Assembly: GCF_014199525.1 (NCBI RefSeq)
Contig: NZ_JACHNU010000004.1
Coordinates: forward strand, 186,001-250,000
Reading direction: 5' to 3'
Length of the DNA: 64,000 nucleotides
Source: Conexibacter arvalis
GTDB lineage: Bacteria > Actinomycetota > Thermoleophilia > Solirubrobacterales > Solirubrobacteraceae
Both the position numbers and the translations under genes were made by a program. Shown here in pieces: positions 1 through 64,000 of this stretch. The notes beneath the pieces are model-generated. The model saw nothing but the letters and a program-made list of their open reading frames with translations. It was not told the origin of the DNA and made no database searches. Positions within the stretch are counted from its first letter, which is position 1; each line of letters begins with the position of its first letter.

Positions 1-2035
1 ACCAGCCGTCGAGCAGCTCCTCCAGGCGGTCGCGGCGGGCGGCGAGGAGGCGGTCGCGGACGGCGACGCCTGCCGGCGTCAGCACGAACGGCACCTCGCC
101 GGCGGCGGCCGCCTCCGGGCCGACGCCGTCGGGCGCCCAGCCGGGGTCGCCGGCGTCGGCGGCGAGCGGGCCGCCGCCGACGTCGCAGGCGTCGACCAGC
201 CGCTCCATCACCAGCTCGCCGAGCGGGATTCTCAGCCGCGCTCGCGGGACGCCGGTCTGCTCCGAGAGCTCCTCCAGCGTCACCGGCGCCAGCTCGGAGA
301 CCCGCGCCAGCAGCCAGACGGCCGCGGGCGACAACTCGACGCCGGCCCGCGCCGCCAGCCGCTCGTAGATGCGGCGGCGCGTGTCGCGCCGCGCCAGCAC
401 GCTGACCGCGCGCGCGATCTCGTCGTAGGAGGCGTCGGGCTTCGGGACCGCGAAGCTCTCCCCCAGGCCGCTCGACTCGACCGTTCTGCGCAGCGGCACC
501 TCGCGCAGCAGCCACGTCAGCGCGAAGGCGAGCAGCGCGATCGGCACGGCGATCCAGAAGACGGTCTGCAGCGCCTCCGCGTAGGCGTCGACGAAGCCGG
601 TGCGGGCCGCGCCCGGCAGCTGCTGGATCGCGGCCGGGTCGACGCCGCCGCCGTGGCCGCCGCCGGCCCCGGCCAGCGCCGCGGGCAGCCCGCCGGGGAA
701 CTGGTCGGCGAGCGTGTCGGTCAGCCGGTTGGAGAAGATCGCGCCGAAGATCGCGACGCCGAAGGAGCCGCCGATCGAGCGGAAGAAGGTCGCGCCGGAG
801 GTGGCGGTCCCGAGGTCTCTGTACTCGACGGCGTTCTGCACCGCGAGCACGAGCACCTGCATCGTCAGGCCGAGGCCGAGGCCCAGCACGAGCATCGACA
901 GCGAGCGCTGCAGGGTGGTGGTCGCGGCGTCCATCTGCGCCAGCAGCGCGAAGCCGATCGCCATCGTGAACGTCCCGGCGATCGGGTAGCGCTTGTACCT
1001 GCCGGTGCGGGCGATGATCTGGCCGCTGGCGATCGAGGTCAGCAGGACGCCCGCCATGAGCGGCAGCAGCTGCAGGCCGGAGTCGGTCGCGCTCGCGCCG
1101 TTGACGACCTGCAGGAAGAGCGGCAGGAAGGTGATCGCGCCGAACATCCCGAAGCCGACGATGAAGCCGATCCCGCTCGTGACCGCGAAGACGCGGTTGG
1201 AGAACAGCCGCAGCGGCAGGATCGGCTCGGCGGCGCGCCGCTCGGCGAGCACGAACAGCGACGTCAGCACGACGCCGCCGGCCGCCAGCGCCAGCGACTG
1301 CGGCGAGCCCCACGGCTGCGTCGTGCCGCCAAGGCTGAGGAAGAGGATCAGGCAGCTGACGCCGGTCGCCATCAGCGCCGTCCCGAGCCAGTCGACCGCA
1401 TGCTGTCTGCGGATGTCGCTGGCCGGCAGCACCGCGGCGATCACGACCAGCGCCACGGCCCCGATCGGCAGGTTGATGTAGAAGATCCACTCCCACGAGA
1501 GGTGCTCGACGAAGAAGCCGCCGAGCAGCGGCCCGGCGACCGACGCGACGCCGAAGACGGCGCCGAAGAAGCCCTGGTAGCGGCCGCGCTCGCGCGGGGA
1601 GACGACGTCGCCGATGATCGCCTGCGCGCCGACGATCAGGCCGCCGCCGCCGATCCCCTGCAGCGCGCGGAAGAGGATCAGCTCCAGCATCGACTGGCTC
1701 AGCCCGCACAGCGCCGAGCCGACGAGGAATATGACGATCGAGACCTGGAAGACGCGCTTGCGCCCGTACAGGTCGCCGAGCTTCCCGTACAGCGGCGTCG
1801 AGGCGGTCGAGGCGAGCAGGTAGGCGGTCGTCACCCACGAGATGTGCTCCAGCCCGCCGAGGTCGCCGACGATCGTCGGCAGCGCGGTGGCGACGATCGT
1901 CTGGTCCAGCGCGGCCAGCAGCATCGCGAGCATCAGCCCGCCGAAGATCGCCAGCACGCGGCCGTGGGAGACCTGCGGCGGCGCCTGCGCGCCCGCGCCG
2001 CCGCCCGACCCCGGCGCCATCTCGCTCGTGCTCAT
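1..2035 (-). CDS. DHA2-type multidrug MFS transporter with C-terminal winged-helix-like tail, partial (3' end off window)
   Basis: Proton-driven drug exporter of the EmrB/QacA (14-TM, DHA2) family in the inner membrane. About 678 codons are visible and the frame is still open at base 1. Residues 43-56 carry the DHA2 signature ([14 protein letters not shown]), residues 84-94 the loop motif [11 protein letters not shown], and an antiporter motif C-like stretch ([12 protein letters not shown]) follows. After the last membrane segment (about residue 510) there is a soluble tail of at least 160 residues. Part of it ([18 protein letters not shown]) reads like a MarR-type winged helix, which is not part of the core transporter. 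The ATG at 2035 is the natural start. It lies 58 bp downstream of another MFS gene on the same strand, so co-transcription is likely. Substrate unknown. Confidence 0.88.
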
Positions 2036-2093
2036 CGTCACGTTGGTACCCGTTCGCCACCGGTTGGCGTCCATCGCGACGGGTCGCCTCGCG

Positions 2094-3401
2094 CTACGAC
2101 GCGTCGTTGAGCGACGACGGCTCGTAGACGGCCTTCATCGTGCGCACGAACCAGAGGCTCGCGAGCACCGTCCCGCCGCAGATGATCCACATCGCCTGGT
2201 AGCCCTCGGTCTCGTCGAAGGGACCGGCGAAGACGTCGACGGCGGCCCCGGTCAGCAGCGGGCCGAGCATCGTGCCGATCCCGCGGCTGAGGCTGTAGAA
2301 GCCGGTCAGCGCGCCGTGCGAGCCGCTCGGCATGTGCGGCATCAGCAGCGCGTAGGGCAGCGTCATCAGCGTGCCGCCGCCGAACGCCGCGACCGGCGCG
2401 ATCAGCGCGAGCGGCAGCGTCTCCGTCGTCACCGCCGGCACCAGCAGGCCGAGCCCGTAGACGATCAGCGTGACCTGCAGCACGCGCAGCTGCCCGTAGC
2501 GGTCGGCGAGCATCCCGCTGACGACCGCCCCGCCGAGCACGAAGCAGGCGGCGCCGCCGACGATCAGCGCGGCGCTGCCGACCTCGATCCCGAGCCCGAT
2601 CGTCACGTACAACAGCACGAAGGTCTTCAGCGCGCCGAGCGACGCCTCCCACAGCGCGTTGGCGGCGAGGTAGGCCTGCAGGCCGGGCCGCCCCTCCACC
2701 AGCATCCGCAGCTCGCGCACGGCGGCGCCGAGCGGCTTCGGGTGCTCGGGCTCCTGCCATCTGCGGCCGGGGGTGGGGACCATCCGGTGGATGAAGAGCA
2801 CCATCACCGCCAGCGTCACGACCGCCGCGACGACGAACGGGACCCACGGCGAGAGGTCGAACAGCAGGCCGCCGGCGACGAGCGCAAGGCCGGTCGCCGC
2901 GCCGCGCCAGATCGCCTGGACGCTCTGCGAGCGTCCGGCGCGCTCGTCGGAGACGAGGTCGGGGTAGAGCGCGCGGTAGGGCTCGTACGCGACGAAGTAG
3001 GCGGCGAAGAAGATCAGCACCAGGCCGAGCGCGATCACCAGGCCGCCGGCGAAGCCGAGCAGCGCGAGCGCGACGACCAGCGGCGGCGTCGCGACGATCA
3101 GGAACGGCAGGCGCCCGCCGATCGGCGATCTCAGCTGGTCCGACCAGGTCCCGACGACGAGCGGGAGGACGAGCGCCAGCAGCCCCTCGCTGCCGATCAG
3201 GACGCCGACGACCAGCGAGCTGTCGGTGAACTCCTGCGCGACCAGCGGCAGGTACGTCGTGACGACCGTGATCGACAGCGCCAGCCCGAACGTCGGCAGC
3301 CCCAGCAGCCAGATCGCGCGCCGCTCTTGGTGAACCCGGTCGCGCTCCCGATCGGAGGGGTCCGGCGGCGGAGTCGGCGGCGGTGAGTCGGTCGCTGCCA
3401 C
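2094..3401 (-). CDS. MFS transporter, 12-TM, GPH/SLC45-like
   Basis: A 435-residue major facilitator protein with about 12 hydrophobic segments and a proline-rich, charged N-terminal tail (residues 1-28). The loop [18 protein letters not shown] (about residues 84-101) resembles the glycoside-pentoside-hexuronide/SLC45 branch (D-x-x-R-S-x-x-G-R-R/L-P) rather than drug exporters, so a sugar or glycoside substrate is possible. This is inference. The start is GTG at 3401. A -10-like TAGACC (3412-3417, minus strand) lies 10 nt upstream and no Shine-Dalgarno is visible, consistent with a leaderless message. It is divergent from the aldo/keto reductase with overlapping promoters, and precedes the DHA2 transporter on the same strand. 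Confidence 0.85.
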
Positions 3402-3411
3402 GCTGCCGGTG

Positions 3412-3421
3412 GGTCTACCCT
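3412..3421. promoter_or_regulatory. Overlapping divergent -10 elements
   Basis: The near-palindrome GGGTCTACCC reads TAGACC on the minus strand (10 nt before the GTG at 3401) and TACCCT (3416-3421) on the plus strand (upstream of the 3453 gene). The two genes probably compete for one polymerase site. This is motif reading only. Confidence 0.45.
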
Positions 3422-3452
3422 GCGATGAGGGCCTCGACGCGAAAGGATCGCC

Positions 3453-4439
<987 letters not shown>

Positions 4440-4461
4440 GGCGCGCGCCTCCCAGCAGCCC

Positions 4462-4481
4462 GCTTTCCGGTCACCGGTAAC
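4462..4481 (+). promoter_or_regulatory. Operator-like palindrome overlapping a -10 element
   Basis: TTTCCGGTCACCGGTAA (4462-4478) is a 17-bp imperfect palindrome centred on one base. Its right half runs into TAACGT (4476-4481), a plausible -10 that ends 8 nt before the ATG of the MoaD-like gene. The layout suggests a repressor site over a leaderless promoter. Confidence 0.4.
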
Positions 4482-4489
4482 GTGAGGTC

Positions 4490-4735
4490 ATGCGTGTGAA
4501 GGTCCGCCTCGGCGCTGGACTGGCCCGTCTCGCAGCGGCGCCGCTGCTCACGCTCGACCTCCCCGACGGCGCGACGGTCGCCGAGCTGCGGTCGCGGCTC
4601 GGCGCCGAGCAGCCGGAGCTGGCGCCGGCGCTCGCGTCGGCGCTGCCGGTGCGCGCCGGCAGCCACGTGACGGCCGCCGACGCGCTCGCCGACGGCGACG
4701 AGGTCGCTCTGCTGCTCCCCGTCTCAGGAGGCTGA
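4490..4735 (+). CDS. MoaD/ThiS-like ubiquitin-fold sulfur carrier
   Basis: An 81-residue protein ending in PVSGG, the diglycine tail that MoaD-family carriers use to hold sulfur as a thiocarboxylate. The beta-grasp pattern is visible (VRLGAGLARL, LDLPDGATVAELRSRL, DGDEVALLLPVSGG). MoaD is the small subunit of molybdopterin synthase, but no moaE or other molybdopterin gene is nearby. Instead the next gene is an acetamidase/formamidase whose Shine-Dalgarno (GGAGG) lies inside the codons for the terminal glycines, with only 5 bp between stop and start, so the two are translationally coupled. It could be an ordinary MoaD or a carrier with a different client. Family assignment is firm, role is open. 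Confidence 0.82.
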   Translation: MRVKVRLGAGLARLAAAPLLTLDLPDGATVAELRSRLGAEQPELAPALASALPVRAGSHVTAADALADGDEVALLLPVSGG

Positions 4736-4740
4736 TCCAG

Positions 4741-6063
4741 ATGGCTGTCGAACCCGCCACCGCCGCACCCCATCGCACCGTCTTCGTCGACACCTTCACC
4801 GACGGGCTGCTCGGCCCCGAGGTGCCGATGCTCGGCCCGGTCGCCGACGGCGGCCACATCGTCGTCAACACGGCGCCCGGCTGCTGGGGGCCGATGATCA
4901 CGCCCGCGATCCGCGGCGGCCACGAGGTCGCGCGGCCGGTCGCGGTCGCCGGCGCCGAGGTCGGCGACGCGATCGCGATCCGCATCAAGGACATCTCCGT
5001 CACCTCGATCGCGACCTCCTCCGGCAACGACCAGGCGATGGAGGGCCGCTTCAACGGCGATCCGTACTGCGCCGCGGTCTGCCCCGGCTGCGGCGACGAG
5101 TGGCCAGCCACGCGCGTCGACGGGATCGGCGAGACGTCGGTCCGCTGCGCCAGATGCGGCGCCGACGCGACGCCGTTCACCTTCACCAACGGCTACACGA
5201 TCGCGTTCGACGAGCAGCACACCGTCGGCGTGACGGTGCCGCGGGAGACGGCCGAGGGCTTCGCGCGCGACGCCGCCCGCGCCGCCGGACTCCCGGACGG
5301 CTCGCGGCAGAACCCGATCCTGACGTTCGCGCCCCACGACCTCGTCGCGCTCGCGACGCGCCTGCGCCCGTTCATGGGCCAGCTCGGCACGACGCCCTCG
5401 ACGACGATCCCCGACTCGCACAACGCCGGCGACTTCGGCTCCTTCCTGATCGGCGCCCCGCACAGGTACGCGCTCAGCGCCGAGGAGCTGCAGCGCCACA
5501 AGACCGACGGCCACCTCGACGTCGACGCCGTGCGCGCCGGCGCGATCCTGATCTGCCCGGTGAAGGTGCCGGGCGGCGGCGTCTACATGGGCGACATGCA
5601 CGCGCTCCAGGGCGACGGCGAGATCGCCGGCCACACCGCCGACGTCTCCGGCACCGTCACGCTCCAGGTCGAGGTGATCAAGGGGCTGGCGATCGACGGC
5701 CCGATCCTGCTGCCGGTCGCCGACGACCTGCCGTTCCTCGCCAAGCCGCTGACGGCGGAGGAGAAGGCGAAGGCGGCGGCGCTCGGCGCCCGCCACGGCG
5801 TGAGCGAGCTGGAGGCGTCGCTGCCGATCTCGGTGATCGGGACCGGCCCCGACCTCAACAGCGCGACCGACAACGGCCTCGCGCGCGCCGCCGAGCTGCT
5901 CGGCGCGACCGTCCCGGAGATCATGAACCGCGCGACGATCACCGGCGCGATCGAGATCGGCCGCCACCCGGGCGTCGTGCAGGTGACCTTCCGGGCGCCG
6001 GTCGCGGCGTTGGAGCAGCGCGGCCTGATCGCATACGCGGAGGAGCAGTACGGGGCGGCCTGA
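4741..6063 (+). CDS. Acetamidase/formamidase family protein with internal four-cysteine ribbon
   Basis: A 440-residue amidohydrolase of the FmdA/AmdA family, which releases ammonia from short-chain amides. The family hallmark GDMHALQGDGEIAGH is present near residue 285, with flanking beta-rich segments. Residues about 117-143 hold two CxxC knuckles (VCPGCGDEW and VRCARCGAD), a likely small zinc ribbon that adds to the usual family length. I do not recall it as universal. It is coupled to the upstream MoaD-like gene. Its stop codon sits in a GC hairpin shared with the convergent alcohol dehydrogenase gene. Exact substrate is not determined. Confidence 0.88.
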   Translation: MAVEPATAAPHRTVFVDTFTDGLLGPEVPMLGPVADGGHIVVNTAPGCWGPMITPAIRGGHEVARPVAVAGAEVGDAIAIRIKDISVTSIATSSGNDQAMEGRFNGDPYCAAVCPGCGDEWPATRVDGIGETSVRCARCGADATPFTFTNGYTIAFDEQHTVGVTVPRETAEGFARDAARAAGLPDGSRQNPILTFAPHDLVALATRLRPFMGQLGTTPSTTIPDSHNAGDFGSFLIGAPHRYALSAEELQRHKTDGHLDVDAVRAGAILICPVKVPGGGVYMGDMHALQGDGEIAGHTADVSGTVTLQVEVIKGLAIDGPILLPVADDLPFLAKPLTAEEKAKAAALGARHGVSELEASLPISVIGTGPDLNSATDNGLARAAELLGATVPEIMNRATITGAIEIGRHPGVVQVTFRAPVAALEQRGLIAYAEEQYGAA

Positions 6064-6074
6064 CGGCCGCCCCG
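6051..6074. terminator. Hairpin at convergent gene ends
   Basis: CGGGGCGGCC and GGCCGCCCCG pair over 10 bp around a TGAC loop that includes the stop codon of the plus-strand gene. The 23-bp gap leads to the opposing dehydrogenase stop. There is no U-tract, so it may work as a barrier rather than a classic intrinsic terminator. Confidence 0.5.
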
Positions 6075-6086
6075 CGCCCCCGCCGC

Positions 6087-7193
6087 TCAGGCGAACTCGA
6101 TCACGCTGCGGATGCCGTCCTGCGCGTGCATCAGGTCGAAGCCCTTGTTGACCTCGTCGAGCGTGATGCGGTGGGAGATGAAGGGGTCGACGTCGATCTC
6201 GCCGGCCATCCAGCGGTCGATCAGCTCCGGCACGTCTCTGCGGCCCTTCAGGCCGCCGAAGGAGGAGCCGGCGATGCGGCGTCCCTGGATCAGCCAGCGC
6301 GGGATCACCTCGAGGTGCTCGCCCTTTCCGGCGACGCCGGCGACCGTGCAGAGGCCCCAGCCCATCCGCGCCGCCTCGACCGCCTGTCTCATCACGCTGA
6401 CGAGGCCGGTCGCCTCGAAGGTGTAGTCGGCGCCGAAGCCGTCGGTCATGTCGAGGATCCGCTGCACGGTGTCGTCGCCGCCGACGAGCAGGTCGGTCGC
6501 GCCCTGGCCTCTGGCCAGCTCGAGCCGCTCGGGCGAGAGGTCGACGCAGACGATCCGCTCCGCGCCGGCGAGCCGCGCGCCGGCGACCGCGCCGAGGCCG
6601 ACCATGCCGGCGCCGAAGACCACCGCCGTCGAGCCGGGCTCGACCTGCGCCGTTCTGAGCGCCGCGCCGAGGCCGGTCGAGAGGCCGCAGGCGAACAGCG
6701 CCGCGCCCTCCAGCGGCGCCTCCGGGTCGATCTTCGCGAGCGCGATCTCCGGCATCACCGTGTACTCGGCGAAGGTGCTGGTGCCCATGAAGTGGCGCAG
6801 CTCCTCGCCGTCGCGCTTCAGCCGGGTCGTGCCGTCGGGCAGGTAGCCGGCGTTCTGCTGCGCGCGGATCTTCATGCAGAGGTTGGTCTTGTCGCTCTTG
6901 CAGTGGACGCACTCGCCGCACTGGGGCGAGAAGAGCGTCACGACGTGGTCTCCCGGTCTCACGAGCGTCACGTCGGCGCCGACCTTCTCCACGACGCCCG
7001 CGCCCTCGTGCCCGAGCACGCACGGCGCGTAGCCGGAGGGATCCGCGCCGGAGGCGGTGTACATGTCGGTGTGGCAGACGCCGCAGGCGACCAGCCGCAC
7101 CAGCACCTCCTCCGGACCGGGCTCCGTCAGCTCGACCGTCTGCACCACGAGCGGCTTGCCGAACTCTTCCAGGACTGCTGCGCGAATCTCCAT
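6087..7193 (-). CDS. Zinc-dependent alcohol dehydrogenase, class III-like
   Basis: Medium-chain dehydrogenase of 368 residues, related to S-(hydroxymethyl)glutathione/mycothiol dehydrogenases and NDMA-type alcohol dehydrogenases. Catalytic zinc ligands are in CGVCHTD (about 38-44) and GHEGAGVVE (about 65). The structural zinc site is CGECVHCKSDKTNLC (about 92-106). The nucleotide-binding glycine motif is GAGMVGLGAVAGA (about 195-207). It oxidises alcohols or thiol-formaldehyde adducts. Which thiol is used cannot be told. The ATG at 7193 is chosen because residues 1-12 align with family N-termini. The open frame continues much further upstream but is only antisense to the next gene. TAGCCT about 8 nt before the start suggests a leaderless promoter. 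Confidence 0.93.
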   Translation of the reverse strand: MEIRAAVLEEFGKPLVVQTVELTEPGPEEVLVRLVACGVCHTDMYTASGADPSGYAPCVLGHEGAGVVEKVGADVTLVRPGDHVVTLFSPQCGECVHCKSDKTNLCMKIRAQQNAGYLPDGTTRLKRDGEELRHFMGTSTFAEYTVMPEIALAKIDPEAPLEGAALFACGLSTGLGAALRTAQVEPGSTAVVFGAGMVGLGAVAGARLAGAERIVCVDLSPERLELARGQGATDLLVGGDDTVQRILDMTDGFGADYTFEATGLVSVMRQAVEAARMGWGLCTVAGVAGKGEHLEVIPRWLIQGRRIAGSSFGGLKGRRDVPELIDRWMAGEIDVDPFISHRITLDEVNKGFDLMHAQDGIRSVIEFA

Positions 7194-7262
7194 GGCGCTG
7201 GAGGCTAACGCGGCACGCTCAGCGTGTCCGCCCGCGCAGGCGCCGATGGCACGATCCCTGCC

Positions 7263-8231
7263 ATGCCCGCCGCGCCCTCCGAGCATCGACTTTCCGCACG
7301 TCCTGAGCACGTGCGGAAAGCCAATGCGCCCGACTGCGCCGCCGCCGAGCTGGCAGATCGCCAGCACGGTGTGGTGAGCCGGCGGCAGCTCGTCGATGCG
7401 GGGCTGACGCCGACGATGATCCAGACGCGGTTGGCGCGCGGGCAGCTCGTGCCGCTCCACCGCGGCGTCTACGCGCTCGGCCACCGGCGGCTGGCGAGAT
7501 TCGGCTTCTGGACGGCCGCCGTCCTCGCCGCCGGCCCCGACGCGGCCTTGAGCCACCGCGACGCGGCGGCGCTGCACGGCCTCCTCTCCTTGGAGCGGGC
7601 GCGGATCGACGTGACGAGCCCGCGGCGGATGGCGAGCACCGCCCGGATCGACGCGCACGACCGGCGCGCGCTGCCGGCGGACGAGCGGACCGCCATCGCC
7701 GGCATCCCGGTCACGACCGTCGAGCGGACGCTGGTCGACCTCGGCGAGGTCGTCCCGGCGCACCGCCTGCGCAAGGCGCTCGCCGAGGCGGAGCGGATGC
7801 GAGCCGCCGACGCGCACCGGCTCGCGGCAGCGATGGAGCGGACGCGCGGCCGGCGCGGCGGCGGCCACGCCGCGCTGACCGCGGCGCTCGCCGAGCTGCG
7901 CCGCCACGGCCCGCAGCGGACGCGCTCGGAGGCCGAGGACCTCTTCCTCGACCTCGTGATCGAGCACCGCCTCGCGCGGCCGCGGATGAACATGCTGGTC
8001 GACGGGGCCGAGGTCGACGCCGTGTGGCCCGCGCAGCGGGTCGCGGTCGAGGTCGACGGCGCGGCCTATCACTGGACCGATGACGCCCGCGAGCGCGACC
8101 GGCGCAAGTCCAACCGGCTCGCGGCCGCCGGCTGGCGCGTCCTCCGGTTCGACTGGTGGGAGGTCAGCGAACCGCCGCGCCGCGCCGCCGTCGCCGCGGC
8201 CCTCCGCGCCGCCGGAATCCCACACGAATGA
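7263..8231 (+). CDS. AbiEi-type N-terminal domain plus DUF559 (Vsr-like) nuclease domain protein
   Basis: About 322 residues. The N-terminal third (RQHGVVSRRQLVDAGLT through RGVYALGHRRL) is the winged-helix domain found in AbiEi-type antitoxins. The C-terminal third (EVDAVWPAQRVAVEVDGAAYH, DRRKSNRLAAAGWRVLRFDW) is a DUF559 domain of the Vsr/restriction endonuclease fold. The acidic residue and EVDG motif typical of that fold are present. Function is unknown. The start is uncertain: GTG 7224, ATG 7263 or GTG 7311. The last lies inside the right arm of the 5' palindromic repeat and would give the N-terminus most like other family members. Two inverted copies of one 45-bp palindrome bracket the gene (7283-7327 and 8246-8290). 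No partner gene is adjacent. Confidence 0.78.
   Translation: MPAAPSEHRLSARPEHVRKANAPDCAAAELADRQHGVVSRRQLVDAGLTPTMIQTRLARGQLVPLHRGVYALGHRRLARFGFWTAAVLAAGPDAALSHRDAAALHGLLSLERARIDVTSPRRMASTARIDAHDRRALPADERTAIAGIPVTTVERTLVDLGEVVPAHRLRKALAEAERMRAADAHRLAAAMERTRGRRGGGHAALTAALAELRRHGPQRTRSEAEDLFLDLVIEHRLARPRMNMLVDGAEVDAVWPAQRVAVEVDGAAYHWTDDARERDRRKSNRLAAAGWRVLRFDWWEVSEPPRRAAVAAALRAAGIPHE
7283..7327. repeat. 45-bp palindromic repeat, copy 1 (inverted relative to copy 2)
   Basis: The core arms CTTTCCGCACGT (7290-7301) and ACGTGCGGAAAG (7309-7320) match perfectly around a 7-nt loop, flanked by GCAT and ATGC at the outer ends. Its reverse complement matches 8246-8290 at 39 of 45 positions by my hand alignment. 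It lies across the 5' end of the DUF559 gene. Confidence 0.85.
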
Positions 8232-8245
8232 GGCGCTTCGCGGCC

Positions 8246-8290
8246 GCATTGGCTTTCTGCACGTGCTCACGACATGCAGAAAGCCCATGC
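8246..8290. repeat. 45-bp palindromic repeat, copy 2
   Basis: The arms GCATTGGCTTTCTGCACGT (8246-8264) and its near-complement at 8272-8290 pair over 19 bp with two mismatches. The copy begins 15 bp after the DUF559 stop codon. It is an inverted copy of 7283-7327, so the pair brackets the gene as terminal inverted repeats would. The following 130 bp up to 8411 are G/C-rich with nothing else recognised. Confidence 0.85.
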
Positions 8291-8411
8291 AGAACGAGGC
8301 GGGCGTGGTGGGCGCGCGGCGCGGGCGCGGCGGGCGAGGGGGCGCGCGGCGGCGGGCGCGCGCGGTGACGTCCGGTGGGGCGCTAACGCAAGTGACTTAA
8401 ATGTCCTGCGG

Positions 8412-8417
8412 TATCAT
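8412..8417 (+). promoter_or_regulatory. -10 element of the Fur-family gene
   Basis: TATCAT ends 7 nt before the GTG at 8425, the spacing expected for a leaderless transcript. The AT-richer stretch just upstream (AAGTGACTTAAATG, 8389-8402) may hold the -35 and a self-operator. Confidence 0.45.
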
Positions 8418-8424
8418 CGGCCGC

Positions 8425-8874
8425 GTGACGACCGACACCGACGCAGTCGACCGCGACCTGATCGAGCGCCTGCGCGCCCGGGGGCAGCGCGTCACCTCGC
8501 AGCGGCTGGTGATCAACCGGATGCTGCGCTCGCGCGACCAGCACGTCACGGCTGAGGAGGTCCTCGGCGCCGTCACCAAGACGCTTCCCGGCACCTCGCT
8601 GCCGACCGTCTACGCGACGCTGGAGCTGTTCGAGCAGCTCGGCATCGTGCGGCGGGTCAACTCCGGCGGCGGCGCGGTCCTGTTCGACTCGCGCACCGTC
8701 GATCACCACCACCTCATCTGCCGCTCGTGCGGCGCCGTGCAGGACCTCGACCACGAGGTGTCGCTCGACGGCGTGCTCGACGCGGCGCGCGAGACCGGCT
8801 TCGCGCCCGGCCGCGCGGCGATCGTCGTCGACGGCGTCTGCGCCAGCTGCGGCGGCGAGCCGTCGGCGAGCTGA
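8425..8874 (+). CDS. Fur-family metalloregulator
   Basis: A 149-residue ferric-uptake-regulator-type repressor. The N-terminal winged helix (LRARGQRVTSQRLVIN ... TSLPTVYATLELFEQLGIV) precedes a metal-binding dimerisation domain with the His cluster DHHHLICRSCG (about 93-103) and a second CxxC (CASCG) near the C-terminus, the structural zinc site of Fur/PerR/Zur proteins. Which metal or peroxide it senses cannot be told. I prefer GTG 8425 over the in-frame ATG 8401 because a -10 (TATCAT) lies between them, so the ATG would be outside the transcript. No iron- or zinc-uptake genes are adjacent. Confidence 0.88.
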   Translation: MTTDTDAVDRDLIERLRARGQRVTSQRLVINRMLRSRDQHVTAEEVLGAVTKTLPGTSLPTVYATLELFEQLGIVRRVNSGGGAVLFDSRTVDHHHLICRSCGAVQDLDHEVSLDGVLDAARETGFAPGRAAIVVDGVCASCGGEPSAS

Positions 8875-8985
8875 CCGCTCGCCCGCACGCCCGCTCCAGA
8901 TCGGCCGCGACCGGTCGATCGCTTGCATGGGACCACGGGCCGGGCCGGATCGCGTAGCCTGGCGCGCAGCTTTTGGCGCGTTCCC

Positions 8986-9900
8986 GTGTTGAAGCATTCC
9001 GTGACCGTGAGACGTACATCGATTCTCGCCGGCCTCGCCGCCCTGCTGGTCTCCGCGGCGGTCGCCCCGGCGACCCACGCGAAGCCGATCCGCAGAGCCG
9101 GCTGGCTCAGAGGCGTCACCGTGACCGAGTACTACCCCGCGCCCGAGTGGTGGTTCATCGGCAAGAAGGTCAAGACGCCCGGCCTCTCGCGGCTGTCGCG
9201 GATCGACTGGCTGTACTCGTCGAAGGGGATGTCGATGGAGGGCGACGGGATCGGCCTCGACGGCAACCGCTACCACATCGCAGGCCTCGGCAACGGCGGC
9301 TGGGTGAACGAGCGCGGCCGGCCGAGCATCCCGACCGCCAAGGGCTGGCGCGGCGGGAGCCCGTTCTGGCGGGCCGGCGGCTACTGGACCGCGCGCAACC
9401 GCTCGGTCACCTTCCCGCTCGACGGCGGCGGCTGGTCCAACGGCCGCGGCGTCAGATACCGCCCGCTGCCAGGCGTCAGCTTCGGCACCGGCCCGTCGCG
9501 GCCGCTGAAGTACTACCGCTCGGTCGCCGTCGATCCCGACCTGATCCCGATGGGCAGCAAGGTCTACATCGCCGCGTACCGCACCAGCGCGGGCGGCGGC
9601 TGGTTCAGCGCCGACGACGTCGGCGGCGCGATCATCGGCCGCCACGTCGACGTCTACCGCACGCCGCCGGCGAGCAAGGAGATCGGCGGCGGATACCTGA
9701 AGAACCAGCGGATCTACGTCCAGCCGCCGGGCGCGAAGGCAGCCCGCAACGCCCCGCCGAGGGCGAAGCCGAACCGCTCGGCGACCCCGAGCGTCCCGGT
9801 GCCGCAGCCGCCGGCGACCCTGTCGGACCCGTCGGGCGGCGCGAAGGCGCCGGAGGCGCCTCCGATCGCCGCCGCGCGGGCCCGCTCCACCCCCGCGTGA
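8986..9900 (+). CDS. Secreted 3D-domain (MltA-fold) protein
   Basis: About 304 residues with a signal peptide (TVRRTSILAGLAALLVSAAVAPATHA) and a 3D (Asp-Asp-Asp) domain. VAVDPDLIPMGSKVYI, then WFSADDVGGAIIGRHVDVY (about residues 180-225) contains the three aspartates. In resuscitation and wall-turnover enzymes this double-psi barrel cleaves glycan strands. The tail (last ~70 residues) is Pro/Ala-rich and probably disordered. The start could be GTG 8986 or GTG 9001. An in-frame TTG at 8923 is further upstream but would put about 40 residues before the signal peptide. A -10-like TAGCCT lies at about 8955. Likely an extracellular cell-wall hydrolase. Confidence 0.82.
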   Translation: MLKHSVTVRRTSILAGLAALLVSAAVAPATHAKPIRRAGWLRGVTVTEYYPAPEWWFIGKKVKTPGLSRLSRIDWLYSSKGMSMEGDGIGLDGNRYHIAGLGNGGWVNERGRPSIPTAKGWRGGSPFWRAGGYWTARNRSVTFPLDGGGWSNGRGVRYRPLPGVSFGTGPSRPLKYYRSVAVDPDLIPMGSKVYIAAYRTSAGGGWFSADDVGGAIIGRHVDVYRTPPASKEIGGGYLKNQRIYVQPPGAKAARNAPPRAKPNRSATPSVPVPQPPATLSDPSGGAKAPEAPPIAAARARSTPA

Positions 9901-9941
9901 CGCGCCGCCGAGCCGGCGCCGCCCACTAGACTGGACGGCAT

Positions 9942-10550
9942 ATGGCGAAGCAGCAGAAGCAGCGTCCGATGAGAATGGAGCAGCGCGGCTCGCTCGAGGC
10001 GATGCAGCGGCTCGAGGGCCGCAGCGACGAGGATCTCGCGGCCGAGACGAAGTTCAAGGCGGCCGCGTACGCGATCCTTGGCGCCCGCGCGGCGGAGCGC
10101 TACGACGCGAAGGCGACCCGCGCCTGGTACTCCAGAGCGATAGCGGCCGCGCGGCCGCAGGAGCGGCTGCAGCTGCGTCGCATGGCCGACGCCTCGATCG
10201 CGCTCGCCGAGCGCCGCGCCGGCGACCTCAAGGATGCCGTCGAGAAGCTCGGCCAGAGACCGCCGAGCAACCGCCAGCTGCTGATCCTCCAGTTCATGGG
10301 CCTGCTCGCGCCGCCGCCCGGGTCGAGCATCCTGATCCGCCTGCGCGGCTACGCGATCATCATCGGCCTCTTCGTCGTGCTGCTGGCGATCGGCTTCGGC
10401 CTCGCCAAGCTCGTCGCGCTCCCGTTCGGCGGCGTCGGCACGATCGGCGGCTTCCTGCTCGGCATCGTCCTGATCATCGTGATCCTCGGCGTGATGGCGC
10501 TGCTCGGACGACGGCGGCAGGCGCGCGCACGCGCGAAGGCCGCCGGCTGA
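9942..10550 (+). CDS. Membrane protein of unknown function, two C-terminal TM segments
   Basis: 202 residues, not recognised. The N-terminal ~120 residues are soluble, basic and helical, with a pattern reminiscent of a short tetratricopeptide-like pair (LGARAAERYDAKATRAWYSRAI ...). Two hydrophobic helices follow (about 134-155 and 163-190), then a basic tail (GRRRQARARAKAAG). Expected topology is both ends in the cytoplasm. TAGACT at 9927-9932 lies 9 nt before the ATG and there is no ribosome site, so a leaderless start is likely. The gene ends 19 bp before the SRAP gene, so the two may be co-transcribed. Confidence 0.7.
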   Translation: MAKQQKQRPMRMEQRGSLEAMQRLEGRSDEDLAAETKFKAAAYAILGARAAERYDAKATRAWYSRAIAAARPQERLQLRRMADASIALAERRAGDLKDAVEKLGQRPPSNRQLLILQFMGLLAPPPGSSILIRLRGYAIIIGLFVVLLAIGFGLAKLVALPFGGVGTIGGFLLGIVLIIVILGVMALLGRRRQARARAKAAG

Positions 10551-10569
10551 CGACGGAGGCGCTCGCACG

Positions 10570-11331
10570 ATGTGCGGACGCTTCACGCTGGCGACGACGA
10601 CGGCCGACGAGCTGCGGGACCGCTTCCCGCTCGGCGAGTCGGCCGTCGAGATCAGACAGCGCTTCAACGTCGCGCCCGGCGACCAGGTCGTCACGGTCGG
10701 CGTGCGCGACGGCGCGCCGACCGGCCGCATGCTCAGATGGGGCCTGGTGCCGCCGTGGGCGAGAGATCCGTCGATCGGCTACCGGCTGATCAACGCGAGA
10801 GCGGAGACGGTCGCCGAGAAGCCGGCCTTCCGCACCTCGTTCGCCAGACGGCGCTGCCTGATCCTCGCCGACGGCTTCTACGAGTGGGAGAGAGCCGGCA
10901 GAGCGAAGCAGCCGTTCCACATCACGCGCGAGGACGGCGCCCCGTTCGCCTTCGCCGGTCTGTGGACCGGCTGGAAGGACCCGACGATCGAGGACGAGGA
11001 CGCCGCCTGGCTGCGCACCTGCACGATCGTCACGACGCACGCGAACGACAAGATCGCCGGGATCCATCCGCGCATGCCGGTGATCCTCGCGCCGGGCGAC
11101 GAGCAGACCTGGCTCGACCCGGAGACCCCGGTCGAGCGGCTCCACCAGCTGCTGGCGCCGCTGCCGGCCGCCGAGACGCACGCCCGCGCCGTCTCCAGAG
11201 CGGTCAACGACGCCCGCTACGACGGGCCGCACTGCCTCGACGAGGCCGAGCCCGACGACCTCGCCGCCTTCGCCGCGGCCGTCAACGCCGCGCAGGCGCC
11301 GGCGGCGCCGAGACAGGACGGGCTCTTCTAG
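10570..11331 (+). CDS. SRAP domain protein (HMCES/YedK family)
   Basis: 253-residue DNA-repair protein that shields abasic sites in single-stranded DNA by forming a thiazolidine link through Cys2. The N-terminus MCGRFT places the Cys directly after the initiator Met. Other family residues are seen in LINARAETV (Asn), ADGFYEWER (Glu) and GIHPRMPVIL (His). Full length for the family. GGAGG lies 9 nt before the ATG. Many arginines use AGA, unlike neighbouring enzymes. The stop overlaps the convergent gatD stop by 4 bp. Confidence 0.93.
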   Translation: MCGRFTLATTTADELRDRFPLGESAVEIRQRFNVAPGDQVVTVGVRDGAPTGRMLRWGLVPPWARDPSIGYRLINARAETVAEKPAFRTSFARRRCLILADGFYEWERAGRAKQPFHITREDGAPFAFAGLWTGWKDPTIEDEDAAWLRTCTIVTTHANDKIAGIHPRMPVILAPGDEQTWLDPETPVERLHQLLAPLPAAETHARAVSRAVNDARYDGPHCLDEAEPDDLAAFAAAVNAAQAPAAPRQDGLF

Positions 11332-12113
11332 GCGCCCGCGGCGCGGCGGGCCTCGACGTGGGCCGCCGACTCGAAGGTGTCGTCGAGCGGCTCCAGCGGC
11401 TCGTCGCGGCCGAGCGCTCTGGCGATCAGCCAGTCGGCCAGCCAGGCGTTCTTCGGCAGCAGCGGGCCGTGCAGGTAGGTGCCGATCACGTTGCCGCGGC
11501 GGACGCCCTCGAACCCGCTTCTGCCGTCGTTGCCGTGGCCTCTGAGGACGCGGCCGAGTGGCTGCTCGCCGGGCCCGAGATGGGTGCGGCCGCCGTGGTT
11601 CTCGAAGCCTGCGAGCACTCTCGGCCCGTCGCCGAGGTCGACCTCGATCGCGACGTTGCCGATCAGCCGCGGGCCGTCGCTGCGGACGGTCTCCAGGTCG
11701 ACGAGGCCGACGCCCGGCAGCGTCTCCTCTCCGAGCTCGTAGGAGTGGCCGAGCAGCTGGTAGCCGCCGCAGACGGCGAGCAGCGCGGCGCCGCGCGCGA
11801 CGGCGGCGTGGATCCCGTCCCGCTTCACCTGCGCGAGGTCGAGCGCGCACAGCTTCTGGTCGCGGTCCTGACCGCCGCCGATGTAGAAGAGGTCGCACTC
11901 CTCCCCCGCCCGGCCGAGCTCCTCCCCCAACCCGACCGGCACCAGCTCGAAGCCGATCCCGCGCCACTCGCAGCGCCGGCGCAGCAGCAGCAGGTTGCCG
12001 CGGTCGGCGTAGATGTTCATCAGGTCGGGATAGAGCGCGCAGACGCGCAGGGTGGCGGCCGGCTCGCTCACGGTGGTCTGGGGCGCGGGGGCTGGTTCGC
12101 TCATCTCAGGCAC
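11328..12113 (-). CDS. gatD: GatD, lipid II isoglutaminyl synthase glutaminase subunit
   Basis: 261-residue class I glutamine amidotransferase of the CobB/CobQ-like group. With MurT it amidates the alpha-carboxyl of D-glutamate in lipid II. The nucleophile Cys115 sits in LLAVCGGYQLLG and the catalytic His in GTYLHGPLLPKN (about 215). The assignment rests on these motifs and on murT lying two genes upstream. The start overlaps the end of the intervening methyltransferase by 8 bp. About 20 N-terminal residues are low complexity, so GTG or later starts are possible. This separates it from cobyric acid synthase domains, which are longer. Confidence 0.9.
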   Translation of the reverse strand: MPEMSEPAPAPQTTVSEPAATLRVCALYPDLMNIYADRGNLLLLRRRCEWRGIGFELVPVGLGEELGRAGEECDLFYIGGGQDRDQKLCALDLAQVKRDGIHAAVARGAALLAVCGGYQLLGHSYELGEETLPGVGLVDLETVRSDGPRLIGNVAIEVDLGDGPRVLAGFENHGGRTHLGPGEQPLGRVLRGHGNDGRSGFEGVRRGNVIGTYLHGPLLPKNAWLADWLIARALGRDEPLEPLDDTFESAAHVEARRAAGA

Positions 12114-12879
12114 GGAGCAGGACGACCTCGCTGCCGACGTGCTCCTCGGTCGCGCCGATCCGCCCGCGGCCCGCGTCGCGCAGACCGGCGGCGGCCGCCT
12201 CGGCGGCGAGCGCGTCCCCGTCGAGGGTATCGAGGTGGATCGCGTCGCCCTCCGCGCTGCGGCGGCCGCTCGGCGATACGACCTGGCGGATCCGCTCGAT
12301 CGTGATCCCCGCGGGCCCCGGCCGCACCGCGACCGGCTGGCTGACGTAGACCCACCCGTCGCGCTCGACGATGTCGGGGAGCGGCGGCTCGGTGTGCTCG
12401 GCGTCGAAGCCCTCCAGCGCGTCGGCGAGCGCGCAGGCGAGCAGGCCGCCCGGCGCCAGGCAGGCCTTGACGCTGCGCAGGAAGCCCGCGCGGCCGTCGC
12501 GGCCGCCGAGCAGCTGGACGGTCTGCATCGGCGCGACCACGAGCGGGAAGGCGCGGCCGGGGAAGGCGAAGTCGCGCGCGTCGGCGGCGACCGTCTCGAT
12601 CCGCTCGGCGATCGCGGCGCCGGCCCGCTCCGCCCGCCCGCGCAGCTCCTCGAGGAAGCGCGGCTCGAGGTCGAGCGCGACGACGCGGCGGCCGGCGCGC
12701 GCGAGGTCGAGCGCGACGCGGCCGGTGCCGGCGCCGAGGTCGAGCACCGGGTCGCCCTCGGCCGCCGCCAGCTCGCGCCACAGCGCCAGGTCGGCGTCGT
12801 AGCTCCCGCACTCGAGGTCGTGCCAGAGCACCGGGCCGGCGGCGCAGCCGGGCTCGTCGTGGGCGTCGGCGGCGGTCAC
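12106..12879 (-). CDS. Class I SAM-dependent methyltransferase inserted between murT and gatD
   Basis: 257 residues, Rossmann methyltransferase. Motif I VLDLGAGTGRVALDLA (about 42-57), acidic motif II VVALDLEP, and motif IV-like FPLVVAPMQTVQLLGG are seen. The GTG start at 12879 overlaps the murT stop (GTGA), and its own stop overlaps the gatD start by 8 bp, so it is translationally coupled to both partners of the lipid II amidation complex. Substrate is unknown. The context suggests a lipid II or wall-precursor target, but a housekeeping substrate is possible. In most murT-gatD operons I know of the two genes are adjacent, so this insertion is noteworthy. Confidence 0.85.
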   Translation of the reverse strand: MTAADAHDEPGCAAGPVLWHDLECGSYDADLALWRELAAAEGDPVLDLGAGTGRVALDLARAGRRVVALDLEPRFLEELRGRAERAGAAIAERIETVAADARDFAFPGRAFPLVVAPMQTVQLLGGRDGRAGFLRSVKACLAPGGLLACALADALEGFDAEHTEPPLPDIVERDGWVYVSQPVAVRPGPAGITIERIRQVVSPSGRRSAEGDAIHLDTLDGDALAAEAAAAGLRDAGRGRIGATEEHVGSEVVLLRA

Positions 12880-14276
12880 TGCCAGTACTCCGGCGCCAGC
12901 CCGCGTCTGGCGAGCAGCTCGCGCAGCGCCAGCAGCGCGGTGTAGGTGGGCAGCGCGAACAGCGTGCCGTCGCCGTCGGCGCGGGCGGCGTCGAGCGCCC
13001 GCTCCAGCTCCGGCACGACGACGAGCCGCTCGGGGTCGACGCCGGCGTACTTGAGCCGCAGCGCCAGCTCGGCTGCGCGCGTGCCCGCGCAGGTGACGCG
13101 CCGCACGCGCCCGGCGAGCAGCTCGAAGTCGGCGTCCCACACCCACGAGACGTCGCGACCGTCGGCGACGTTGTCGTTCAGGACGGCGAGCACGTCGACC
13201 TGCTCGGGCTCGAGCGCGAGCGTCCGCAGCACCTCGTTGGCGCCGGCCGGGTTCTTGATCAGCAGGATCGACAGGTCGCGCTCGCCGAGCGAGATCGTCT
13301 CGGCGCGGCCGAAGGCGGCGGCGACCTGCTCCAGGCCGGCGACGATCTCCGCGAACGGGACGCCGAGCGCATGGCAGAGCGCCGCGGCGCCGAGCGCGTT
13401 GTAGACGTTGTAGAGGCCAGGCAGCGGCAGCTCGACCGTCGCCACCTGCTCCCCGCCGCCGTTCCCGTCGTCGGCGATCCGCAGCGCGAAGGCGGCGCCA
13501 CGCGTGCCGCGCAGCTCGACCCGCTCGGCGACGACGGCAGGGCGCGGGCGGCGCTGGCCGCACCGCGGGCAGTGGTAGTGGCCGAGGTGGCCGAGGTAGA
13601 CCGCGTCGTACTCGTAGGCGTGACCGCATCTGCGGCAGTGCTTGGAGTCGGAGGCGTGCTGCATCTCCGGCAGCGCCATCGCGTCGTCCTCGACGCCGAA
13701 GAAGACGACCCGCGGCTGCTCGCGGCCGAGGTCGGCGACGAGCGGGTCGTCGGCGTTCAGCACCAGCTGCGTCGCGGCGCCGTGGCGGGCGACGATCTCG
13801 GCCCAGCGGTCGGCGATCGTCTCCAGCTCGCCGTAGCGGTCGAGCTGGTCGCGGAAGAGGTTGCCGAGCAGCAGCTTGCGCGGCTTCAGCTCCTCGACCA
13901 GCTGCCCGAGCCAGAACTCGTCGACCTCGAACAGGCCAAGCTGGCCGTCGATCCCGCCGCCTCTCGCGGCGCCGAGCAGCGTCGAGGCGATCCCGCCGGC
14001 CATGTTCGCGCCGGCGCGGTTGTGGACGAGCCGCGTGCCGCGCCGCTCGAGGATCGAGGCGACCATCGCGGCGGTCGTCGTCTTGCCGTTGGTGGCGCTG
14101 ATCGCGACCGATCCCTGCGGCAGGCGGCCGGCGAGCGCGCCGATCGCGTGCGGCTCCAGGCGCATCAGCACCTTGCCCGGCAGGCTGGTGCCGCCGCCGC
14201 GGCCGGCGCGGCGCGCGACCGTCCCCACGGCGCGGGCGACGGCGATCTTCGCTCCGAGCGTCCGGCCCGCCATCAC
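12876..14276 (-). CDS. murT: MurT, lipid II isoglutaminyl synthase ligase subunit
   Basis: 466-residue Mur-ligase-like ATPase that activates the D-Glu carboxylate of lipid II for amidation with ammonia from GatD. The P-loop is in SATNGKTTTAAMVASIL (about 60-76). The MurT-specific zinc ribbon is visible as CRRCG and CPRCG knuckles (about 214-242). The C-terminal DUF1727-type domain includes KNPAGANEVLRTLAL and DVSWVWDADFE. Start ATG 14276 overlaps the upstream kinase-like gene stop by 4 bp. It belongs to the five-gene minus-strand operon 16074 to 11328. Confidence 0.94.
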   Translation of the reverse strand: MMAGRTLGAKIAVARAVGTVARRAGRGGGTSLPGKVLMRLEPHAIGALAGRLPQGSVAISATNGKTTTAAMVASILERRGTRLVHNRAGANMAGGIASTLLGAARGGGIDGQLGLFEVDEFWLGQLVEELKPRKLLLGNLFRDQLDRYGELETIADRWAEIVARHGAATQLVLNADDPLVADLGREQPRVVFFGVEDDAMALPEMQHASDSKHCRRCGHAYEYDAVYLGHLGHYHCPRCGQRRPRPAVVAERVELRGTRGAAFALRIADDGNGGGEQVATVELPLPGLYNVYNALGAAALCHALGVPFAEIVAGLEQVAAAFGRAETISLGERDLSILLIKNPAGANEVLRTLALEPEQVDVLAVLNDNVADGRDVSWVWDADFELLAGRVRRVTCAGTRAAELALRLKYAGVDPERLVVVPELERALDAARADGDGTLFALPTYTALLALRELLARRGLAPEYWQ

Positions 14277-15142
14277 GGGACGAGCATGCGCACGGCACCC
14301 GGGACCGTGCGGACCGTCGCTGGCAGCTCACCGATCGGATCGCCGTCGGCGTAGAGGGTGAAGGGGCGGTCGCAGCTGATCGTGACCTCGCGGCCGCGGC
14401 GCACGTCGACCTCCGGGTTGCGGACGTGCGTGCCGCGGAAGACCTTCGGAAGCTGGGAGACGAAGCGGGCGCGGGAGACGTGCGTGATCGTCACGACGTC
14501 GAAGAGGCCGTCGTCGAGCTGCGCGTCCGGTGCGAGGTACATCCCTCCACCGTACGCGGAGCCGTTCGCGCAGGCGACGTTGTAGCCGGTGAACGTTCGC
14601 GCGGCGCCGTCGATCTCGACCTCGAAGCTCGCCGCTCTCCACGTCGCGAGCGCGCGCAGCGCCGCGTAGGCGTAGGCCGGCGCGCCCGGGATCCTGGTCG
14701 CGTTCGCGATCCGGTTGGCGTCGGAGTCGAAGCCGCAGCTGGCGATCCCGACGAAGCGCTTGTCGCCGACGGCGCCGAGGTCGATCCGCCGCTCGCGCGG
14801 ATGCTCGAAGACGGTGCAGGCGGCGACCGGCGAATGCGGGATCTTCAGTGCGCGGGCGAAGTCGTTGCCGCGGCCGCCCGGGAGGACGGCGAGCAGGCCG
14901 TCGCTGCCGTCGAGCGCCCCCGCGACGGCGCCGACGATCCCGTCGCCGCCGAAGGCGCAGGCGACCTCGCCGGCCTGCGCCGCGGCGAGCGCCAGCTCGC
15001 GGGCGTGGTCGAGGTCGCGCGTGCGCTCGACGTGGTAGCCGATCCGGTGCGCGCGCAGCCATCTCTCGACGCCCGGCAGCAGGCGCAGCAGACGGCCTCC
15101 GCCGGCCGACGGGTTGACGATCAGGGCGACGTCCCGGTCCAT
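14273..15142 (-). CDS. Diacylglycerol/lipid kinase-like protein
   Basis: 289 residues of the DAGK catalytic (YegS/BmrU/DgkB-like) family, which phosphorylate lipid hydroxyls with ATP. Motifs are LIVNPSAGGG (about 7-16), FGGDGIVGAVAGAL (about 60-73) and LPGGRGNDFARAL (about 81-93). The usual GGDGT is GGDGI here, a change next to the ATP site. Start ATG at 15142 (MDRDVALIVNPSAGG) matches family N-termini. The frame is open further upstream but that is antisense shadow of the next gene. It is 14 bp downstream of the HAD gene and overlaps murT by 4 bp. A role in undecaprenyl or phospholipid recycling is inference from context. Confidence 0.85.
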   Translation of the reverse strand: MDRDVALIVNPSAGGGRLLRLLPGVERWLRAHRIGYHVERTRDLDHARELALAAAQAGEVACAFGGDGIVGAVAGALDGSDGLLAVLPGGRGNDFARALKIPHSPVAACTVFEHPRERRIDLGAVGDKRFVGIASCGFDSDANRIANATRIPGAPAYAYAALRALATWRAASFEVEIDGAARTFTGYNVACANGSAYGGGMYLAPDAQLDDGLFDVVTITHVSRARFVSQLPKVFRGTHVRNPEVDVRRGREVTISCDRPFTLYADGDPIGELPATVRTVPGAVRMLVP

Positions 15143-15156
15143 CTCGACGCGGAACC

Positions 15157-16074
15157 CTACCCGGCGGCGCGGTTCCACTCGGCTGGGGGCAGCGGCGGGA
15201 CCGGCGGCCCGGGGGTCGGCGGGAGGATCGTCGGCGGGCCGTCGCCGAGCACGAGCGCGGCGAGGTCGGCGGCGATCGCGACCGGCGCGGGGTCGGCGGC
15301 GTCTGCCTGCGCGCGTGTCGTCGCGCCGCTGAGCACGATCGCGCCGTCGAGTCCGGCGGCGTGGGCGCCGGCGAGGTCGGCGTCGAGCCGGTCGCCGACG
15401 ACGAGCGTCGTGTCCGGCTCGGCCCCGAGCCGGTCGAGCGCGGTGCGGAAGATCTCCGGCTCGGGCTTGCCGACGGCGCGCGCCTTCCGCTCGGCGGCGT
15501 GCTCGAGCGCGGCGACCAGCGCGCCGGTGCCGGGCCACATGCCGTCGGGCATCGGGAAGGTGCGGTCGCGGCCGGCGGCGACGAAGTCGGCGCCGCCGAT
15601 CAGCGCCTGCGTCGCGATGCGCAGCTCGTCGAAGCGGAGGTCGTCGTGGCCGGCGGCGACGACGACCTCGGCGTGCGGCGCGTGCGGCGTGCCGTTGACG
15701 ACGCGCAGGCCGGCGTCGGCGACGTGACGGTGGATCGCGGCGGTGCCGATCACGTATGCGGTCGAGCGGCGCGCGCCGTGGGTCTCGGCGAGGTGGTGCT
15801 GGAGCGCGCCGCCGACGGTGACGACCTCCTCCAGCGAGGCGCGGAAGCCGAGCGACCACAGCTTGCGGACGTACTCCTCGGCGGTCGAGCGGGTGTCGTT
15901 GGTGACGAACGCGACGCGCTTGCCGGCGGCCCGCAGCGCCTCCAGCGCGCGCGGCGCCTCACGCGTCGGCGCTCCGCCGACCCAGAGGCAGCCGTCGAGG
16001 TCGAGCAGGAGGTGGTCGTAGGCCCGCAGCAGCGGGGTGAGGGTCTGCGAGAGCGGTGACACGGCGGCTCCCAT
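15157..16074 (-). CDS. HAD superfamily IIA phosphatase (NagD-like)
   Basis: 305-residue haloacid dehalogenase-type phosphatase. Motif I LLLDLDGCLWVGG (about 23-35), motif II FVTNDTRS (about 55-62), cap-bearing C2 insertion, motif III AVGKPEPEIF and motif IV VVGDRLDADLAGAHAAG (about 220-236). The family includes p-nitrophenyl, glycerol-phosphate and phosphoglycolate phosphatases. Substrate is not decided. The C-terminal ~30 residues are proline-rich. It starts the five-gene wall operon. The ATG at 16074 overlaps the candidate -10 (GATAAT on the minus strand, 16073-16078), so the GTG at 16062 may be the true start. Confidence 0.85.
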   Translation of the reverse strand: MGAAVSPLSQTLTPLLRAYDHLLLDLDGCLWVGGAPTREAPRALEALRAAGKRVAFVTNDTRSTAEEYVRKLWSLGFRASLEEVVTVGGALQHHLAETHGARRSTAYVIGTAAIHRHVADAGLRVVNGTPHAPHAEVVVAAGHDDLRFDELRIATQALIGGADFVAAGRDRTFPMPDGMWPGTGALVAALEHAAERKARAVGKPEPEIFRTALDRLGAEPDTTLVVGDRLDADLAGAHAAGLDGAIVLSGATTRAQADAADPAPVAIAADLAALVLGDGPPTILPPTPGPPVPPLPPAEWNRAAG

Positions 16075-16080
16075 TATCCT
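16073..16080. promoter_or_regulatory. Shared divergent -10 region
   Basis: ATTATCCT carries TATCCT on the plus strand (ending 8 nt before the GTG at 16089) and GATAAT on the minus strand (10 nt before the GTG at 16062). Initiation in the two directions should be mutually exclusive. Confidence 0.45.
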
Positions 16081-16088
16081 GCCCTGCC

Positions 16089-16754
16089 GTGCGACGCTCC
16101 TTCTCCCTCCCCCTCGCCGGCGTCGTGGTGGCGCTGCTCGCCGCCGGATGCGGCTCCGACGACGACGCGACGACGACCCCGACCGCGGTCGGCTGCGTGA
16201 GAGTCGCCGCCCCGGGCGCCAAGACCGAGCAGGCGGCGAGAAAGCCGTCGCAACCGCTGACCCCGGGGGTCGAGTGGAAGGCGGTCGTCTCGACCAACTG
16301 CGGCTCGTTCACGATCGCGCTCGACACGGAGCACTCGCCGCGCACGACCGCGTCGTTCGCGACCCTCGCGAGAAGAGGGTTCTACGACGATCTCAGCTTC
16401 CACCGGATCGCCCCCGGCTTCGTGATCCAGGGCGGCGATCCGCTCGGCAACGGGACCGGCGGCCCCGGCTACACGATCACCGAGAAGCCGCCGAGATCGG
16501 CGAGATACACGCACGGCGTCGTCGCGATGGCGAAGACGGCGACCGAGCCGGACGGGACCTCGGGCAGCCAGTTCTTCATCGTCACCGGCGAGGACGCCCA
16601 GCTGCCGCCGCAGTACGCGGTGCTCGGCAGAGTCGTCTCCGGCCTCGACGTCGTCGACATGATCGACCAGCTGCCGCTGAAGGAGACCGACCCGCAGGGC
16701 TCCGAGCCGGTCGATCCGGTCGTGATCGAGCGCGTCTCGATCATGGAAGGCTGA
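16089..16754 (+). CDS. Lipoprotein cyclophilin-type peptidyl-prolyl isomerase
   Basis: 221 residues. The signal peptide ends in a lipobox (VVALLAAGCGSDDD), so the protein should be lipid-anchored on the outer face of the membrane. A short Thr/Lys-rich linker is followed by a cyclophilin domain: FHRIAPGFVIQGGDPLGNG (about 112-130, with the catalytic Arg), GSQFFIV (about 160-166). It catalyses proline isomerisation in exported proteins. GTG 16089 is chosen over an in-frame upstream codon because the promoter (TATCCT at 16075) lies between. Divergent from the wall operon. Confidence 0.9.
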   Translation: MRRSFSLPLAGVVVALLAAGCGSDDDATTTPTAVGCVRVAAPGAKTEQAARKPSQPLTPGVEWKAVVSTNCGSFTIALDTEHSPRTTASFATLARRGFYDDLSFHRIAPGFVIQGGDPLGNGTGGPGYTITEKPPRSARYTHGVVAMAKTATEPDGTSGSQFFIVTGEDAQLPPQYAVLGRVVSGLDVVDMIDQLPLKETDPQGSEPVDPVVIERVSIMEG

Positions 16755-16801
16755 GCGGCAGCCACGGCGCCTCGCGCAGACGGCTGAGCAGGCCTCTCGG
16801 G

Positions 16802-16911
16802 GCCTGGCGCGGACCGCTGCGCGAGCGCCCCGACGCCTGGCGTGGACCGCTGCGCGCCGCCGGGGCCCGGCGTGGAGCGCGGCGCGCCGCCGGGCCTGGC
16901 GTGGCGGCGCC
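16802..16911. repeat. Degenerate ~30-bp tandem repeat, about 4 units
   Basis: Units begin with GCCTGGCGTGGACCGCTGCG or a close variant at 16802, 16835, 16865 and 16894, giving periods of 33, 30 and 29 bp. Confidence 0.7.
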
Positions 16912-16947
16912 GTCGCGGCCGCACGACACGCACCCCCTTCTCCGTCG

Positions 16948-16988
16948 TGTCATGTCATGACATCGACGGGGACGTCATGTCATGACAG
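16948..16988. repeat. Paired TGTCATGACA palindromes
   Basis: ATGTCATGACAT (16952-16963) is a perfect 12-bp palindrome. TGTCATGACA recurs at 16978-16987, 25 bp centre to centre. Each is preceded by GTCA, making GTCATGTCATGACA twice. No start codon is close, so a simple operator role is not obvious. Confidence 0.65.
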
Positions 16989-17019
16989 CCCCGCACGAGG
17001 GTCGCAGCACGCCCCGCGG

Positions 17020-17190
17020 GGCGGCGCGGCACGCCCGCGACGGCACCGCGGAACGCCGCACGCGGGCAGTTCGACATGCGCGGCACGCGGGGAGCGCGGC
17101 ACGCCCCCTGGGGGCAGTTCGACATGCGCGGCACGCCCCTGGGGGCAGCTCGGCACGCCCCTGAGGGCAGCTCGGCACGCCCCGCGAGCA
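17020..17190. repeat. Degenerate tandem repeats downstream of the metallopeptidase gene
   Basis: A 23-bp string beginning GCAGTTCGACATGCGCGG is identical at 17066-17088 and 17114-17136. GCAGCTCGGCACGCCCC recurs at 17145 and 17167. The units share a GGCACGCCCC core and irregular spacing, unlike a CRISPR array. Confidence 0.65.
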
Positions 17191-17247
17191 GCGGCGTTGC
17201 CCAGCCTGCGCCGCCCGGCTCATGCGCGCGGGCGGCGCTGTGGGTCC

Positions 17248-20200
17248 TCAGCGCCGCAGCAATGGCTTGGCGACGATCCGCGTCCTGTTGCGGGCGCCGT
17301 CGGTCGCGGTGACCGTCAGCGTGACCCGGAGCGATCGCGCCCGCGCCAGCTTCCGTCTCACCGCCGGGCGGAGCTTGAGGCGCACCGTCCCGGTCTTGCG
17401 TGCGGCCAGTCTGCGGATCCCTGCCGAGGAGAGTCGGAACGTCCCCCGGCGCGCTCTCGTCAGCCCCAGCCTGCGCGCCGTCGCCGCGGGCAGCGTCACC
17501 GTCGCGGCCACCCGCGTCGCCTCGTCGAAGCGGACCTTCACCGGCATCCCGGCGCGGCTGCGCAGCGCCGTCAGCGCCTTGCGCTTGGGCGGAGCCGGCT
17601 TCAGCAACGACCGCGGCTTGCGCGTGTCGGCTCTCGGCCGCGGTCTGGGCTCGGGCTCGAGCTCCAGCTCCGGCTGTCTCGGCTGCTCCTCCGGTCTTCT
17701 CGGCTCCTCGGGTCTTCTCGGCTCCTCGGGCTCTCTCTCGACGCTCGCCGTGCCGTGGATGCCGAACTCGGCGAGGTCCATGAATCTCTCGCCGGCGTCG
17801 CCCGGGTTGCTGCGCTGCGGGCTCAGCATCGTGATGCGGACGTATCTGACCGCGGCGGTCGTGCCGGCCGCCGGCGTCAGGGTGTGCAGTCTGTGGTTGG
17901 GCCGGTCGGCGCGGTGGAACGTGCCGGTCACCGAGGTTCTGAACTGCCGCGTGTCGTCCGCGGTCTCGATCCGGAACGAGCCGAGCGACGCCGTGTCGTC
18001 GTCGCCGCAGATCGCGCCCGGGTCGAGCTGGAACGTGCCGACGTCGACCGCCCGCGGGAGCATCAGCTCGATCGTGCGCGGCCCGGGCGCCGAGTCTGGG
18101 AACTCGTCGTCGTCGTCGCTGACGACCCCATCCCACTGCGGCGAGTAGCTGGCCCAGCCGTTGTGGAGCGTCCCGTCGATCGCGTTCTCCGCCGCGCACG
18201 GCTGGCCGAAGTCGGGGTCGACGCCGGCGAGCACCGCGGTGCCGCCCGACGCGAGCGCCCAGTTGCGGCGCAGTTGGACATCGCGGGTCGACGAGCCGTC
18301 GCCGGCGACGGTGAACGGCCTGGTGTCGGCGATGTCGTAGCCGGCGAGCGTGACGCGCAGCCGCGGGTAGGTCGTGCCGGCTCTCGCGGTCAGCGACCAG
18401 CTGCCGTCGGCGCCGGTGGTCACCTCCGGCGCGCCCGGCCCGGGCAGCGCGACCGTCGCGCCGGCCAGCGGCGCCCCGGTCTGCTCGTCCGTCACGGTCC
18501 CGCGCAGCGTCACCGACGCGCCGGCCGGCGGCTCCAGCTCGAAATCGGCCAGCGGCGCGGGGTCGGCGGCGTCGCTCGTCGCCGCGAAATAGCCCATTCC
18601 GCGTCTCGCGAACACCTGCCAGATCAGGTCGCGGTCGACGCGTGCGTTCATCGTCGCGTCGTATCTGAGGATCGCGTCGCGGGCGTCGAGGAAGGTCGGC
18701 TCGGCGGGCGTGATGCGCATCCCCTCGGTGACCAGCTCGCGGGCGCGTCGGACCCCGTCGACGTCACCGTGGCGTCTGATCAGCTCCGTGCGCAGGTCCC
18801 ACAGCGTCTGCGACCAGATCTCGCCGTCGGCGTGTACCTGCGCGCCGAGCGCCTCGCCATCCTGCACGGACCGCCACACGCTGCCGTAGTCGGCATAGGT
18901 GAATCCGCCTCGGGCGCATCGGGGCGCGGTCGAGCCGACCGGGCAGTCGAGCGCCGAGTAGCGCAGCGTGCTCTCGCCCGCCCCGAGATAGGCGGCGAGC
19001 ACCACCTCGCCGTCGACCTCGGGATCATCGGCCTGCAGTCGCGCCTCGGGGTCGTCCCCGACGAGGAAGTCCATCGCGTACCAGTCGCTCCATGCCTCGC
19101 CCATCGCGCCGCCCTGCGGGCTCGTCAGCGCTCCTTCGCGGGTCGCGGTGTCGATCACGAGGCGGTTCGAGAGGCCGTGGGCGTACTCGTGGTAGACAAC
19201 CGAGGCGTCGTCGCCGGCGTTGGCCGCGACGGGGCTGTCGAACAGATACAGCTGCATCACGGGCGACTCGCCGTCGGGCGGTGTCGACATGTTCGCGTTG
19301 TTGCGGTGGTATCTGTCGGGCACCCCGCCGTCGGTCACGGCGCCGTCGCTGGTCTCGACGAAGACGCCGTCGCCCCTTCCGGCGTCGTCCCAGCGGAAGT
19401 TGCCCGATGCCTCGTCGAACCCGATCGGCTGCTCGCGCAGGTGCTCGGCGAAGGTGTTGACGAACCAGAACGCCTGCACCGCATTCTGCTCGCGATTGGC
19501 GATGACGCTGTCGGCGTCGCCCAGTCTCCACGCGCACGGGAACGCCGGCAGGCATCTCGGGTCGCCGGCCGCCTCGAAGGTATACGCCCATGCCGGGTCC
19601 GCCGGCGTGCCCGTGTTCGACTCGACCTGGTCCGCTGGCTCGGGCAGGTCGTCGTCGCCGTACGGCGAGTCGTCGTCGTGGACGTCCGAGTAGACCCACG
19701 CGTTGTTCCCCAGCAGCATCGACCCGTCGTAGACCCAGTCGCCCCCGAACGGCTGCGGTCTCTGGATGTGGCCGTCGTTGCCGGAGATCGCAGGCGAGGG
19801 GCTGTAACTCCAGACGTCGCCGCTCGCCGCCCAGCGCACCATGTTGTCGCGCTTCAGGACCTCACCGTCCGCCGCGTCGATCAGGTAGCTGTAGACGTGC
19901 GTGCTGTCGACGCGCACGCGAACGTGCCAGGCGAGGCGGTTCCCGCCGACGGCCGGGTGGATGACGAGGCTCGCGATCGAGTCGTCGGCAAACCGGGTCG
20001 TCCGGCGCGCGCCGCCGTCGCTGCGGGTGACCGACGGCGTGGCAGCGGTCGCGCCGGCGTCGGCGCGGGCGCGTCCGAGCGCCGCGCTGGCGGAGAGCGA
20101 CGGCGTGACGCGCTCCACCGAGGCGTCGGCGAGCGGCGGGCCCTGCACGTCGATCAGACGCCCGTCCGGCGCGACGTGCGCGCGCAGCCCAGCGCCGGTC

Positions 20201-20676
20201 ACCGGGATCCCGCGGTGTCGTTGGGTCCACCGCAGGACGCGGATGCCCGCGGGCGTGATCGAGTCGTCAGGCGCTCCGAGCGCGGCGATGTCGTCGTCGG
20301 CGAGGCCGAACAGTCCGCGCCGCTCCCGGACCCAGTTCAGCGCGATCTCGACTGGCGGTGCGCTGCTGCGCCCGGTCAGCGCGCCGTCGGTCCGGCCGAT
20401 GACGCGCGGCGTGCGCGTCACCGGGTCGAGCTCGACCACCGCGTGGCGGCCGAGCGACCGCGCGACCGATCTCGCCGCCCGCTCGCGCACGGCCGGGGTC
20501 GGAGCCGGCGCGGCGACCGCGCTGTCGCGCGCGTCGAACGTGGGGCGCCCCTCCCGCTGCTGCGGCGCCCCGATCGCGCCCGCGGTCGCGGGCAGGAGCG
20601 CCGCGGCGGCGACGCCGGCCAGCGACGCGGCGAGCAGGGGCGAGCCGGTGCTGAGGGCGCGGCGAAGCGGTGGCAC
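17248..20676 (-). CDS. Secreted M36 (fungalysin-type) metallopeptidase, multidomain
   Basis: About 1142 residues. A signal peptide (LLAASLAGVAAAALLPATAGA) is followed by an FTP-type propeptide region, then the M36 catalytic domain with the zinc motif VVYHEYAHGLSNRL (HExxH) and the third ligand region GGAMGEAWSDWYA. A carboxypeptidase-regulatory-like beta domain (GTVTDEQTGAPLAGATV) and a discoidin/F5-8C-like segment (ALASGGTAVLAG ... CAAENAIDGTLHNGW) follow. Then comes a Glu/Pro/Arg-rich linker and a C-terminal basic domain with repeats of the LPAATARRLGL / LRPAVRRKLARARSLRVTL type. The GTG at 20676 has AAGGAAG at a good distance. In-frame upstream codons lack this. It should degrade extracellular protein. 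The C-terminal part may bind the cell surface (inference). Confidence 0.88.
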   Translation of the reverse strand: MPPLRRALSTGSPLLAASLAGVAAAALLPATAGAIGAPQQREGRPTFDARDSAVAAPAPTPAVRERAARSVARSLGRHAVVELDPVTRTPRVIGRTDGALTGRSSAPPVEIALNWVRERRGLFGLADDDIAALGAPDDSITPAGIRVLRWTQRHRGIPVTGAGLRAHVAPDGRLIDVQGPPLADASVERVTPSLSASAALGRARADAGATAATPSVTRSDGGARRTTRFADDSIASLVIHPAVGGNRLAWHVRVRVDSTHVYSYLIDAADGEVLKRDNMVRWAASGDVWSYSPSPAISGNDGHIQRPQPFGGDWVYDGSMLLGNNAWVYSDVHDDDSPYGDDDLPEPADQVESNTGTPADPAWAYTFEAAGDPRCLPAFPCAWRLGDADSVIANREQNAVQAFWFVNTFAEHLREQPIGFDEASGNFRWDDAGRGDGVFVETSDGAVTDGGVPDRYHRNNANMSTPPDGESPVMQLYLFDSPVAANAGDDASVVYHEYAHGLSNRLVIDTATREGALTSPQGGAMGEAWSDWYAMDFLVGDDPEARLQADDPEVDGEVVLAAYLGAGESTLRYSALDCPVGSTAPRCARGGFTYADYGSVWRSVQDGEALGAQVHADGEIWSQTLWDLRTELIRRHGDVDGVRRARELVTEGMRITPAEPTFLDARDAILRYDATMNARVDRDLIWQVFARRGMGYFAATSDAADPAPLADFELEPPAGASVTLRGTVTDEQTGAPLAGATVALPGPGAPEVTTGADGSWSLTARAGTTYPRLRVTLAGYDIADTRPFTVAGDGSSTRDVQLRRNWALASGGTAVLAGVDPDFGQPCAAENAIDGTLHNGWASYSPQWDGVVSDDDDEFPDSAPGPRTIELMLPRAVDVGTFQLDPGAICGDDDTASLGSFRIETADDTRQFRTSVTGTFHRADRPNHRLHTLTPAAGTTAAVRYVRITMLSPQRSNPGDAGERFMDLAEFGIHGTASVEREPEEPRRPEEPRRPEEQPRQPELELEPEPRPRPRADTRKPRSLLKPAPPKRKALTALRSRAGMPVKVRFDEATRVAATVTLPAATARRLGLTRARRGTFRLSSAGIRRLAARKTGTVRLKLRPAVRRKLARARSLRVTLTVTATDGARNRTRIVAKPLLRR

Positions 20677-20866
20677 GAGGGGGGACTTCCTTGTCTGACG
20701 GCGGGACGAGGGCGCTTTGCCGACAGGATCGGCAGGGGCTGCCCGTGCTGTAGCGATCGGATCATCGCGTGTCAGCCGGACGACGCCTGGCGCGCGGGCG
20801 ATCGTTCGCGTGCTGACGTCCGAGCGGAGACTAGACTGTGTCGTTCCCTTCCACAGGGACTGCTCT

Positions 20867-22024
20867 GTGAACAGCGAGAACACCGCCCAGACTGAGGGGC
20901 CGTCGGGCTACCCGACAGCCGCCCCGCTGGAGTTCCGTCACGTCGGCAAGCGCTACCCGGGCGCCTCCAGAGCCGCGATCGAGGATCTCTCGTTCGCGGT
21001 CCCCGCCGGGGAGATCTGCGTCCTCGTCGGCCCGTCCGGCTGCGGCAAGACGACCGCGATGCGGCTCGTCAACCGCATGATCGACCTGACCTCCGGCGAC
21101 ATCCTGCTCGACGGCGTCAGCGTCGCCGCGCGCAAGCCCGCCGAGCTGCGGCGCGAGATCGGCTACGTGATCCAGCAGATCGGCCTCTTCCCCCACCAGA
21201 CGATCGCGCAGAACATCGCGACCGTGCCGAAGCTGCTCGGCTGGGACAGGCAGCGGACCGCCGCGCGGATCGACGAGCTGCTGGAGCTGGTCGGGCTCCC
21301 GGCGGAGATGGGCGCCCGCTACCCGGGCGAGCTGTCCGGCGGTCAGCGCCAGCGCGTCGGCGTCGCCCGCGCGCTCGCCGCCGACCCGCCGCTGATGCTG
21401 ATGGACGAGCCGTTCGGCGCGATCGACCCGATCAACCGCGAACGGCTCCAGAACGAGTTCCTGCGCCTCCAGCGCGAGATCCGCAAGACGATCGTCTTCG
21501 TCACCCACGACATCGACGAGGCGATCAAGATGGGCGATCGGATCGCCGTCATGCGCGAGGGCGGCCGGCTCGCCCAGTACGCGACCCCCGACGAGCTGCT
21601 CGCCGAGCCGGCGGACGAGTTCGTCGCCTCGTTCGTCGGCGCCGACCGCGGCCTCAAGCGGCTGACGCTCAGCAGACTCGACGACATATCCCTGATCGAC
21701 GGCGCCGCCGCCCACGTCGGCGACGACGCCGACGCCGCGCGGGCGCTCGCCGACCGCCAGCAGACCGACGAGCTGGTCGTCGTCGACGGCGGCGAGGTGC
21801 CGATCGGCCGGCTGCCGGTCGAGCGCCTCAACGGCCAGCCGGTCTCGCAGACCGACGTCGAGCCGCTCGTCGCGACCGCCCGCCGCGAGACCTCCCTGCG
21901 CGACGCGCTCTCGCTCGTCGTCGCCGACGGCAACCGCCCGCTCGTCGTCGTCGAGGACGACGGCCGCCTCGCCGGCCTCGTCTCGCTCGAGCTGATCAGC
22001 GACGCCCTCCGCCCGCCGGGGTGA
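20867..22024 (+). CDS. ABC transporter ATPase, osmoprotectant (glycine betaine/choline) type
   Basis: 385 residues, OpuCA/ProV-like. Walker A GPSGCGKTT, Q-loop VIQQIGLFPHQT, signature LSGGQRQRVG, Walker B LMLMDEPFGAIDP and switch His in FVTHD are all present. The C-terminal ~130 residues resemble the CBS-domain region by which related ATPases sense ionic strength (DELVVVDGGEVPIGRL, NRPLVVVEDDGRLAGLV). GTG 20867 is chosen: AGGGAC lies about 9 nt upstream and TAGACT (20832-20837) gives the promoter. It overlaps the first permease gene by 4 bp (GTGA). Confidence 0.92.
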   Translation: MNSENTAQTEGPSGYPTAAPLEFRHVGKRYPGASRAAIEDLSFAVPAGEICVLVGPSGCGKTTAMRLVNRMIDLTSGDILLDGVSVAARKPAELRREIGYVIQQIGLFPHQTIAQNIATVPKLLGWDRQRTAARIDELLELVGLPAEMGARYPGELSGGQRQRVGVARALAADPPLMLMDEPFGAIDPINRERLQNEFLRLQREIRKTIVFVTHDIDEAIKMGDRIAVMREGGRLAQYATPDELLAEPADEFVASFVGADRGLKRLTLSRLDDISLIDGAAAHVGDDADAARALADRQQTDELVVVDGGEVPIGRLPVERLNGQPVSQTDVEPLVATARRETSLRDALSLVVADGNRPLVVVEDDGRLAGLVSLELISDALRPPG

Positions 22025-22767
22025 CGAGCGCCGTGTCACTCGCGCTCTCAGCGCCCTTCGCCCAGGCCGAGCCGGTCATCCCGGAGTTCGGCAGAGGCAG
22101 CTCCTGCGTGCGCGACAACGGCCTCTTCTGCTGGAGCTGGGTGCAGGACAACTGGTCGGGCACGCTCCAGCCGGCGCTGCTGGAGCACATCGCGCTGACG
22201 CTGATCGCGGTGCTGATCGGCTCCGCGATCGCCTTCACGCTCGCGCTCGCCGCCCACAAGCGCGGCTGGCTGGCGACGCCGGTCGTCGTCGCCACCGGAT
22301 TCCTCTACACGATCCCGAGCCTCGCGCTCTTCCAGCTGCTCGTGCCGATCACGGGCCTGACGCGCACCACCGCCGAGATCGCGCTCGTCTCCTACACGCT
22401 GCTGATCCTCTTCCGCAACATGCTCGCCGGCCTCTCCGGCGTGCCGGCCGAGGTCAGAGACGCCGCGATCGGGATGGGCATGACGCCCCGCCAGCTGCTG
22501 TGGAAGGTCGAGCTGCCGTTGGCGCTGCCGGCGATCGTCGCCGGCCTGCGGATCGCGACCGTGACCGTCATCAGCCTCGCGACCGTCGCCGTCTTCGTCA
22601 TCAACGAGGGCCTCGGCGCGCCGATCTACAGCGCGCTGCAGCAGACCTTCAAGACCGAGCTGATCGCCGCCGGCGCGCTGTGCGTCGCGCTCGCGCTGGT
22701 CGCCGACGCGCTGCTGGTGTTGCTGCAGCGCGCCCTCTCCCCCTGGACCCGGACGGCGCGCTCGTGA
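22021..22767 (+). CDS. Osmoprotectant ABC permease 1
   Basis: 248-residue inner-membrane permease of the ProW/OpuCB type with an EAA-like loop (VPAEVRDAAIGMGMTPRQLLWKVELPLALPAI, positions about 140-171). A hydrophobic N-terminus carries two cysteines before the first core helix. The GTG start overlaps the ATPase stop and the TGA stop overlaps the next GTG, so all three membrane/ATPase genes are translationally coupled. Confidence 0.9.
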   Translation: MTSAVSLALSAPFAQAEPVIPEFGRGSSCVRDNGLFCWSWVQDNWSGTLQPALLEHIALTLIAVLIGSAIAFTLALAAHKRGWLATPVVVATGFLYTIPSLALFQLLVPITGLTRTTAEIALVSYTLLILFRNMLAGLSGVPAEVRDAAIGMGMTPRQLLWKVELPLALPAIVAGLRIATVTVISLATVAVFVINEGLGAPIYSALQQTFKTELIAAGALCVALALVADALLVLLQRALSPWTRTARS

Positions 22768-23456
22768 ACGACTTCCTCGACGCCTTCCAGTTCATCGGCG
22801 ACAACGCCTCGCTGCTGTGGCAGCTGACGCTCGACCACCTCGCGCTGACCGGCGCGGCGATGGGGATCGCGCTCGTGATCGCGATCCCGCTCGGCGTCTG
22901 GCTCGGCCATCTGCACCGCGGCTCGTTCGCCGCGATCAACATCTCCAACGTCGGCCGCGCGCTGCCGAGCCTCGCGCTGATCTCGATCGGCGTCGCGCTG
23001 CTCGGGATCGGCTTCGTCAACGTGATGGTCGCGCTCGTCGTGCTGGCCGTGCCGCCGATGCTGACGAACGCCTACGTGGCGGTCGACGGCGTCGACCGCG
23101 ACGCCGTCGAGGCGGCGCGCGGGATGGGCATGACGCCGATGGAGGTGCTGATGCGGGTCGAGCTGCCGCTCGCCCTGCCGCTGATCTTCGCGGGCATCCG
23201 CACGGCCGTGGTCTACGTGATCGCGACCGCGACGCTCGGGTCGGTCGCCGGGGCCAGCAGCCTCGGCGACATCATCGTCGACCAGGCGACGTACCGCCTG
23301 CCCGGGGTGCTCGGCGCCGCGATCTGCGTCGCCGCGCTCGCCCTGGTCGCCGAGCTGCTGTTCGCCGGGCTCCAGCGGGCGGTCACGCCGCGCGGGCTGC
23401 GCGAGCGCCACCGCGCCGGAGCGGCCGTCGGGCCGGCGACGACGACGGAGACGTAG
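22764..23456 (+). CDS. Osmoprotectant ABC permease 2
   Basis: 230 residues, homologous to permease 1: the EAA-type loop VDRDAVEAARGMGMTPMEVL and the following LPLALPLIFAGIRTAV align with it. Two distinct permeases with one ATPase and one lipoprotein is the OpuC/OpuB arrangement. GTG 22764 overlaps the upstream stop. The 111-bp gap to the binding-protein gene contains the perfect palindrome GCTGCGATCGCAGC at 23462-23475. Confidence 0.9.
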   Translation: MNDFLDAFQFIGDNASLLWQLTLDHLALTGAAMGIALVIAIPLGVWLGHLHRGSFAAINISNVGRALPSLALISIGVALLGIGFVNVMVALVVLAVPPMLTNAYVAVDGVDRDAVEAARGMGMTPMEVLMRVELPLALPLIFAGIRTAVVYVIATATLGSVAGASSLGDIIVDQATYRLPGVLGAAICVAALALVAELLFAGLQRAVTPRGLRERHRAGAAVGPATTTET

Positions 23457-23461
23457 TGCTG

Positions 23462-23475
23462 GCTGCGATCGCAGC
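23462..23475. promoter_or_regulatory. 14-bp palindrome in the permease/binding-protein gap
   Basis: GCTGCGATCGCAGC is self-complementary. A second short stem (AGGAAC/GTTCCT around GTCCG, about 23498-23514) follows. These may stabilise or separate the binding-protein message, which is usually needed in excess, or bind a regulator. Confidence 0.3.
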
Positions 23476-23567
23476 GAGGTGCCGGACGGCACGAGGAGGA
23501 ACGTCCGGTTCCTGGGAGAGGGGGACGCTGGTGTGAAGGTATGCCGACAGAGAAAGGACGACTCAAC

Positions 23568-24533
23568 GTGAAGCAGGGAACGTTGCGCACGGTGCTCCTG
23601 GCGCTGGTCGCGCTCGTGCTCGCGGTCGGAGTGGCCGCGTGCGGAGACGACGACAACGACAGCGGCACGACCGCCGCCGCGGGCGGCGGGGCCGAGACGA
23701 CGTCGACCGCGCCCGGCGAGGGCAAGCCGGCGATCACGCTCGGCACGAAGAACTTCACCGAGCAGTTCGTGCTCGGCGAGCTGTACCGGCAGGGCCTCGA
23801 GGCGAGAGGGTTCACCGTCAACCTGAAGGAGAACATCGGCTCGACCGAGATCGCCGACAGAGCGCTGAGAAGCGGTCAGATCGACATGTATCCCGAGTAC
23901 ATCGGAATCTTCAACACGACCGTCGCCGGCGACACGAGAACCTACCCGGACGCCGAGGCCGCCTACGCGGCCGGCAAGGCCTACGCGGAGAGAAACGGCT
24001 TCACGCTGCTGCCGCTGACGCCGTTCGAGAACGTCGACGCGCTGGCGGTGACGCCCGAGTACTCGGAGAGAAACGGGCTCAGAAGCCTCGCCGACCTCAC
24101 GAAGGTGAGAGGGTTCCGCCTCGGCGCGGCGCCCGAGTTCCGCAACCGCCCGACCGGCCTGCCCGGTCTGGAGAGAGGCTACGGGATCACCGACGTGAGA
24201 TTCTCGCCGCTGACGATCGGCCTCCAGTACCAGGCGATCGACAACGGCAAGATCGACGTCGCGCAGGTCTTCACCACCGACGGCCAGCTCGTCGGCGGCA
24301 GATACGTCGTGCTGGAGGACCCGAAGAAGATATTCGGGATACAGAACGTCACCCCGGTCGTCTCCACCAGAGCGCTCGACGCGCAGGGCCAGGGCTTCCA
24401 GGAGACGGTCGACGCGATCAGCAGAGTGCTGACGACCGAGGCGATGCAGAGAATGAACGCCGCGGTCGACATCGACAAGCAGGACGCGGCCGAGGTCGCG
24501 AGACAGTACCTCGAGGCCAACGGCCTCCTGTAG
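23568..24533 (+). CDS. Osmoprotectant-binding lipoprotein (OpuCC/ProX-like)
   Basis: 321 residues. The lipobox LAVGVAACGDDD anchors the protein. A Thr/Gly/Glu-rich linker leads to the binding domain (TLGTKNFTEQFVLGELYRQ, then GSTEIADRALRSGQIDMYPEY), typical of glycine-betaine/choline-binding proteins. GTG 23568 is preferred to ATG 23541 because GAAAGGA lies about 10 nt upstream. Codon use is odd: by my count 15 of 20 arginines are AGA and two isoleucines are ATA, whereas the co-operonic ATPase and permeases mainly use CGC. Last gene of the operon, followed by a 12-bp-stem hairpin. Confidence 0.92.
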   Translation: MKQGTLRTVLLALVALVLAVGVAACGDDDNDSGTTAAAGGGAETTSTAPGEGKPAITLGTKNFTEQFVLGELYRQGLEARGFTVNLKENIGSTEIADRALRSGQIDMYPEYIGIFNTTVAGDTRTYPDAEAAYAAGKAYAERNGFTLLPLTPFENVDALAVTPEYSERNGLRSLADLTKVRGFRLGAAPEFRNRPTGLPGLERGYGITDVRFSPLTIGLQYQAIDNGKIDVAQVFTTDGQLVGGRYVVLEDPKKIFGIQNVTPVVSTRALDAQGQGFQETVDAISRVLTTEAMQRMNAAVDIDKQDAAEVARQYLEANGLL

Positions 24534-24544
24534 CGGGTGCGCCG

Positions 24545-24574
24545 ATGCCGTCCCGGGTAGCACCGGGACGGCAT
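24545..24574 (+). terminator. Hairpin after the osmoprotectant operon, overlapping the next start codon
   Basis: ATGCCGTCCCGG and CCGGGACGGCAT pair perfectly over 12 bp with a 6-nt loop. The 3' arm contains the AT of the ATG of the DUF72 gene (24573). There is no U-tract. TAGCAC in the loop region, 9 nt before that ATG, could be its own -10. Confidence 0.5.
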
Positions 24575-25307
24575 GCCTCCCGTCCACGTCGGCTGCTCGG
24601 GCTGGGTCTACAGAGATTGGCGCGGCGCCTTCTACCCGGAGGGCTGCCCGCAGTCGCGCTGGCTGCCCGCCTACGCCGAGCGGTTCGCGACCGTCGAGCT
24701 GAACTCGACCTTCTACCGCCTCGCGAGACCGGCCGCGGTCGCCAGATGGGTCGAGCAGACACCGCCGGGCTTCCTGTTCGCGGCGAAGGCGAGCCGCTAC
24801 CTGACCCACATGAAGCGGCTGACCGACCTGTCGCGCGGCGTCGAGCGCTACTACGACTCGATCGCGCCGCTGGTCGAGTCGGGCAAGCTCGGCCCGGTGA
24901 TCTGGCAGCTGCCCGAGAACTTCCACCGCGACGACGAGCGGCTCGCGTCCGCGCTGGAGGCGGTCGCTGCGCGCCCGCCGGGCCGGCACGCCTTCGAGTT
25001 CCGGCACGAGAGCTGGTTCGTCCCCGAGGTCGAGGCGCTGCTGCGCGACCACGGCGTCGCGCTCGTGATCGGCGACACGCCGCAGCGGCCCTTCCAGGCC
25101 GACTGGCTGACCGCCGGCTTCACGCTCGTCCGATTCCACCACGGCAGCAGAGGCCGGCGCGGCAACTACTCCGACGCCGAGCTGCGCGCCTGGGCGCGGC
25201 GGCTGCGCGGCTGGCGGCGGAAGGTCGAGGTCTTCGCCTACTTCAACAACGACTGGGAGGCGTTCGCGCCGAGAAACGCGGAGCGGCTGCGCGAGCTGGT
25301 CGGGTGA
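24573..25307 (+). CDS. DUF72 (YecE-like) family protein
   Basis: 244 residues, TIM-barrel-like DUF72 family of unknown function. Conserved segments are VGCSGWVYRDWRGAFYP (about 5-21), VELNSTFYRL (about 42-51), PVIWQLPENF (about 108-117), HAFEFRHESWF and FAYFNNDWEAFA near the C-terminus. The ATG is the only start that keeps the family N-terminus, yet it lies in the 3' arm of the preceding hairpin. This could limit translation of any read-through transcript. Not part of the transport system by function. Confidence 0.88.
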   Translation: MPPVHVGCSGWVYRDWRGAFYPEGCPQSRWLPAYAERFATVELNSTFYRLARPAAVARWVEQTPPGFLFAAKASRYLTHMKRLTDLSRGVERYYDSIAPLVESGKLGPVIWQLPENFHRDDERLASALEAVAARPPGRHAFEFRHESWFVPEVEALLRDHGVALVIGDTPQRPFQADWLTAGFTLVRFHHGSRGRRGNYSDAELRAWARRLRGWRRKVEVFAYFNNDWEAFAPRNAERLRELVG

Positions 25308-25369
25308 GCGCGTCGCAGCGCGGCGGGCTCGACGCCGCGGAAGCGCGACGTGACGGCGCCGGGCCTGCG

Positions 25370-25825
25370 CTACGCGCCGCTGGAGCCGAAGCCTCCGCTG
25401 CCGCGCTCGCTGTCGGGCAGCTCGTCGACCTCGACCGTCTGCGGCAGCTCGACGCGGATCACGACGAGCTGGGCGATGCGGTCGCCGACGGCGATCTCGC
25501 ACGGCTCGTCGCGGTCGGTGTTGAGCAGCAGCACGCGCAGCTCGCCACGGTAGCCGGCGTCGATCAGGCCCGGCGCGTTGACGAGCGCGATCCCTCTCTT
25601 GGCGGCGAGGCCGGAGCGCGGCAGCACGAGGCCGGCGTGGCCGTGCGGGATCGCGACGGCGATCCCGGTGCCGACCAGCGCGCGGGCGCCGGGCGCCAGC
25701 GTCAGCGCCTCGACGGCGTGGAGGTCGAGGCCGGCGTCGCCGTCGTAGGCGCGCCTGGGCAGGATCGCGTCGGGATGGAGCCGCTTCATCGGAAGCGGCG
25801 CCGTGGTCGCTGCGGTGGTGCTCAT
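25370..25825 (-). CDS. dut: dUTP diphosphatase
   Basis: 151-residue trimeric dUTPase that hydrolyses dUTP to dUMP. All five family motifs are visible: DAGLDLHA (1), [11 protein letters not shown] (2), [13 protein letters not shown] (3, catalytic Asp), RIAQLVV (4) and the C-terminal arm [10 protein letters not shown] (5). The ATG overlaps the hflX stop (ATGA), so it is the last gene of the miaA-dapF-dapL-hflX-dut strand block. Confidence 0.95.
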
Positions 25826-27231
25826 GCGGGGCGGCTGCCGTCGGCGGCGGGACGGTCGCCGTCGGCGGTCGGACGGTCGCCGTCGGCGGCGGGACCGGCG
25901 CCGTCGGAGCCGACCGCGTAGCGCTGGAAGCGAGCGGCGACCGTCGCCGGCACTCTCGCCGTGACGCGGACGCCCTCGGGCGTGTCCTCGCGCACGAGGT
26001 CGCCGGCGATCTCGTGCAGCTCGGCCAGTCTGCCGCCCTCTCTGTAGGGCAGCAGCAGCTCGACGTCGCGCAGGCGGCGGGCGAACTCCTCCTCGATCCG
26101 GTCGCCGAGCTCGTCGAGCCCCTCGCCGGTCAGCGCCGAGACGAGCAGGCCGTCGGGGTGGCGCAGGCCGACGTCGATCCGCTGCTCGGCGTCGAGCGCG
26201 TCGGCCTTGTTGAGGATCAGCATCCGCGGCTGGTCGCCGGCGCCGATCTCCCCCAGCACCGAGTCGACGGCGCTCATCATCTCGTTGAGGTCCTCCTCGG
26301 GCGCGGAGGCGTCGACGACGTGCAGCAGCAGGTCGGCCATGCGCGTCTCCTCCAGCGTCGCGCCGAAGGCGTCGACGAGCTGGTGGGGCAGCTTGCGGAT
26401 GAAGCCGACCGTGTCGGTCAGCAGGTAGTCGCGCCCGCCGAGCCGGTAGGAGCGGGTCGTCGGGTCGAGCGTGTGGAAGAGCCGGTTGCGGACGCCGACC
26501 TCGGCGCCGGTCAGCCGGTTCAGCAGCGTCGACTTGCCGGCGTTCGTGTAGCCGACCAGCGCGACCGTCGGCAGCTGCGCCCGCGCGCGCTCGGCGCGCA
26601 TCGTCTCGCGCGACCCTCTCACGCGCTCCAGCCGGCGGCGCAGCGCGGTGATGCGGTCGCGCGCGAGACGGCGGTCGGTCTCGATCTGCGACTCGCCCGG
26701 GCCGCGGGTGCCGATGCCGGGGCCGCCGCCGGGCGCGCCGGCGCCGGCGCCGAGCCGCTCGAGATGGGTCCACAGCCCGCGCATGCGCGCGAGGTTGTAC
26801 TGCAGCTGCGCCAGCTCGACCTGCAGCTTGCCCTCGGCCGTATGGGCGTGGCCGGCGAAGATGTCGAGGATGACCGTCGTGCGGTCGACGACCGGCACGT
26901 CGAGCAGTCTCTCCAGGTTGCGCTCCTGGCGCGGGCTCAGCTCGTCGTCGCAGGCGACCACGTTCGCGTCAGAGCGCTTCAGCTGCTCTCTCAGCTCCTC
27001 GATCTTGCCGGGGCCAAGGTAGGTGTTCGGGTGCGGTCTCTCGCGATGCTGGACCAGCTGCCCGACGACCGCCACCCCGGCGGTCCGCAGCAGCTCCCGC
27101 AGCTCGGAGAGGTCGTCTCCCGCCTCCAGCGCGCCGATCATCAGCGCGCGCTGCTTGGCGCGCCCGGCGGCGGCGCTCTCTCGGCCTCTCGTCTCGGCCA
27201 CTCGGCCGTTGCGGCTGCGGGTCGTCGTCAC
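25822..27231 (-). CDS. hflX: GTPase HflX
   Basis: 469-residue ribosome-associated GTPase that splits stalled 70S ribosomes. The N-terminal HflX domain contains [14 protein letters not shown] and a helical region with the Gly-rich linker [20 protein letters not shown]. The G domain has G1 [10 protein letters not shown]3 DTVGF and G4 NKAD. The C-terminus carries a 21-bp repeat (about three units) encoding A/P-A-D-G-D-R-P, a low-complexity tail not part of the fold. Located 110 bp downstream of dapL. Confidence 0.95.
25837..25899. repeat. Three 21-bp tandem repeats in the hflX 3' end
   Basis: Units start at 25837, 25858 and 25879 with the core GCCGTCGGCGG. They keep the reading frame and encode seven-residue repeats (ADGDRP plus A or T), a likely recent slippage expansion. 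Confidence 0.75.
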
Positions 27232-27340
27232 CCCCTCCAGTCTAGTGGCGCGGCCAGCGGCGGCGGCCGTCCCCGACGGTGGCCGCGCTGCGCCGCGCGG
27301 GCGCCGCGCCCGGGCGGCCGGGCGCGGCGCGACAGGAGCG

Positions 27341-28504
27341 TCAGCCGAGCTGCTTGATCCGCTCGACGGCCTCGACGAGGCGGTCGTCGGGGGTGGTGAG
27401 CGAGATGCGGAAGAAGCCCTCGCCGCTGGTGCCGTAGGCGCCGCCGGGCGAGATCACGACGGCGGCCTGCTCCAGCACGTGCTCGCAGTAGGCGGCCGAG
27501 CTGTCGTAGCCGGCCGGCACGGGCGCCCAGACGTAGATCGTGCCCTTCGGCGCGGTCACGTCGACGCCGGCCTGCTTCAGCGCGTCGACGACGAGGTCGC
27601 GGCGACGCGCGTAGACCTCGTTCATCTTCGCGACCTCGGCGTCGACCTCCGGCGAGAGCGCCTCGACCGCCGCCAGCTGGACCGCCTCGAAGAGGCCCGA
27701 GTCGACGTTGCTCTTCAGCTTCCAGTAGGCGCCGATCGCCTCCGCGTTGCCGACGATCGCGGCCGCGCGCCAGCCGGTCATGTTGTAGCCCTTGGAGAGC
27801 GAGAAGACCTCGACGCCGACCTCCTTGGCGCCGGGCGTCGCGAGGAACGACGGGGCGACGTAGCCGTCGTAGGTCGTCTCGCTGTACGCGTTGTCGTGCA
27901 CGACGAGGATGTCGTGCTGCTTCGCGAACGCGACCACCTTCTCGAAGAAGCCGTCCGGCACGATCGCGCCGGTCGGGTTGTTCGGGTAGTTGATGAACAG
28001 CAGCTTCGCGCGCTCGGCGTCGGCGTCGGAGATCGCGTCGAGGTCGGGGGCGAAGCCGAGCTCGGGCTTCAGCGGCATCAGCACCGCTCTGGCGCCGGCG
28101 AGCAGCGGGCCGCCGGTGTAGACCGGGTAGCCGGGGTCGGAGGCGAGCGCGACGTCCTCGGGATCGAGGAAGCAGAGCGACAGGTTGAAGATGCACTCCT
28201 TCGCGCCGATCGCCGGCATGATCTCCGTCGCCGGGTCGAGCGTCACGCCGAAGCGGCGGTCGTAGAAGGCGGCGACGGCGTCGCGGAGCTCCTGGCGGCC
28301 GCGGTTGGACGGGTACTGGTGGGTGCCCGGGTCGGCGACGGCCTGCTGCATCGCCTTCACGATCGGCTCATAGGTCGGCGTGTCGGGATCGCCGATGCCG
28401 AGCGAGATGACGTCGATGCCCGCCGCCTTCTTGTCGGCGATCTTCTTCTCCAGCTGGGCGAAGAGGTACGGCGGGATCAGGTCGAGTCGCTTACTCGGTC
28501 TCAT
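27341..28504 (-). CDS. dapL: LL-diaminopimelate aminotransferase
   Basis: 387-residue PLP enzyme that converts tetrahydrodipicolinate straight to LL-diaminopimelate, bypassing DapC/D/E. It matches the DapL2 pattern: PPYLFAQLEKKI at the N-terminus, ISLGIGDPDTPT, HQYPSNRGRQELR, INYPNNPTGA, HDNAYSETTYDGY and the PLP lysine in SLSKGYNMTGWR (about 238). It overlaps the dapF stop by 14 bp, which supports the lysine/peptidoglycan role. Confidence 0.9.
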   Translation of the reverse strand: MRPSKRLDLIPPYLFAQLEKKIADKKAAGIDVISLGIGDPDTPTYEPIVKAMQQAVADPGTHQYPSNRGRQELRDAVAAFYDRRFGVTLDPATEIMPAIGAKECIFNLSLCFLDPEDVALASDPGYPVYTGGPLLAGARAVLMPLKPELGFAPDLDAISDADAERAKLLFINYPNNPTGAIVPDGFFEKVVAFAKQHDILVVHDNAYSETTYDGYVAPSFLATPGAKEVGVEVFSLSKGYNMTGWRAAAIVGNAEAIGAYWKLKSNVDSGLFEAVQLAAVEALSPEVDAEVAKMNEVYARRRDLVVDALKQAGVDVTAPKGTIYVWAPVPAGYDSSAAYCEHVLEQAAVVISPGGAYGTSGEGFFRISLTTPDDRLVEAVERIKQLG

Positions 28505-29357
28505 GCAGCTCCTTCAGGAAGTTCTCCGACAGCTCGCCCCTGAAGACAGGGACGGCCCAGCCGGTCAGGTTCACGTGCAGGTCCTCGGCGACCTCGACCT
28601 CGAGCTCGCCGCCGTCGAGCACGACCGTGACGGTCGAGACGTCCTCCCCCGCCCCGCCGCCGCGCATCACGTGCGCGACCGCGGCGCCGGTCGCGCCGGT
28701 GCCCGAGGAGAGCGTCTCGCCGACGCCGCGCTCGAAGATCCGGGCGCGGATGCGGCCCGGCTCCAGCGCGGCGTACCAGGAGACGTTCGTGCGGTTGGGG
28801 AACAGCTCGTGGTGCTCGATCGCGCCGCCGATCGCCGGCAGGTCGAGCGCCTCCAGCTCGGCTACCGACTCGACCCGGATCGAGCACTGCGGGTTGCCGA
28901 TCGAGACGTGCTGGAAGCGCCAGGTCGCGCCGTCGGCGGTCAGCTCGGCGAGGCCGTCCGCGGGGCCGGACGGGAAGTCCTTCGACGTCAGCCTCGCACG
29001 GCCCATGTCGACCTTGCAGGTCGTCGGCCCGGTGATCTGCGGGCGGATCTCGCCGGCCGCGGTCATGATCGAGAACTCGTCGGCGTCGGTCCAGCCGCGC
29101 TGGCGCAGGTACATGATCGCCTCGCGCGCGCCGTTGCCCGACAGCTCGGCCTCCGAGCCGTCGGGGTTGAAGATCTTCAGGTCGGCGACGAAGCCCGGCT
29201 GCTCGCTCTCGCTCAGCAGCAGGATGCCGTCGGCGAAGACGCCGAAATGGCCGGCGCAGAAGGCGCGGATGCGGGCCGGCGTCAGCTCGAACGGGAGGTC
29301 TCTCGCCTCGACGATCGCGTAGTCGTTGCCGAGCGCCTGCCACTTCTCGAACTTCAC
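28491..29357 (-). CDS. dapF: DapF-family protein (diaminopimelate epimerase) with both catalytic cysteines replaced by serine
   Basis: 288 residues with the full DapF fold pattern: ALGNDYAIVEA, GVFADGILLL, NPDGSEAELSGNGARE (about 64-79), IGNPQCSI and ERGVGETLSSGTGATGAA (about 209-226). In characterised enzymes the acid/base pair is Cys73 (QCGNGARC) and Cys217 (ACGSGA). Here both positions are Ser (S73 and S218, both encoded TCG), and the nearby conserved His (GNPHC) is Gln. The GTG at 29357 has GGAGG 4 nt upstream. An ATG at 29414 would overlap miaA. Gene order miaA-dapF-dapL suits a DAP role, but the active site argues for altered or lost epimerase activity. Confidence 0.85.
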   Translation of the reverse strand: MKFEKWQALGNDYAIVEARDLPFELTPARIRAFCAGHFGVFADGILLLSESEQPGFVADLKIFNPDGSEAELSGNGAREAIMYLRQRGWTDADEFSIMTAAGEIRPQITGPTTCKVDMGRARLTSKDFPSGPADGLAELTADGATWRFQHVSIGNPQCSIRVESVAELEALDLPAIGGAIEHHELFPNRTNVSWYAALEPGRIRARIFERGVGETLSSGTGATGAAVAHVMRGGGAGEDVSTVTVVLDGGELEVEVAEDLHVNLTGWAVPVFRGELSENFLKELHETE

Positions 29358-29397
29358 GCTGCCTCCGGGGTCATGGGTCGGGATCGCGGGGACGGGG

Positions 29398-30333
29398 TCA
29401 TCGGCGGCGGACATTATCGGCTGCCGCCGCGATCTCGGCCGCGACCTCCGCCGCGTCGCGCCCGGTGACGTCGATCGTCTCGACGCCGGCCAGCTTGCGC
29501 ATCCACGTCAGCTGCCGCTTGGCGTAGTTGCGCGTGCGCCGCTGCATCGCCGCGACGTCGCCGGCGAGCAGGTCGGCGAAGCCGAGCGCCTTGCGCGCGG
29601 TGTCCGAGGCGCCGGCGGCGTTGGCGGCGAGCACCTCCTCGCGCGCGCCCGCGGCGACCATCGCCTCGACGCGCTCGTCGATCCGCGCGTACAGCGCCTC
29701 GCGCTCCATCGTCAGGCCGGCGAGCACGGTCGGGTGGCGCATCTCGTCGGTCCACAGCTGCGAGGGGGCCTCCTCGACCGGCGGCTCCAGCTCGCCGGCG
29801 TCGAGCAGCTCGTGGGCGCGCACGATCCGCTGGCGGTCGTTGGGGTCCATCGTCGCCGCCCACGGCGCGCGGCGTCTCAGCTCGGCGTGGAGCGCGGGTG
29901 CGCCGATCCGCTCCAGCTCGGCCGTCCAGCGCTCGCGCGCGCCCTCGGGCGGCGGCGGCTTCAGCCGCAGCTCGGTCAGCGCAGCGCGCAGGTAGAGGCC
30001 GGTCCCGCCGACGACGATCGGCGTGCGGCCGGCGGCGAGCGCGTCGTCGATCTCGGCGTGGGCGAGCTGGGCGTACTGGCCGGCGCTGAAGGTCTCCTCG
30101 ACCGGCAGGAAGGAGATCAGCCGGTGCTCGAGCGCGGCCTGCTCGGCGGCGTCGGCGGCGCCGGTCAGCACCTCCAGGCCGCGGTAGACCTGGAGCGCGT
30201 CGGCCGAGACCGCGACCGGATCCTCGCCGGCGGCCCGCAGGCGCTCGGCGAGCGCGAGCGCGACCGCGGTCTTGCCGATCCCGGTCGGCCCGAAGATGGC
30301 GATCACGACAGCTCTTGCCACGGGCGGCAGCAT
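29398..30333 (-). CDS. miaA: tRNA dimethylallyltransferase
   Basis: About 311 residues. It transfers a dimethylallyl group to A37 of tRNAs reading UNN codons. The P-loop is in IFGPTGIGKTAVALALA. Family segments are VSADALQVYRGLEVLTG, FLPVEETFSAGQYAQLA, VVGGTGLYLRAAL and RNYAKRQLTWMRK. The start is uncertain between ATG 30333 and GTG 30321. The same frame stays open for another 2 kb upstream but that is antisense to FIST and YbaK genes. First gene of the miaA-dapF-dapL block. Confidence 0.92.
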   Translation of the reverse strand: MLPPVARAVVIAIFGPTGIGKTAVALALAERLRAAGEDPVAVSADALQVYRGLEVLTGAADAAEQAALEHRLISFLPVEETFSAGQYAQLAHAEIDDALAAGRTPIVVGGTGLYLRAALTELRLKPPPPEGARERWTAELERIGAPALHAELRRRAPWAATMDPNDRQRIVRAHELLDAGELEPPVEEAPSQLWTDEMRHPTVLAGLTMEREALYARIDERVEAMVAAGAREEVLAANAAGASDTARKALGFADLLAGDVAAMQRRTRNYAKRQLTWMRKLAGVETIDVTGRDAAEVAAEIAAAADNVRRR

Positions 30334-30382
30334 CGCAGGGCGAGGTGTCGAGCGGCCTCGCGGCCGGCAGTAGAGTGGAGCG

Positions 30383-31543
30383 ATGAGCGCGGTCCGCATC
30401 GGCACAGGGGTCTCGACGCACGGCGACGCGCGCGTCGGAGCGATCGAGGCCGGCCATGCCGCCAGCCAGGCGCTCGGCGGCGAGAAGGCCGACATCGCCG
30501 TCGTCTTCGCCGCCGGCGCCCACCTCGCCGCGCCGGAGGCGACGCTGGAGGGCGTCCACGAGGCGCTGCGGCCGCCGGCGCTCGTCGGCTGCGGCGCCGG
30601 CGGGGTGCTCGGCGGCGGCGCCGAGCACGAGGCCGGGACGGCGGTGGCGGTGTGGGCGGCGGCGCTCGGCGACGGCGTCGCGACGACCTTCCACGCGACC
30701 GCGCGCCAGCTCGACGAGTCGATCGCCGTCACCGGGATGGAGAGCCTGACCGGCGCGCGCGGCGCGATCCTGCTGCCCGACCCGTACACCTTCCCGACCG
30801 ACGCGCTGCTGCAGGACCTCGCGACGCGGGCGCCGGGCGTGCCGGTCGTCGGCGGGCTGGCGAGCGCCCGCACCAAGGAGGGCTCGACGGCCCTCTTCCA
30901 CGGCGACCGCGTCTGCGACGGCGGCGCGGTCGGCGTCCGCTTCGACGGGATCGACCTGCTGCCGTGCGTCTCGCAGGGCGCGACGCCGGTCGGGCCGGAG
31001 ATGACGATCACCGCCGCGGAGGGCAACGTGATCGCCGAGCTGGCCGGCCGTCCCGCGCTCGACCACATACGCGAGACGATCGAGCAGCTCGACGCGCGCG
31101 AGCGGACGCTCGTCGCCGGCGGCCTGCTCGTCGGGCTCGTCGTCGAAGGCGGGCAGCCGGAGTACGGCCACGGCGACTTCCTCGTGCGCGGCCTGCTCGG
31201 CGCCGACCCGGTCGCGGGGACGATCGCGATCGCCGCGCCGGTCCGGCCCGGCCAGGTGCTGCGCCTGCACGCGCGCGACGCCGCCTCCGCCGACAGGGAC
31301 CTGCACGACCAGCTGCGCCTGCGCGTCGAGGCGCTCGGCGGCAGCGCGGCCGGGGCGCTCGCCTTCGCGTGCCATTCACGCGGCCGCGAGATGTTCGGCA
31401 TCGCCGACCACGACGCCGGCCTGCTCGCCTCCGAGCTCGGCGGGGCGCCGTCGGCCGGCTTCTTCGCCGCCGGCGAGATCGGCCCGGTCGGCGGCCAGAG
31501 CTTAATGCACTCCTTCACCGCGACGATCGCGCTGTTCGCGTGA
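30383..31543 (+). CDS. FIST N and C domain signal protein
   Basis: 386 residues of the FIST family, predicted small-ligand (possibly amino acid) sensor. The N domain includes EKADIAVVFAAGAHLA and LVGCGAGGVLGGG. The C domain includes GALAFACHSRGREMFG with the conserved Cys and PSAGFFAAGEIGPVGGQSLMH. There is no fused kinase or receiver, so it is a stand-alone sensor or enzyme. TAGAGT (30371-30376) ends 6 nt before the ATG: leaderless promoter. Divergent from miaA. Confidence 0.9.
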   Translation: MSAVRIGTGVSTHGDARVGAIEAGHAASQALGGEKADIAVVFAAGAHLAAPEATLEGVHEALRPPALVGCGAGGVLGGGAEHEAGTAVAVWAAALGDGVATTFHATARQLDESIAVTGMESLTGARGAILLPDPYTFPTDALLQDLATRAPGVPVVGGLASARTKEGSTALFHGDRVCDGGAVGVRFDGIDLLPCVSQGATPVGPEMTITAAEGNVIAELAGRPALDHIRETIEQLDARERTLVAGGLLVGLVVEGGQPEYGHGDFLVRGLLGADPVAGTIAIAAPVRPGQVLRLHARDAASADRDLHDQLRLRVEALGGSAAGALAFACHSRGREMFGIADHDAGLLASELGGAPSAGFFAAGEIGPVGGQSLMHSFTATIALFA

Positions 31544-31686
31544 GCGCGGGCGCCGCGGGCCGCCGCGCGTGGGGCGCAGCGGCGGTGCCTGACGCGCACG
31601 CGAGAGATCCCGCGGACCGCGATGCGCTGACCGCCGGTGGATCGACGCGCCGCGGGCGCGGGTATCCGGATCGCGAGGTGAGCGCG

Positions 31687-32226
31687 ATGGAGAACCCGGA
31701 TCCGAGCGCGACGAGCGGCTTCGAGAGCGTCGTCCACCACCTGGACGCGCACGGCGTCGCGTACGAGGTGGTCGAGCACGACGTGACCTCGACCGCGGTC
31801 GGCGACGCGGCGGCCAGCAACGTCGACCCGGCCGCCGCCGGCAAGACGCTCGTGCTGCACGACCATCGCGGCTACTCGCTCGCGGTCGTGCCGGCCGACC
31901 AGCACCTCGACATCGCCCACGTGCGCGAGCTGACCGGGGCCAGCAGCCATCTGCGGCTGGCCAGCGAGGAGGAGATGGCGCGCGACCTGCCGCTCTACGA
32001 GGTCGGGGCGGTCCCGCCGATCGGTCCGCGGCTGCCGGCGATCGACGTCGTCGACGTGCGCCTCGTCGGGGTCGACCGCGCTCTCTTCGCCGCCGGCGAC
32101 CACCGCCACTCGCTGCTCGTCTCCGTCAGCGACCTGCTGCGCCTCGCCGAGCCGCGCGTCGCCGACGTCTGCGAGGTCCGCGACGAGCGCGACCCCGAGG
32201 ACCGCGAGGGCTTCTTCCCCGGGTAG
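31687..32226 (+). CDS. YbaK/EbsC-type aminoacyl-tRNA deacylase
   Basis: 179 residues of the Cys-tRNA(Pro)/Pro-tRNA editing domain family, which hydrolyse mischarged tRNAs. Signatures are YEVVEHDVTSTAVGDAA (about 28-44), GKTLVLHDHRGYSLAVVPADQ (lysine contact), and the late GAVPPIGPRLP motif. GAGGTG lies 7 nt before the ATG. An upstream GTG (31678) is less well placed. The gene is 143 bp downstream of the FIST gene on the same strand. Confidence 0.88.
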   Translation: MENPDPSATSGFESVVHHLDAHGVAYEVVEHDVTSTAVGDAAASNVDPAAAGKTLVLHDHRGYSLAVVPADQHLDIAHVRELTGASSHLRLASEEEMARDLPLYEVGAVPPIGPRLPAIDVVDVRLVGVDRALFAAGDHRHSLLVSVSDLLRLAEPRVADVCEVRDERDPEDREGFFPG

Positions 32227-32312
32227 CGTCGTCGAGCGGGCACGCGGTCCGCGGGGACGGGCGCGGTGGAGCCGGGACGCTGCGGGTCGGTGGAGCGGGG
32301 GTTCCCGCCCGC

Positions 32313-32687
32313 TCACCACACGACCGGCAGGCCGTAGGACGCGAGCGCCCCGTCACGGCTGACGAGCGTCGCGCCCTCGACGGTCGCCTGCGCGACCAGC
32401 ATGCGGTCGAACGGATCGCGATGGTGCCATGGCAGCTGCTCGACGACCGTCGCGTGGGCCGCGGAGACCGGCAGCTCGCGGACACCGCCGCGGACCAGCG
32501 TCGCGGCGAAGTCGCTCGGCGCGCGCAGCTTCCCGAGCGACCGCTTGATCGCCACCTCCCAGACGACCGCCGCGCTCAGCAGCACGTCGTTGCCGGGATC
32601 CTCCAGCGCCGCGGCGGCCGCGTCGCCGAAACGAGGGTCGTCGGCGAGCCACCACAGCGCGGCGTGCGTGTCGAGCAGCAGCTTCAC
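32313..32687 (-). CDS. VapC-like PIN-domain toxin
   Basis: 124-residue PIN ribonuclease. The acidic residues are in KLLLDTHAALWW (Asp6), VVWEVAIKRSLGKL (Glu about 43) and HHRDPFDRMLVAQA (Asp about 91-94). Such toxins cut tRNA or rRNA when released from their antitoxin. The GTG start overlaps the antitoxin stop (GTGA), the usual coupled arrangement. The pair lies within a cluster of toxin-antitoxin-type genes (32313-33828). Confidence 0.9.
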   Translation of the reverse strand: MKLLLDTHAALWWLADDPRFGDAAAAALEDPGNDVLLSAAVVWEVAIKRSLGKLRAPSDFAATLVRGGVRELPVSAAHATVVEQLPWHHRDPFDRMLVAQATVEGATLVSRDGALASYGLPVVW

Positions 32688-32917
32688 GCGCCGAACGCGT
32701 CGGCGATGTCGGCGGGCAGCTCGTCGAAGTCGGGCGCCAGCTCGACCTGATCGCGCCAAGCGCCGCGGACCTCCGCCATCGCGTTGCGCCGCTGCACCGG
32801 GACGAGCCGGACGACCGGCGTCCCGTGGCGCGCGATCACGATCTCCTCGCCGGCCTCGGCGCGCTCGACCAGCTTCGAGAGCGTCGTCTTCGCCTCATGC
32901 ATCCCGACCTGGATCAC
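32684..32917 (-). CDS. Phd/YefM-family antitoxin
   Basis: 77 residues. The Phd fold is plain: VGMHEAKTTLSKLVERAEAGE then IVIARHGTPVVRLVP. The acidic C-terminus (LAPDFDELPADIADAFGA) should wrap the VapC-like toxin. GTG start. An AT-rich partial palindrome (32925-32940) just upstream is a likely autoregulatory operator. It lies 18 bp downstream of a 158-codon gene of unknown function that may share its transcript. Confidence 0.9.
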   Translation of the reverse strand: MIQVGMHEAKTTLSKLVERAEAGEEIVIARHGTPVVRLVPVQRRNAMAEVRGAWRDQVELAPDFDELPADIADAFGA

Positions 32918-32924
32918 GAGACCA

Positions 32925-32940
32925 GCTTAGCTAGGTTAGC
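32925..32940 (-). promoter_or_regulatory. Candidate operator/promoter of the Phd-VapC pair
   Basis: On the minus strand GCTAACCTAGCTAAGC is a partial palindrome centred on CTAG (12 of 16 positions symmetric). It also contains GCTAA twice, in an otherwise extremely GC-rich context. It overlaps the stop codon of the upstream gene and ends 8 nt before the GTG. Confidence 0.45.
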
Positions 32941-33412
32941 CAACGTCCCACAGCGCGGCGGTGGCGCGCTCGGCGCCGGGGTCGCGGATCCGCTGGAAGT
33001 TGCGGCCGCCGCGGGCGAAGGTCGCGGCGACCGCGGCCGGCACGTCGTGCTCGCCGAACGGCCGCTCGAGCCAGCGCGCCGGGCGCACATGCGGGATCCC
33101 GACCGCGCGGGCGGCGGCCGAGTCGTCGTAGCGCCATGGGCCGGCGAGGCGGCCGAGCCGGTAGGAGCCGTCGCCGACGCGCGTCCAGAGGAAGGCGCCG
33201 TCGGGGACCGACGCGAAGCGGCGCAGCAGGCGGCCGGCCTTCTCGCCGTGGGCCGCGGCGGCGGCCGCGACCGCAGCGTCGAGCGTCGCGGGAACCTCCG
33301 CCAGCAGGTCGCCGATCCCGACGACCCCGCGCGCCAGCGCGTGCTCGGCGCCCGCGCCGTCCGGCAGGTCGCGGTCACGGGCTCGCATCGGCGCGCGGTG
33401 GATCGCGGTCAC
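32936..33412 (-). CDS. Conserved protein of unknown function, restriction-associated-like beta-barrel domain
   Basis: 158 residues (GTG 33412) or 150 (ATG 33388). The central segment FLWTRVGDGSYRLGRLAGPW, with IPHVRPARWL and a FARGGRNFQRI ending, resembles a small domain I associate with Mrr-like restriction proteins and with short stand-alone actinobacterial proteins. This is memory of a pattern, not a search result. No nuclease motif is present. It ends 18 bp before the Phd antitoxin gene on the same strand, suggesting a three-gene unit. Confidence 0.55.
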   Translation of the reverse strand: MTAIHRAPMRARDRDLPDGAGAEHALARGVVGIGDLLAEVPATLDAAVAAAAAAHGEKAGRLLRRFASVPDGAFLWTRVGDGSYRLGRLAGPWRYDDSAAARAVGIPHVRPARWLERPFGEHDVPAAVAATFARGGRNFQRIRDPGAERATAALWDVG

Positions 33413-33528
33413 GGCCGTGAGCCTTGCCGCCCGGCCCGCCGCTCACACTGCGGCGGCCCGGCGCCGCCCGCATCCGCAGCGCAGCGGTCGGGCGCGTAGA
33501 GCGGCGGCGCCGGCCGGCAGGCGCAGCC

Positions 33529-33613
33529 TCACAGCGCCAGGTGCAACCGCAGCGCGTCGTCGAGCGAGGCGAGCCGGGTCGAGATCGACCATGCGGATCT
33601 CGCCGCGCCGCAT
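33529..33613 (-). pseudogene. Collapsed MazF-type toxin remnant
   Basis: Directly after the antitoxin (TGATG overlap) an ATG opens with MRRGEIRMVDLDPAR, the N-terminus of MazF/PemK endoribonucleases. It soon shifts: in another frame the DNA continues as ASLDDALRLHLAL followed by TGA (33529-33531), the typical MazF C-terminus. The ~80 residues normally between them are missing and the ends are joined out of frame. The toxin has therefore lost its core by internal deletion. The in-frame continuation (to 33443) shows no family resemblance. Confidence 0.75.
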
Positions 33614-33828
33614 CAGAGGCCGTCGCCGGCGGCGGGATCCCAGACGGCCGTCTCGCCTTCGCTCTCCCATGCGGTGAAGGCCTCGCCGTACGCATCCTGC
33701 AGCTCGGCCGTTCGCAGCCCGCGTATCGCCGCCTGGACGACCGCCGAGCGGGACGCCATCCCGTGGGCACGCGCGTACTCGTCGAGGAAGCGCACGTCGT
33801 CGTCCGGAACACTCACACTCAGCTTCAC
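33613..33828 (-). CDS. Ribbon-helix-helix antitoxin (CopG/MazE-like)
   Basis: 71 residues. VKLSVSVPDDDVRFLDEYAR and SRSAVVQAAIRGLRTAEL form a ribbon-helix-helix DNA-binding domain, and the acidic tail (ESEGETAVWDPAAGDGL) is the usual toxin-binding arm. The GTG at 33828 follows TAGCAT by 7 nt: leaderless promoter. Its toxin partner immediately downstream is reduced to a remnant, so this antitoxin is orphaned. Confidence 0.82.
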   Translation of the reverse strand: MKLSVSVPDDDVRFLDEYARAHGMASRSAVVQAAIRGLRTAELQDAYGEAFTAWESEGETAVWDPAAGDGL

Positions 33829-33913
33829 ACGAGCGATGCTACCTGCCGGTAGGACCGGCGGTGTGGCGGCCATCCCGCACCCGTCGCCAGTCGTTTCTGA
33901 CAGGGTGTCGGCC

Positions 33914-34708
33914 ATGACGGAGATCCGAGGGACGACGATCCTGCTGACGGGCGCGACGGGCGGGATCGGGCAGGCGATCGCACGGACGCTGGCGGCGCGC
34001 GGCGGCAGGCTGATCCTCACCGGTCGGCGGACCGACGTGCTCGAGCCGCTGGCGCGCGAGATCGGCGGCCGGGCGCTCGCGGCCGACCTCGCCGACCGCG
34101 CTGCGCCGGAGCGGCTGGTCGCCGAGGCCGGCGACGTCGACATCCTCGTCGCCAACGCCGCGCTGCCGGCCAGCGGGACGCTCGACGACTACACGCTCGA
34201 GCAGGTCGATCGGGCGCTCGACGTCAACCTGCGCGCGCCGATCGCGCTCGCGAAGCTGCTCTCCGAGCCGATGGCGGCGCGCGGGCGCGGCCACCTCGTC
34301 TTCATCTCCTCGCTGTCGGGCAAGTCGGCCCAGCCGGGCGGCTCGCTCTACTCGGCGACGAAGTTCGGGCTGCGCGGCTTCGCGCTCGGGCTGCGCGAGG
34401 ACCTGCGCGACCGCGGCGTCGGCGTCTCGACCGTCTTCCCGGGCTTCATCCGCGACGCCGGCATGTTCGCCGACGCCGGCGTCGAGCTGCCGAAGGGCGT
34501 CGGAACCCGCACCCCCGACGACGTCGCCGCCGGCGTCCAGCGCGCGATCGAGCAGAACCGCGCCGAGGTCGACGTCGCGCCGCTCAGCCTCCGGCTCGGC
34601 GCGATCGCCTCGGGCGTCGCGCCGCAGCTGTCGGCCGACGTCTCCCGGCGGCTCGGCAACGCGAGGGTCACGCAGGGCCTCGCCGCCGGCCAGCGCCACA
34701 AGCGGTAG
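33914..34708 (+). CDS. Short-chain dehydrogenase/reductase
   Basis: 264-residue classical SDR. The NAD(P) motif is LLTGATGGIGQAIA (about 10-23). Asn in VANAALPASG, the catalytic Ser in FISSLSGKSAQ, and Tyr/Lys in LYSATKFGLRGFA (YxxxK, about 150-154) are present. The arginine-rich GRRTDVLE after beta-2 favours NADP(H). Substrate unknown. AGGGTG lies about 7 nt before the ATG. A 13-bp-stem hairpin (34723-34752) follows the stop. Confidence 0.9.
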   Translation: MTEIRGTTILLTGATGGIGQAIARTLAARGGRLILTGRRTDVLEPLAREIGGRALAADLADRAAPERLVAEAGDVDILVANAALPASGTLDDYTLEQVDRALDVNLRAPIALAKLLSEPMAARGRGHLVFISSLSGKSAQPGGSLYSATKFGLRGFALGLREDLRDRGVGVSTVFPGFIRDAGMFADAGVELPKGVGTRTPDDVAAGVQRAIEQNRAEVDVAPLSLRLGAIASGVAPQLSADVSRRLGNARVTQGLAAGQRHKR

Positions 34709-34722
34709 CCCGCCCGCCCGCA

Positions 34723-34752
34723 CCGGCTGCGGGCGCTCGCGCCGGCAGCCGG
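34723..34752 (+). terminator. Hairpin after the SDR gene
   Basis: CCGGCTGCGGGCG and CGCCGGCAGCCGG pair over 13 bp with one mismatch and a CTCG loop, 15 nt after the stop. No U-tract. Confidence 0.45.
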
Positions 34753-34822
34753 CGCAAGACTGGATTCCGGACCAGCCTACGGGCAGCGGGGGACGCTTCC
34801 GAGCGCCACCTTGGATGGGACC

Positions 34823-34836
34823 GTCAGGAACCTGAC
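34823..34836 (+). promoter_or_regulatory. Operator-like inverted repeat upstream of the PBP gene
   Basis: GTCAGGAACCTGAC has perfect 6-bp arms around AA, 59 bp before the ATG at 34895. If it is an operator or leader hairpin, translation begins at 34895 rather than at the in-frame ATG 34811. Confidence 0.35.
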
Positions 34837-34894
34837 GCGGGCCGCTCGCCGACGGCGGTGCGACGGCGCCGGCGGGAACGCTCCCGGCAACGCG

Positions 34895-36892
34895 ATGAGT
34901 CGTCGGGACCGACATCGGCGCCTGCGCCACCGAGGCCATCCGCTGCGCACGACGCTGCTCGGCGCGCTCGCGGTCGCGCTCACCGCGTTGGCGGCGGCCG
35001 GGACCGTCTTCGGCGCGTGGGTCGTGCAGATCGTCGACGAGACGCCCGACATCGATCAGCTGCGCCCCAAGCCCCAGCCGGCCGTCTCGGCGGTCTACGC
35101 CGCGGACGGCAGACGGCTCGGCTTCATCGCCGGCGACGTCGTGCGCGATCCGCTCCGCGGCCGCGGGGTGCCGACCGTGATGAAGCAGGCGACGGTCGCG
35201 ATCGAGGATCGCCGCTTCTACGCCCACGGCGGCGTCGACGTCGTCGGGATCGTGCGCGCGGCGGCCGAGAACGTCGTCAACGGCCGCACCGTCCAGGGCG
35301 GCTCGTCGCTGGCGATGCAGCTCGTCCGCAACCTCTACCTGCCGGGCACCAAGTACGACAAGACGATCGAGCGCAAGGTGCGCGAGGCGAAGCTCGCCGA
35401 GCAGCTGGAGGACGAGCACTCGAAGGCGTGGATCCTCGACACCTACCTCGACAACGTCCCGTACGGGACCGTCGGCGGGCAGACGGCCGTCGGCGTCGAG
35501 GCGGCGGCGCGCGTCTTCTTCGACCAGCCGGCGCGCCGCCTCACGCTCCCCCAGGCGGCGCTGCTCGCCGGCCTCCCCCAGGCGCCGACGCTCGACAACC
35601 CCTTCCTCCACCCGCGCCGTGCCAGACAGCGCCGCGCCGAGGTGCTGCGGGCGATGGTCGACAACGACGCGATCACGCCGGCCGAGGCGGCGGAGGCGTC
35701 GCGCCGGCCGCTCGGCGTGCGGCGCAACAGCCACTACGGCGAGCGGAGCGAGCCGTACGTCGTCGACCTCGTCGAGCGCGAGCTGAGACGGCGCTGGGGC
35801 GAGGCGGCGGTGCGCCGCGGCGGCCTCCGCGTCGAGACCGCGATCGATCCGCGGCTGCAGGCGCTCGGCCGCCAGGCGATCGCCGACCACCTCTCCCTGC
35901 CCGGCCAGCCGGCGGCGGCGCTGACGACGATCGACCCGGCCAACGGGCAGATCCGCGCGCTCGTCACCTCGGCCTCCTACGCCGACAGCGAGTTCGACTA
36001 CGCGACCAGCGCCCGCCGCCAGCCGGGCTCGACCTTCAAGGCGATCGACCTGATGGCGGCGGTGCGCGAGGGGATCGACCCGGAGTCGAAGACCTACGTC
36101 TCGCGCCCGCTCGGCGCCGGCTGGCTGCCGCAGGAGCCGACCTGGAGCGTCGCCACCTCGGAGGGCAGCTACCACGGCACGATGACGCTCGCCGACGCGA
36201 TCATCGCCTCCGACAACACCGTCTACGCCCAGCTCGGCGCCGACCTCGGCGGCGACACGATCCGCCAGGCCGCCTACGACATGGGCATCACCTCCCACCT
36301 CGACGGCTTCCCGGCCGAGTCGATCGGCGGCCTGCGGATAGGCGTCACCCCGCTGGAGATGGCCGACGCCTTCGCGACGATCGCGAGCGGCGGCTGGCGC
36401 AACACGCCGACCGCGGTCGTGCGCGTGACGCGCGACGGCGAGAAGCTGGAGCCGCGCCGCCCCGCGCCGCGGCGCAGGGAGTTCACCGCGGACCAGGCGG
36501 CGGCGGTGACGCGCCCGCTGCAGGACGTGCTCGTGTCGGGCACCGCCGCGGGGATGGGGATCGGCTGCCCGGCGGCCGGCAAGACCGGCACGACGAACAG
36601 CTTCACCGACGCCTGGTTCATCGGCTTCACGCCGCGCCTGTCGACCGCCGTCTGGGTCGGCTACCCCGACGAGACCGCGTCGATGTCGGCCGTGCCCGGC
36701 TACGGCGAGGTCTTCGGCGCGACGATCCCGGCGCCGATCTGGCAGCAGTACATGACCGGCGCGGTCGGCGGCGCCTGCGAGGACTTCCCGGCGGGGAGCG
36801 AGCCGGCACAGGCGAGCGCCGTCGACCCCGCCTCCGCCGCCTCCGGCAGCCCGAGCGATCTCGGCGCCGACACGTCCACGCCGACGCCGTAG
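34895..36892 (+). CDS. Class A penicillin-binding protein (glycosyltransferase/transpeptidase)
   Basis: About 665 residues, bifunctional peptidoglycan synthase. One N-terminal TM helix (TTLLGALAVALTALAAAGTVFGAW) is followed by a GT51 domain with the catalytic Glu in VAIEDRRFYAHGGVD and QGGSSLAMQLVRNLYLPG. The transpeptidase domain has SxxK in RQPGSTFKAIDL, SxN in IASDNTVYAQ and KTG in AGKTGTTNSF. The C-terminal ~35 residues are Ala/Ser/Pro-rich. The start is uncertain: the frame has an ATG 84 bp earlier (34811), but neither has a clear ribosome site. It would build wall together with the MurT-GatD-modified lipid II. Confidence 0.9.
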   Translation: MSRRDRHRRLRHRGHPLRTTLLGALAVALTALAAAGTVFGAWVVQIVDETPDIDQLRPKPQPAVSAVYAADGRRLGFIAGDVVRDPLRGRGVPTVMKQATVAIEDRRFYAHGGVDVVGIVRAAAENVVNGRTVQGGSSLAMQLVRNLYLPGTKYDKTIERKVREAKLAEQLEDEHSKAWILDTYLDNVPYGTVGGQTAVGVEAAARVFFDQPARRLTLPQAALLAGLPQAPTLDNPFLHPRRARQRRAEVLRAMVDNDAITPAEAAEASRRPLGVRRNSHYGERSEPYVVDLVERELRRRWGEAAVRRGGLRVETAIDPRLQALGRQAIADHLSLPGQPAAALTTIDPANGQIRALVTSASYADSEFDYATSARRQPGSTFKAIDLMAAVREGIDPESKTYVSRPLGAGWLPQEPTWSVATSEGSYHGTMTLADAIIASDNTVYAQLGADLGGDTIRQAAYDMGITSHLDGFPAESIGGLRIGVTPLEMADAFATIASGGWRNTPTAVVRVTRDGEKLEPRRPAPRRREFTADQAAAVTRPLQDVLVSGTAAGMGIGCPAAGKTGTTNSFTDAWFIGFTPRLSTAVWVGYPDETASMSAVPGYGEVFGATIPAPIWQQYMTGAVGGACEDFPAGSEPAQASAVDPASAASGSPSDLGADTSTPTP

Positions 36893-36989
36893 GCGACCTG
36901 CCAGGCCAACCCGGTGAACGGTCGCGTTCGCTCGACTTTGGGCGAAACGACGCCCACACGCCAACCTTTGTGCGTTGCCTCACACAGAC

Positions 36990-37016
36990 TCGATCAGCGA
37001 CGGTCGCGGCCGATCA
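36990..37016 (+). promoter_or_regulatory. Sigma-28 (FliA)-like promoter of chemoreceptor 1
   Basis: TCGA (36990-36993), 15 nt, then GCCGATCA (37009-37016), compared with the FliA consensus TAAA-N15-GCCGATAA. It lies about 40 nt before the TTG start. The same spacing and -10 core occur before the two other chemoreceptor genes in this window. Confidence 0.6.
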
Positions 37017-37057
37017 ACGAGATCGTTGCCGCTTTTCTCGACCATGGAAGGTCTGCC

Positions 37058-39145
37058 TTGAGATTCACCGTCCGTACCAAGCTGCTCGCCGGGTTCCTGG
37101 TCGTGGTCGCGCTGATGGCCGTGATCGGCATCATCGCGATCACGCGGATCGGCTCGATCACCGACGAGACGCGCGGGCTCGGCGACGACGTCATCCCGTC
37201 GACCGAGAACGTCGGCGACATCCGCGAGAACGTCTTCACGTACCGGCTCGTCCAGACGCGCTGGGCGACCGCCGTCGACCCGTCGGACCGCAGAAGAATG
37301 CTCGACTCGCTGGAGTCGACCCCGAGACTGGTCGACGCGGCGATCGCGCGCGGCAGATCGCTCGCGAGCGACGCCAGGGACGAGGCCAACTACGAGGCGC
37401 TCGCCGACGCCTGGAACAGCTACCAGACCGACACGTTTGGGCCCCTGCGCGACGCCGTCGCCGCCGGCGACACGAGAGCCGCGATCCAGGTGATCGGCGG
37501 CGAGGTCGGCTCGGCCTCCTTCGCGAGACTGAGAGACGCGGTCGTCACGACGATCGAGTACCAGCGCAGGCTGGCCGCGAGCACCGTCGACGACGTCGAG
37601 CGCACGGCCGACACCGCCCGCACCGTGATCGTCGTGCTGCTGATCGTCGCGACCGCCGCCGCGATCGGCCTCGCGCTCCTGATCGCCCGCTGGCTCGCCG
37701 GCGGCCTGCGCCAGATGCTGGCCGCCGCGCGCGGGATCGCCCAGGGCGACATCGAGCAGAAGGTCGAGCTGGAGTCCGACGACGAGCTCGGCGAGACGGC
37801 CGCGGCCTTCCGCGAGATGATCGCCTACCTCGACGAGATGGCCGCCGCCGCGCGCAGCATCTCGGCCGGCGACCTCGCCGTCCACGTCGCGCCGAAGTCC
37901 GACAGGGACGCGCTCGGCAGCGCCTTCGCGCAGATGAGCGCCGAGCTGCGCGAGGCGCTCGGCGACCGCTCCTGCCTGGAGGCGCTCGTCCAGCGGATGG
38001 AGTCGCTGCGCGGCCGCGACCTCGACGAGCTCGAGGGCGCGCTGGAGGCGATGGCGCGCGGCGACCTGACCGTCGACGTGACCCCCGTCACCGAGCCGAT
38101 CGGCGCCGCTGACGGGCTCGCCCCCGGCCGCCTCGCGGAGATCTTCGACGCGATGCTGGAGACGACGCGCGGCTCGGTCGTCGGCTACAACGCGATGCGC
38201 GAGAAGGTCGCCGCGATGCTGACGCGGATCACGCAGGAGTCGCAGGCGGTCGCCGCCGCCTCCCAGCAGATGGCGACGACCTCGGAGGAGTCGGGCCGCG
38301 CGGTCGGCGAGATCGCCTCCGCGGTCGGCGAGGTCGCGGCCGGCGCCGAGCGCCAGGTCCGCACCGTCGGCGAGGCGCGCGAGCTGGCCGAGGAGGTCGT
38401 CACGACGACCGTCGCCTCCAACGAGAACGCCGCCGCGACGGCGAAGGCCGCCGAGCAGGCGCGCGACGTCGCCGAGGAGGGCGCCACGACGATCGCCGAG
38501 GCGACCGAGGCGATGCAGGCCGTCCAGGCGACCTCGCAGGAGGTGACGGAGACGATCCGCAACCTTGGCTCCAAGTCGGACGAGATCGGCAGCATCGTCG
38601 CCACGATCACCGGCATCGCCGAGCAGACCAACCTGCTCGCCCTGAACGCCGCGATCGAGGCGGCGCGCGCCGGCGAGCAGGGCCGCGGCTTCGCCGTCGT
38701 CGCCGAGGAGGTCCGCAAGCTGGCGGAGGAGTCGCAGCAGGCCGCCTCGTCGATCGGGTCGCTGATCTCCGAGATCCAGCGCGAGACCGGCCGCGCGGTC
38801 GACGTCGTCGAGAGCGGCGCCCAGCGCACCGCCGACGGCGTCGTGACGGTCGCGCAGGCGCGCGACTCGTTCCTGCGGATCGGCACCAGCGTCGAGGACG
38901 TCAGCGGCCGCGTCGGCCAGATCGCGCTGGCGATCGGCGAGATCTCGCAGAGCGCCGCGCGGATGCAGGAGAACATGGCCGACGTCGTCTCGGTCGCCGA
39001 GCAGTCGTCGGCCTCGACCGAGCAGGTCTCCGCCTCGACGCAGCAGACCTCCGCCTCGACCCAGGAGATCGCCGCCTCCGCCCAGGAGCTGGCGAAGACC
39101 GCCGAGGAGCTGGAGCGCCTCGTCGGCCAGTTCACCCTCAGCTGA
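37058..39145 (+). CDS. Methyl-accepting chemotaxis protein 1
   Basis: 695-residue chemoreceptor. TM1 (about 9-30) and TM2 (about 192-215) flank a ~160-residue helical extracellular sensor. One HAMP follows TM2, then a linker with the unusual block [20 protein letters not shown] leading to a second HAMP-like unit ([17 protein letters not shown]). The signalling domain tip is [20 protein letters not shown] with the expected [23 protein letters not shown]. No CheR-tethering pentapeptide at the C-terminus. The TTG at 37058 (reading [12 protein letters not shown]) has GGAAGG 6 nt upstream and matches the start of chemoreceptor 2. The upstream promoter is FliA-like. Confidence 0.92.
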
Positions 39146-39151
39146 CGGGCA

Positions 39152-39190
39152 GCGGCGGTCCGTGCGTCGCCGCGACGCGCGGACCGCCGC
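39152..39190 (+). terminator. Strong hairpin after chemoreceptor 1
   Basis: Arms 39152-39168 and 39174-39190 pair over 17 bp with a single G-U and a GCCGC loop, 6 nt after the stop. No U-tract follows. Confidence 0.55.
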
Positions 39191-39278
39191 CGGCCGGCGC
39201 GGTCAGCCGCCGAGCGCGCGGCGCCAGGCGAGGGAATCTCCCGTTTAGTCGCGGCGTCGTCTGACCGATAACCGGCTC

Positions 39279-39932
39279 ATGAGCACGTTCAGCCCCACCG
39301 ACGTCGTCGGCCGCGCCCTCACGATCTACAGGGATCACGCCGGCGCGCTGATCCCGGCCGCGATCGCCGTCTTCGCGATCGTCGCCGTCGCCAACCTCGT
39401 CTTCGACGACGGGCTGCTGGCGGCGCTCGCCGGCGCGATCGGCGCGATCGCCACGATCTTCTACCAGGGGATGGTCGTGAGACTGGTCGACGACGTGCGC
39501 GACGGCGCGCTCGACTCGTCGGTCGGCGAGCTGTTCAGGAGCGTCGCGCCGGTAGCGCTGCCGCTCTTCCTGCTGGCGATCGTCGTCGGCATCTCGGTCG
39601 CGATCGGGCTGGTCCTGCTGATAATCCCCGGCCTCTTCCTGCTGACGATCTGGGCCGTCTCCGCGCCGGCGGTCGTGCTGGAGGGCAAGGGCGTCTTCGC
39701 GGCGCTCGGCCGCAGCCGCGAGCTGGTCAGGGGCAACGGCTGGAACGTCTTCGGCGTGATCGTGATCGTCTGGGCGCTGATGATCGGCGTCGGCATCGTC
39801 GGCGCGGCGATCGGCGCGCTCGGCGGCGACGTCCTGCGCGTGCTCGTCCAGTGGGCGGTCAACGTGCTCGTCGCCCCGGTCGCCGCGCTCGCGACCGCCG
39901 TCCTCTTCTTCACGCTCCGCGACGGCCGCTGA
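39279..39932 (+). CDS. Polytopic membrane protein (GPDPase membrane-domain-like)
   Basis: 217 residues with about six hydrophobic segments and short loops. The pattern VVGRALTIYRDHAGALI ... FLLTIWAVSAPAVVLEGKGVFAALGRSRELVRGNGWNVFGV resembles the membrane domain seen in glycerophosphodiesterase-associated and DUF975-like proteins. The segment APAVVLEGKGVFAALGRSREL is the recognisable part. Function unknown. Upstream, ACCGATAA with TTTA 16 nt before it is another, weaker FliA-like candidate, or GATAAC may be an ordinary -10. Confidence 0.7.
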   Translation: MSTFSPTDVVGRALTIYRDHAGALIPAAIAVFAIVAVANLVFDDGLLAALAGAIGAIATIFYQGMVVRLVDDVRDGALDSSVGELFRSVAPVALPLFLLAIVVGISVAIGLVLLIIPGLFLLTIWAVSAPAVVLEGKGVFAALGRSRELVRGNGWNVFGVIVIVWALMIGVGIVGAAIGALGGDVLRVLVQWAVNVLVAPVAALATAVLFFTLRDGR

Positions 39933-39955
39933 TCGGCGCCGGCCGCGGCCGGGTC

Positions 39956-39986
39956 CCTCCTCCAGCGCTTCCGCGGCTGGAGGAGG
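39956..39986 (+). terminator. Hairpin after the membrane-protein gene
   Basis: CCTCCTCCAGC and GCTGGAGGAGG form a perfect 11-bp stem with a 9-nt loop, 24 nt after the stop. No U-tract. Confidence 0.55.
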
Positions 39987-40047
39987 CCGGCCTCGAATCC
40001 GGCGCCGGCGCGCGATGATTTCCGGCGGCGGGGACGGTCTCAACGAC

Positions 40048-40452
40048 ATGAGCGATTCCATACAGGCCCCCACCACCGTCACGAACATCGTCGTCGCGAT
40101 GTTCACCGTCGCCGACCAGGACGCGGCGCTCGCGTTCTACACCGAGAAGCTCGGCTACGAGCTGCGCGGGGACACCCGCTTCGGCGAGAACGGCGAGATG
40201 CGCTGGCTCGAGGTCGCGCCGCCCGGCTCGACCGCCCGCCTGGCGCTCAACCCGCCGATGGGCGGCGAGACGCCCGGCGGTAGCTCGATCGGCGTCGAGA
40301 CGCGCGACGTGCACGGCGAGCACGCGCGGCTCAAGGCGCTCGGCGTCGACGTCGACGAGCCGATGAGCGCCCCCGGCGCGCCGCTGCTGTTCATGATGCG
40401 CGACCCCGACGGCAACCACATCGCCGTCGTCGAGGCGCCGCCGGCCGGCTGA
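40048..40452 (+). CDS. VOC-family (glyoxalase/dioxygenase fold) protein
   Basis: 134 residues. The vicinal-oxygen-chelate pattern is clear: VVAMFTVADQDAALAFYTEKLGYEL, GEMRWLEVAPPG and MRDPDGNHIAVVEAP. A possible metal Glu/His set is in RWLEVAP and DGNHIAVVE. Such proteins include glyoxalase I, antibiotic-binding and isomerase enzymes. No specific role can be given. ATG 40048 fits the family N-terminus (ITNIVVAMFTV-like). The stop converges on the small cysteine protein. Confidence 0.85.
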   Translation: MSDSIQAPTTVTNIVVAMFTVADQDAALAFYTEKLGYELRGDTRFGENGEMRWLEVAPPGSTARLALNPPMGGETPGGSSIGVETRDVHGEHARLKALGVDVDEPMSAPGAPLLFMMRDPDGNHIAVVEAPPAG

Positions 40453-40471
40453 CGCTGCGAGGCGGCGCGGG

Positions 40472-40666
40472 CTATCTCCGCGCCGCCTTCAGCTCCTTCT
40501 TGGCGACGACGTCGATCATCACGTAGCTGCCGTCCTCGCGGCGCTCGGCGAAGCCGCGCTGGGAGAGGCGCTTGAGCACGACCGGGCAGCGCTTGCAGCG
40601 AGGCTTGGACTTGCAGCACTTCTTCTTCGGCTTGACTCTCGCCCCGTGCTTGAACGCCTTCGCCAT
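40472..40666 (-). CDS. Small basic cysteine-cluster protein
   Basis: 64 residues, strongly basic N-terminus with KKCCKSKPRCKRCP, four cysteines suited to zinc binding, then a helical LKRLSQRGFAERR segment. I recognise this as a short conserved actinobacterial protein of unknown function. Nucleic-acid or ribosome binding is a guess from charge. TACACT on the minus strand lies about 10 nt before the ATG. Divergent from pepT with a 41-bp gap. Confidence 0.75.
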   Translation of the reverse strand: MAKAFKHGARVKPKKKCCKSKPRCKRCPVVLKRLSQRGFAERREDGSYVMIDVVAKKELKAARR

Positions 40667-40707
40667 CTCGCGGGTCAGTGTAGGAGCCGCGGGTAGGCTG
40701 CCCCGAC

Positions 40708-41994
40708 ATGGCGTCCTACAGCTCCCCCCTCGCCGAGCGGCTCGCGCCCGGCCTGCTCGACCGCTTCCTCCGCTACGTCCGCGTCGACACCCAGTCCTCG
40801 CGCGACAGCGGCACCCACCCGAGCACGCCGGGCCAGCTGGAGCTGAGCCGGATGCTCGTCGAGGAGCTGCTGGCGCTCGGCCTCTCCGACGCCGCGCTCG
40901 ACGACGGCGGCTACGTGATGGCGACGCTGCCGGGCAACGGAGTCGGCGGCGGCGACGATCCCGCGCGGGCGCCGGTCGTCGGGCTGATCGCCCACGTCGA
41001 CACGAGCCCCGACGCGCCCGGCGCCGGCGTCGAGCCGCTCGTCCACCGCGGCTACGACGGCGGCGCGCTGGAGCTGCCGCGCGGCGGCACGGTGCTCGAC
41101 CCGTCCACGATGCCCGAGCTGCGGGCGGCCGTCGGGCACGACATCGTCACCTCCAGCGGCGACACCCTGCTCGGCGCCGACGACAAGGCCGGCGTCGCCG
41201 AGATCATGACCGCGATCGCCCACCTCGCGGCCAACCCCGACCTGCCGCGCCCGACGCTGCGGGTCGCCTTCACCTGCGACGAGGAGATCGGCCAGGGCGG
41301 GATCCACTTCGACGTCGAGCGGTTCGGCGCCCGCTGCGCCTACACGCTCGACGGCTCCGAGCTCGGCGAGCTGCAGGACGAGACCTTCACCGCCGCCGAG
41401 GCGGTCCTGACGATCGAGGGGATCGAGGTCCACCCCGGCTTCGCGACCGGCAAGATGGTCAACGCGGCGCGGCTGGCCGCGCAGGTGCTCGCCGCCCTCC
41501 CCGCCGACACGCTCACGCCCGAGACGACCAGCGGCCGCGACGGCTTCATCCACCCGCACGAGATCGAGGCGACGCCGGCCCGCGCGGAGGTGAGCTTCAT
41601 CGTCCGCGACTTCGAGGACGCGCTGCTCGAGCGGCACGTCGCGCTGCTGCGGAGCACGGCCGCGGAGGTGCTGGGACGGGAGCCGCGCGCGACGTGGACG
41701 CTCGACGTCAGAGCCCAGTACCCGAACATGCGCGACCACCTCGGCGACGTGCCCGAGGTCGTCGCGCACGCCGAGGCGGCGCTGCGGGCCGAGGGGATCG
41801 AGCCGGTCCGCACGCCGATCCGCGGCGGCACCGACGGGTCGCTGCTGAGCGCGCGCGGCCTGCCGACGCCCAACCTCTTCACCGGCGGCCACGAATACCA
41901 CTCGGTGCGCGAGTGGGCGTCGCTGCAGGAGATGGCCGCCGCGGCGGCGACCGTCGTGCGGCTGGCCGAGCAGTGGGCGCGGCAGCCGGGCTGA
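40708..41994 (+). CDS. pepT: Peptidase T (tripeptide aminopeptidase)
   Basis: 428-residue M20B dinuclear zinc peptidase that removes N-terminal residues from tripeptides in the cytosol. Zinc and catalytic residues are in GLIAHVDTSPDAPG, LLGADDKAGVAEIM, TCDEEIGQGG (catalytic Glu pair), TLDGSELGEL and the C-terminal GGHEYHSVREWASL. TAGGCT (40694-40699) ends 8 nt before the ATG, a leaderless-type promoter. Full length for the family. Confidence 0.94.
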   Translation: MASYSSPLAERLAPGLLDRFLRYVRVDTQSSRDSGTHPSTPGQLELSRMLVEELLALGLSDAALDDGGYVMATLPGNGVGGGDDPARAPVVGLIAHVDTSPDAPGAGVEPLVHRGYDGGALELPRGGTVLDPSTMPELRAAVGHDIVTSSGDTLLGADDKAGVAEIMTAIAHLAANPDLPRPTLRVAFTCDEEIGQGGIHFDVERFGARCAYTLDGSELGELQDETFTAAEAVLTIEGIEVHPGFATGKMVNAARLAAQVLAALPADTLTPETTSGRDGFIHPHEIEATPARAEVSFIVRDFEDALLERHVALLRSTAAEVLGREPRATWTLDVRAQYPNMRDHLGDVPEVVAHAEAALRAEGIEPVRTPIRGGTDGSLLSARGLPTPNLFTGGHEYHSVREWASLQEMAAAAATVVRLAEQWARQPG

Positions 41995-42030
41995 GCCCCG
42001 GCGCCGCCCGAGCGGCGCCGGAGCCGCGGC

Positions 42031-44112
42031 TCAGCGTTCGAGCGTGAACTGCCCGACCAGCCGCTCCAGCTCCTCGGCCGTTCTCGCCAGCTCCTGCGCG
42101 GAGGCGGCGACCTCCTGGCTGGATGCGGAGGTCTGCTCCGTCGAGGCGGAGACCTGCTCGGTCGACGCCGACGACTGCTCGGCGACCGAGACGACCTCGG
42201 CCATGTTGTCGCCCATCCGGCCGGCGCGCTCGGAGATCTCGCCGACCGCCGCGGCGATCTCGCCGACGCGGGCGTTCATGTCCTCGACGCTCGCGCCGAT
42301 CCGCAGGAACGACTCGCGCGCCGCCTCGACCGTCTGCACGCCCTCCTCGATCTGGCCGCCGCCGGCGTCGACCGCCGCGACCGCCGCGCCGGTGTCGCGC
42401 TGGATCTCCTCGACGAGGCCGGAGATCGAGCTGGCCGCCTGCTGGGACTCCTCGGCGAGCTTGCGGACCTCCTCGGCGACGACGGCGAAGCCGCGGCCCT
42501 GCTCCCCGGCGCGCGCCGCCTCGATCGCGGCGTTGAGCGCGAGCAGGTTGGTCTGCTCGGCGATGCCGGTGATCGTCGAGACGATGCCGCCGATCTGGTC
42601 GGACTTCGCGCCGAGCCCGCGCATCGCCTCGGTGACCGAGGCCGAGACCTCGACGAGCGCCTGCATGCCGGCGGTCGCGCGGCCGATCGTCTCGGCGCCC
42701 TCGTCGGCGACCGCGCGCGCCTGCTCGGCGGCGCGCGCCGTCTGCTCGGCGTTGTCGCTCGACGTGCGCGCGGCGGCGAGCACCGCCTCGCCGGTCTCGC
42801 GCGCCTCGCCGACGGTGCGGACCTGGCGCTCGGCGCCGGCCGCGACCTCGCCGACCGCGGAGGCGATCTCGCCGATCGCGCGCCCGGTCTCCTCCGAGGT
42901 CGTCGCCATCTGCTGCGATGCGGCGGCGACCGCCTGGGTCTCCTGCGAGATCTGATGGAGCATCGCGGCGACTCTGCGGCGCATCTCGTCGTAGCCGTCG
43001 ACCGACCGTCGCAGCTGCTCGAGCATCGCGTTGAAGATCTCGGCGAGGCGGCCGATCGCGCGGCCGTCGTCGGCCGCGAGCGGCTCGGTGCTCGTCGGCG
43101 CCGCGACGGTCAGGTCGCCGCGCGCCACGGCGGCGAGCGCCGCCTCCAGCGCGGCGAGGTCGTGGGCGCTGAGCGTCTCCATCCGCTCGACCAGCTGCTC
43201 CAGGCACGACTGGTCGCCGAGCGCCGCGCGCAGCCGGGCGCTCATCTCGGCGAAGGCGTGGCCGAGCGCGTCCGTGTCGGACTTCGGCTCGACGGCGACG
43301 GCGAGGTCGCCGGCGGCGATCGCGCTCGCCGCGACGGCCGTCTCCTCCAGGTAGGCGACCATCTCGCGGAAGGCCTCCCCCGCCTCCCCGAGCTCGTCGC
43401 GCGATCTGATCTCGACCCGCTGCGCCACGTCGCCCTTCGCGATCCCGCGCGCCGCGGCGACGAGCTGGCGCACGCCGCCGACGATCGCCCGCGCGGCGAC
43501 GAGCGCGATGCCGATCGCGATCAGCGCGGCGCCGAGCAGCAGCGCGAAGATCGTCGTGCGGCCGGACTCGACGGTCGAGGCGGCCTCGTCGACCTGCCCC
43601 TGCGAGCCTCTCTGCAGTCTCTCGTTGAGCGTCACGAGCTGGGCGGAGACGTCCGCGAACGCCTCGCCGCCGGCGCCTCTCTTGATCAGGTTCAGCGCGC
43701 CCGTGTAGTCGTTTCTGTCGGCGAGCGCGGAGTAGCGGTCGGTCGCTCTGACGTAGGCGTTCCACGCCTCCTCGAAGCGGCCGATCGCGGCCTCGTCGGC
43801 GCGGTCGGCCGTTCTGCGCATCGTCGCGACGCCTCTGGCGATCGCCTCGACGCTCGACGTCAGCGAGCCGGCCAGTCTCGCCCGCTCCGCGGGCGTGGCG
43901 ATGATGTAGTTGAGCTGGTCGGAGCGGTAGACGAAGACGTAGGCGTTGATCGAGCCGACGGCCTGCATGCTCGGGACCACGTCGGAGCCGAAGCGCTTGA
44001 CGTTGTCGTTGACCGCGCCCATGCGCGAGATCGCGACGACTCCGACGACGACCATCAGGCCGATGACGACCAGGAAGCCGCTCAGCAGCTTCATCCTCAC
44101 GGTGAACCTCAC
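42031..44112 (-). CDS. Methyl-accepting chemotaxis protein 2
   Basis: 693 residues, paralogous to chemoreceptor 1 throughout. TM1 ([23 protein letters not shown]), helical four-helix-type periplasmic sensor, TM2 ([19 protein letters not shown]), HAMP, the [18 protein letters not shown] linker, a second HAMP-like unit, and the signalling tip [16 protein letters not shown]. The GTG at 44112 has AAGGA 7 nt upstream. Longer frames exist but would start upstream of the promoter at 44148-44174. Divergent from manganese catalase. Confidence 0.92.
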
Positions 44113-44147
44113 AGCACATCCTTCTCCGGGTGGGGCGACAACCCGAT

Positions 44148-44174
44148 AGATCGGCCGCGCTCCGACCGCCTGAA
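44148..44174 (-). promoter_or_regulatory. Sigma-28 (FliA)-like promoter of chemoreceptor 2
   Basis: On the minus strand TTCA (44174-44171), 15 nt, then GCCGATCT (44155-44148), about 36 nt before the GTG start. Confidence 0.6.
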
Positions 44175-44264
44175 GCCCGATCGCCGGCGAGCCCGGATCG
44201 GCCGGTTGAGCCACGCGCGAGCGGGTAGCGACAGCGCTCCGTCTCACATCCGAAGGAGACCGCC

Positions 44265-45260
44265 ATGATCCTCCGCTACGAGCGGATCGGCACGCTGCTG
44301 CCGCCACCGAGCGATCCCGACCCCGACGGCGCCGCCGCCGTCCAGGAGCTGATGGGCGGCAGATACGGCGAGATGTCGACGTTCATGAACTACACGTTCC
44401 AGTCGTTCAACTACCGCAACAAGCAGGGCACGCGGCCGTTCTACGACCTGATCGCGAACATCTCCGCCGAGGAGTTCGGCCACATCGAGCTCGTCGCGAT
44501 GACGATCAACACGATGCTGACCGGCGCCTCGCCGACGACCGACGCCCATCTCGGCAACGGCAGCGGCCCCGGCGACCCGCTGAGACAGAACAAGGGCGCG
44601 CGCAACTCCCAGCACTACCTCTTCGGCGGCCAGGGCGCGCTGCCGGCCGACTCGATGGGCAGACCGTGGACCGGCGACAACGTCTTCTCCTCCGGCGACC
44701 TGATCGAGGACCTGACGCACAACTTCTTCCTCGAGACCGGAGCGCGCAGCGGCAAGCTGCGCGTCTACGAGATGGTCGACCACCCGGCGGCGCGGGCGCT
44801 GACCGGCTACCTGCTCGTGCGCGGCGGCGTCCACCAGGTCGCCTATGCCCGCGCGCTCGAGCGGCTGACCGGCGCCGACCTCTCGAAGCTGTTCCCGACG
44901 CCGCGGATCCCGACCGAGAAGATCCCCGAGTGCAGACCGCACCTCGATCGCAGATCGCACGTGACGCTCTACCGCTTCTCGCCGAGCGACTACACCGAGA
45001 TCGCGGCGGTCTTCAACGGACCCCACCCGGAGACCGGCGAGGAGCTGGTCGTCGCCGACGGGCCGCCCGAGGGCGAGCTGCCGCGCGACCTCCCCTCCCA
45101 GCCGGCCGTCTTCGCGCCCGACTACGCGCCCGAGGAGATCATGGAGATCGCCCAGAGACTGCGCAGACTGGCCGGGCTGCCCGCCAGACCGACCGCCGAG
45201 ATGGCCTCCTCCGACGACCGCGGCGCCGTCGCCAGAGCGGTCGACAAGATCACGCCGTAG
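44265..45260 (+). CDS. Manganese catalase
   Basis: 331-residue non-haem catalase that disproportionates hydrogen peroxide at a dimanganese site. Metal-ligand regions are visible: [18 protein letters not shown] (Glu), [16 protein letters not shown] (EExxH), [17 protein letters not shown] (Glu), and [11 protein letters not shown] (His). GAAGGAG lies about 7 nt before the ATG. Arginines are largely AGA. Length and motif order are normal. Confidence 0.95.
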
Positions 45261-45323
45261 CCCCGCCGCGCCGGGCCCGCCCCCGCGCGGCGGGGCCGGC
45301 CCCGGCCGCGCTAGGTTCGAGCG

Positions 45324-46394
45324 ATGCCGCGCACCGCCGCATGGCTCGCGCTCGGCGCGGTCACCGTCCTGGCGGCGGTCGCGCTCGACCGCGCCGGACT
45401 GCCCTCCGCGACGCTGTTCGCCGCGCTGGTCGTCGGCCTGCTCGTCGCGCTGCGCCGCCCCGGCCGGCTGGCGGTCGGCGCGGCTCCGTTCGCCGTCGCG
45501 CAGGCGGTGACCGGCGTCACGCTCGGCTGCTACCTGCAGTCGGAGTCGCTGTCGGCGCTCGCGGACGTCTGGCTGCCGGTCGCGCTCGTGAGCGCCGCGA
45601 CGCTGCTGCTGAGCCTGCTCGCCGGCCACGTGATGGCGCGCGTCACCGAGGTCGACGAGCCGACCGCCGCGCTCGGGATGGTCGCCGGCGGCGCCTCCGG
45701 GATCGTCACGATGGCGCGCGACCTCGGCGCCGACGACCGCATCGTCGCGTTCATGCAGTACGCGCGCGTGCTGCTGATCGTGCTCGCGACGCCGCTGCTG
45801 GTCGCGATCTTCTTCCCCGGCGCCCACGGCGAGGCGCCGGCCGTCGTCGGGAACGGCCCCTTCCTCGGCTCCGCCGGCGACTGGGCGGCGACGGCCGCCG
45901 TCGCCGCCGTCGGCGCGCTCGCCGGCCGTCTCGCGCGGATGCCGGCCGGCGTGCTGCTCGGCCCGCTGCTGGTCGCCGCCGGGCTGACGCTCGCGCTCCC
46001 CGACGGCAGCCTCGCGGTGCCGCCGCTGCTGCGCGAGGCCGGCTTCGCGGTGATCGGCCTGCAGGTCGGCCTCGGCTTCACGGTCGCGACCGTCCGCCAG
46101 CTCGGGCGGCTGCTGCTGCCGGTCGTGCTGTCGGTCGTCGCGCTCGTCGCGGCCTGCTTCGCGCTCGCCGTCGTCCTGCACGCGACCAGCCACGCCTCGC
46201 TGCTCGACGCCTACCTCGCGACGACCCCCGGCGGCCTCTACGCGGTGCTCGCCGCCGCCGTCGGCACCGGCGCCGACACGACCTTCGTCGTCGCGGTCCA
46301 GAGCCTGCGGCTGCTCGTGATGGTCCTGCTCGCCCCGTACGCGGTGCGGCTGCTGCTGCACGCGCGTGCGCGTCGAAGCGTCAGGCTGCCGTAG
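45324..46394 (+). CDS. AbrB-family duplicated membrane protein (putative transporter/regulator)
   Basis: 356 residues, about ten TM helices arranged as two similar halves. Both carry the internal repeat signature: GVTLGCYL with GGASGIVTMARDLGADDRIVAFMQYARVL in the first, GLQVGLGFT with TTPGGLYAVLAAAVG in the second. This is the family labelled AbrB duplication or (misleadingly) ammonia monooxygenase. Function is poorly known. TAGGTT (45312-45317) ends 6 nt before the ATG: leaderless. Confidence 0.87.
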   Translation: MPRTAAWLALGAVTVLAAVALDRAGLPSATLFAALVVGLLVALRRPGRLAVGAAPFAVAQAVTGVTLGCYLQSESLSALADVWLPVALVSAATLLLSLLAGHVMARVTEVDEPTAALGMVAGGASGIVTMARDLGADDRIVAFMQYARVLLIVLATPLLVAIFFPGAHGEAPAVVGNGPFLGSAGDWAATAAVAAVGALAGRLARMPAGVLLGPLLVAAGLTLALPDGSLAVPPLLREAGFAVIGLQVGLGFTVATVRQLGRLLLPVVLSVVALVAACFALAVVLHATSHASLLDAYLATTPGGLYAVLAAAVGTGADTTFVVAVQSLRLLVMVLLAPYAVRLLLHARARRSVRLP

Positions 46395-46412
46395 CCGTGG
46401 AAGGATGAGCGC

Positions 46413-47456
<1,044 letters not shown>

Positions 47457-47512
47457 GGGGGCGCTCCGGGGCGCGCGCGGGGACGCGCCGACCGTGCTCG
47501 CGCCGATGCCGC

Positions 47513-47518
47513 TAGAGT
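47513..47518 (+). promoter_or_regulatory. -10 element of the candidate non-coding RNA
   Basis: TAGAGT is identical to the -10 before the FIST gene (30371-30376). No start codon with coding support follows, implying transcription of an RNA from about 47525. No convincing -35 is seen. Confidence 0.45.
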
Positions 47519-47730
47519 GGTTCCTCCGGCGGATCGCCCACTCGGCCGGGGCCTCCTTGGAGGCCCGTCCGGGTCGCGCCGACGGTCCTCGTGGCCGGCG
47601 GTCCAGCGCCCGGAGGTCGGGAGTGTCCAGTTGCCCAGGCAATCGACACAAGTCCTGGGACGTTTGTAGTGAGTGGTGATCTCTGACCGGGGGCAACCGG
47701 CCGGGCGCTGAGCCCGGCCGGCCCCTTTTA
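47519..47730 (+). ncRNA. Candidate structured non-coding RNA (~200 nt), class unassigned
   Basis: A 271-bp gap without coding signal is organised as promoter, folded RNA and terminator. A closing helix pairs CCTCCGG (47523-47529) with CCGGGGG (47687-47693), extended by GGTT/AACC if transcription starts early. A second helix pairs CCACTC (47538-47543) with GAGTGG (47671-47676). Inside are three local hairpins: GGGCCTC/GAGGCCC (47549-47566), TCCGGG/CCCGGA enclosing CGCCG/CGGCG (47568-47614), and GTGTC/GACAC enclosing TTGC/GCAA (47623-47649). A 10-bp GC stem followed by CCCCTTTT ends it. End-pairing and size recall 6S-type RNAs. I see no SRP, RNase P or tmRNA signature. The helices were found by eye. 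Confidence 0.55.
47697..47729 (+). terminator. Intrinsic terminator of the candidate RNA
   Basis: CCGGCCGGGC and GCCCGGCCGG form a perfect 10-bp stem around GCTGA, followed by CCCCTTTT. The convergent hydrolase stop codon (47728-47730) lies at its end. The T-run orients it for plus-strand transcripts. Confidence 0.75.
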
Positions 47731-48447
47731 ACGGGCGCGGGCGAGGGCGTCGAGCAGCGCCGCGGTCTCACGCGGGCGCGAGATCATCGGCCAGTGGCCG
47801 GCGTCGAGCGTCGCGTGCTCCCAGCCGGGCGTGTCGTCGCCGATCGGCGACGGGAAGGCCCGTCTGAGGCAGGTGACGTAGGTCCGCTCGACGCCGCCGG
47901 CGGCCTCGACGCCGTCGAGCGGCTCGCGGAAGGTCGCGAGCGGATGGCCGGGCGTCTCGGCGCGGATCCACTCGCGATCCGCGGCGGTCAGCTCGTGGCC
48001 GGCGTAGTAGGCGTCGAGCTGCTCGTCGGCGAACCACGGCACGCGGTCGGGGTCGCCGCCGGCGGCGACCGCGGCGAGGATCGCCTGCTCGAACTCGGGG
48101 CCGGCGGCGTCGAAGGCCGAGCGGCCGTCGACCGGGAGCGTCGCGTCGAGGTAGACCAGCCGCGCGATCCGCTCCGGCGCCGCGGCGGCGGCGCCGCTGA
48201 TCGCCAGGCCGGAGAAGGAGTGGCCGACGAGCACGACGTCGCGCAGGTCGTCGCGCTCGAGCAGGTCGACGAGGTCGGCGACGTGAGTCGAGAGGTCGGC
48301 GCGCGCCGCCGCGGCCGGCTCGTCGCGGCCGAGGCCGGTCAGCGTGACGGGGCGGACGTCGTGGCCGGCCTCCTGCAGCAGCGGGGTGGCGCGGGACCAG
48401 GCCCAGGCGCCGAGGCAGGCGCCGGGGACGAGCACGATCGTGGCCAT
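47728..48447 (-). CDS. Alpha/beta hydrolase
   Basis: 239 residues, alpha/beta hydrolase resembling salicylate/methyl-ester esterases and antibiotic-type hydrolases. The opening is ATIVLVPGACLGAWAW (oxyanion region). The nucleophile elbow is VLVGHSFSGLAI (Ser about 77-78), the acid is near TLPVDGR or later, and the His is in LDAGHWPMISRP (about 215). AAGGAG is about 8 nt before ATG 48447, chosen over an ATG 36 bp earlier. It is divergent from a WYL regulator, which probably controls it through the palindrome at 48507-48523. Confidence 0.88.
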   Translation of the reverse strand: MATIVLVPGACLGAWAWSRATPLLQEAGHDVRPVTLTGLGRDEPAAAARADLSTHVADLVDLLERDDLRDVVLVGHSFSGLAISGAAAAAPERIARLVYLDATLPVDGRSAFDAAGPEFEQAILAAVAAGGDPDRVPWFADEQLDAYYAGHELTAADREWIRAETPGHPLATFREPLDGVEAAGGVERTYVTCLRRAFPSPIGDDTPGWEHATLDAGHWPMISRPRETAALLDALARAR

Positions 48448-48506
48448 GGCGGAAGCTCCTTCGTCGGTGGTCGATGCGGGCATGGAGCGGAGGCTACGAC
48501 CGAATC

Positions 48507-48523
48507 AGGGCGCTTTCCGCCCT
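48507..48523. promoter_or_regulatory. Operator-like inverted repeat between hydrolase and WYL regulator
   Basis: AGGGCG-CTTTC-CGCCCT has perfect 6-bp arms. It lies between the minus-strand TAGCCT of the hydrolase (about 48492) and the regulator start (48547), as expected for control of both. Confidence 0.45.
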
Positions 48524-48546
48524 CATTTCGTGATTTCCTTGTCGGC

Positions 48547-49587
48547 ATGTCGCGACCGACCACACGGGTGCTGGAGCTGCTCGAGCTGCTGCAGGACCGC
48601 GGCCGCGTGAGCGGGCCGGAGCTGGCCGCGCGGCTCGGCGTCGACCTGCGCACCGTCCGCCGCTACGTCGCCAAGCTCGAGGAGCTCGGCCTCCCAGTCG
48701 ACGCCGACCGCGGCCGCAACGGCGGCTACCGGCTCGCGCCGGGCTGGAAGCTGCCGCCGCTGATGCTGAGCGACGACGAGGCGACGGCCGTCGTGCTCGG
48801 CCTGCTCGCCGCCCGCCGCGATGGGCTCGCAACCGCCGCTCCCGCCGTCGACGGCGCGCTGGAGAAGGTCCGCCGCGTGCTGCCGGCCGAGCTGCGCGAG
48901 CGGGTGCGGGCGTTGGAGGCGGCGCTCGGCTTCAGCCAGCGGCGCGGCGAACCGACGCCGCCCGCGATCCGCGACGAGCGCGCCGCTGCCCCGCCGCCCG
49001 CACGCACGCCCGCGCCCGCGCCGCCGGCTGGCGTGCCCGCGCCGCCCGCGACCGAGACCGTGCTCGCGCTCGCCGACGCGATCGCGCGCGAGCGGCGGGT
49101 CGAGATCGCCTACGCCGATCGTGCCGGCAGCCGCTCGACGCGGCAGCTCGATCCGTACGGGATCGTCTTCCACCACGGCCGCTGGTACCTCTCCGCCCAC
49201 GACCACGGGCGCGACGCGCTGCGGACGCTGCGGCTCGACCGGATCGCGAGCGTCCGACTGCTGCGCAGAGCGGCCCCGCCGCCGGCCGGCTTCGACCCGG
49301 TCGCCGCCGTCGCGCGGGCGCTCGCGCGCGTGCCGTGGAGATGGGAGGTCGAGGTCGTGCTCGACGCGTCGCTGGCCGAGCTGCGCGCGCAGCTGCCGCC
49401 GCACGCCGCCGAGCTGGAGCCGCGCGAGGACGGCGTCCTGCTGCGCGCCCGCGCCGAGCGGCTCGACGGGATGGCGCGCCTGCTCGCCGGCCTCGGCGCC
49501 CCGCTGCGCGTGATCGGCCCGCCCGAGCTGCGCGACGAGCTCGCGCGCCTCGCCGACCGGCTCGCCGCCGCGGCCGCGGCCGGCTGA
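48547..49587 (+). CDS. HTH-WYL family transcriptional regulator
   Basis: 346 residues. An N-terminal DeoR-like winged helix (RVLELLELLQDRGRVSGPEL, VDLRTVRRYVAKLEELGLPV) is followed by a Pro/Ala-rich linker (about 145-180) and a WYL domain (RVEIAYADRAGSRSTRQLDPYGIVFHHGRWYLSAHD) that in relatives binds nucleotides or DNA ends. A WCX-like C-terminal extension completes it. Divergence from the hydrolase gene suggests local control. The frame is open further upstream, but residues before 48547 are antisense shadow of the hydrolase gene. Confidence 0.9.
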   Translation: MSRPTTRVLELLELLQDRGRVSGPELAARLGVDLRTVRRYVAKLEELGLPVDADRGRNGGYRLAPGWKLPPLMLSDDEATAVVLGLLAARRDGLATAAPAVDGALEKVRRVLPAELRERVRALEAALGFSQRRGEPTPPAIRDERAAAPPPARTPAPAPPAGVPAPPATETVLALADAIARERRVEIAYADRAGSRSTRQLDPYGIVFHHGRWYLSAHDHGRDALRTLRLDRIASVRLLRRAAPPPAGFDPVAAVARALARVPWRWEVEVVLDASLAELRAQLPPHAAELEPREDGVLLRARAERLDGMARLLAGLGAPLRVIGPPELRDELARLADRLAAAAAAG

Positions 49588-49593
49588 GCCGCG
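49564..49593 (+). repeat. 30-bp direct repeat, copy 1 (covers the WYL gene stop)
   Basis: The 30 bases ending GGCTGAGCCGCG are identical at 49639-49668. Copy 1 includes the last codons and stop of the WYL gene. Confidence 0.75.
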
Positions 49594-49638
49594 CGGGCGC
49601 TCCACGACGACCGGCCGCCCGCCGTCGCCGTCGCCGCC

Positions 49639-49668
49639 GCCGCCGCGGCCGCGGCCGGCTGAGCCGCG
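49639..49668 (+). repeat. 30-bp direct repeat, copy 2
   Basis: Identical to 49564-49593, 75 bp downstream, in the short gap before the convergent methyltransferase. It looks like a duplicated gene end. Confidence 0.75.
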
Positions 49669-49678
49669 GCGCGCCCGC

Positions 49679-50278
49679 TCAGCCCTCCGGCGGCCGATCG
49701 GCGGCGAGCACCGCGAGGTCGCCGCGCCGCCAGGTGACGCGGGCGTCGGCGAGGCCGGCGGCGCGCAGCCAGCCGAGCTGCTCGGCGACCGTGCTCGGCA
49801 GGTCGTAGCCGGGCTCGAGCGGGATGCGGGCGTCGGCGGGATCGTCGGGCACGACGACGTCGGCGAGCGCGAACCGTCCGCCGGGCCGCAGCGCGCAGGC
49901 GACCCGGGCGAACAGGCCGGCCTTCCCGGGCCCGTCGAGGTGGTGGACGGCGAGCGCGCTGACGACGAGGTCGAAGCGGCCTGCCGGCAGCGGCTCCTCC
50001 AGCCTGCCCGGGAGCAGCGACGCCGGCCGCCCCAGCAGCGCCGAGCGGGCCGCCATCAGCATCGCCTCGCTGGCGTCGATGCCGACGAGGTGGGCCTCGG
50101 GGTGTGCGTCGAGCAGCCGCCGCGCCGTCTGTCCGGTGCCGGTTCCCAGCTCGAGCACCGACGCGACCTCGATCCCCTCGGTCGCGGCGACCAGCTCGGC
50201 CTGCAGCAGCGGATAGTCGGGGATCTCCGCCCGCATCAGCTCGTCGTACCCCTCCGGGTCCCACGTGTGCTCGCCCAT
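49679..50278 (-). CDS. Class I SAM-dependent methyltransferase
   Basis: 199 residues. Motif I VLELGTGTGQTARRLLDA (about 40-57), motif II HLVGIDASEAML, and the post-motif block FDLVVSALAVHHLDG (about 107-121), then GGRFALADVVVPDDP. The family includes ubiquinone/menaquinone-like and small-molecule methyltransferases. Substrate unknown. ATG 50278 has AGGAG at 7 nt. It is unrelated in sequence detail to the murT-linked enzyme. No pathway neighbours help. Confidence 0.87.
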   Translation of the reverse strand: MGEHTWDPEGYDELMRAEIPDYPLLQAELVAATEGIEVASVLELGTGTGQTARRLLDAHPEAHLVGIDASEAMLMAARSALLGRPASLLPGRLEEPLPAGRFDLVVSALAVHHLDGPGKAGLFARVACALRPGGRFALADVVVPDDPADARIPLEPGYDLPSTVAEQLGWLRAAGLADARVTWRRGDLAVLAADRPPEG

Positions 50279-50395
50279 CGCCCAGCTCCTACCCGCCGCC
50301 GGCCGTTTCGAGCGCGCGGGCAACCGGCTCGCACGTCGGCGCAGCCGCTCAGCCGCACGAGCCGACCACCGGCCGGCTCGCGCCGCGCCGCCCGC

Positions 50396-50659
50396 TCAGG
50401 CGAACGGCCGGTGGTGCGCCATCCGGTTGGTCACGAGCGCGATCAGCAGCAGCACGATGCCGACGGCCACGACGACGGCGCCGAGCGTGGCGACCATCGC
50501 GCCGACGCCGACCAGCCAGTCGCTCACGAGCGCGCCGAGCAGCGCGATCAGCCCGCCGACCCCGGCGATCGCCAGGCCGACGAGCACGATCCCGCCGCCC
50601 GAGTCACGGAAGCTGCGGGTGCTGCGCTCCAGCTGCGGATCTTCGGGCTCTTGCGCCAT
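50396..50659 (-). CDS. Small two-TM membrane protein
   Basis: 87 residues: hydrophilic N-terminus (about 1-22), two hydrophobic helices (GIVLVGLAIAGVGGLIALLGAL and VGAMVATLGAVVVAVGIVLLL) and a short basic tail. Not recognised. Coding is supported by the clean membrane-protein pattern and the ATG at 50659. Confidence 0.6.
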   Translation of the reverse strand: MAQEPEDPQLERSTRSFRDSGGGIVLVGLAIAGVGGLIALLGALVSDWLVGVGAMVATLGAVVVAVGIVLLLIALVTNRMAHHRPFA

Positions 50660-50762
50660 GTCGGCCCTCTTCCCGCGCCCCGCCGCGGCAAACCGGCCGC
50701 GGCAGCGCGCGAACCGGCGCCCGCGGTGACTCGAAGGAAATCCAAAACCACTTTTCTGTGTG

Positions 50763-50768
50763 TTAGGT
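50763..50768 (+). promoter_or_regulatory. Promoter of the secreted protein gene
   Basis: TTAGGT is a likely -10 in a locally AT-rich stretch (50739-50768), 110 nt before the ATG, implying a ~100-nt leader. Confidence 0.4.
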
Positions 50769-50782
50769 TGGGCCTCCTGCAG

Positions 50783-50811
50783 GAACCGCCGGCTCGGGGA
50801 GCCGACGGTTC
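50783..50811 (+). promoter_or_regulatory. 5'-leader hairpin of the secreted protein gene
   Basis: GAACCGCCGGCTC and GAGCCGACGGTTC pair over 13 bp with one mismatch and a GGG loop, between the promoter and the ribosome site. I recognise no known riboswitch. It may stabilise the message. Confidence 0.4.
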
Positions 50812-50877
50812 ACGGCGCGCCGGCACGAGCCATGAGCCCACGCGGCCCGAGAGGCCGATCCAAACAGAGGAGGTTCC

Positions 50878-51462
50878 ATGCTGCGCCTCGCGCGACTTGC
50901 ATTGCTGAGCACCGCGCTGCTCGCGCTGTCGGTGCTGTTCGCGTCGTCGGCACACGCGAGCAGAGGGTTGAGCGTCAGCCCGACCACGCTCACCGCCAGC
51001 GGCAGACTGACGATGAACGGCACCATAACGTGCACCGTCACGACCAACATAACGGCGAACAGATCGATAGCGAAGACCGCCGCCGCGACGATCGGGAGCG
51101 TCACGTCGGGAACGATCACCGGCTGCTCCGGTCTCGGGATCACCGGCGGGACCTTCGGCGTTCCGAGTCCATTCGCGTACAACTCGTTCACCGGGACGCT
51201 ACCGAACATAACGGGGCTCGGCGCGACCGCGTCGATCGTGAGCTTCACGCTCAGAGGGACGCTCCCGGGTGCGACCACATGCACCTACGCCGGCCCGGTC
51301 AACTGGCGGTTGATCTTCCTGCTGCTGCGGTGGGGGGAGATCACGTGGGAGATCGCCCAGGAGCTGCTGAGAATGGCCGGCAGCGACATACTGTGCCCCG
51401 CGAGACTCAGCATCGCGGGCACCCAGACGGTCGCGTCGCCTCCCACGGTCGCCCTAATATAG
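50878..51462 (+). CDS. Secreted protein of unknown function, Thr/Gly-rich, atypical codon use
   Basis: 194 residues. A signal peptide (LARLALLSTALLALSVLFASSAHA) is followed by a beta-rich, Thr/Gly/Ile-rich mature chain with cysteines in GTITCTVTTN, GTITGCSGLG, TTCTYAGP and SDILCP, probably two disulfides. Not recognised. An excellent ribosome site (AGGAGG, 4 nt spacing). Arginine is mostly AGA (6 of 10 by my count) and isoleucine ATA appears at least six times, including the last codon. Both are rare in most genes here. High expression, recent acquisition or a lineage-specific secreted family are alternatives. Confidence 0.75.
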   Translation: MLRLARLALLSTALLALSVLFASSAHASRGLSVSPTTLTASGRLTMNGTITCTVTTNITANRSIAKTAAATIGSVTSGTITGCSGLGITGGTFGVPSPFAYNSFTGTLPNITGLGATASIVSFTLRGTLPGATTCTYAGPVNWRLIFLLLRWGEITWEIAQELLRMAGSDILCPARLSIAGTQTVASPPTVALI

Positions 51463-51513
51463 GACGGTGAATTCACCCGCCGCCGGCGCGCCTGCGCCGG
51501 CGGCGGTCGCCGC

Positions 51514-51693
51514 TCACTGCGACGGCACGTCCGAGTGCTGGTCGGTGTCGCCGAGCGGGGTGTCGCTGTCGCCGGGCGCGCCGGGCAGCGTGTCCTTGTC
51601 GTCCTCGCCTCTGGCGCCGGGCTCGCCGCCCGGGATGCCGCTCGCCGGCTTGCCGGCTCCGGCTCTGTCGTCTCTGTCGTCGTCGCGGGTCAT
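51514..51693 (-). CDS. Small hydrophilic acidic protein
   Basis: 59 residues, no hydrophobic core, rich in Asp, Gly and Pro, probably disordered. The C-terminal DTPLGDTDQHSDV looks like a motif I have seen in short actinobacterial proteins of unknown function. The ATG at 51693 (TRDDDRDDRAGAG) is preferred to one 33 bp upstream. Weak ribosome site. Coding is supported by the low-complexity but non-shadow composition and position in a gap. Confidence 0.5.
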   Translation of the reverse strand: MTRDDDRDDRAGAGKPASGIPGGEPGARGEDDKDTLPGAPGDSDTPLGDTDQHSDVPSQ

Positions 51694-51741
51694 GCCGATG
51701 GAGATACCCGCGACGCCGGGACGCACACGGTGGGCCGGACC

Positions 51742-53490
51742 TCAGCGTGCGAGCGTGAACTGGCCGACGAGCGCGTCGAGCTGCTCGGCGGTCTGCGCGA
51801 GCGCCTGCGCGGAAGAGGCGATCTGCTGTGTGGAAGCGGAGGTCTGCTCGGTCGAGGCGGAGACCTGCTCGCTGGAGGCCGACGACTCCTCCGCGACCGA
51901 CGCGACCTGCGTCATGCTCTCGCGCATCCGCAGCGCCGAGGCGGCGATCTGCTCGATCGCCGTCGCGATCTGGCCGACGCGGCCGTGCATGTCCTCGACC
52001 TCGCCGCCGATCCGCTCGAACGACGCGCGCGCCTGCTCGAAGGTCGCCGCGCCGGCCTCGGTCTCGCGCGAGCCGAGCTCTACCACCTCGACGGCCCGGC
52101 CGGTCTCGCGCTGGATCTCCTCGATCAGCCCGCCGATCGACGAGGCCGCCCGCTGCGACTCCTCCGCCAGCTTGCGGACCTCCTCGGCGACGACGGCGAA
52201 GCCGCGGCCCTGCTCGCCGGCGCGCGCCGCCTCGATCGCCGCGTTCAACGCCAGCAGGTTGGTCTGCTCCGCGATCCCGGTGATCGTCGCGACGATCCCG
52301 CCGATCTGGCCGGACTTCTCGCCGAGCGCGCGGATCGTGCTGGTCGCCTCGTCGGTCGAGGCGCGCACGGCGAGCATCGCGTCGGTCGCGCGTCTGACGG
52401 CGGCGGCGCCCTCGTCGGCGACCGCGCGCGCCTGCTCGGCGGCGGTCGCGGTCTCCTGCGCGTGGCCGGTGCTGACCTCCGAGGCGGCGGCGACCTCCTC
52501 GGTCATCTGGCGCGCCTCGGCGACCGAGCGGACCTGGCGCTCGGCGCCCTGCGCGACGTCGCCGATCGTCTGCGCGATCTCGCCGACGGCGCGGCCGGCC
52601 TCCTCCGAGGTCATCGCCATCTGCTGCGAGGCGGCGGAGACGCTGGAGGACTGCTGCGCGATCTCGCCGAGCATCGCCGTCAGTCTGCCGCGCATCTGGC
52701 CGTAGGCGGCGACCGACGCCTGCGCGCGCTCCAACATCCCGTCGAAGATCGTCGCCAGCCGGCCGCGCTCGCCGTCGCTCGGCGGCAGCGGCTCGGCGAC
52801 GGTCGATATGTCGACCGTCAGGTCGCCGGCGGCCATCGCGGTCATCCCGCGCTCCAGGTCGCTGAGGCAGTCGGCCTCGAGGCTCGCCAGCCGCTCGGTC
52901 AGCTGCTCCAGGCAGGAGCGGTCGCCGAGCGCGGCGCGCAGCTCCTCGCGCATCGCGTTGTACTCGGCGATCGAGGTGACGGTCTTGTCGAGGATCTCGT
53001 TGACGCCGACCTGGATCTCGCCGATCTCGTCGCTGGAGACCCTCGCGATCGGCCTCGTCGTCGACACCACCTCGACGGTGTTGTCGCCGCGCGCGATCGC
53101 GGCGAGGCCGGCGTTGAGGTCGGTGACGCAGTCGTCGCGCAGGTGGTGGAGCCGCGCCAGCACGCGCCGCACCCGCATCCGCAGCGCGAGCGTGATCCAC
53201 ACGCCGAGGCCGACGGCGAGCAGCACGCCGTAGGTGAGCGCGACCCACAGCAGCGTGCGCGAGGTCGACAGCGTCGACTCGAAGTCCTCCTGCAGCTCGG
53301 CGACGCGCGCCGCGCTGGCGGCGTCGAGGTCGGCGGCCGAAGCGGCCATGACGCGGTCGTGGCTGCCCTCCAGCGAGCTGAGGTTGGCGAACGAGACGAC
53401 GCCCATCACGACGACGAGCGCGACCATCAGGCCGAACGCGAGCGTCAGCTTGCGCCCGACGGTCCAGCGGATTCCAAGGAAGCCCTTCAC
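51742..53490 (-). CDS. Methyl-accepting chemotaxis protein 3 (short sensor)
   Basis: 582 residues. TM1 ([18 protein letters not shown]) and TM2 ([24 protein letters not shown]) are separated by only ~45 residues, so there is almost no extracellular sensor. The cytoplasmic part follows chemoreceptors 1 and 2: [24 protein letters not shown], second HAMP-like unit, then the [16 protein letters not shown] tip. GTG 53490 has AGGAGG about 8 nt upstream. ATG 53508 would place the ribosome site inside the gene. Its FliA-like promoter is at 53570-53596, divergent from PEP carboxylase. Confidence 0.9.
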
Positions 53491-53569
53491 CTCGACCGTC
53501 CTCCTCATCTGCGACACACCGGTTGCGACAGCCGCGCGCCGCCGTCGGCGATCGACTGAGTCGTTCCAT

Positions 53570-53596
53570 ATCTCGGCAGACGCGGGCGTACCTTGA
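53570..53596 (-). promoter_or_regulatory. Sigma-28 (FliA)-like promoter of chemoreceptor 3
   Basis: On the minus strand TCAA (53596-53593), 15 nt, then GCCGAGAT (53577-53570), about 80 nt before the GTG start. Closest of the three to the TAAA -35 consensus. Confidence 0.6.
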
Positions 53597-53631
53597 GCGC
53601 TGCGGCGCGCCATGCGACCACGTTCACGCAC

Positions 53632-53645
53632 GGAACAACTGTTCC
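53632..53645. promoter_or_regulatory. Operator-like palindrome upstream of PEP carboxylase
   Basis: GGAACAACTGTTCC has perfect 6-bp arms, 30 bp before the PEP carboxylase ATG and 36 bp from the chemoreceptor promoter on the other strand. Confidence 0.4.
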
Positions 53646-53674
53646 AACCGCAAGCACGCCACAATGGATACGAG

Positions 53675-56344
53675 ATGTCCGTCCCCGCCTCCGCCTCCAC
53701 CCCGGCCGCCGCGAGCCCCCGCGCCGCCGACCCCAGCGCGCTCGACCGCGACACCGCGCTGCTGGAGTCGCTGCTCGGAGACGTGCTCGAGGAGCAGAAC
53801 GGCCGCGCCTTCCGCGAACGCCTCTTCTGGCTGCGCGACAGCGCCGCCGCGCTGCGCGACGGCGACGTCGAGCAGGGCGAGCAGCTGCTGAGCTTCCTGC
53901 GCGGCCAGCCTGCCGCCCGCCTTGGACCGTACGTGCGCGCCTGCTCGATGCAGCTCCAGCTGGCGAACATCGCCGAGGAGCTGGAGCGGCTGCGCCGCCG
54001 CCGCGCCTACGACTCCGACGCCAGCGTGCCGCAGCGCGAGTCGCTCGCGGCGACCGCCGGCAAGCTCAGCCAGGTGCCGCGCTCCCGCGTCGCCGAGGCG
54101 CTCGAGCGGCTCGACGTGCGGCTGGTGATGACCGCCCACCCGACCGAGGCGACCCGCCGCTCGATCTTCGACCACCAGCAGAGCATCTGGCAGATCATGG
54201 AGAAGCTCGACGACCCGCGCACCGGCTCCAGCAGGCGCCGCGCGCTGGAGGACGAGCTGCGGGAGGTGCTGACGACCTGGTGGCAGACCGACGAGGTGCG
54301 CCGCGCGCGGCCGCTGGTCGAGGACGAGGTCCGCCGCACGCTGTTCTTCTTCGAGTGGGTCCTGTTCGACGCGATCCCGCCGCTGGCGGCCGAGCTGTCG
54401 CGCTGCTTCGACGTGCCGTGGCCGCCGCTGCGGCCGGCCGTCCGCTTCGGCTCGTGGGCCGGCGGCGACATGGACGGCAACCCCGAGGTCGGCCCGCAGG
54501 CGGTCGCCCGCACGCTCCACCTCCACCGCACGACCGCGCTGCGGCTGCTGCACAGACGGATCGACGCGCTCTCGCGCGAGTTCTCGCAGGCCGACGACCA
54601 CGTCTTCCTCTCCCCCGCGCTGCGGGCCTCGATCGAGCGCGACGAGGCCGAGCTGCCGAACGTCGGCAGCCGCCGCCGCAACCCGCACGAGCCGTTCCGC
54701 CGCAAGCTCGGCCTGATCGGGGCGCGGATCCAGCGCGCGCGACGACGCGAGCAGGGCGGCTACACCGACCCCGACCAGCTCGCCGCCGACCTCGAGCTGG
54801 TGCGCGACTCGCTCTCCTCCCAGCGCGTCGCCGCCGGCAAGATCGCCCGCCTGCTCGTGCAGGTGCGGACCTTCGGATTCCACCTCGCCGCGCTCGACGT
54901 GCGCGAGAGCGTCCGCCCGCTGCAGGCCGCCACCGGCCGCCTGATCGACGGCTACGAGCAGGCCGACGAGGCTGGCCGCCAGGCGCTGCTGGCCGCCGCG
55001 ATCCCGGCGCTGGAGGGCTTCAGAGCGCCGCGCGCCGACAGATCGGACCCGGTGCTGGCGTCGTTCGCCGCGATCGCGCAGGGCATGCGCGAGCACGGGC
55101 CGCGGGCGCTCGGCAGCCTCATCATCTCGATGGCCCGCCAGCCCTCCGACGTGCTCTGCGCGCTCTACCTGCTGCGCCGCGCCGGCGTCGGCCGCGACGG
55201 CCTCGCCGCGCTGCCGATCGTGCCGCTGTTCGAGACGGTCGACGACCTGCGCGGCGGCGAGGCGACGATGGAGGCGCTCTACGCCGATCCCGTCTACGCC
55301 AGCCATCTCGACGGCTGCGACCGCCGCCAGGAGATCATGCTCGGCTACTCCGACTCGGCGAAGGACGGCGGCTTCATCTCCTCGCAGTGGGAGCTGTACG
55401 CCGCGCAGGAGCGGCTGATCGCCGGCGCCGACGCCCACGACGTGCGGCTGCGCTTCTTCCACGGCCGCGGCGGCTCGACCTCGCGCGGCGGCGGCCCGAG
55501 CCACCGGGCGATCCTGGCGCAGCCGCCGGGCTCGATCCGCGGCCGCATCCGCATCACCGAGCAGGGCGAGGTGATCTCCCAGCGCTACGCCCATCCGGAG
55601 CTGGCGCAGCGGGCGCTGGAGCAGACGCTCTCGGGCGTCGTGCTGGCGACGCTCGCGCCGCCGGACCCGCCGCCGGCGCGCTGGCGCGAGGCGGCCCAGC
55701 GGCTTGCCGACACCTCCCGCTCCGTCTACCAGGCGCTGATCTACGAGGACCCGCGCTTCGACGCGCTGCTGCACCAGGTCTCGCCGCTCGACGAGCTGAC
55801 CGAGCTGAACATCGGCTCGCGTCCGGCGGCCCGCAGCGCCTCGCGCAGGCTGCAGGAGCTGCGCGCGATCCCGTGGGTCTTCGCGTGGATGCAGAACCGG
55901 CTGCTGCTGCCGGCGTGGTACGGCGCCGGCACCGCGCTGGCCGAGGGCGACCTCGCGCTCCAGCGCGAGATGCGCGAGAACTGGCCCTTCTTCCGGATGG
56001 TCATCTCGATGCTGGAGATGTCCCTGTTCAAGAGCGACCTCGGCGTCGCCGAGCGCTACTTCGAGCTCGTGACCGACGCCGACGCGAGGCAGCTGTGGAC
56101 GCCGATCCGCGACGAGCACGAGCGGCTCGTCGCACGCGTGCTGGAGATCACCGGCAACCCGCACCTGCTCGGCGGCCAGCCGGCGCTGCGCAAGCGGCTC
56201 GCCCACCGCAACCCGTGGATCGACCCGCTCTCGCACGTGCAGGTCGACCTCCTGCGCCGCGCCCGTGCCGACGACGAGGACGCCCGCACGCCGCTGCTGC
56301 ACACGGTCGCCGGCATCGCCGCCGGCATGCGCAACACCGGCTGA
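53675..56344 (+). CDS. ppc: Phosphoenolpyruvate carboxylase
   Basis: 889-residue anaplerotic enzyme making oxaloacetate from PEP and bicarbonate. Catalytic and signature segments: [13 protein letters not shown] (about 150, catalytic His), [48 protein letters not shown] and the C-terminal GMRNTG. Length and order are normal. The N-terminal ~25 residues are Ala/Ser/Pro-rich. ATG 53675 fits. It converges on a TSUP gene with a long shared hairpin between the stops. Confidence 0.96.
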
Positions 56345-56349
56345 GGGGC

Positions 56350-56402
56350 GAGACCTCTGTCATCCAGCTGTCGCTGAGCAGCAGCTGGATGACACAGGTC
56401 TC
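56350..56402. terminator. Long hairpin between convergent ppc and TSUP genes
   Basis: Arms 56350-56370 and 56382-56402 (core TGTCATCCAGCTG) pair over 21 bp with one mismatch and an 11-nt loop. It is the longest stem I found in the window and is not especially GC-biased, so it is not a composition artefact. No T-run on either side. Probably a bidirectional terminator. Confidence 0.7.
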
Positions 56403-56404
56403 CT

Positions 56405-56791
56405 CTAGGCGGGCGATTCCAGGCGCGCGCGGCGGTCTCTGAGGCCGCGCTGGACGAGCTGGCGGGCGAGGTTGAGCATCAGCAGCGCGAAGCCGATCTT
56501 CAGCGCCCGCTCCGGCAGCACGTTGGCGAGCGCGACGCCGCCGACCGCACCCGCGACCGACAGTCCGCCCATCACGGCGGCGTCCTCGAGCCTGAGGTTG
56601 CCGTAGCGGCGCTGGCGCCAGGAGCCGACGAGCGCGACCGGCACGATCGCCAGCAGCGAGGTCGCCTCCGCCTCGACGTGCCCGAGGCCGGCGAAGATCG
56701 TCAGCGCCGGAACGAACAGGATCCCGCCGCCGATCCCGAGCAGGCCGGCGGCGATCCCGGCGAGGATCCCGATCAGCGCGGCCGCGATCAC
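56405..56791 (-). CDS. Half-length TSUP (TauE/SafE) permease, second of pair
   Basis: 128 residues, about four TM helices, one repeat of the TauE/SafE fold. AGIAAGLLGIGGGILFVPAL and the following EAEATSLLAIV are the half-repeat signature. Complete family members contain two such halves (~250 residues). GTG start at 56791, 49 bp downstream of the other half. The pair may assemble as a two-subunit exporter of sulfite, sulfonates or related anions. Confidence 0.8.
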   Translation of the reverse strand: MIAAALIGILAGIAAGLLGIGGGILFVPALTIFAGLGHVEAEATSLLAIVPVALVGSWRQRRYGNLRLEDAAVMGGLSVAGAVGGVALANVLPERALKIGFALLMLNLARQLVQRGLRDRRARLESPA

Positions 56792-56840
56792 CGGCCGGCC
56801 GCTCCCGCCCGCTCGGCGGCGACGGTGCGACCGGCGTCGG

Positions 56841-57221
56841 TCACGACACCACCAGCTGGATCGCGCCGGCGACCATCAGCACGGCGAAGGCGAAGGCGAT
56901 CACGTCGCTCGGAAGCCGCTGCTGCAGCCACGTGCCGGCGATCACGCCGCCGATCGCCGGGATCCCGACCAGCAGGCCGGCGACGACGTCGACGTTGCCG
57001 TAGAGGCCCTGCGTCGCGACGGCGAAGCCGGCGACGAGCACGATCGCTCCGAGCGAGGTCGCCGCCGCGGCGCGCGCCTCGTAGCCGAGCCACAGCAGCA
57101 GCAGCGGCACCATCACGGTGCCGCCGCCGACGCCGAAGAGGCCGCTGAAGAGGCCGCCGGCGGTGCCGATCGCGGCCAGCCGCAGCAGCCGGTCGCGTCC
57201 GCTCAGCGCCCCTTCCGCCAC
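56841..57221 (-). CDS. Half-length TSUP (TauE/SafE) permease, first of pair
   Basis: About 126 residues with the matching half-repeat: GLFSGLFGVGGGTVMVPLLL then ARAAAATSLGAIVLVAG. It overlaps the 3' end of glycoside-hydrolase-like gene 1 by 19 bp if it starts at GTG 57221. The real start is uncertain because no ribosome site stands out. Both halves keep the glycine motif, so this is not an obvious frameshifted single gene: stop and restart are in different places and a 49-bp spacer separates them. Confidence 0.75.
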   Translation of the reverse strand: MAEGALSGRDRLLRLAAIGTAGGLFSGLFGVGGGTVMVPLLLLWLGYEARAAAATSLGAIVLVAGFAVATQGLYGNVDVVAGLLVGIPAIGGVIAGTWLQQRLPSDVIAFAFAVLMVAGAIQLVVS

Positions 57222-58633
57222 GGTCTCGTCCACGCCTTCGTCGCCGAGCCCTGGTGGACGGCGCCGTCCGGCGCCTTCCACGTCACGCGCCACTCGCGGC
57301 CGGCCTTCGTCGCGACCCGCTTGGTCCAGTAGCCCGTCTTGCCGAACCGCTGCGTGCCCGCTCTCTTCCAGCCGCCGCGGTCGCGGTACTCGATCGCGAC
57401 GGTGCCGGCGCGCTTGGCCGGGCGCACGAGGCCCCACAGCGTCGCGCGCGTCGAGCTGCCTCTCTGCGGCACGACGACGAGCGGCAGGCGGAAGCCGTGG
57501 TAGGCCGGCTTCGGCTGGTCGCTGCCGTGCGGGTAGAGGCCCGACTCGAAGGCGCTGAAGTCGCCGCGCGGAGGGTCGTCGCGCAGCAGGTACTGCGAGA
57601 ACGACTTGACGCGCGGGTTGAGGTACGCGATCCGCTCGGAGATCGAGCGGTAGTCGGACTGGACGGCGAACGGCACGCCGTAGAAGGTGTCGGGCTCGCT
57701 CTGGACGCCGAACTCGGTCACGTGGATCGGCAGCCGCCGGGCGATCGCGCCGGCCCGCGCGGCCTTGTCGAGCGCGGCCGTGAGGCGCGGGAGGACGCCG
57801 ATCGTGACGTTGTCCCTGTCGATCAGCGGGGTGTAGAAGGGACCAAGGATCGTCGAGTAGGGATGGATCGCGACGCCCTGCGCCGGCAGCTTGGCGCACC
57901 GTCTGCCGCGGACGCGGACCGGCTTGTAGGCGTCGTCGAGGCAGAGCATCGAGCGCAGGAAGCGCACCGGCGCGATCGTGCCGACGGTGCGGTTCCTGTT
58001 GCTCTGCGGCGCCAGCTCGCCGACGAGGATCGGCTTGCGCACGCGAGCGCTGCGCAGCCCCGTGTACGCCTTCATGTACAGCTCGCGGTAGACCTGCGGG
58101 CTCGCCAGTCTACGGCCCTGGTAGAGCGGCTTCAGCAGCTTGCCGAGGTTCGGCTCGTTCCAGATCGACCACAGCTCGACCTGCTTGCCGTAGCGGCGCC
58201 CAACGGCCGTCGCGAACTTGCCGAAGGCGGTCGCGTCGGGCTTGGTCAGGCCGTCGCGCTTGGACGGCGTCGCCCACTTCGGCGCCCTGCCCGTGATCGT
58301 CAGGTGGACCTTCAGCCCGCGCGCCCGCGCGCCGTCGATCGCCGCGTCGTAGCGGGCCCAGCCGCCGGCGGGGTAGGCGGCCGGGTCGGTCGCGTTGAAG
58401 CGCGGCGCTCTGCCTGCGTTCGGCGACGGCGCGACCCGCTCCCACGCGACGAGCAGCCGCACGCCGTCGGCGCCGAGCGCCGCGATCTCGTCGAGCGCCG
58501 CGGAGGGGTCGCGCTCGAGCAGCTCGTCGGGCGCCTCGACCAGCGTGATCTGCCCGCTGCCGGCCGACGCCGTCGCGGCGGGCAGGAGCAGGGCGAGCAG
58601 GGCGGCGAGGACCAGCGGGATGCGTCGGCGCAC
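57203..58633 (-). CDS. Secreted glycoside-hydrolase-like protein, paralog 1
   Basis: 476 residues: signal peptide (LVLAALLALLLPAATASA), a TIM-barrel of the GH-A clan with the acid/base Glu160 in [11 protein letters not shown] and the nucleophile Glu307 in HVTEFGVQS, and a C-terminal beta domain (about 390-476; TVAIEYRDRGGW). Substrate unknown. GTG 58633 is chosen because GGAGG lies 8 nt upstream, as in its two paralogs. An ATG 15 bp earlier is inside that ribosome site. Third gene of the tandem set by transcription order. Confidence 0.85.
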   Translation of the reverse strand: MRRRIPLVLAALLALLLPAATASAGSGQITLVEAPDELLERDPSAALDEIAALGADGVRLLVAWERVAPSPNAGRAPRFNATDPAAYPAGGWARYDAAIDGARARGLKVHLTITGRAPKWATPSKRDGLTKPDATAFGKFATAVGRRYGKQVELWSIWNEPNLGKLLKPLYQGRRLASPQVYRELYMKAYTGLRSARVRKPILVGELAPQSNRNRTVGTIAPVRFLRSMLCLDDAYKPVRVRGRRCAKLPAQGVAIHPYSTILGPFYTPLIDRDNVTIGVLPRLTAALDKAARAGAIARRLPIHVTEFGVQSEPDTFYGVPFAVQSDYRSISERIAYLNPRVKSFSQYLLRDDPPRGDFSAFESGLYPHGSDQPKPAYHGFRLPLVVVPQRGSSTRATLWGLVRPAKRAGTVAIEYRDRGGWKRAGTQRFGKTGYWTKRVATKAGREWRVTWKAPDGAVHQGSATKAWTRPWRKGR

Positions 58634-58686
58634 GAAGGCGACCTCCATCGTCGGGTGCGGGGCGCCTGGACCGGCGCGGTGGACGG

Positions 58687-58710
58687 CTGCGGGCGCCGAC
58701 GCGCCCGCAG
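58687..58710 (-). terminator. Hairpin between paralogs 2 and 1
   Basis: CTGCGGGCGC and GCGCCCGCAG pair over 10 bp with a 4-nt loop, downstream of the paralog 2 stop. No U-tract. TAATTT (about 58715-58720, minus strand) could be a -10 for paralog 1. Confidence 0.45.
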
Positions 58711-58769
58711 GCCGAAATTACCGCACATCGTCCGGCGGACCGCTTCCTGGCCGGTGCGCGCTCCGCCGC

Positions 58770-60209
58770 TCAGCGCGACGGGTAGGCGTCCCCCATCCCG
58801 CGGTTCCACTGGCGGGGCCACGCCCGCGTGATCGACCCCGACCAGGTCGACCCGTCGTGGGCCTCCCAGCTGACGCGCCACAGGCGCGTCGGTCTGGTCG
58901 CGACCGTGCGGCTCCAGTAGCCGTCGGCGGCGTGCCGTACGCGGCCGAGCGTGCGCCACGGGCGCCCGCGGTCGCGGTAGGAGACCGTCACCGTCCCGGC
59001 TCGTCTCGCGGCCCGCACCAGGCCCCACAGCTGCGCCCGTCTGCCGTTTCTGGCTGGCGTCACCACGAGCGGCAGCCGGAAGCCGTGCCACGACGGCTTC
59101 GGCTCTCCGTTCCACGGCCGCAGCCCCGACTCGAAGACCCACGGCATGCCGCTGGGGTAGTCGTCGTAGAGCAGGTACTGGGAGAACGACTTGACGCGCG
59201 GGTTGCGGAAGGCGATCCGCTCCGCCATCGAGCGGTAGTCGGACTGGACGCCGAAGGGGACGCCGACCGTTCTGTCGGGGAAGCTCTGGACGCCGTACTC
59301 GGTCAGGTGGATCGGGAGCCGCCGCGGCAGCATGCCGGCCTTCGCCGCCTTGTCGAGCGCCGAGGTCAGCCGCCCGAGCGTCGCTATCGTGACGCTGTCG
59401 CGGTCGGCCGGACGCAGGAACGGCCCGGGCCGGGTCGAGTAGGGATGGATCGAGATGCCGGCGGGCGCCAGTCGCTGGCACCGTCTCCCGCGCACGCGGA
59501 TCGGCCGGTAGCGCGCGTCGAGGCAGAGCACGGCGCGCAGGAAGCGCAGCGGCGCGATCGTCCCCTGCACCCGTCTGTTGCCGAGCGGCGCCAGCTCGCC
59601 GAGCAGGATCGGGGCGCGCACGCCCGCGGTCCGCAGCGCCGAGGAGGTCTTGACGAAGATGTCGCGGTAGACGGCGGCGCTGGCGTCCTTCGCGATCGGC
59701 ATCAGCCACTTGCCGAGGTTGGGCTCGTTCCAGACCGACCACATCGTCACCGATCTGCGGTAGCGGCGGCCGGCGGCGGTCGCGAACCGGCTGAACGCGG
59801 TCGCGTCGGGGCGCGTCAGCCCGTCGCCGGCGCGGGTCGCCCACAGCGGCGCGTGGCCGGTGATCGTCACGTGGACCTTCAGCCCGCGGGCGCGGGCGCC
59901 GTCGATCGCCGCGTCGTAGCGGGCCCACGCGCCGTCGGGGTAGGCGCCGGGATCGGTCGCGTTGAACGACGGCGCCCGCCGCGACTCCGGCCTCGGCGCC
60001 ACCCGTCTCCAGATCATCAGGATGCGGATGCCGTCGGCGCCGAGCGCTGCGATCTCGTCCAGCGCGCCCGACGGGTCGCGGTCGAGCAGCTCGTTCGGCG
60101 CCTCGACGTAGGTCGGCTGCGAGCGGTCGGCGAGCGCCGTCGCGGCGGGCGCGAGCAGCGCTGTGAGCGCGAGCAGGAGCGAGAACGGCAGCAGGAAGCG
60201 TCGGCGCAC
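58770..60209 (-). CDS. Secreted glycoside-hydrolase-like protein, paralog 2
   Basis: 479 residues with the same plan: signal peptide (LLLALTALLAPAATALA), [11 protein letters not shown] acid/base, HLTEYGVQS nucleophile (Glu followed by Tyr instead of Phe), and a C-terminal beta domain with TVSYRDRGRPW. The start GTG 60209 has GGAGG 8-9 nt upstream (leader GGAGGTCGCC shared with paralog 1). Compared with the others it has more divergence in the loops after the barrel strands, suggesting an older split or a different glycan target. Confidence 0.85.
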   Translation of the reverse strand: MRRRFLLPFSLLLALTALLAPAATALADRSQPTYVEAPNELLDRDPSGALDEIAALGADGIRILMIWRRVAPRPESRRAPSFNATDPGAYPDGAWARYDAAIDGARARGLKVHVTITGHAPLWATRAGDGLTRPDATAFSRFATAAGRRYRRSVTMWSVWNEPNLGKWLMPIAKDASAAVYRDIFVKTSSALRTAGVRAPILLGELAPLGNRRVQGTIAPLRFLRAVLCLDARYRPIRVRGRRCQRLAPAGISIHPYSTRPGPFLRPADRDSVTIATLGRLTSALDKAAKAGMLPRRLPIHLTEYGVQSFPDRTVGVPFGVQSDYRSMAERIAFRNPRVKSFSQYLLYDDYPSGMPWVFESGLRPWNGEPKPSWHGFRLPLVVTPARNGRRAQLWGLVRAARRAGTVTVSYRDRGRPWRTLGRVRHAADGYWSRTVATRPTRLWRVSWEAHDGSTWSGSITRAWPRQWNRGMGDAYPSR

Positions 60210-60305
60210 GGGGCGACCTCCGATCGGGGAACGTGAACCACCGCCAGGGGGCCTTGCGGTGGGTGATCGAAGAGCGTCAACGCGCCGACGCGGGCGAAGT
60301 AGCGC

Positions 60306-60340
60306 AAAAGCGGCGGCGGAGCCGAACGCTCCGCCGCCGC
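60306..60340 (-). terminator. Intrinsic terminator after paralog 3
   Basis: GCGGCGGCGGAGC and GCTCCGCCGCCGC form a perfect 13-bp stem with a 5-nt loop. On the minus strand the stem is followed by TTTT (60309-60306), about 50 nt after the paralog 3 stop. Each paralog therefore probably has its own transcript. Confidence 0.7.
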
Positions 60341-60390
60341 GCGTGGCGGCGGGCCGGAGGAACCGCCCCCGGCCGCTCCGCCGCGTCAGC

Positions 60391-61803
60391 TCACGGGCGC
60401 GTGTGCGCGACCGTCTTGGGGCCGGTGTGCTTCTTGCCGTCCGGCGCGGTCCAGATCACGCGGAAGGCGCGGCCCGGCTTCGTATTGACCTTGCGGGTCC
60501 AGTAGCCGGTGCGGCCGAACCGCTGCGTCGCGAGCTTGCGCCACTTCTTGCCGCGGTCGGCGAACTCGATCCGCACCGAGCCGGCGCGCTTGGCGGCGCG
60601 AGCCGGGCGCACCAGGCCCCACAGCGTCGCGCGCGTCTTCTTCTTGGAGGGCACGACGACCAGCGGCATGCGGAAGCCCTCGAACGCCGGCTTCTGCTTG
60701 CGGCCCTTGTGCAGGAAGAGGCCCGACTCGAAGGCGCCGTACTCCCAGCCGGTGCCGTAGTCGTCCCTCAGCAGGTACTGCGAGAAGGCCTTCACGCGCG
60801 GGTTGAGGTACGCGATCCGCTCCGACATCGAGCGGAAGTCCGACTGCTTGGCGAGCGAGACGCCGAGCCGCCGGTCGGGCAGGCTCTGGACGCCGAACTC
60901 GGTGACGTAGACCGGCAGGCGCCCGCCGGTGATCGCGCCGGCCTTCGCGGCCTTGTCGACGGCGGTCGTGAGGCGGTCGAGCACGCCGATCGTGACGTTG
61001 TCGGCCGGCGGCTTGAGGAACGGGCCGGCTCTGTTGGCGTACGGATGGATCGCGACGCCCTGCGCCGGCACCTTCGCGCAGCGCTTGCCCTTCACCTTGA
61101 CCGGCTTGTACTTGGCGTTCAGGCACAGCATCGAGCGCAGGAAGACGAGCGGCTTGATCGTGCCCTGGTCCTTCAGCGAGTTGCCGTTGGGGGCCAGCTC
61201 GCCGAGCACGATCGGCGCGCGCACGCCGGCGCTTCTGAGGCCGGAGTAGGCCTTCAGGTAGAGGTTGCGGTAGACCTTCGCGCTCTGGTTGCGGGCGATC
61301 GGCTTCAGCAGCTTGCCGAGGTTCGGCTCGTTCCAGATCGACCAGACGGCGACCTGTCTGCCGTAGCGGCGGCCGACGGCCGTCGCGAACTTGCCGAACT
61401 CGTTCGGGTTGGGCTTCGTCAGGCCGTCGCGCTTGGGCGTCGCCCAGTCGGGCGCCGGCCCGGTGATCGTGAGGTGGACTCTGATCCCGCGCGCGCGAGC
61501 GCTCGTGATCGCGGTGTCGTAGACGCTCCAAGCGCCGTCCGGGTAGGCGTTCGGGTCGGTGGAGTTGAACGACGGCTTCCGGTTCGACTCGTGTTCGGGC
61601 GCGACCTCACGCCAGGCGACCATCAGCCGGATCGCCTCCGCGCCGAGGCTCTCTATCTCGTCGAGGGCGGGTCCGGGGTTTCCGTTCAGCAGCTCCGACG
61701 GCGCCTCGACGGTGGTGTACTGGGAGCGGCTGGCGTTCGCCGTCGCTGACAACATCAGCGTGGCGAGACCCGTCAAGACGACGAGCAAGATCCGTTGGCG
61801 CAC
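60391..61803 (-). CDS. Secreted glycoside-hydrolase-like protein, paralog 3
   Basis: 470 residues: signal peptide ([19 protein letters not shown]), [20 protein letters not shown], and the C-terminal beta domain. Lysine is more frequent than in paralogs 1 and 2 (for example [10 protein letters not shown]). GTG 61803 with GGAGG 8 nt upstream. A tandem direct repeat (GCGAGATCGA twice, about 61835-61854) lies in its leader or promoter region. Confidence 0.85.
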
Positions 61804-61867
61804 GTGGGCGGCCTCCTTCTGGGTCCGACTGCTGCGAGATCGATGCGAGATCGACCGCAGCCTTTCC

Positions 61868-61897
61868 GAGCCCGCCGGGGGGAAACGTGGCGGGCTC
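61868..61897 (-). terminator. Hairpin between oppF and paralog 3
   Basis: GAGCCCGCC and GGCGGGCTC pair over 9 bp with a 12-nt loop, 57 nt after the oppF stop. No U-tract on the minus strand. Confidence 0.45.
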
Positions 61898-61953
61898 CTC
61901 TCGGTGCTAACGCACCAGCCACCCGAAGGTAGCGGTCCCGCCCGACGGGACGC

Positions 61954-63060
61954 TCACCCCTCCGCCGCGACCTCGGCCGCGTCGCCGCCGGGAAGGCTGG
62001 CGTGCGGCTGGGGCAGCTGGTCGCCGGAGGAGAGCGGGCTGAGCGGGGAGCGTCTGGCCGCCGCGATCTCGGCGTCGGTGACGTTGAGCGGGTGGTGGCA
62101 GGCGGCGACGTGGCCGCCCGCGTACTCGGTCAGCTGCGGCTCGACCGCCGCGCAGACGTCCGTGGCGCGCGGGCAGCGGGTGCGGAAGCGGCAGCCGCTC
62201 GGCGGCTCGATCGGATTGGGCGGCTCGCCCGCGACGACCAAGCGTCTGCGCGCCCGGTTCTGCCGCGGGTCGGGGATCGGGATCGCGCCGAGCAGGCCGA
62301 CCGTGTATGGGTGGATCGGCTTCGTGTACAGCTCCTCGGCGGGCGAGGACTCGACGATCTTGCCGAGGTACATCACCGCGATCCGGTCGGAGACGTGGCG
62401 CACGACCGACAGGTCGTGGGCGACGAAGACGTACGCGAGCCCGAACTCGTCCTGGAGGTCGTCGAGCAGATTGATCACCTGCGCCTGGATCGAGACGTCG
62501 AGCGCCGAAACCGGCTCGTCGAGCATCATCAGCTTCGGCTCGACGGCGAGCGCGCGGGCGATCCCGATCCGCTGCCGCTGGCCGCCGGAGAACTCGTGCG
62601 GGAAGCGGTTGACGTGCTCGGGGTTGAGGCCGACCCGGCCGAGCAGCTCGCGCACCCGTCGCTCGACGGCCGCGCCCTTCACGCCGTGCAGCACCAGCGG
62701 CGCGCCGACGATCTGCCCGACGCGCTTGCGCGGGTTGAGCGACGCCTGCGGATCCTGGAAGACCATCTGCAGCTCGCGCCGCACCGGCGCCAGCTCGCGC
62801 CGTCCCGCTCTCGTGATCTCTCTGCCGCGGAAGCGGATCGCGCCGCCGGTCGGCTCCAGCAGGCGGACGATCGCACGCGACAGCGTCGTCTTGCCGCAGC
62901 CCGACTCGCCGACGATCCCGAGCGTCTCGCCCTCGCCGAGCGACAGCGAGACGTCGTCGACGGCGTGGACGTGGCCGATCGTGCGGTCGACGATCACGCC
63001 GCGCCGGATCGGGAAGTAGAGCTGCAGGTGCTCGACCTCGAGCAGCGGCGCGGCCGTCAC
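61954..63060 (-). CDS. Oligopeptide/dipeptide ABC transporter ATPase, OppF/DppF-like
   Basis: 368 residues. Walker [10 protein letters not shown], signature [15 protein letters not shown], Walker [13 protein letters not shown], and the switch His in FVAHDLS. The family C-terminal oligopeptide-HPY motif [15 protein letters not shown] is present, followed by a ~45-residue tail. GTG 63060 overlaps the oppD-like stop by 4 bp (GTGA). It pairs with that ATPase to energise peptide import. The permeases and binding protein are presumably beyond the right edge. Confidence 0.92.
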
Positions 63061-64000
63061 GCGACCACCTTCCCCTGCTTGGCGGCGAGGCCGATCTCGC
63101 CGTCGACGACGCGCAGCCTGCGCTTGTCCTCGACGGCCAGCCAGCAGCGGTCGCAGTGGTCGGGCTGGGCGGGGTCGCGCACCTCCAGCTCCGGCCGCTG
63201 CACGCACTTGTCGAACTCGTGCGGGCAGCGCGGGCGGAAATGGCAGCCGCTCGGCGGCGCCAGCAGCGACGGCGGCAGGCCGGCGATCGCCGGCAGCCGT
63301 CCCGGCCGATCGCGGTCGACGCGCGTGATCGAGCCGAGCAGGCCCCACGTGTAGGGATGCTGCGGGTCGTAGAACAGCTCGTCGAGCGTCCCCTGCTCGA
63401 CGATCCGCCCGCCGTACATGACCGCGATCCGGTCGGCGATCTCGGCGACGACGCCGAGGTCGTGGGTGACGAGGATCACGCCGGCCTGGGTCTCGCGCCG
63501 CAGCTGGTCGAGCTCTCTCAGGATCTGCGCCTGGATCGTCACGTCGAGCGCGGTCGTCGGCTCGTCGGCGATCAGCAGCTCCGGCGAGCAGGAGAGCGCC
63601 ATCGCGATCATCACGCGCTGGCGCATCCCGCCGGAGAACTCGTGCGGGTAGGAGCGCAGCCGCTCGGCGGCGCGCGGGACGCCGACCCGCTCCATCAGCT
63701 CGACGGAGCGGTCGAGCGCCTGCGCCTTGCTGAGCGGCTCGTGGGCGCGGATCTGCTCGACGATCTGATCGCCGATCCGCTGCACCGGGTTGAGCGCGGT
63801 CATCGGGTCCTGGAAGATCATCGCGATCTCGCCGCCCCGGACCCGGCGCAGCTCGGCGTCGGAGGCGCTCAGCAGCTCTCTCCCCTTCAGCGTCGCGCGG
63901 CCTCTAAAGGTCGCGTTCGGCGAGCGGTTGAGGCCCATCAGCGACATGCCGGTCACGGTCTTGCCGGAGCCGGACTCGCCGACGATCGCCAGCACCTCGC
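63057..64000 (-). CDS. Oligopeptide/dipeptide ABC transporter ATPase, OppD/DppD-like, partial (5' end off window)
   Basis: Open to the right edge. The first visible residues are the strand before Walker A ([17 protein letters not shown]), so only about 35-40 N-terminal residues are missing. The Q-loop [12 protein letters not shown], signature [15 protein letters not shown], Walker [13 protein letters not shown] and the HPY motif [15 protein letters not shown] are present. Cysteines in HCDRCW near the C-terminus may bind a cluster or metal, as in some OppD-like proteins (inference). Coupled to the oppF-like gene. Confidence 0.92.

What the first reader, a model, noticed from the sequence alone, without database searches (positions are those of the whole stretch)
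7283..8290. AbiEi/DUF559 nuclease-like gene bracketed by inverted copies of a 45-bp palindrome
Two 45-bp elements, each able to fold into a 12-19-bp stem, flank one gene in opposite orientation and agree at about 39 of 45 positions. The first overlaps a plausible start codon (GTG 7311) and the second begins 15 bp after the stop. I saw no third copy elsewhere in the window. The layout resembles a REP/RAYT-type or miniature mobile cassette, but the enclosed protein has a Vsr/DUF559 nuclease fold and an AbiEi-like DNA-binding domain instead of a known transposase. It could be a self-mobilising or hairpin-recognising nuclease, or a defence gene moved by palindromes acting in trans.
Basis: partly seen in the sequence, partly recalled or inferred. 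Interest (0 to 1): 0.82.

Follow-up and report, generated by a model that had tools for sequence, protein, structure and literature searches.

The report
Nuclease genes owning private palindrome families
In a soil-type bacterium's genome, each gene of one nuclease family carries its own long DNA palindrome at its start, and copies of nearly every such palindrome are scattered between other genes, which looks like a transposon-like partnership with an enzyme of a kind I have not seen linked to such repeats.

Summary
In detail: two 45-bp palindromes in opposite orientation (39 of 45 positions shared) bracket an AbiEi_4 + MTES_1575/DUF559 gene. The genome holds eight such genes. All eight have a long palindrome at their 5' end, each with its own sequence; three have copies on both sides. 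The palindromes are dispersed repeats: the window's has 17 places, a paralog's at least 20, and a 450-kb sample shows solo copies for seven of the eight. The two fully counted families were not found in six congeners, apart from one weak 32-bp hit. A second genome repeats the pattern (12 places; 72 other genomes give only 19-26-bp hits). Solo copies are mostly extragenic, favour convergent gene ends, and are missing at the four orthologous spacers that could be compared. The genome has no Y1/HUH (RAYT-type) transposase. The protein is an AbiEi fold fused to a Vsr/EDxHD (homing-endonuclease-like) nuclease with an invariant core. I read it as a REPtron-like pair built on a nuclease unrelated to RAYTs. 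Binding, cleavage and copying are inferred. Against: no target-site duplication, weak overall protein-element co-variation, and about half of the relatives lack a clear hairpin.

The parts
7283..7327 (+). Upstream 45-bp palindrome (family A), abutting the N-terminal coding region of the gene
   Evidence: 17 places in the genome
7224..8231 (+). AbiEi-DUF559 (AbiEi_4 + MTES_1575) nuclease gene; open from GTG 7224, possible starts ATG 7263 or GTG 7311; stop ends at 8231
7326..7901 (+). AbiEi-like part: winged helix plus antitoxin-like domain (residues 6-197 counted from GTG 7311)
   Evidence: PF13338 E 5.7e-12; match to AbiEi 6y8q Z 12.6, 183 aligned, rmsd 4.2
7926..8222 (+). Vsr/EDxHD-type nuclease domain (residues 206-304)
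   Evidence: E209, D236, E247, D249, H254 invariant in 46 sequences
8246..8290 (-). Downstream 45-bp palindrome of the same family, inverted
56350..56402 (.). Solo extragenic palindrome of the family owned by a paralog elsewhere in the genome (G000:C2:476729-477616); absent at the orthologous spacer in two congeners

Best explanation
It is a REPtron-like selfish pair. A single-gene AbiEi-EDxHD nuclease acts on its own roughly 50-bp palindrome, and this action has produced and dispersed copies of the palindrome, mostly into extragenic spacers; in some loci the gene itself sits between two copies. Shown: each gene has a private palindrome at a near-fixed place at its 5' end; the palindromes are dispersed, genome-specific families with an extragenic bias, missing at comparable orthologous sites; similar gene-palindrome pairs occur at non-syntenic places; the nuclease core is invariant; no Y1/HUH transposase match is present. 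Inferred: a dimer binds the palindrome through the AbiEi winged helix on the outer arms; the nuclease domain nicks or cuts the hairpin, cruciform or duplex; repair or strand transfer copies the palindrome elsewhere. The upstream copy, lying in the leader or first codons, probably also damps expression as operator or mRNA hairpin.
For: 8 of 8 paralogs in the genome carry a different long 5' palindrome. Family A has 17 places in own genome and none found in six congeners except one weak 32-bp hit at E 0.03. Family B has 19 places plus one found later and none found in six congeners. In a second genome the L043 family has 12 places, with only 19-26-bp hits in five of 72 other genomes. Sample of 450 kb of own genome: 39 long palindromes against 5, 2 and 2 in Markov nulls; 16 of 39 belong to the gene-linked families, and 7 of 8 families have solo copies; in 360 kb of two congeners none of the eight palindromes reaches the score used for assignment (best 15.0, cut 16). 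Among 32 solo copies of A and B, 28 do not overlap a gene call although 11.4% of bases are intergenic; 13 of 28 lie between convergent genes against 33 of 208 gaps. Four solo sites have both flanks adjacent in a congener, and the element is missing in all six comparisons; cassette absent at 5 of 5 syntenic loci. Arm co-variation exceeds shuffles. No PF01797 match in the genome. Hairpin >=13 at 37 of 88 genes against 6 of 692 random blocks and 7 of 293 other gene starts. Similar palindromes with unrelated flanks: L106/L107, L036/L043, L038/L040, L103/L110. Fold: AbiEi plus I-Bth0305I/Vsr; I-Bth0305I dimerises on a target of nearly 60 bp (PMC3943268 passages).
Against: No target-site duplication or conserved flank tag. 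Over 3,655 gene pairs, element similarity hardly tracks protein similarity (Spearman 0.07 for the winged helix, 0.05 middle, 0.14 nuclease; L084 and L095 dropped for internal stops). 51 of 88 genes score below 13 for a 5' palindrome (the window gene is among them only because its block was misplaced), and outside the order only 1 of 20 measurable loci has one. Orthologous spacers are too diverged to show a clean insertion junction. Of 13 solo elements looked at only three had both flanks adjacent in a congener; others lacked a flank or lay at rearranged places. For family B the number of pairs with a two-sided change is not unusual (215 of 500 shuffles as high). Compensatory changes could come from template switching in quasi-palindromes without any protein (recalled). 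I know of no biochemistry on these proteins.
Confidence: 0.6

Rival explanations
1. Dispersed binding sites of a domesticated DNA-binding nuclease. The palindromes are operators or chromosomal sites for the AbiEi domain (autoregulation at the gene, a host role elsewhere) and are not mobilised by the protein.
For: AbiEi-type antitoxins autoregulate through promoter inverted repeats (PMC7319586 abstract). Where found, the element sits at a near-fixed place at the gene's 5' end. No target-site duplication.
Against: Palindromes of 37-53 bp with near-perfect arms are longer than an operator needs (my judgement); solo copies favour convergent gene ends (13 of 28) and are not enriched at divergent promoters (4 of 28, against 51 of 208 gaps); the counted families were not found in congeners that have AbiEi-DUF559 genes of their own, so they turn over like selfish repeats.
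Confidence: 0.2
2. Homing-type element. The nuclease cuts solo palindromes and the whole palindrome-gene-palindrome cassette is copied into them by recombination, so solo copies are targets more than products.
For: The nuclease domain is close in fold to homing endonuclease I-Bth0305I (Z 12.2; E 7.5e-4 by sequence). Bracketed genes look like insertion into a palindrome. Different genes with a similar palindrome occur at unrelated places of one contig (L036/L043).
Against: Targets would remain intact on both sides of the gene and at 15 solo places, which a duplex-cutting enzyme should attack. Most genes have only the upstream copy whole (5 of 8 in own genome, one of these with a half-copy downstream). 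No gene or remnant of it at the 32 solo A and B loci.
Confidence: 0.12
3. The palindromes are moved by an unrelated enzyme (RAYT/IS200-type or other transposase) and the nuclease genes merely captured them.
For: REP-like palindromes are usually tied to Y1 tyrosine transposases (PMC8266576 introduction; PMC3733652 passages).
Against: No PF01797 match in the genome while the control rings in E. coli and four others of 14. Eight genes carry eight different palindromes, which capture from one mover does not predict. No GTAG-like tag.
Confidence: 0.05
4. Ordinary terminators or chance palindromes in a GC-rich genome.
For: Several solo copies lie just after stop codons; 23 of the 39 palindromes in the census are unassigned and mostly GC-only, some terminator-like.
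Against: Markov nulls give 2-5 such palindromes per 450 kb against 39; families share up to 51 bp of sequence at 17-20 places; 29 of 80 homologs have a 5' hairpin >=12 against 0 of 188 random places and 0 of 80 shuffles.
Confidence: 0.02

Closest known systems
REP elements and RAYT/TnpAREP REPtrons
   Same: Palindromes of 20-50 nt in many copies, mostly extragenic, with a cognate enzyme gene flanked by copies, and enzyme-specific repeat families (PMC8266576 abstract and introduction; PMC3733652 passages)
   Different: Enzyme is AbiEi plus Vsr/EDxHD nuclease, not a Y1 HUH transposase; no GTAG tag; eight different pairs in one genome; 12 to about 20 copies for each of the three families counted, not hundreds
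EDxHD (Vsr-like) homing endonucleases, I-Bth0305I
   Same: Nuclease fold and, on sequence, part of the core; recognition of a very long target by a dimer (PMC3943268 passages)
   Different: Not seen in an intron; DNA-binding part is an AbiEi antitoxin fold; the presumed target is a dispersed palindrome that is not disrupted by the gene
AbiE type IV toxin-antitoxin systems (AbiEi antitoxin)
   Same: Residues 6-197 match AbiEi 6y8q (Z 12.6) and PADLOC AbiEi models (E 2.4e-29); AbiEi binds inverted repeats at its promoter (PMC7319586 abstract)
   Different: The cassette is a single gene with a fused nuclease; in the window its neighbours are an alcohol-dehydrogenase-like and a Fur gene
Solitary DUF559 Vsr-like nuclease VsrA of Caulobacter
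   Same: DUF559 PD-(D/E)XK domain (PMC12907096 passage)
   Different: There it is tied to a solitary cytosine methyltransferase; I read only the abstract start and one passage, which mention no palindrome family

Membership tests
REP/RAYT REPtron | Dispersed palindromic repeat family, mostly extragenic | tested here: met
   17, at least 20 and 12 places for three families; 28 of 32 solo copies of the first two do not overlap a gene call
REP/RAYT REPtron | Enzyme gene flanked by members of its own repeat family | tested here: met
   8 of 8 own-genome genes have a 5' copy; 3 of 8 have copies on both sides
REP/RAYT REPtron | Enzyme is a Y1 HUH tyrosine transposase | tested here: not met
   Protein is AbiEi_4 + MTES_1575/DUF559; no PF01797 match in the genome
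REP/RAYT REPtron | GTAG (or similar) tetranucleotide next to the palindrome | tested here: not met
   No conserved flank in 17 + 19 copies beyond the GC-rich background
REP/RAYT REPtron | Enzyme cleaves its cognate single-stranded palindrome | not testable with these tools
   Needs purified protein
EDxHD homing endonuclease | Vsr/EDxHD nuclease fold with conserved core | tested here: met
   3r3p Z 12.2 over 96 residues; E209, D236, E247, D249, H254 invariant in 46 sequences, though not each is matched in the sequence alignment to 3r3p
EDxHD homing endonuclease | Gene interrupts its own target site | tested here: inconclusive
   Gene lies beside or between complete palindromes and does not split one; the true target is unknown
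EDxHD homing endonuclease | Site-specific cleavage followed by copying of the gene | not testable with these tools
   Needs an assay
AbiE type IV toxin-antitoxin system | AbiEi-type antitoxin fold | tested here: met
AbiE type IV toxin-antitoxin system | Adjacent AbiEii nucleotidyltransferase toxin gene | tested here: inconclusive
   At the window locus the neighbours read as alcohol dehydrogenase (my reading of the sequence) and Fur (PF01475); other loci were not annotated

The most novel reading that the evidence does not exclude
A separate class of mobile element: AbiEi-EDxHD nucleases that each recognise, copy and disperse a private palindrome, that is, a REPtron evolved independently on a restriction/homing-type nuclease, with many mutually non-cross-reacting pairs living in one genome and turning over between species.
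Probability: 0.5. Interest if true: 0.9.

Novelty: new variant of a known kind. Interest (0 to 1): 0.8.

Why it matters
[quoted passage not shown] A second, unrelated enzyme family tied one-to-one to palindrome families would show convergent evolution of such repeats. It also supplies eight ready-made enzyme/substrate pairs in this one genome, in which specificity can be tested by simple swaps. It would give a role to part of the AbiEi-DUF559 gene family, found in 60 of 246 sampled genomes of the phylum, which libraries now file under antitoxin or defence models.

Tried and rejected
RAYT/IS200-type mover: no PF01797 match in the genome. Target-site duplications and flank motifs: not above shuffled flanks (family A 83 of 300 and B 98 of 300 shuffles as high). 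Solo copies as relics of lost genes: tblastn of 46 relatives against the 32 solo loci gave no hit at E 0.01. Plasmid or phage carriage: one 32%-identical DUF559 hit on a Tsukamurella plasmid and no phage hit. The short exact pattern of family A in 120 relatives: one match, in G015, of a different sequence. Global co-variation of element and protein similarity: weak (0.05-0.14). Whether the element is translated: the gene's frame is open through it in 38 of 41 genes, against 34, 35 and 28 of 41 in the element's own three frames, so not decisive. Solo site L142: its two flanks match different places in the congeners, so not used as an empty site. Solo site C4:176604: its flanks lie about 24 kb apart in G004, so I do not count it as an empty site although the element is absent at both ends; likewise C4:294077 and C4:300502 (flanks 0.6 and about 1 kb apart, element absent) and C4:171758 (rearranged).

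Literature: ten searches of the held PMC library, including DUF559 with palindrom (2 unrelated papers by their listing), AbiEi with DUF559 (0), Vsr with AbiEi and mobile (0), extragenic palindrom with homing endonuclease (4, listing only). None describes this pairing in what I saw, mostly listings; subscription papers and preprints are not held. The RepRanger survey (PMC12306157) holds no mention of DUF559, Vsr or RAYT (find only).

Limits: my gene caller is crude (it called the wrong strand over the window gene), so the extragenic and convergent counts are approximate. In one search the block of the window gene was shifted 24 nt into the element and scored 6, which lowers that count. In one search four of 24 loci outside the order were measured at the wrong place (contig ends), so I count 1 of 20. 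One search missed one family B copy that one search found, so copy numbers are lower bounds and absences in congeners mean 'not found'. The 450-kb sample was contig C4 (nearly whole) plus one 20-kb piece that I knew to hold a family A copy; that piece supplies the only solo family A copy of the sample.

Full report
OBSERVATION. Two 45-bp palindromes at window 7283-7327 and 8246-8290 bracket one gene in opposite orientation. They agree at 39 of 45 positions (my count on the rows), form 19 and 18 of 22 pairs, and fold as single strands at z -5.2 and -5.7. A consensus with up to 3 mismatches finds only these two in the window, with 0.00 expected. The gene encodes AbiEi_4 (E 5.7e-12) and MTES_1575/DUF559 (1.5e-9, 1.4e-6) domains and matches PADLOC AbiEi models.

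THE GENOME. All eight have a long palindrome at the start of the conserved coding part (score 13 or more), and the eight sequences differ. Three have copies on both sides (C5, C4:313 kb, and the window gene); a fourth has a half-copy downstream. The window family has 17 distinct places in G000 and none found in six congeners, except one weak 32-bp hit in G006 at E 0.03. The family of the C4:313-kb gene has 19 places and none found in the congeners, plus one more place found in the sample. In a second genome (G005) the L043 palindrome has 12 places, and of 72 other genomes five give only 19-26-bp hits.

CENSUS. In 450 kb of G000 I found 39 long palindromes; second-order Markov nulls gave 5, 2 and 2. 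Sixteen of the 39 align to one of the eight gene-linked palindromes (score 16 or more; the other 23 score 9.5 or less), and three further members were found by direct alignment. Seven of the eight families have at least one solo copy in the sample; the exception is the C3 gene's. In 360 kb of two congeners the eight palindromes score at best 11.0 to 15.0, all under the cut. One solo copy lies in the window at 56350-56402, just after a stop codon. Outer arms identify the family, while inner stem-loops change more freely and by eye seem shared between families in places.

PLACEMENT. Of 32 solo copies of the two counted families, 28 do not overlap a called gene, although only 11.4% of the sample is intergenic. 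Of these 28, 13 lie between convergent genes, 11 tandem and 4 divergent; the sample has 33, 124 and 51 such gaps (P 1.4e-4 for convergent by count, 0.016 by length). The gene caller is rough. No hit to the gene lies near the 32 solo loci. There is no target-site duplication and no conserved tag.

SYNTENY. The neighbours of the window cassette, an alcohol-dehydrogenase-like and a Fur gene, are found together in five of six congeners; two have them adjacent and three have other sequence between; none of the five has the cassette. Four solo sites have both flanks adjacent in one or two congeners (C1:1510068, C4:242350, C4:273624, C4:299478), and the element is missing in all six comparisons. At the other solo elements a flank was missing or the flanks lay apart. 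Spacers are too diverged for exact junctions. In other genomes one syntenic site next to such a gene shows related elements in two, a different element in one, a degraded one in one and none in another.

RELATIVES. Of 80 homologous loci from named records, 29 have an upstream hairpin of score 12 or more, 3 a downstream one, against 0 of 188 random places and 0 of 80 shuffles. With a gap-tolerant score, 37 of 88 genes reach 13, against 6 of 692 random blocks and 7 of 293 other gene starts; so more than half show none at that cut. Where a hairpin of score 11 or more is present (41 of 88 genes), its 3' end lies at a near-fixed place, median 2 nt before the codon of the conserved D8, quartiles -7 and +4. 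Second copies of the element occur downstream in eight of the 80 (L042, L047, L061, L068 in part, L094, L102, L103, L110), direct (L047, L102) or inverted (L094, L110). Similar palindromes with unrelated flanks tie gene and element together at different places: L106/L107, L036/L043, L038/L040, L103/L110; yet over all 3,655 pairs the correlation with protein similarity is weak. Across the phylum 60 of 246 sampled genomes have the protein, but outside the order only 1 of 20 measurable loci had a long 5' palindrome (L221).

CO-VARIATION. In family A 14 cells change on both sides of a pair (shuffles 6.3 on average, 0 of 500 as high); in family B 15 (8.2; 0 of 500), and the covariation scores are reached by 0 and 4 of 500 shuffles. 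For family B the counts of pairs with a two-sided change (215 of 500) and of pair types (123 of 500) are not unusual. Palindromy is therefore kept up while sequence changes, but relatedness of copies weakens these shuffles, and template switching in quasi-palindromes could do this without selection.

PROTEIN. The model is confident (mean pLDDT 93.6). Residues 6-197 match AbiEi of Streptococcus agalactiae (Z 12.6), 206-304 the catalytic domain of homing endonuclease I-Bth0305I (Z 12.2), and 204-302 Vsr (Z 10.9); Foldseek ranks the first two on top. By sequence the nuclease part matches 3hrl (2.2e-6) and I-Bth0305I (7.5e-4). E209, D236, E247, D249 and H254 are invariant in 46 sequences, so the core is kept. 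The sequence alignment to I-Bth0305I does not preserve every one of these residues.

MECHANISM. Shown: pairing of gene and private palindrome, dispersal, genome specificity, extragenic bias, absence at comparable orthologous sites, conserved nuclease core, no Y1/HUH transposase match. Inferred: a dimer reads the palindrome by its AbiEi winged helices; the nuclease domain nicks or cuts it; copying by repair or strand transfer spreads it; the 5' copy damps expression. A dimer on a target of nearly 60 bp is described for I-Bth0305I (PMC3943268 passages), and AbiEi proteins bind inverted repeats in their promoters (PMC7319586 abstract). I give this reading 0.6.

COMPARISON. It works like a REPtron (PMC8266576 abstract and introduction read; PMC3733652 passages) but is not a member: the enzyme is not HUH and there is no GTAG tag. 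It is not shown to be a homing endonuclease, although its nuclease domain resembles one. In ten searches of the held papers I saw no description of the pairing; I did not read the original I-Bth0305I paper.

Noticed in passing
window 56350-56402: Solo 53-bp palindrome just after a stop codon, a member of the family owned by the paralog at G000:C2:476729-477616; missing at the orthologous spacer in G004 and G005.
   Followed up: yes
L057, about 167 nt after the gene's stop: A 45-nt stretch from the gene's 5' region, not an obvious palindrome, is repeated almost exactly downstream as a direct repeat.
   Followed up: no
L060, L064, L070, L072, L092, 300-620 nt after the gene: Near the 5' end of a conserved neighbouring gene a site holds related palindromes in two genomes, a different one in a third, a degraded one in a fourth and none in a fifth.
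   Followed up: partly
L221, upstream of the gene (G136): A perfect 50-bp palindrome upstream of an AbiEi-DUF559 gene outside the order, in a genome with one contig; its solo copies were not searched.
   Followed up: no
L034 and L037: Similar flanks on both sides but AbiEi-DUF559 proteins only about 50% identical with different palindromes, as if the gene had been replaced in place or evolves very fast.
   Followed up: no
L154:1569-2150 and relatives: A roughly 580-bp stretch next to one solo copy recurs many times at about 75-85% identity in the Conexibacter genomes searched.
   Followed up: no
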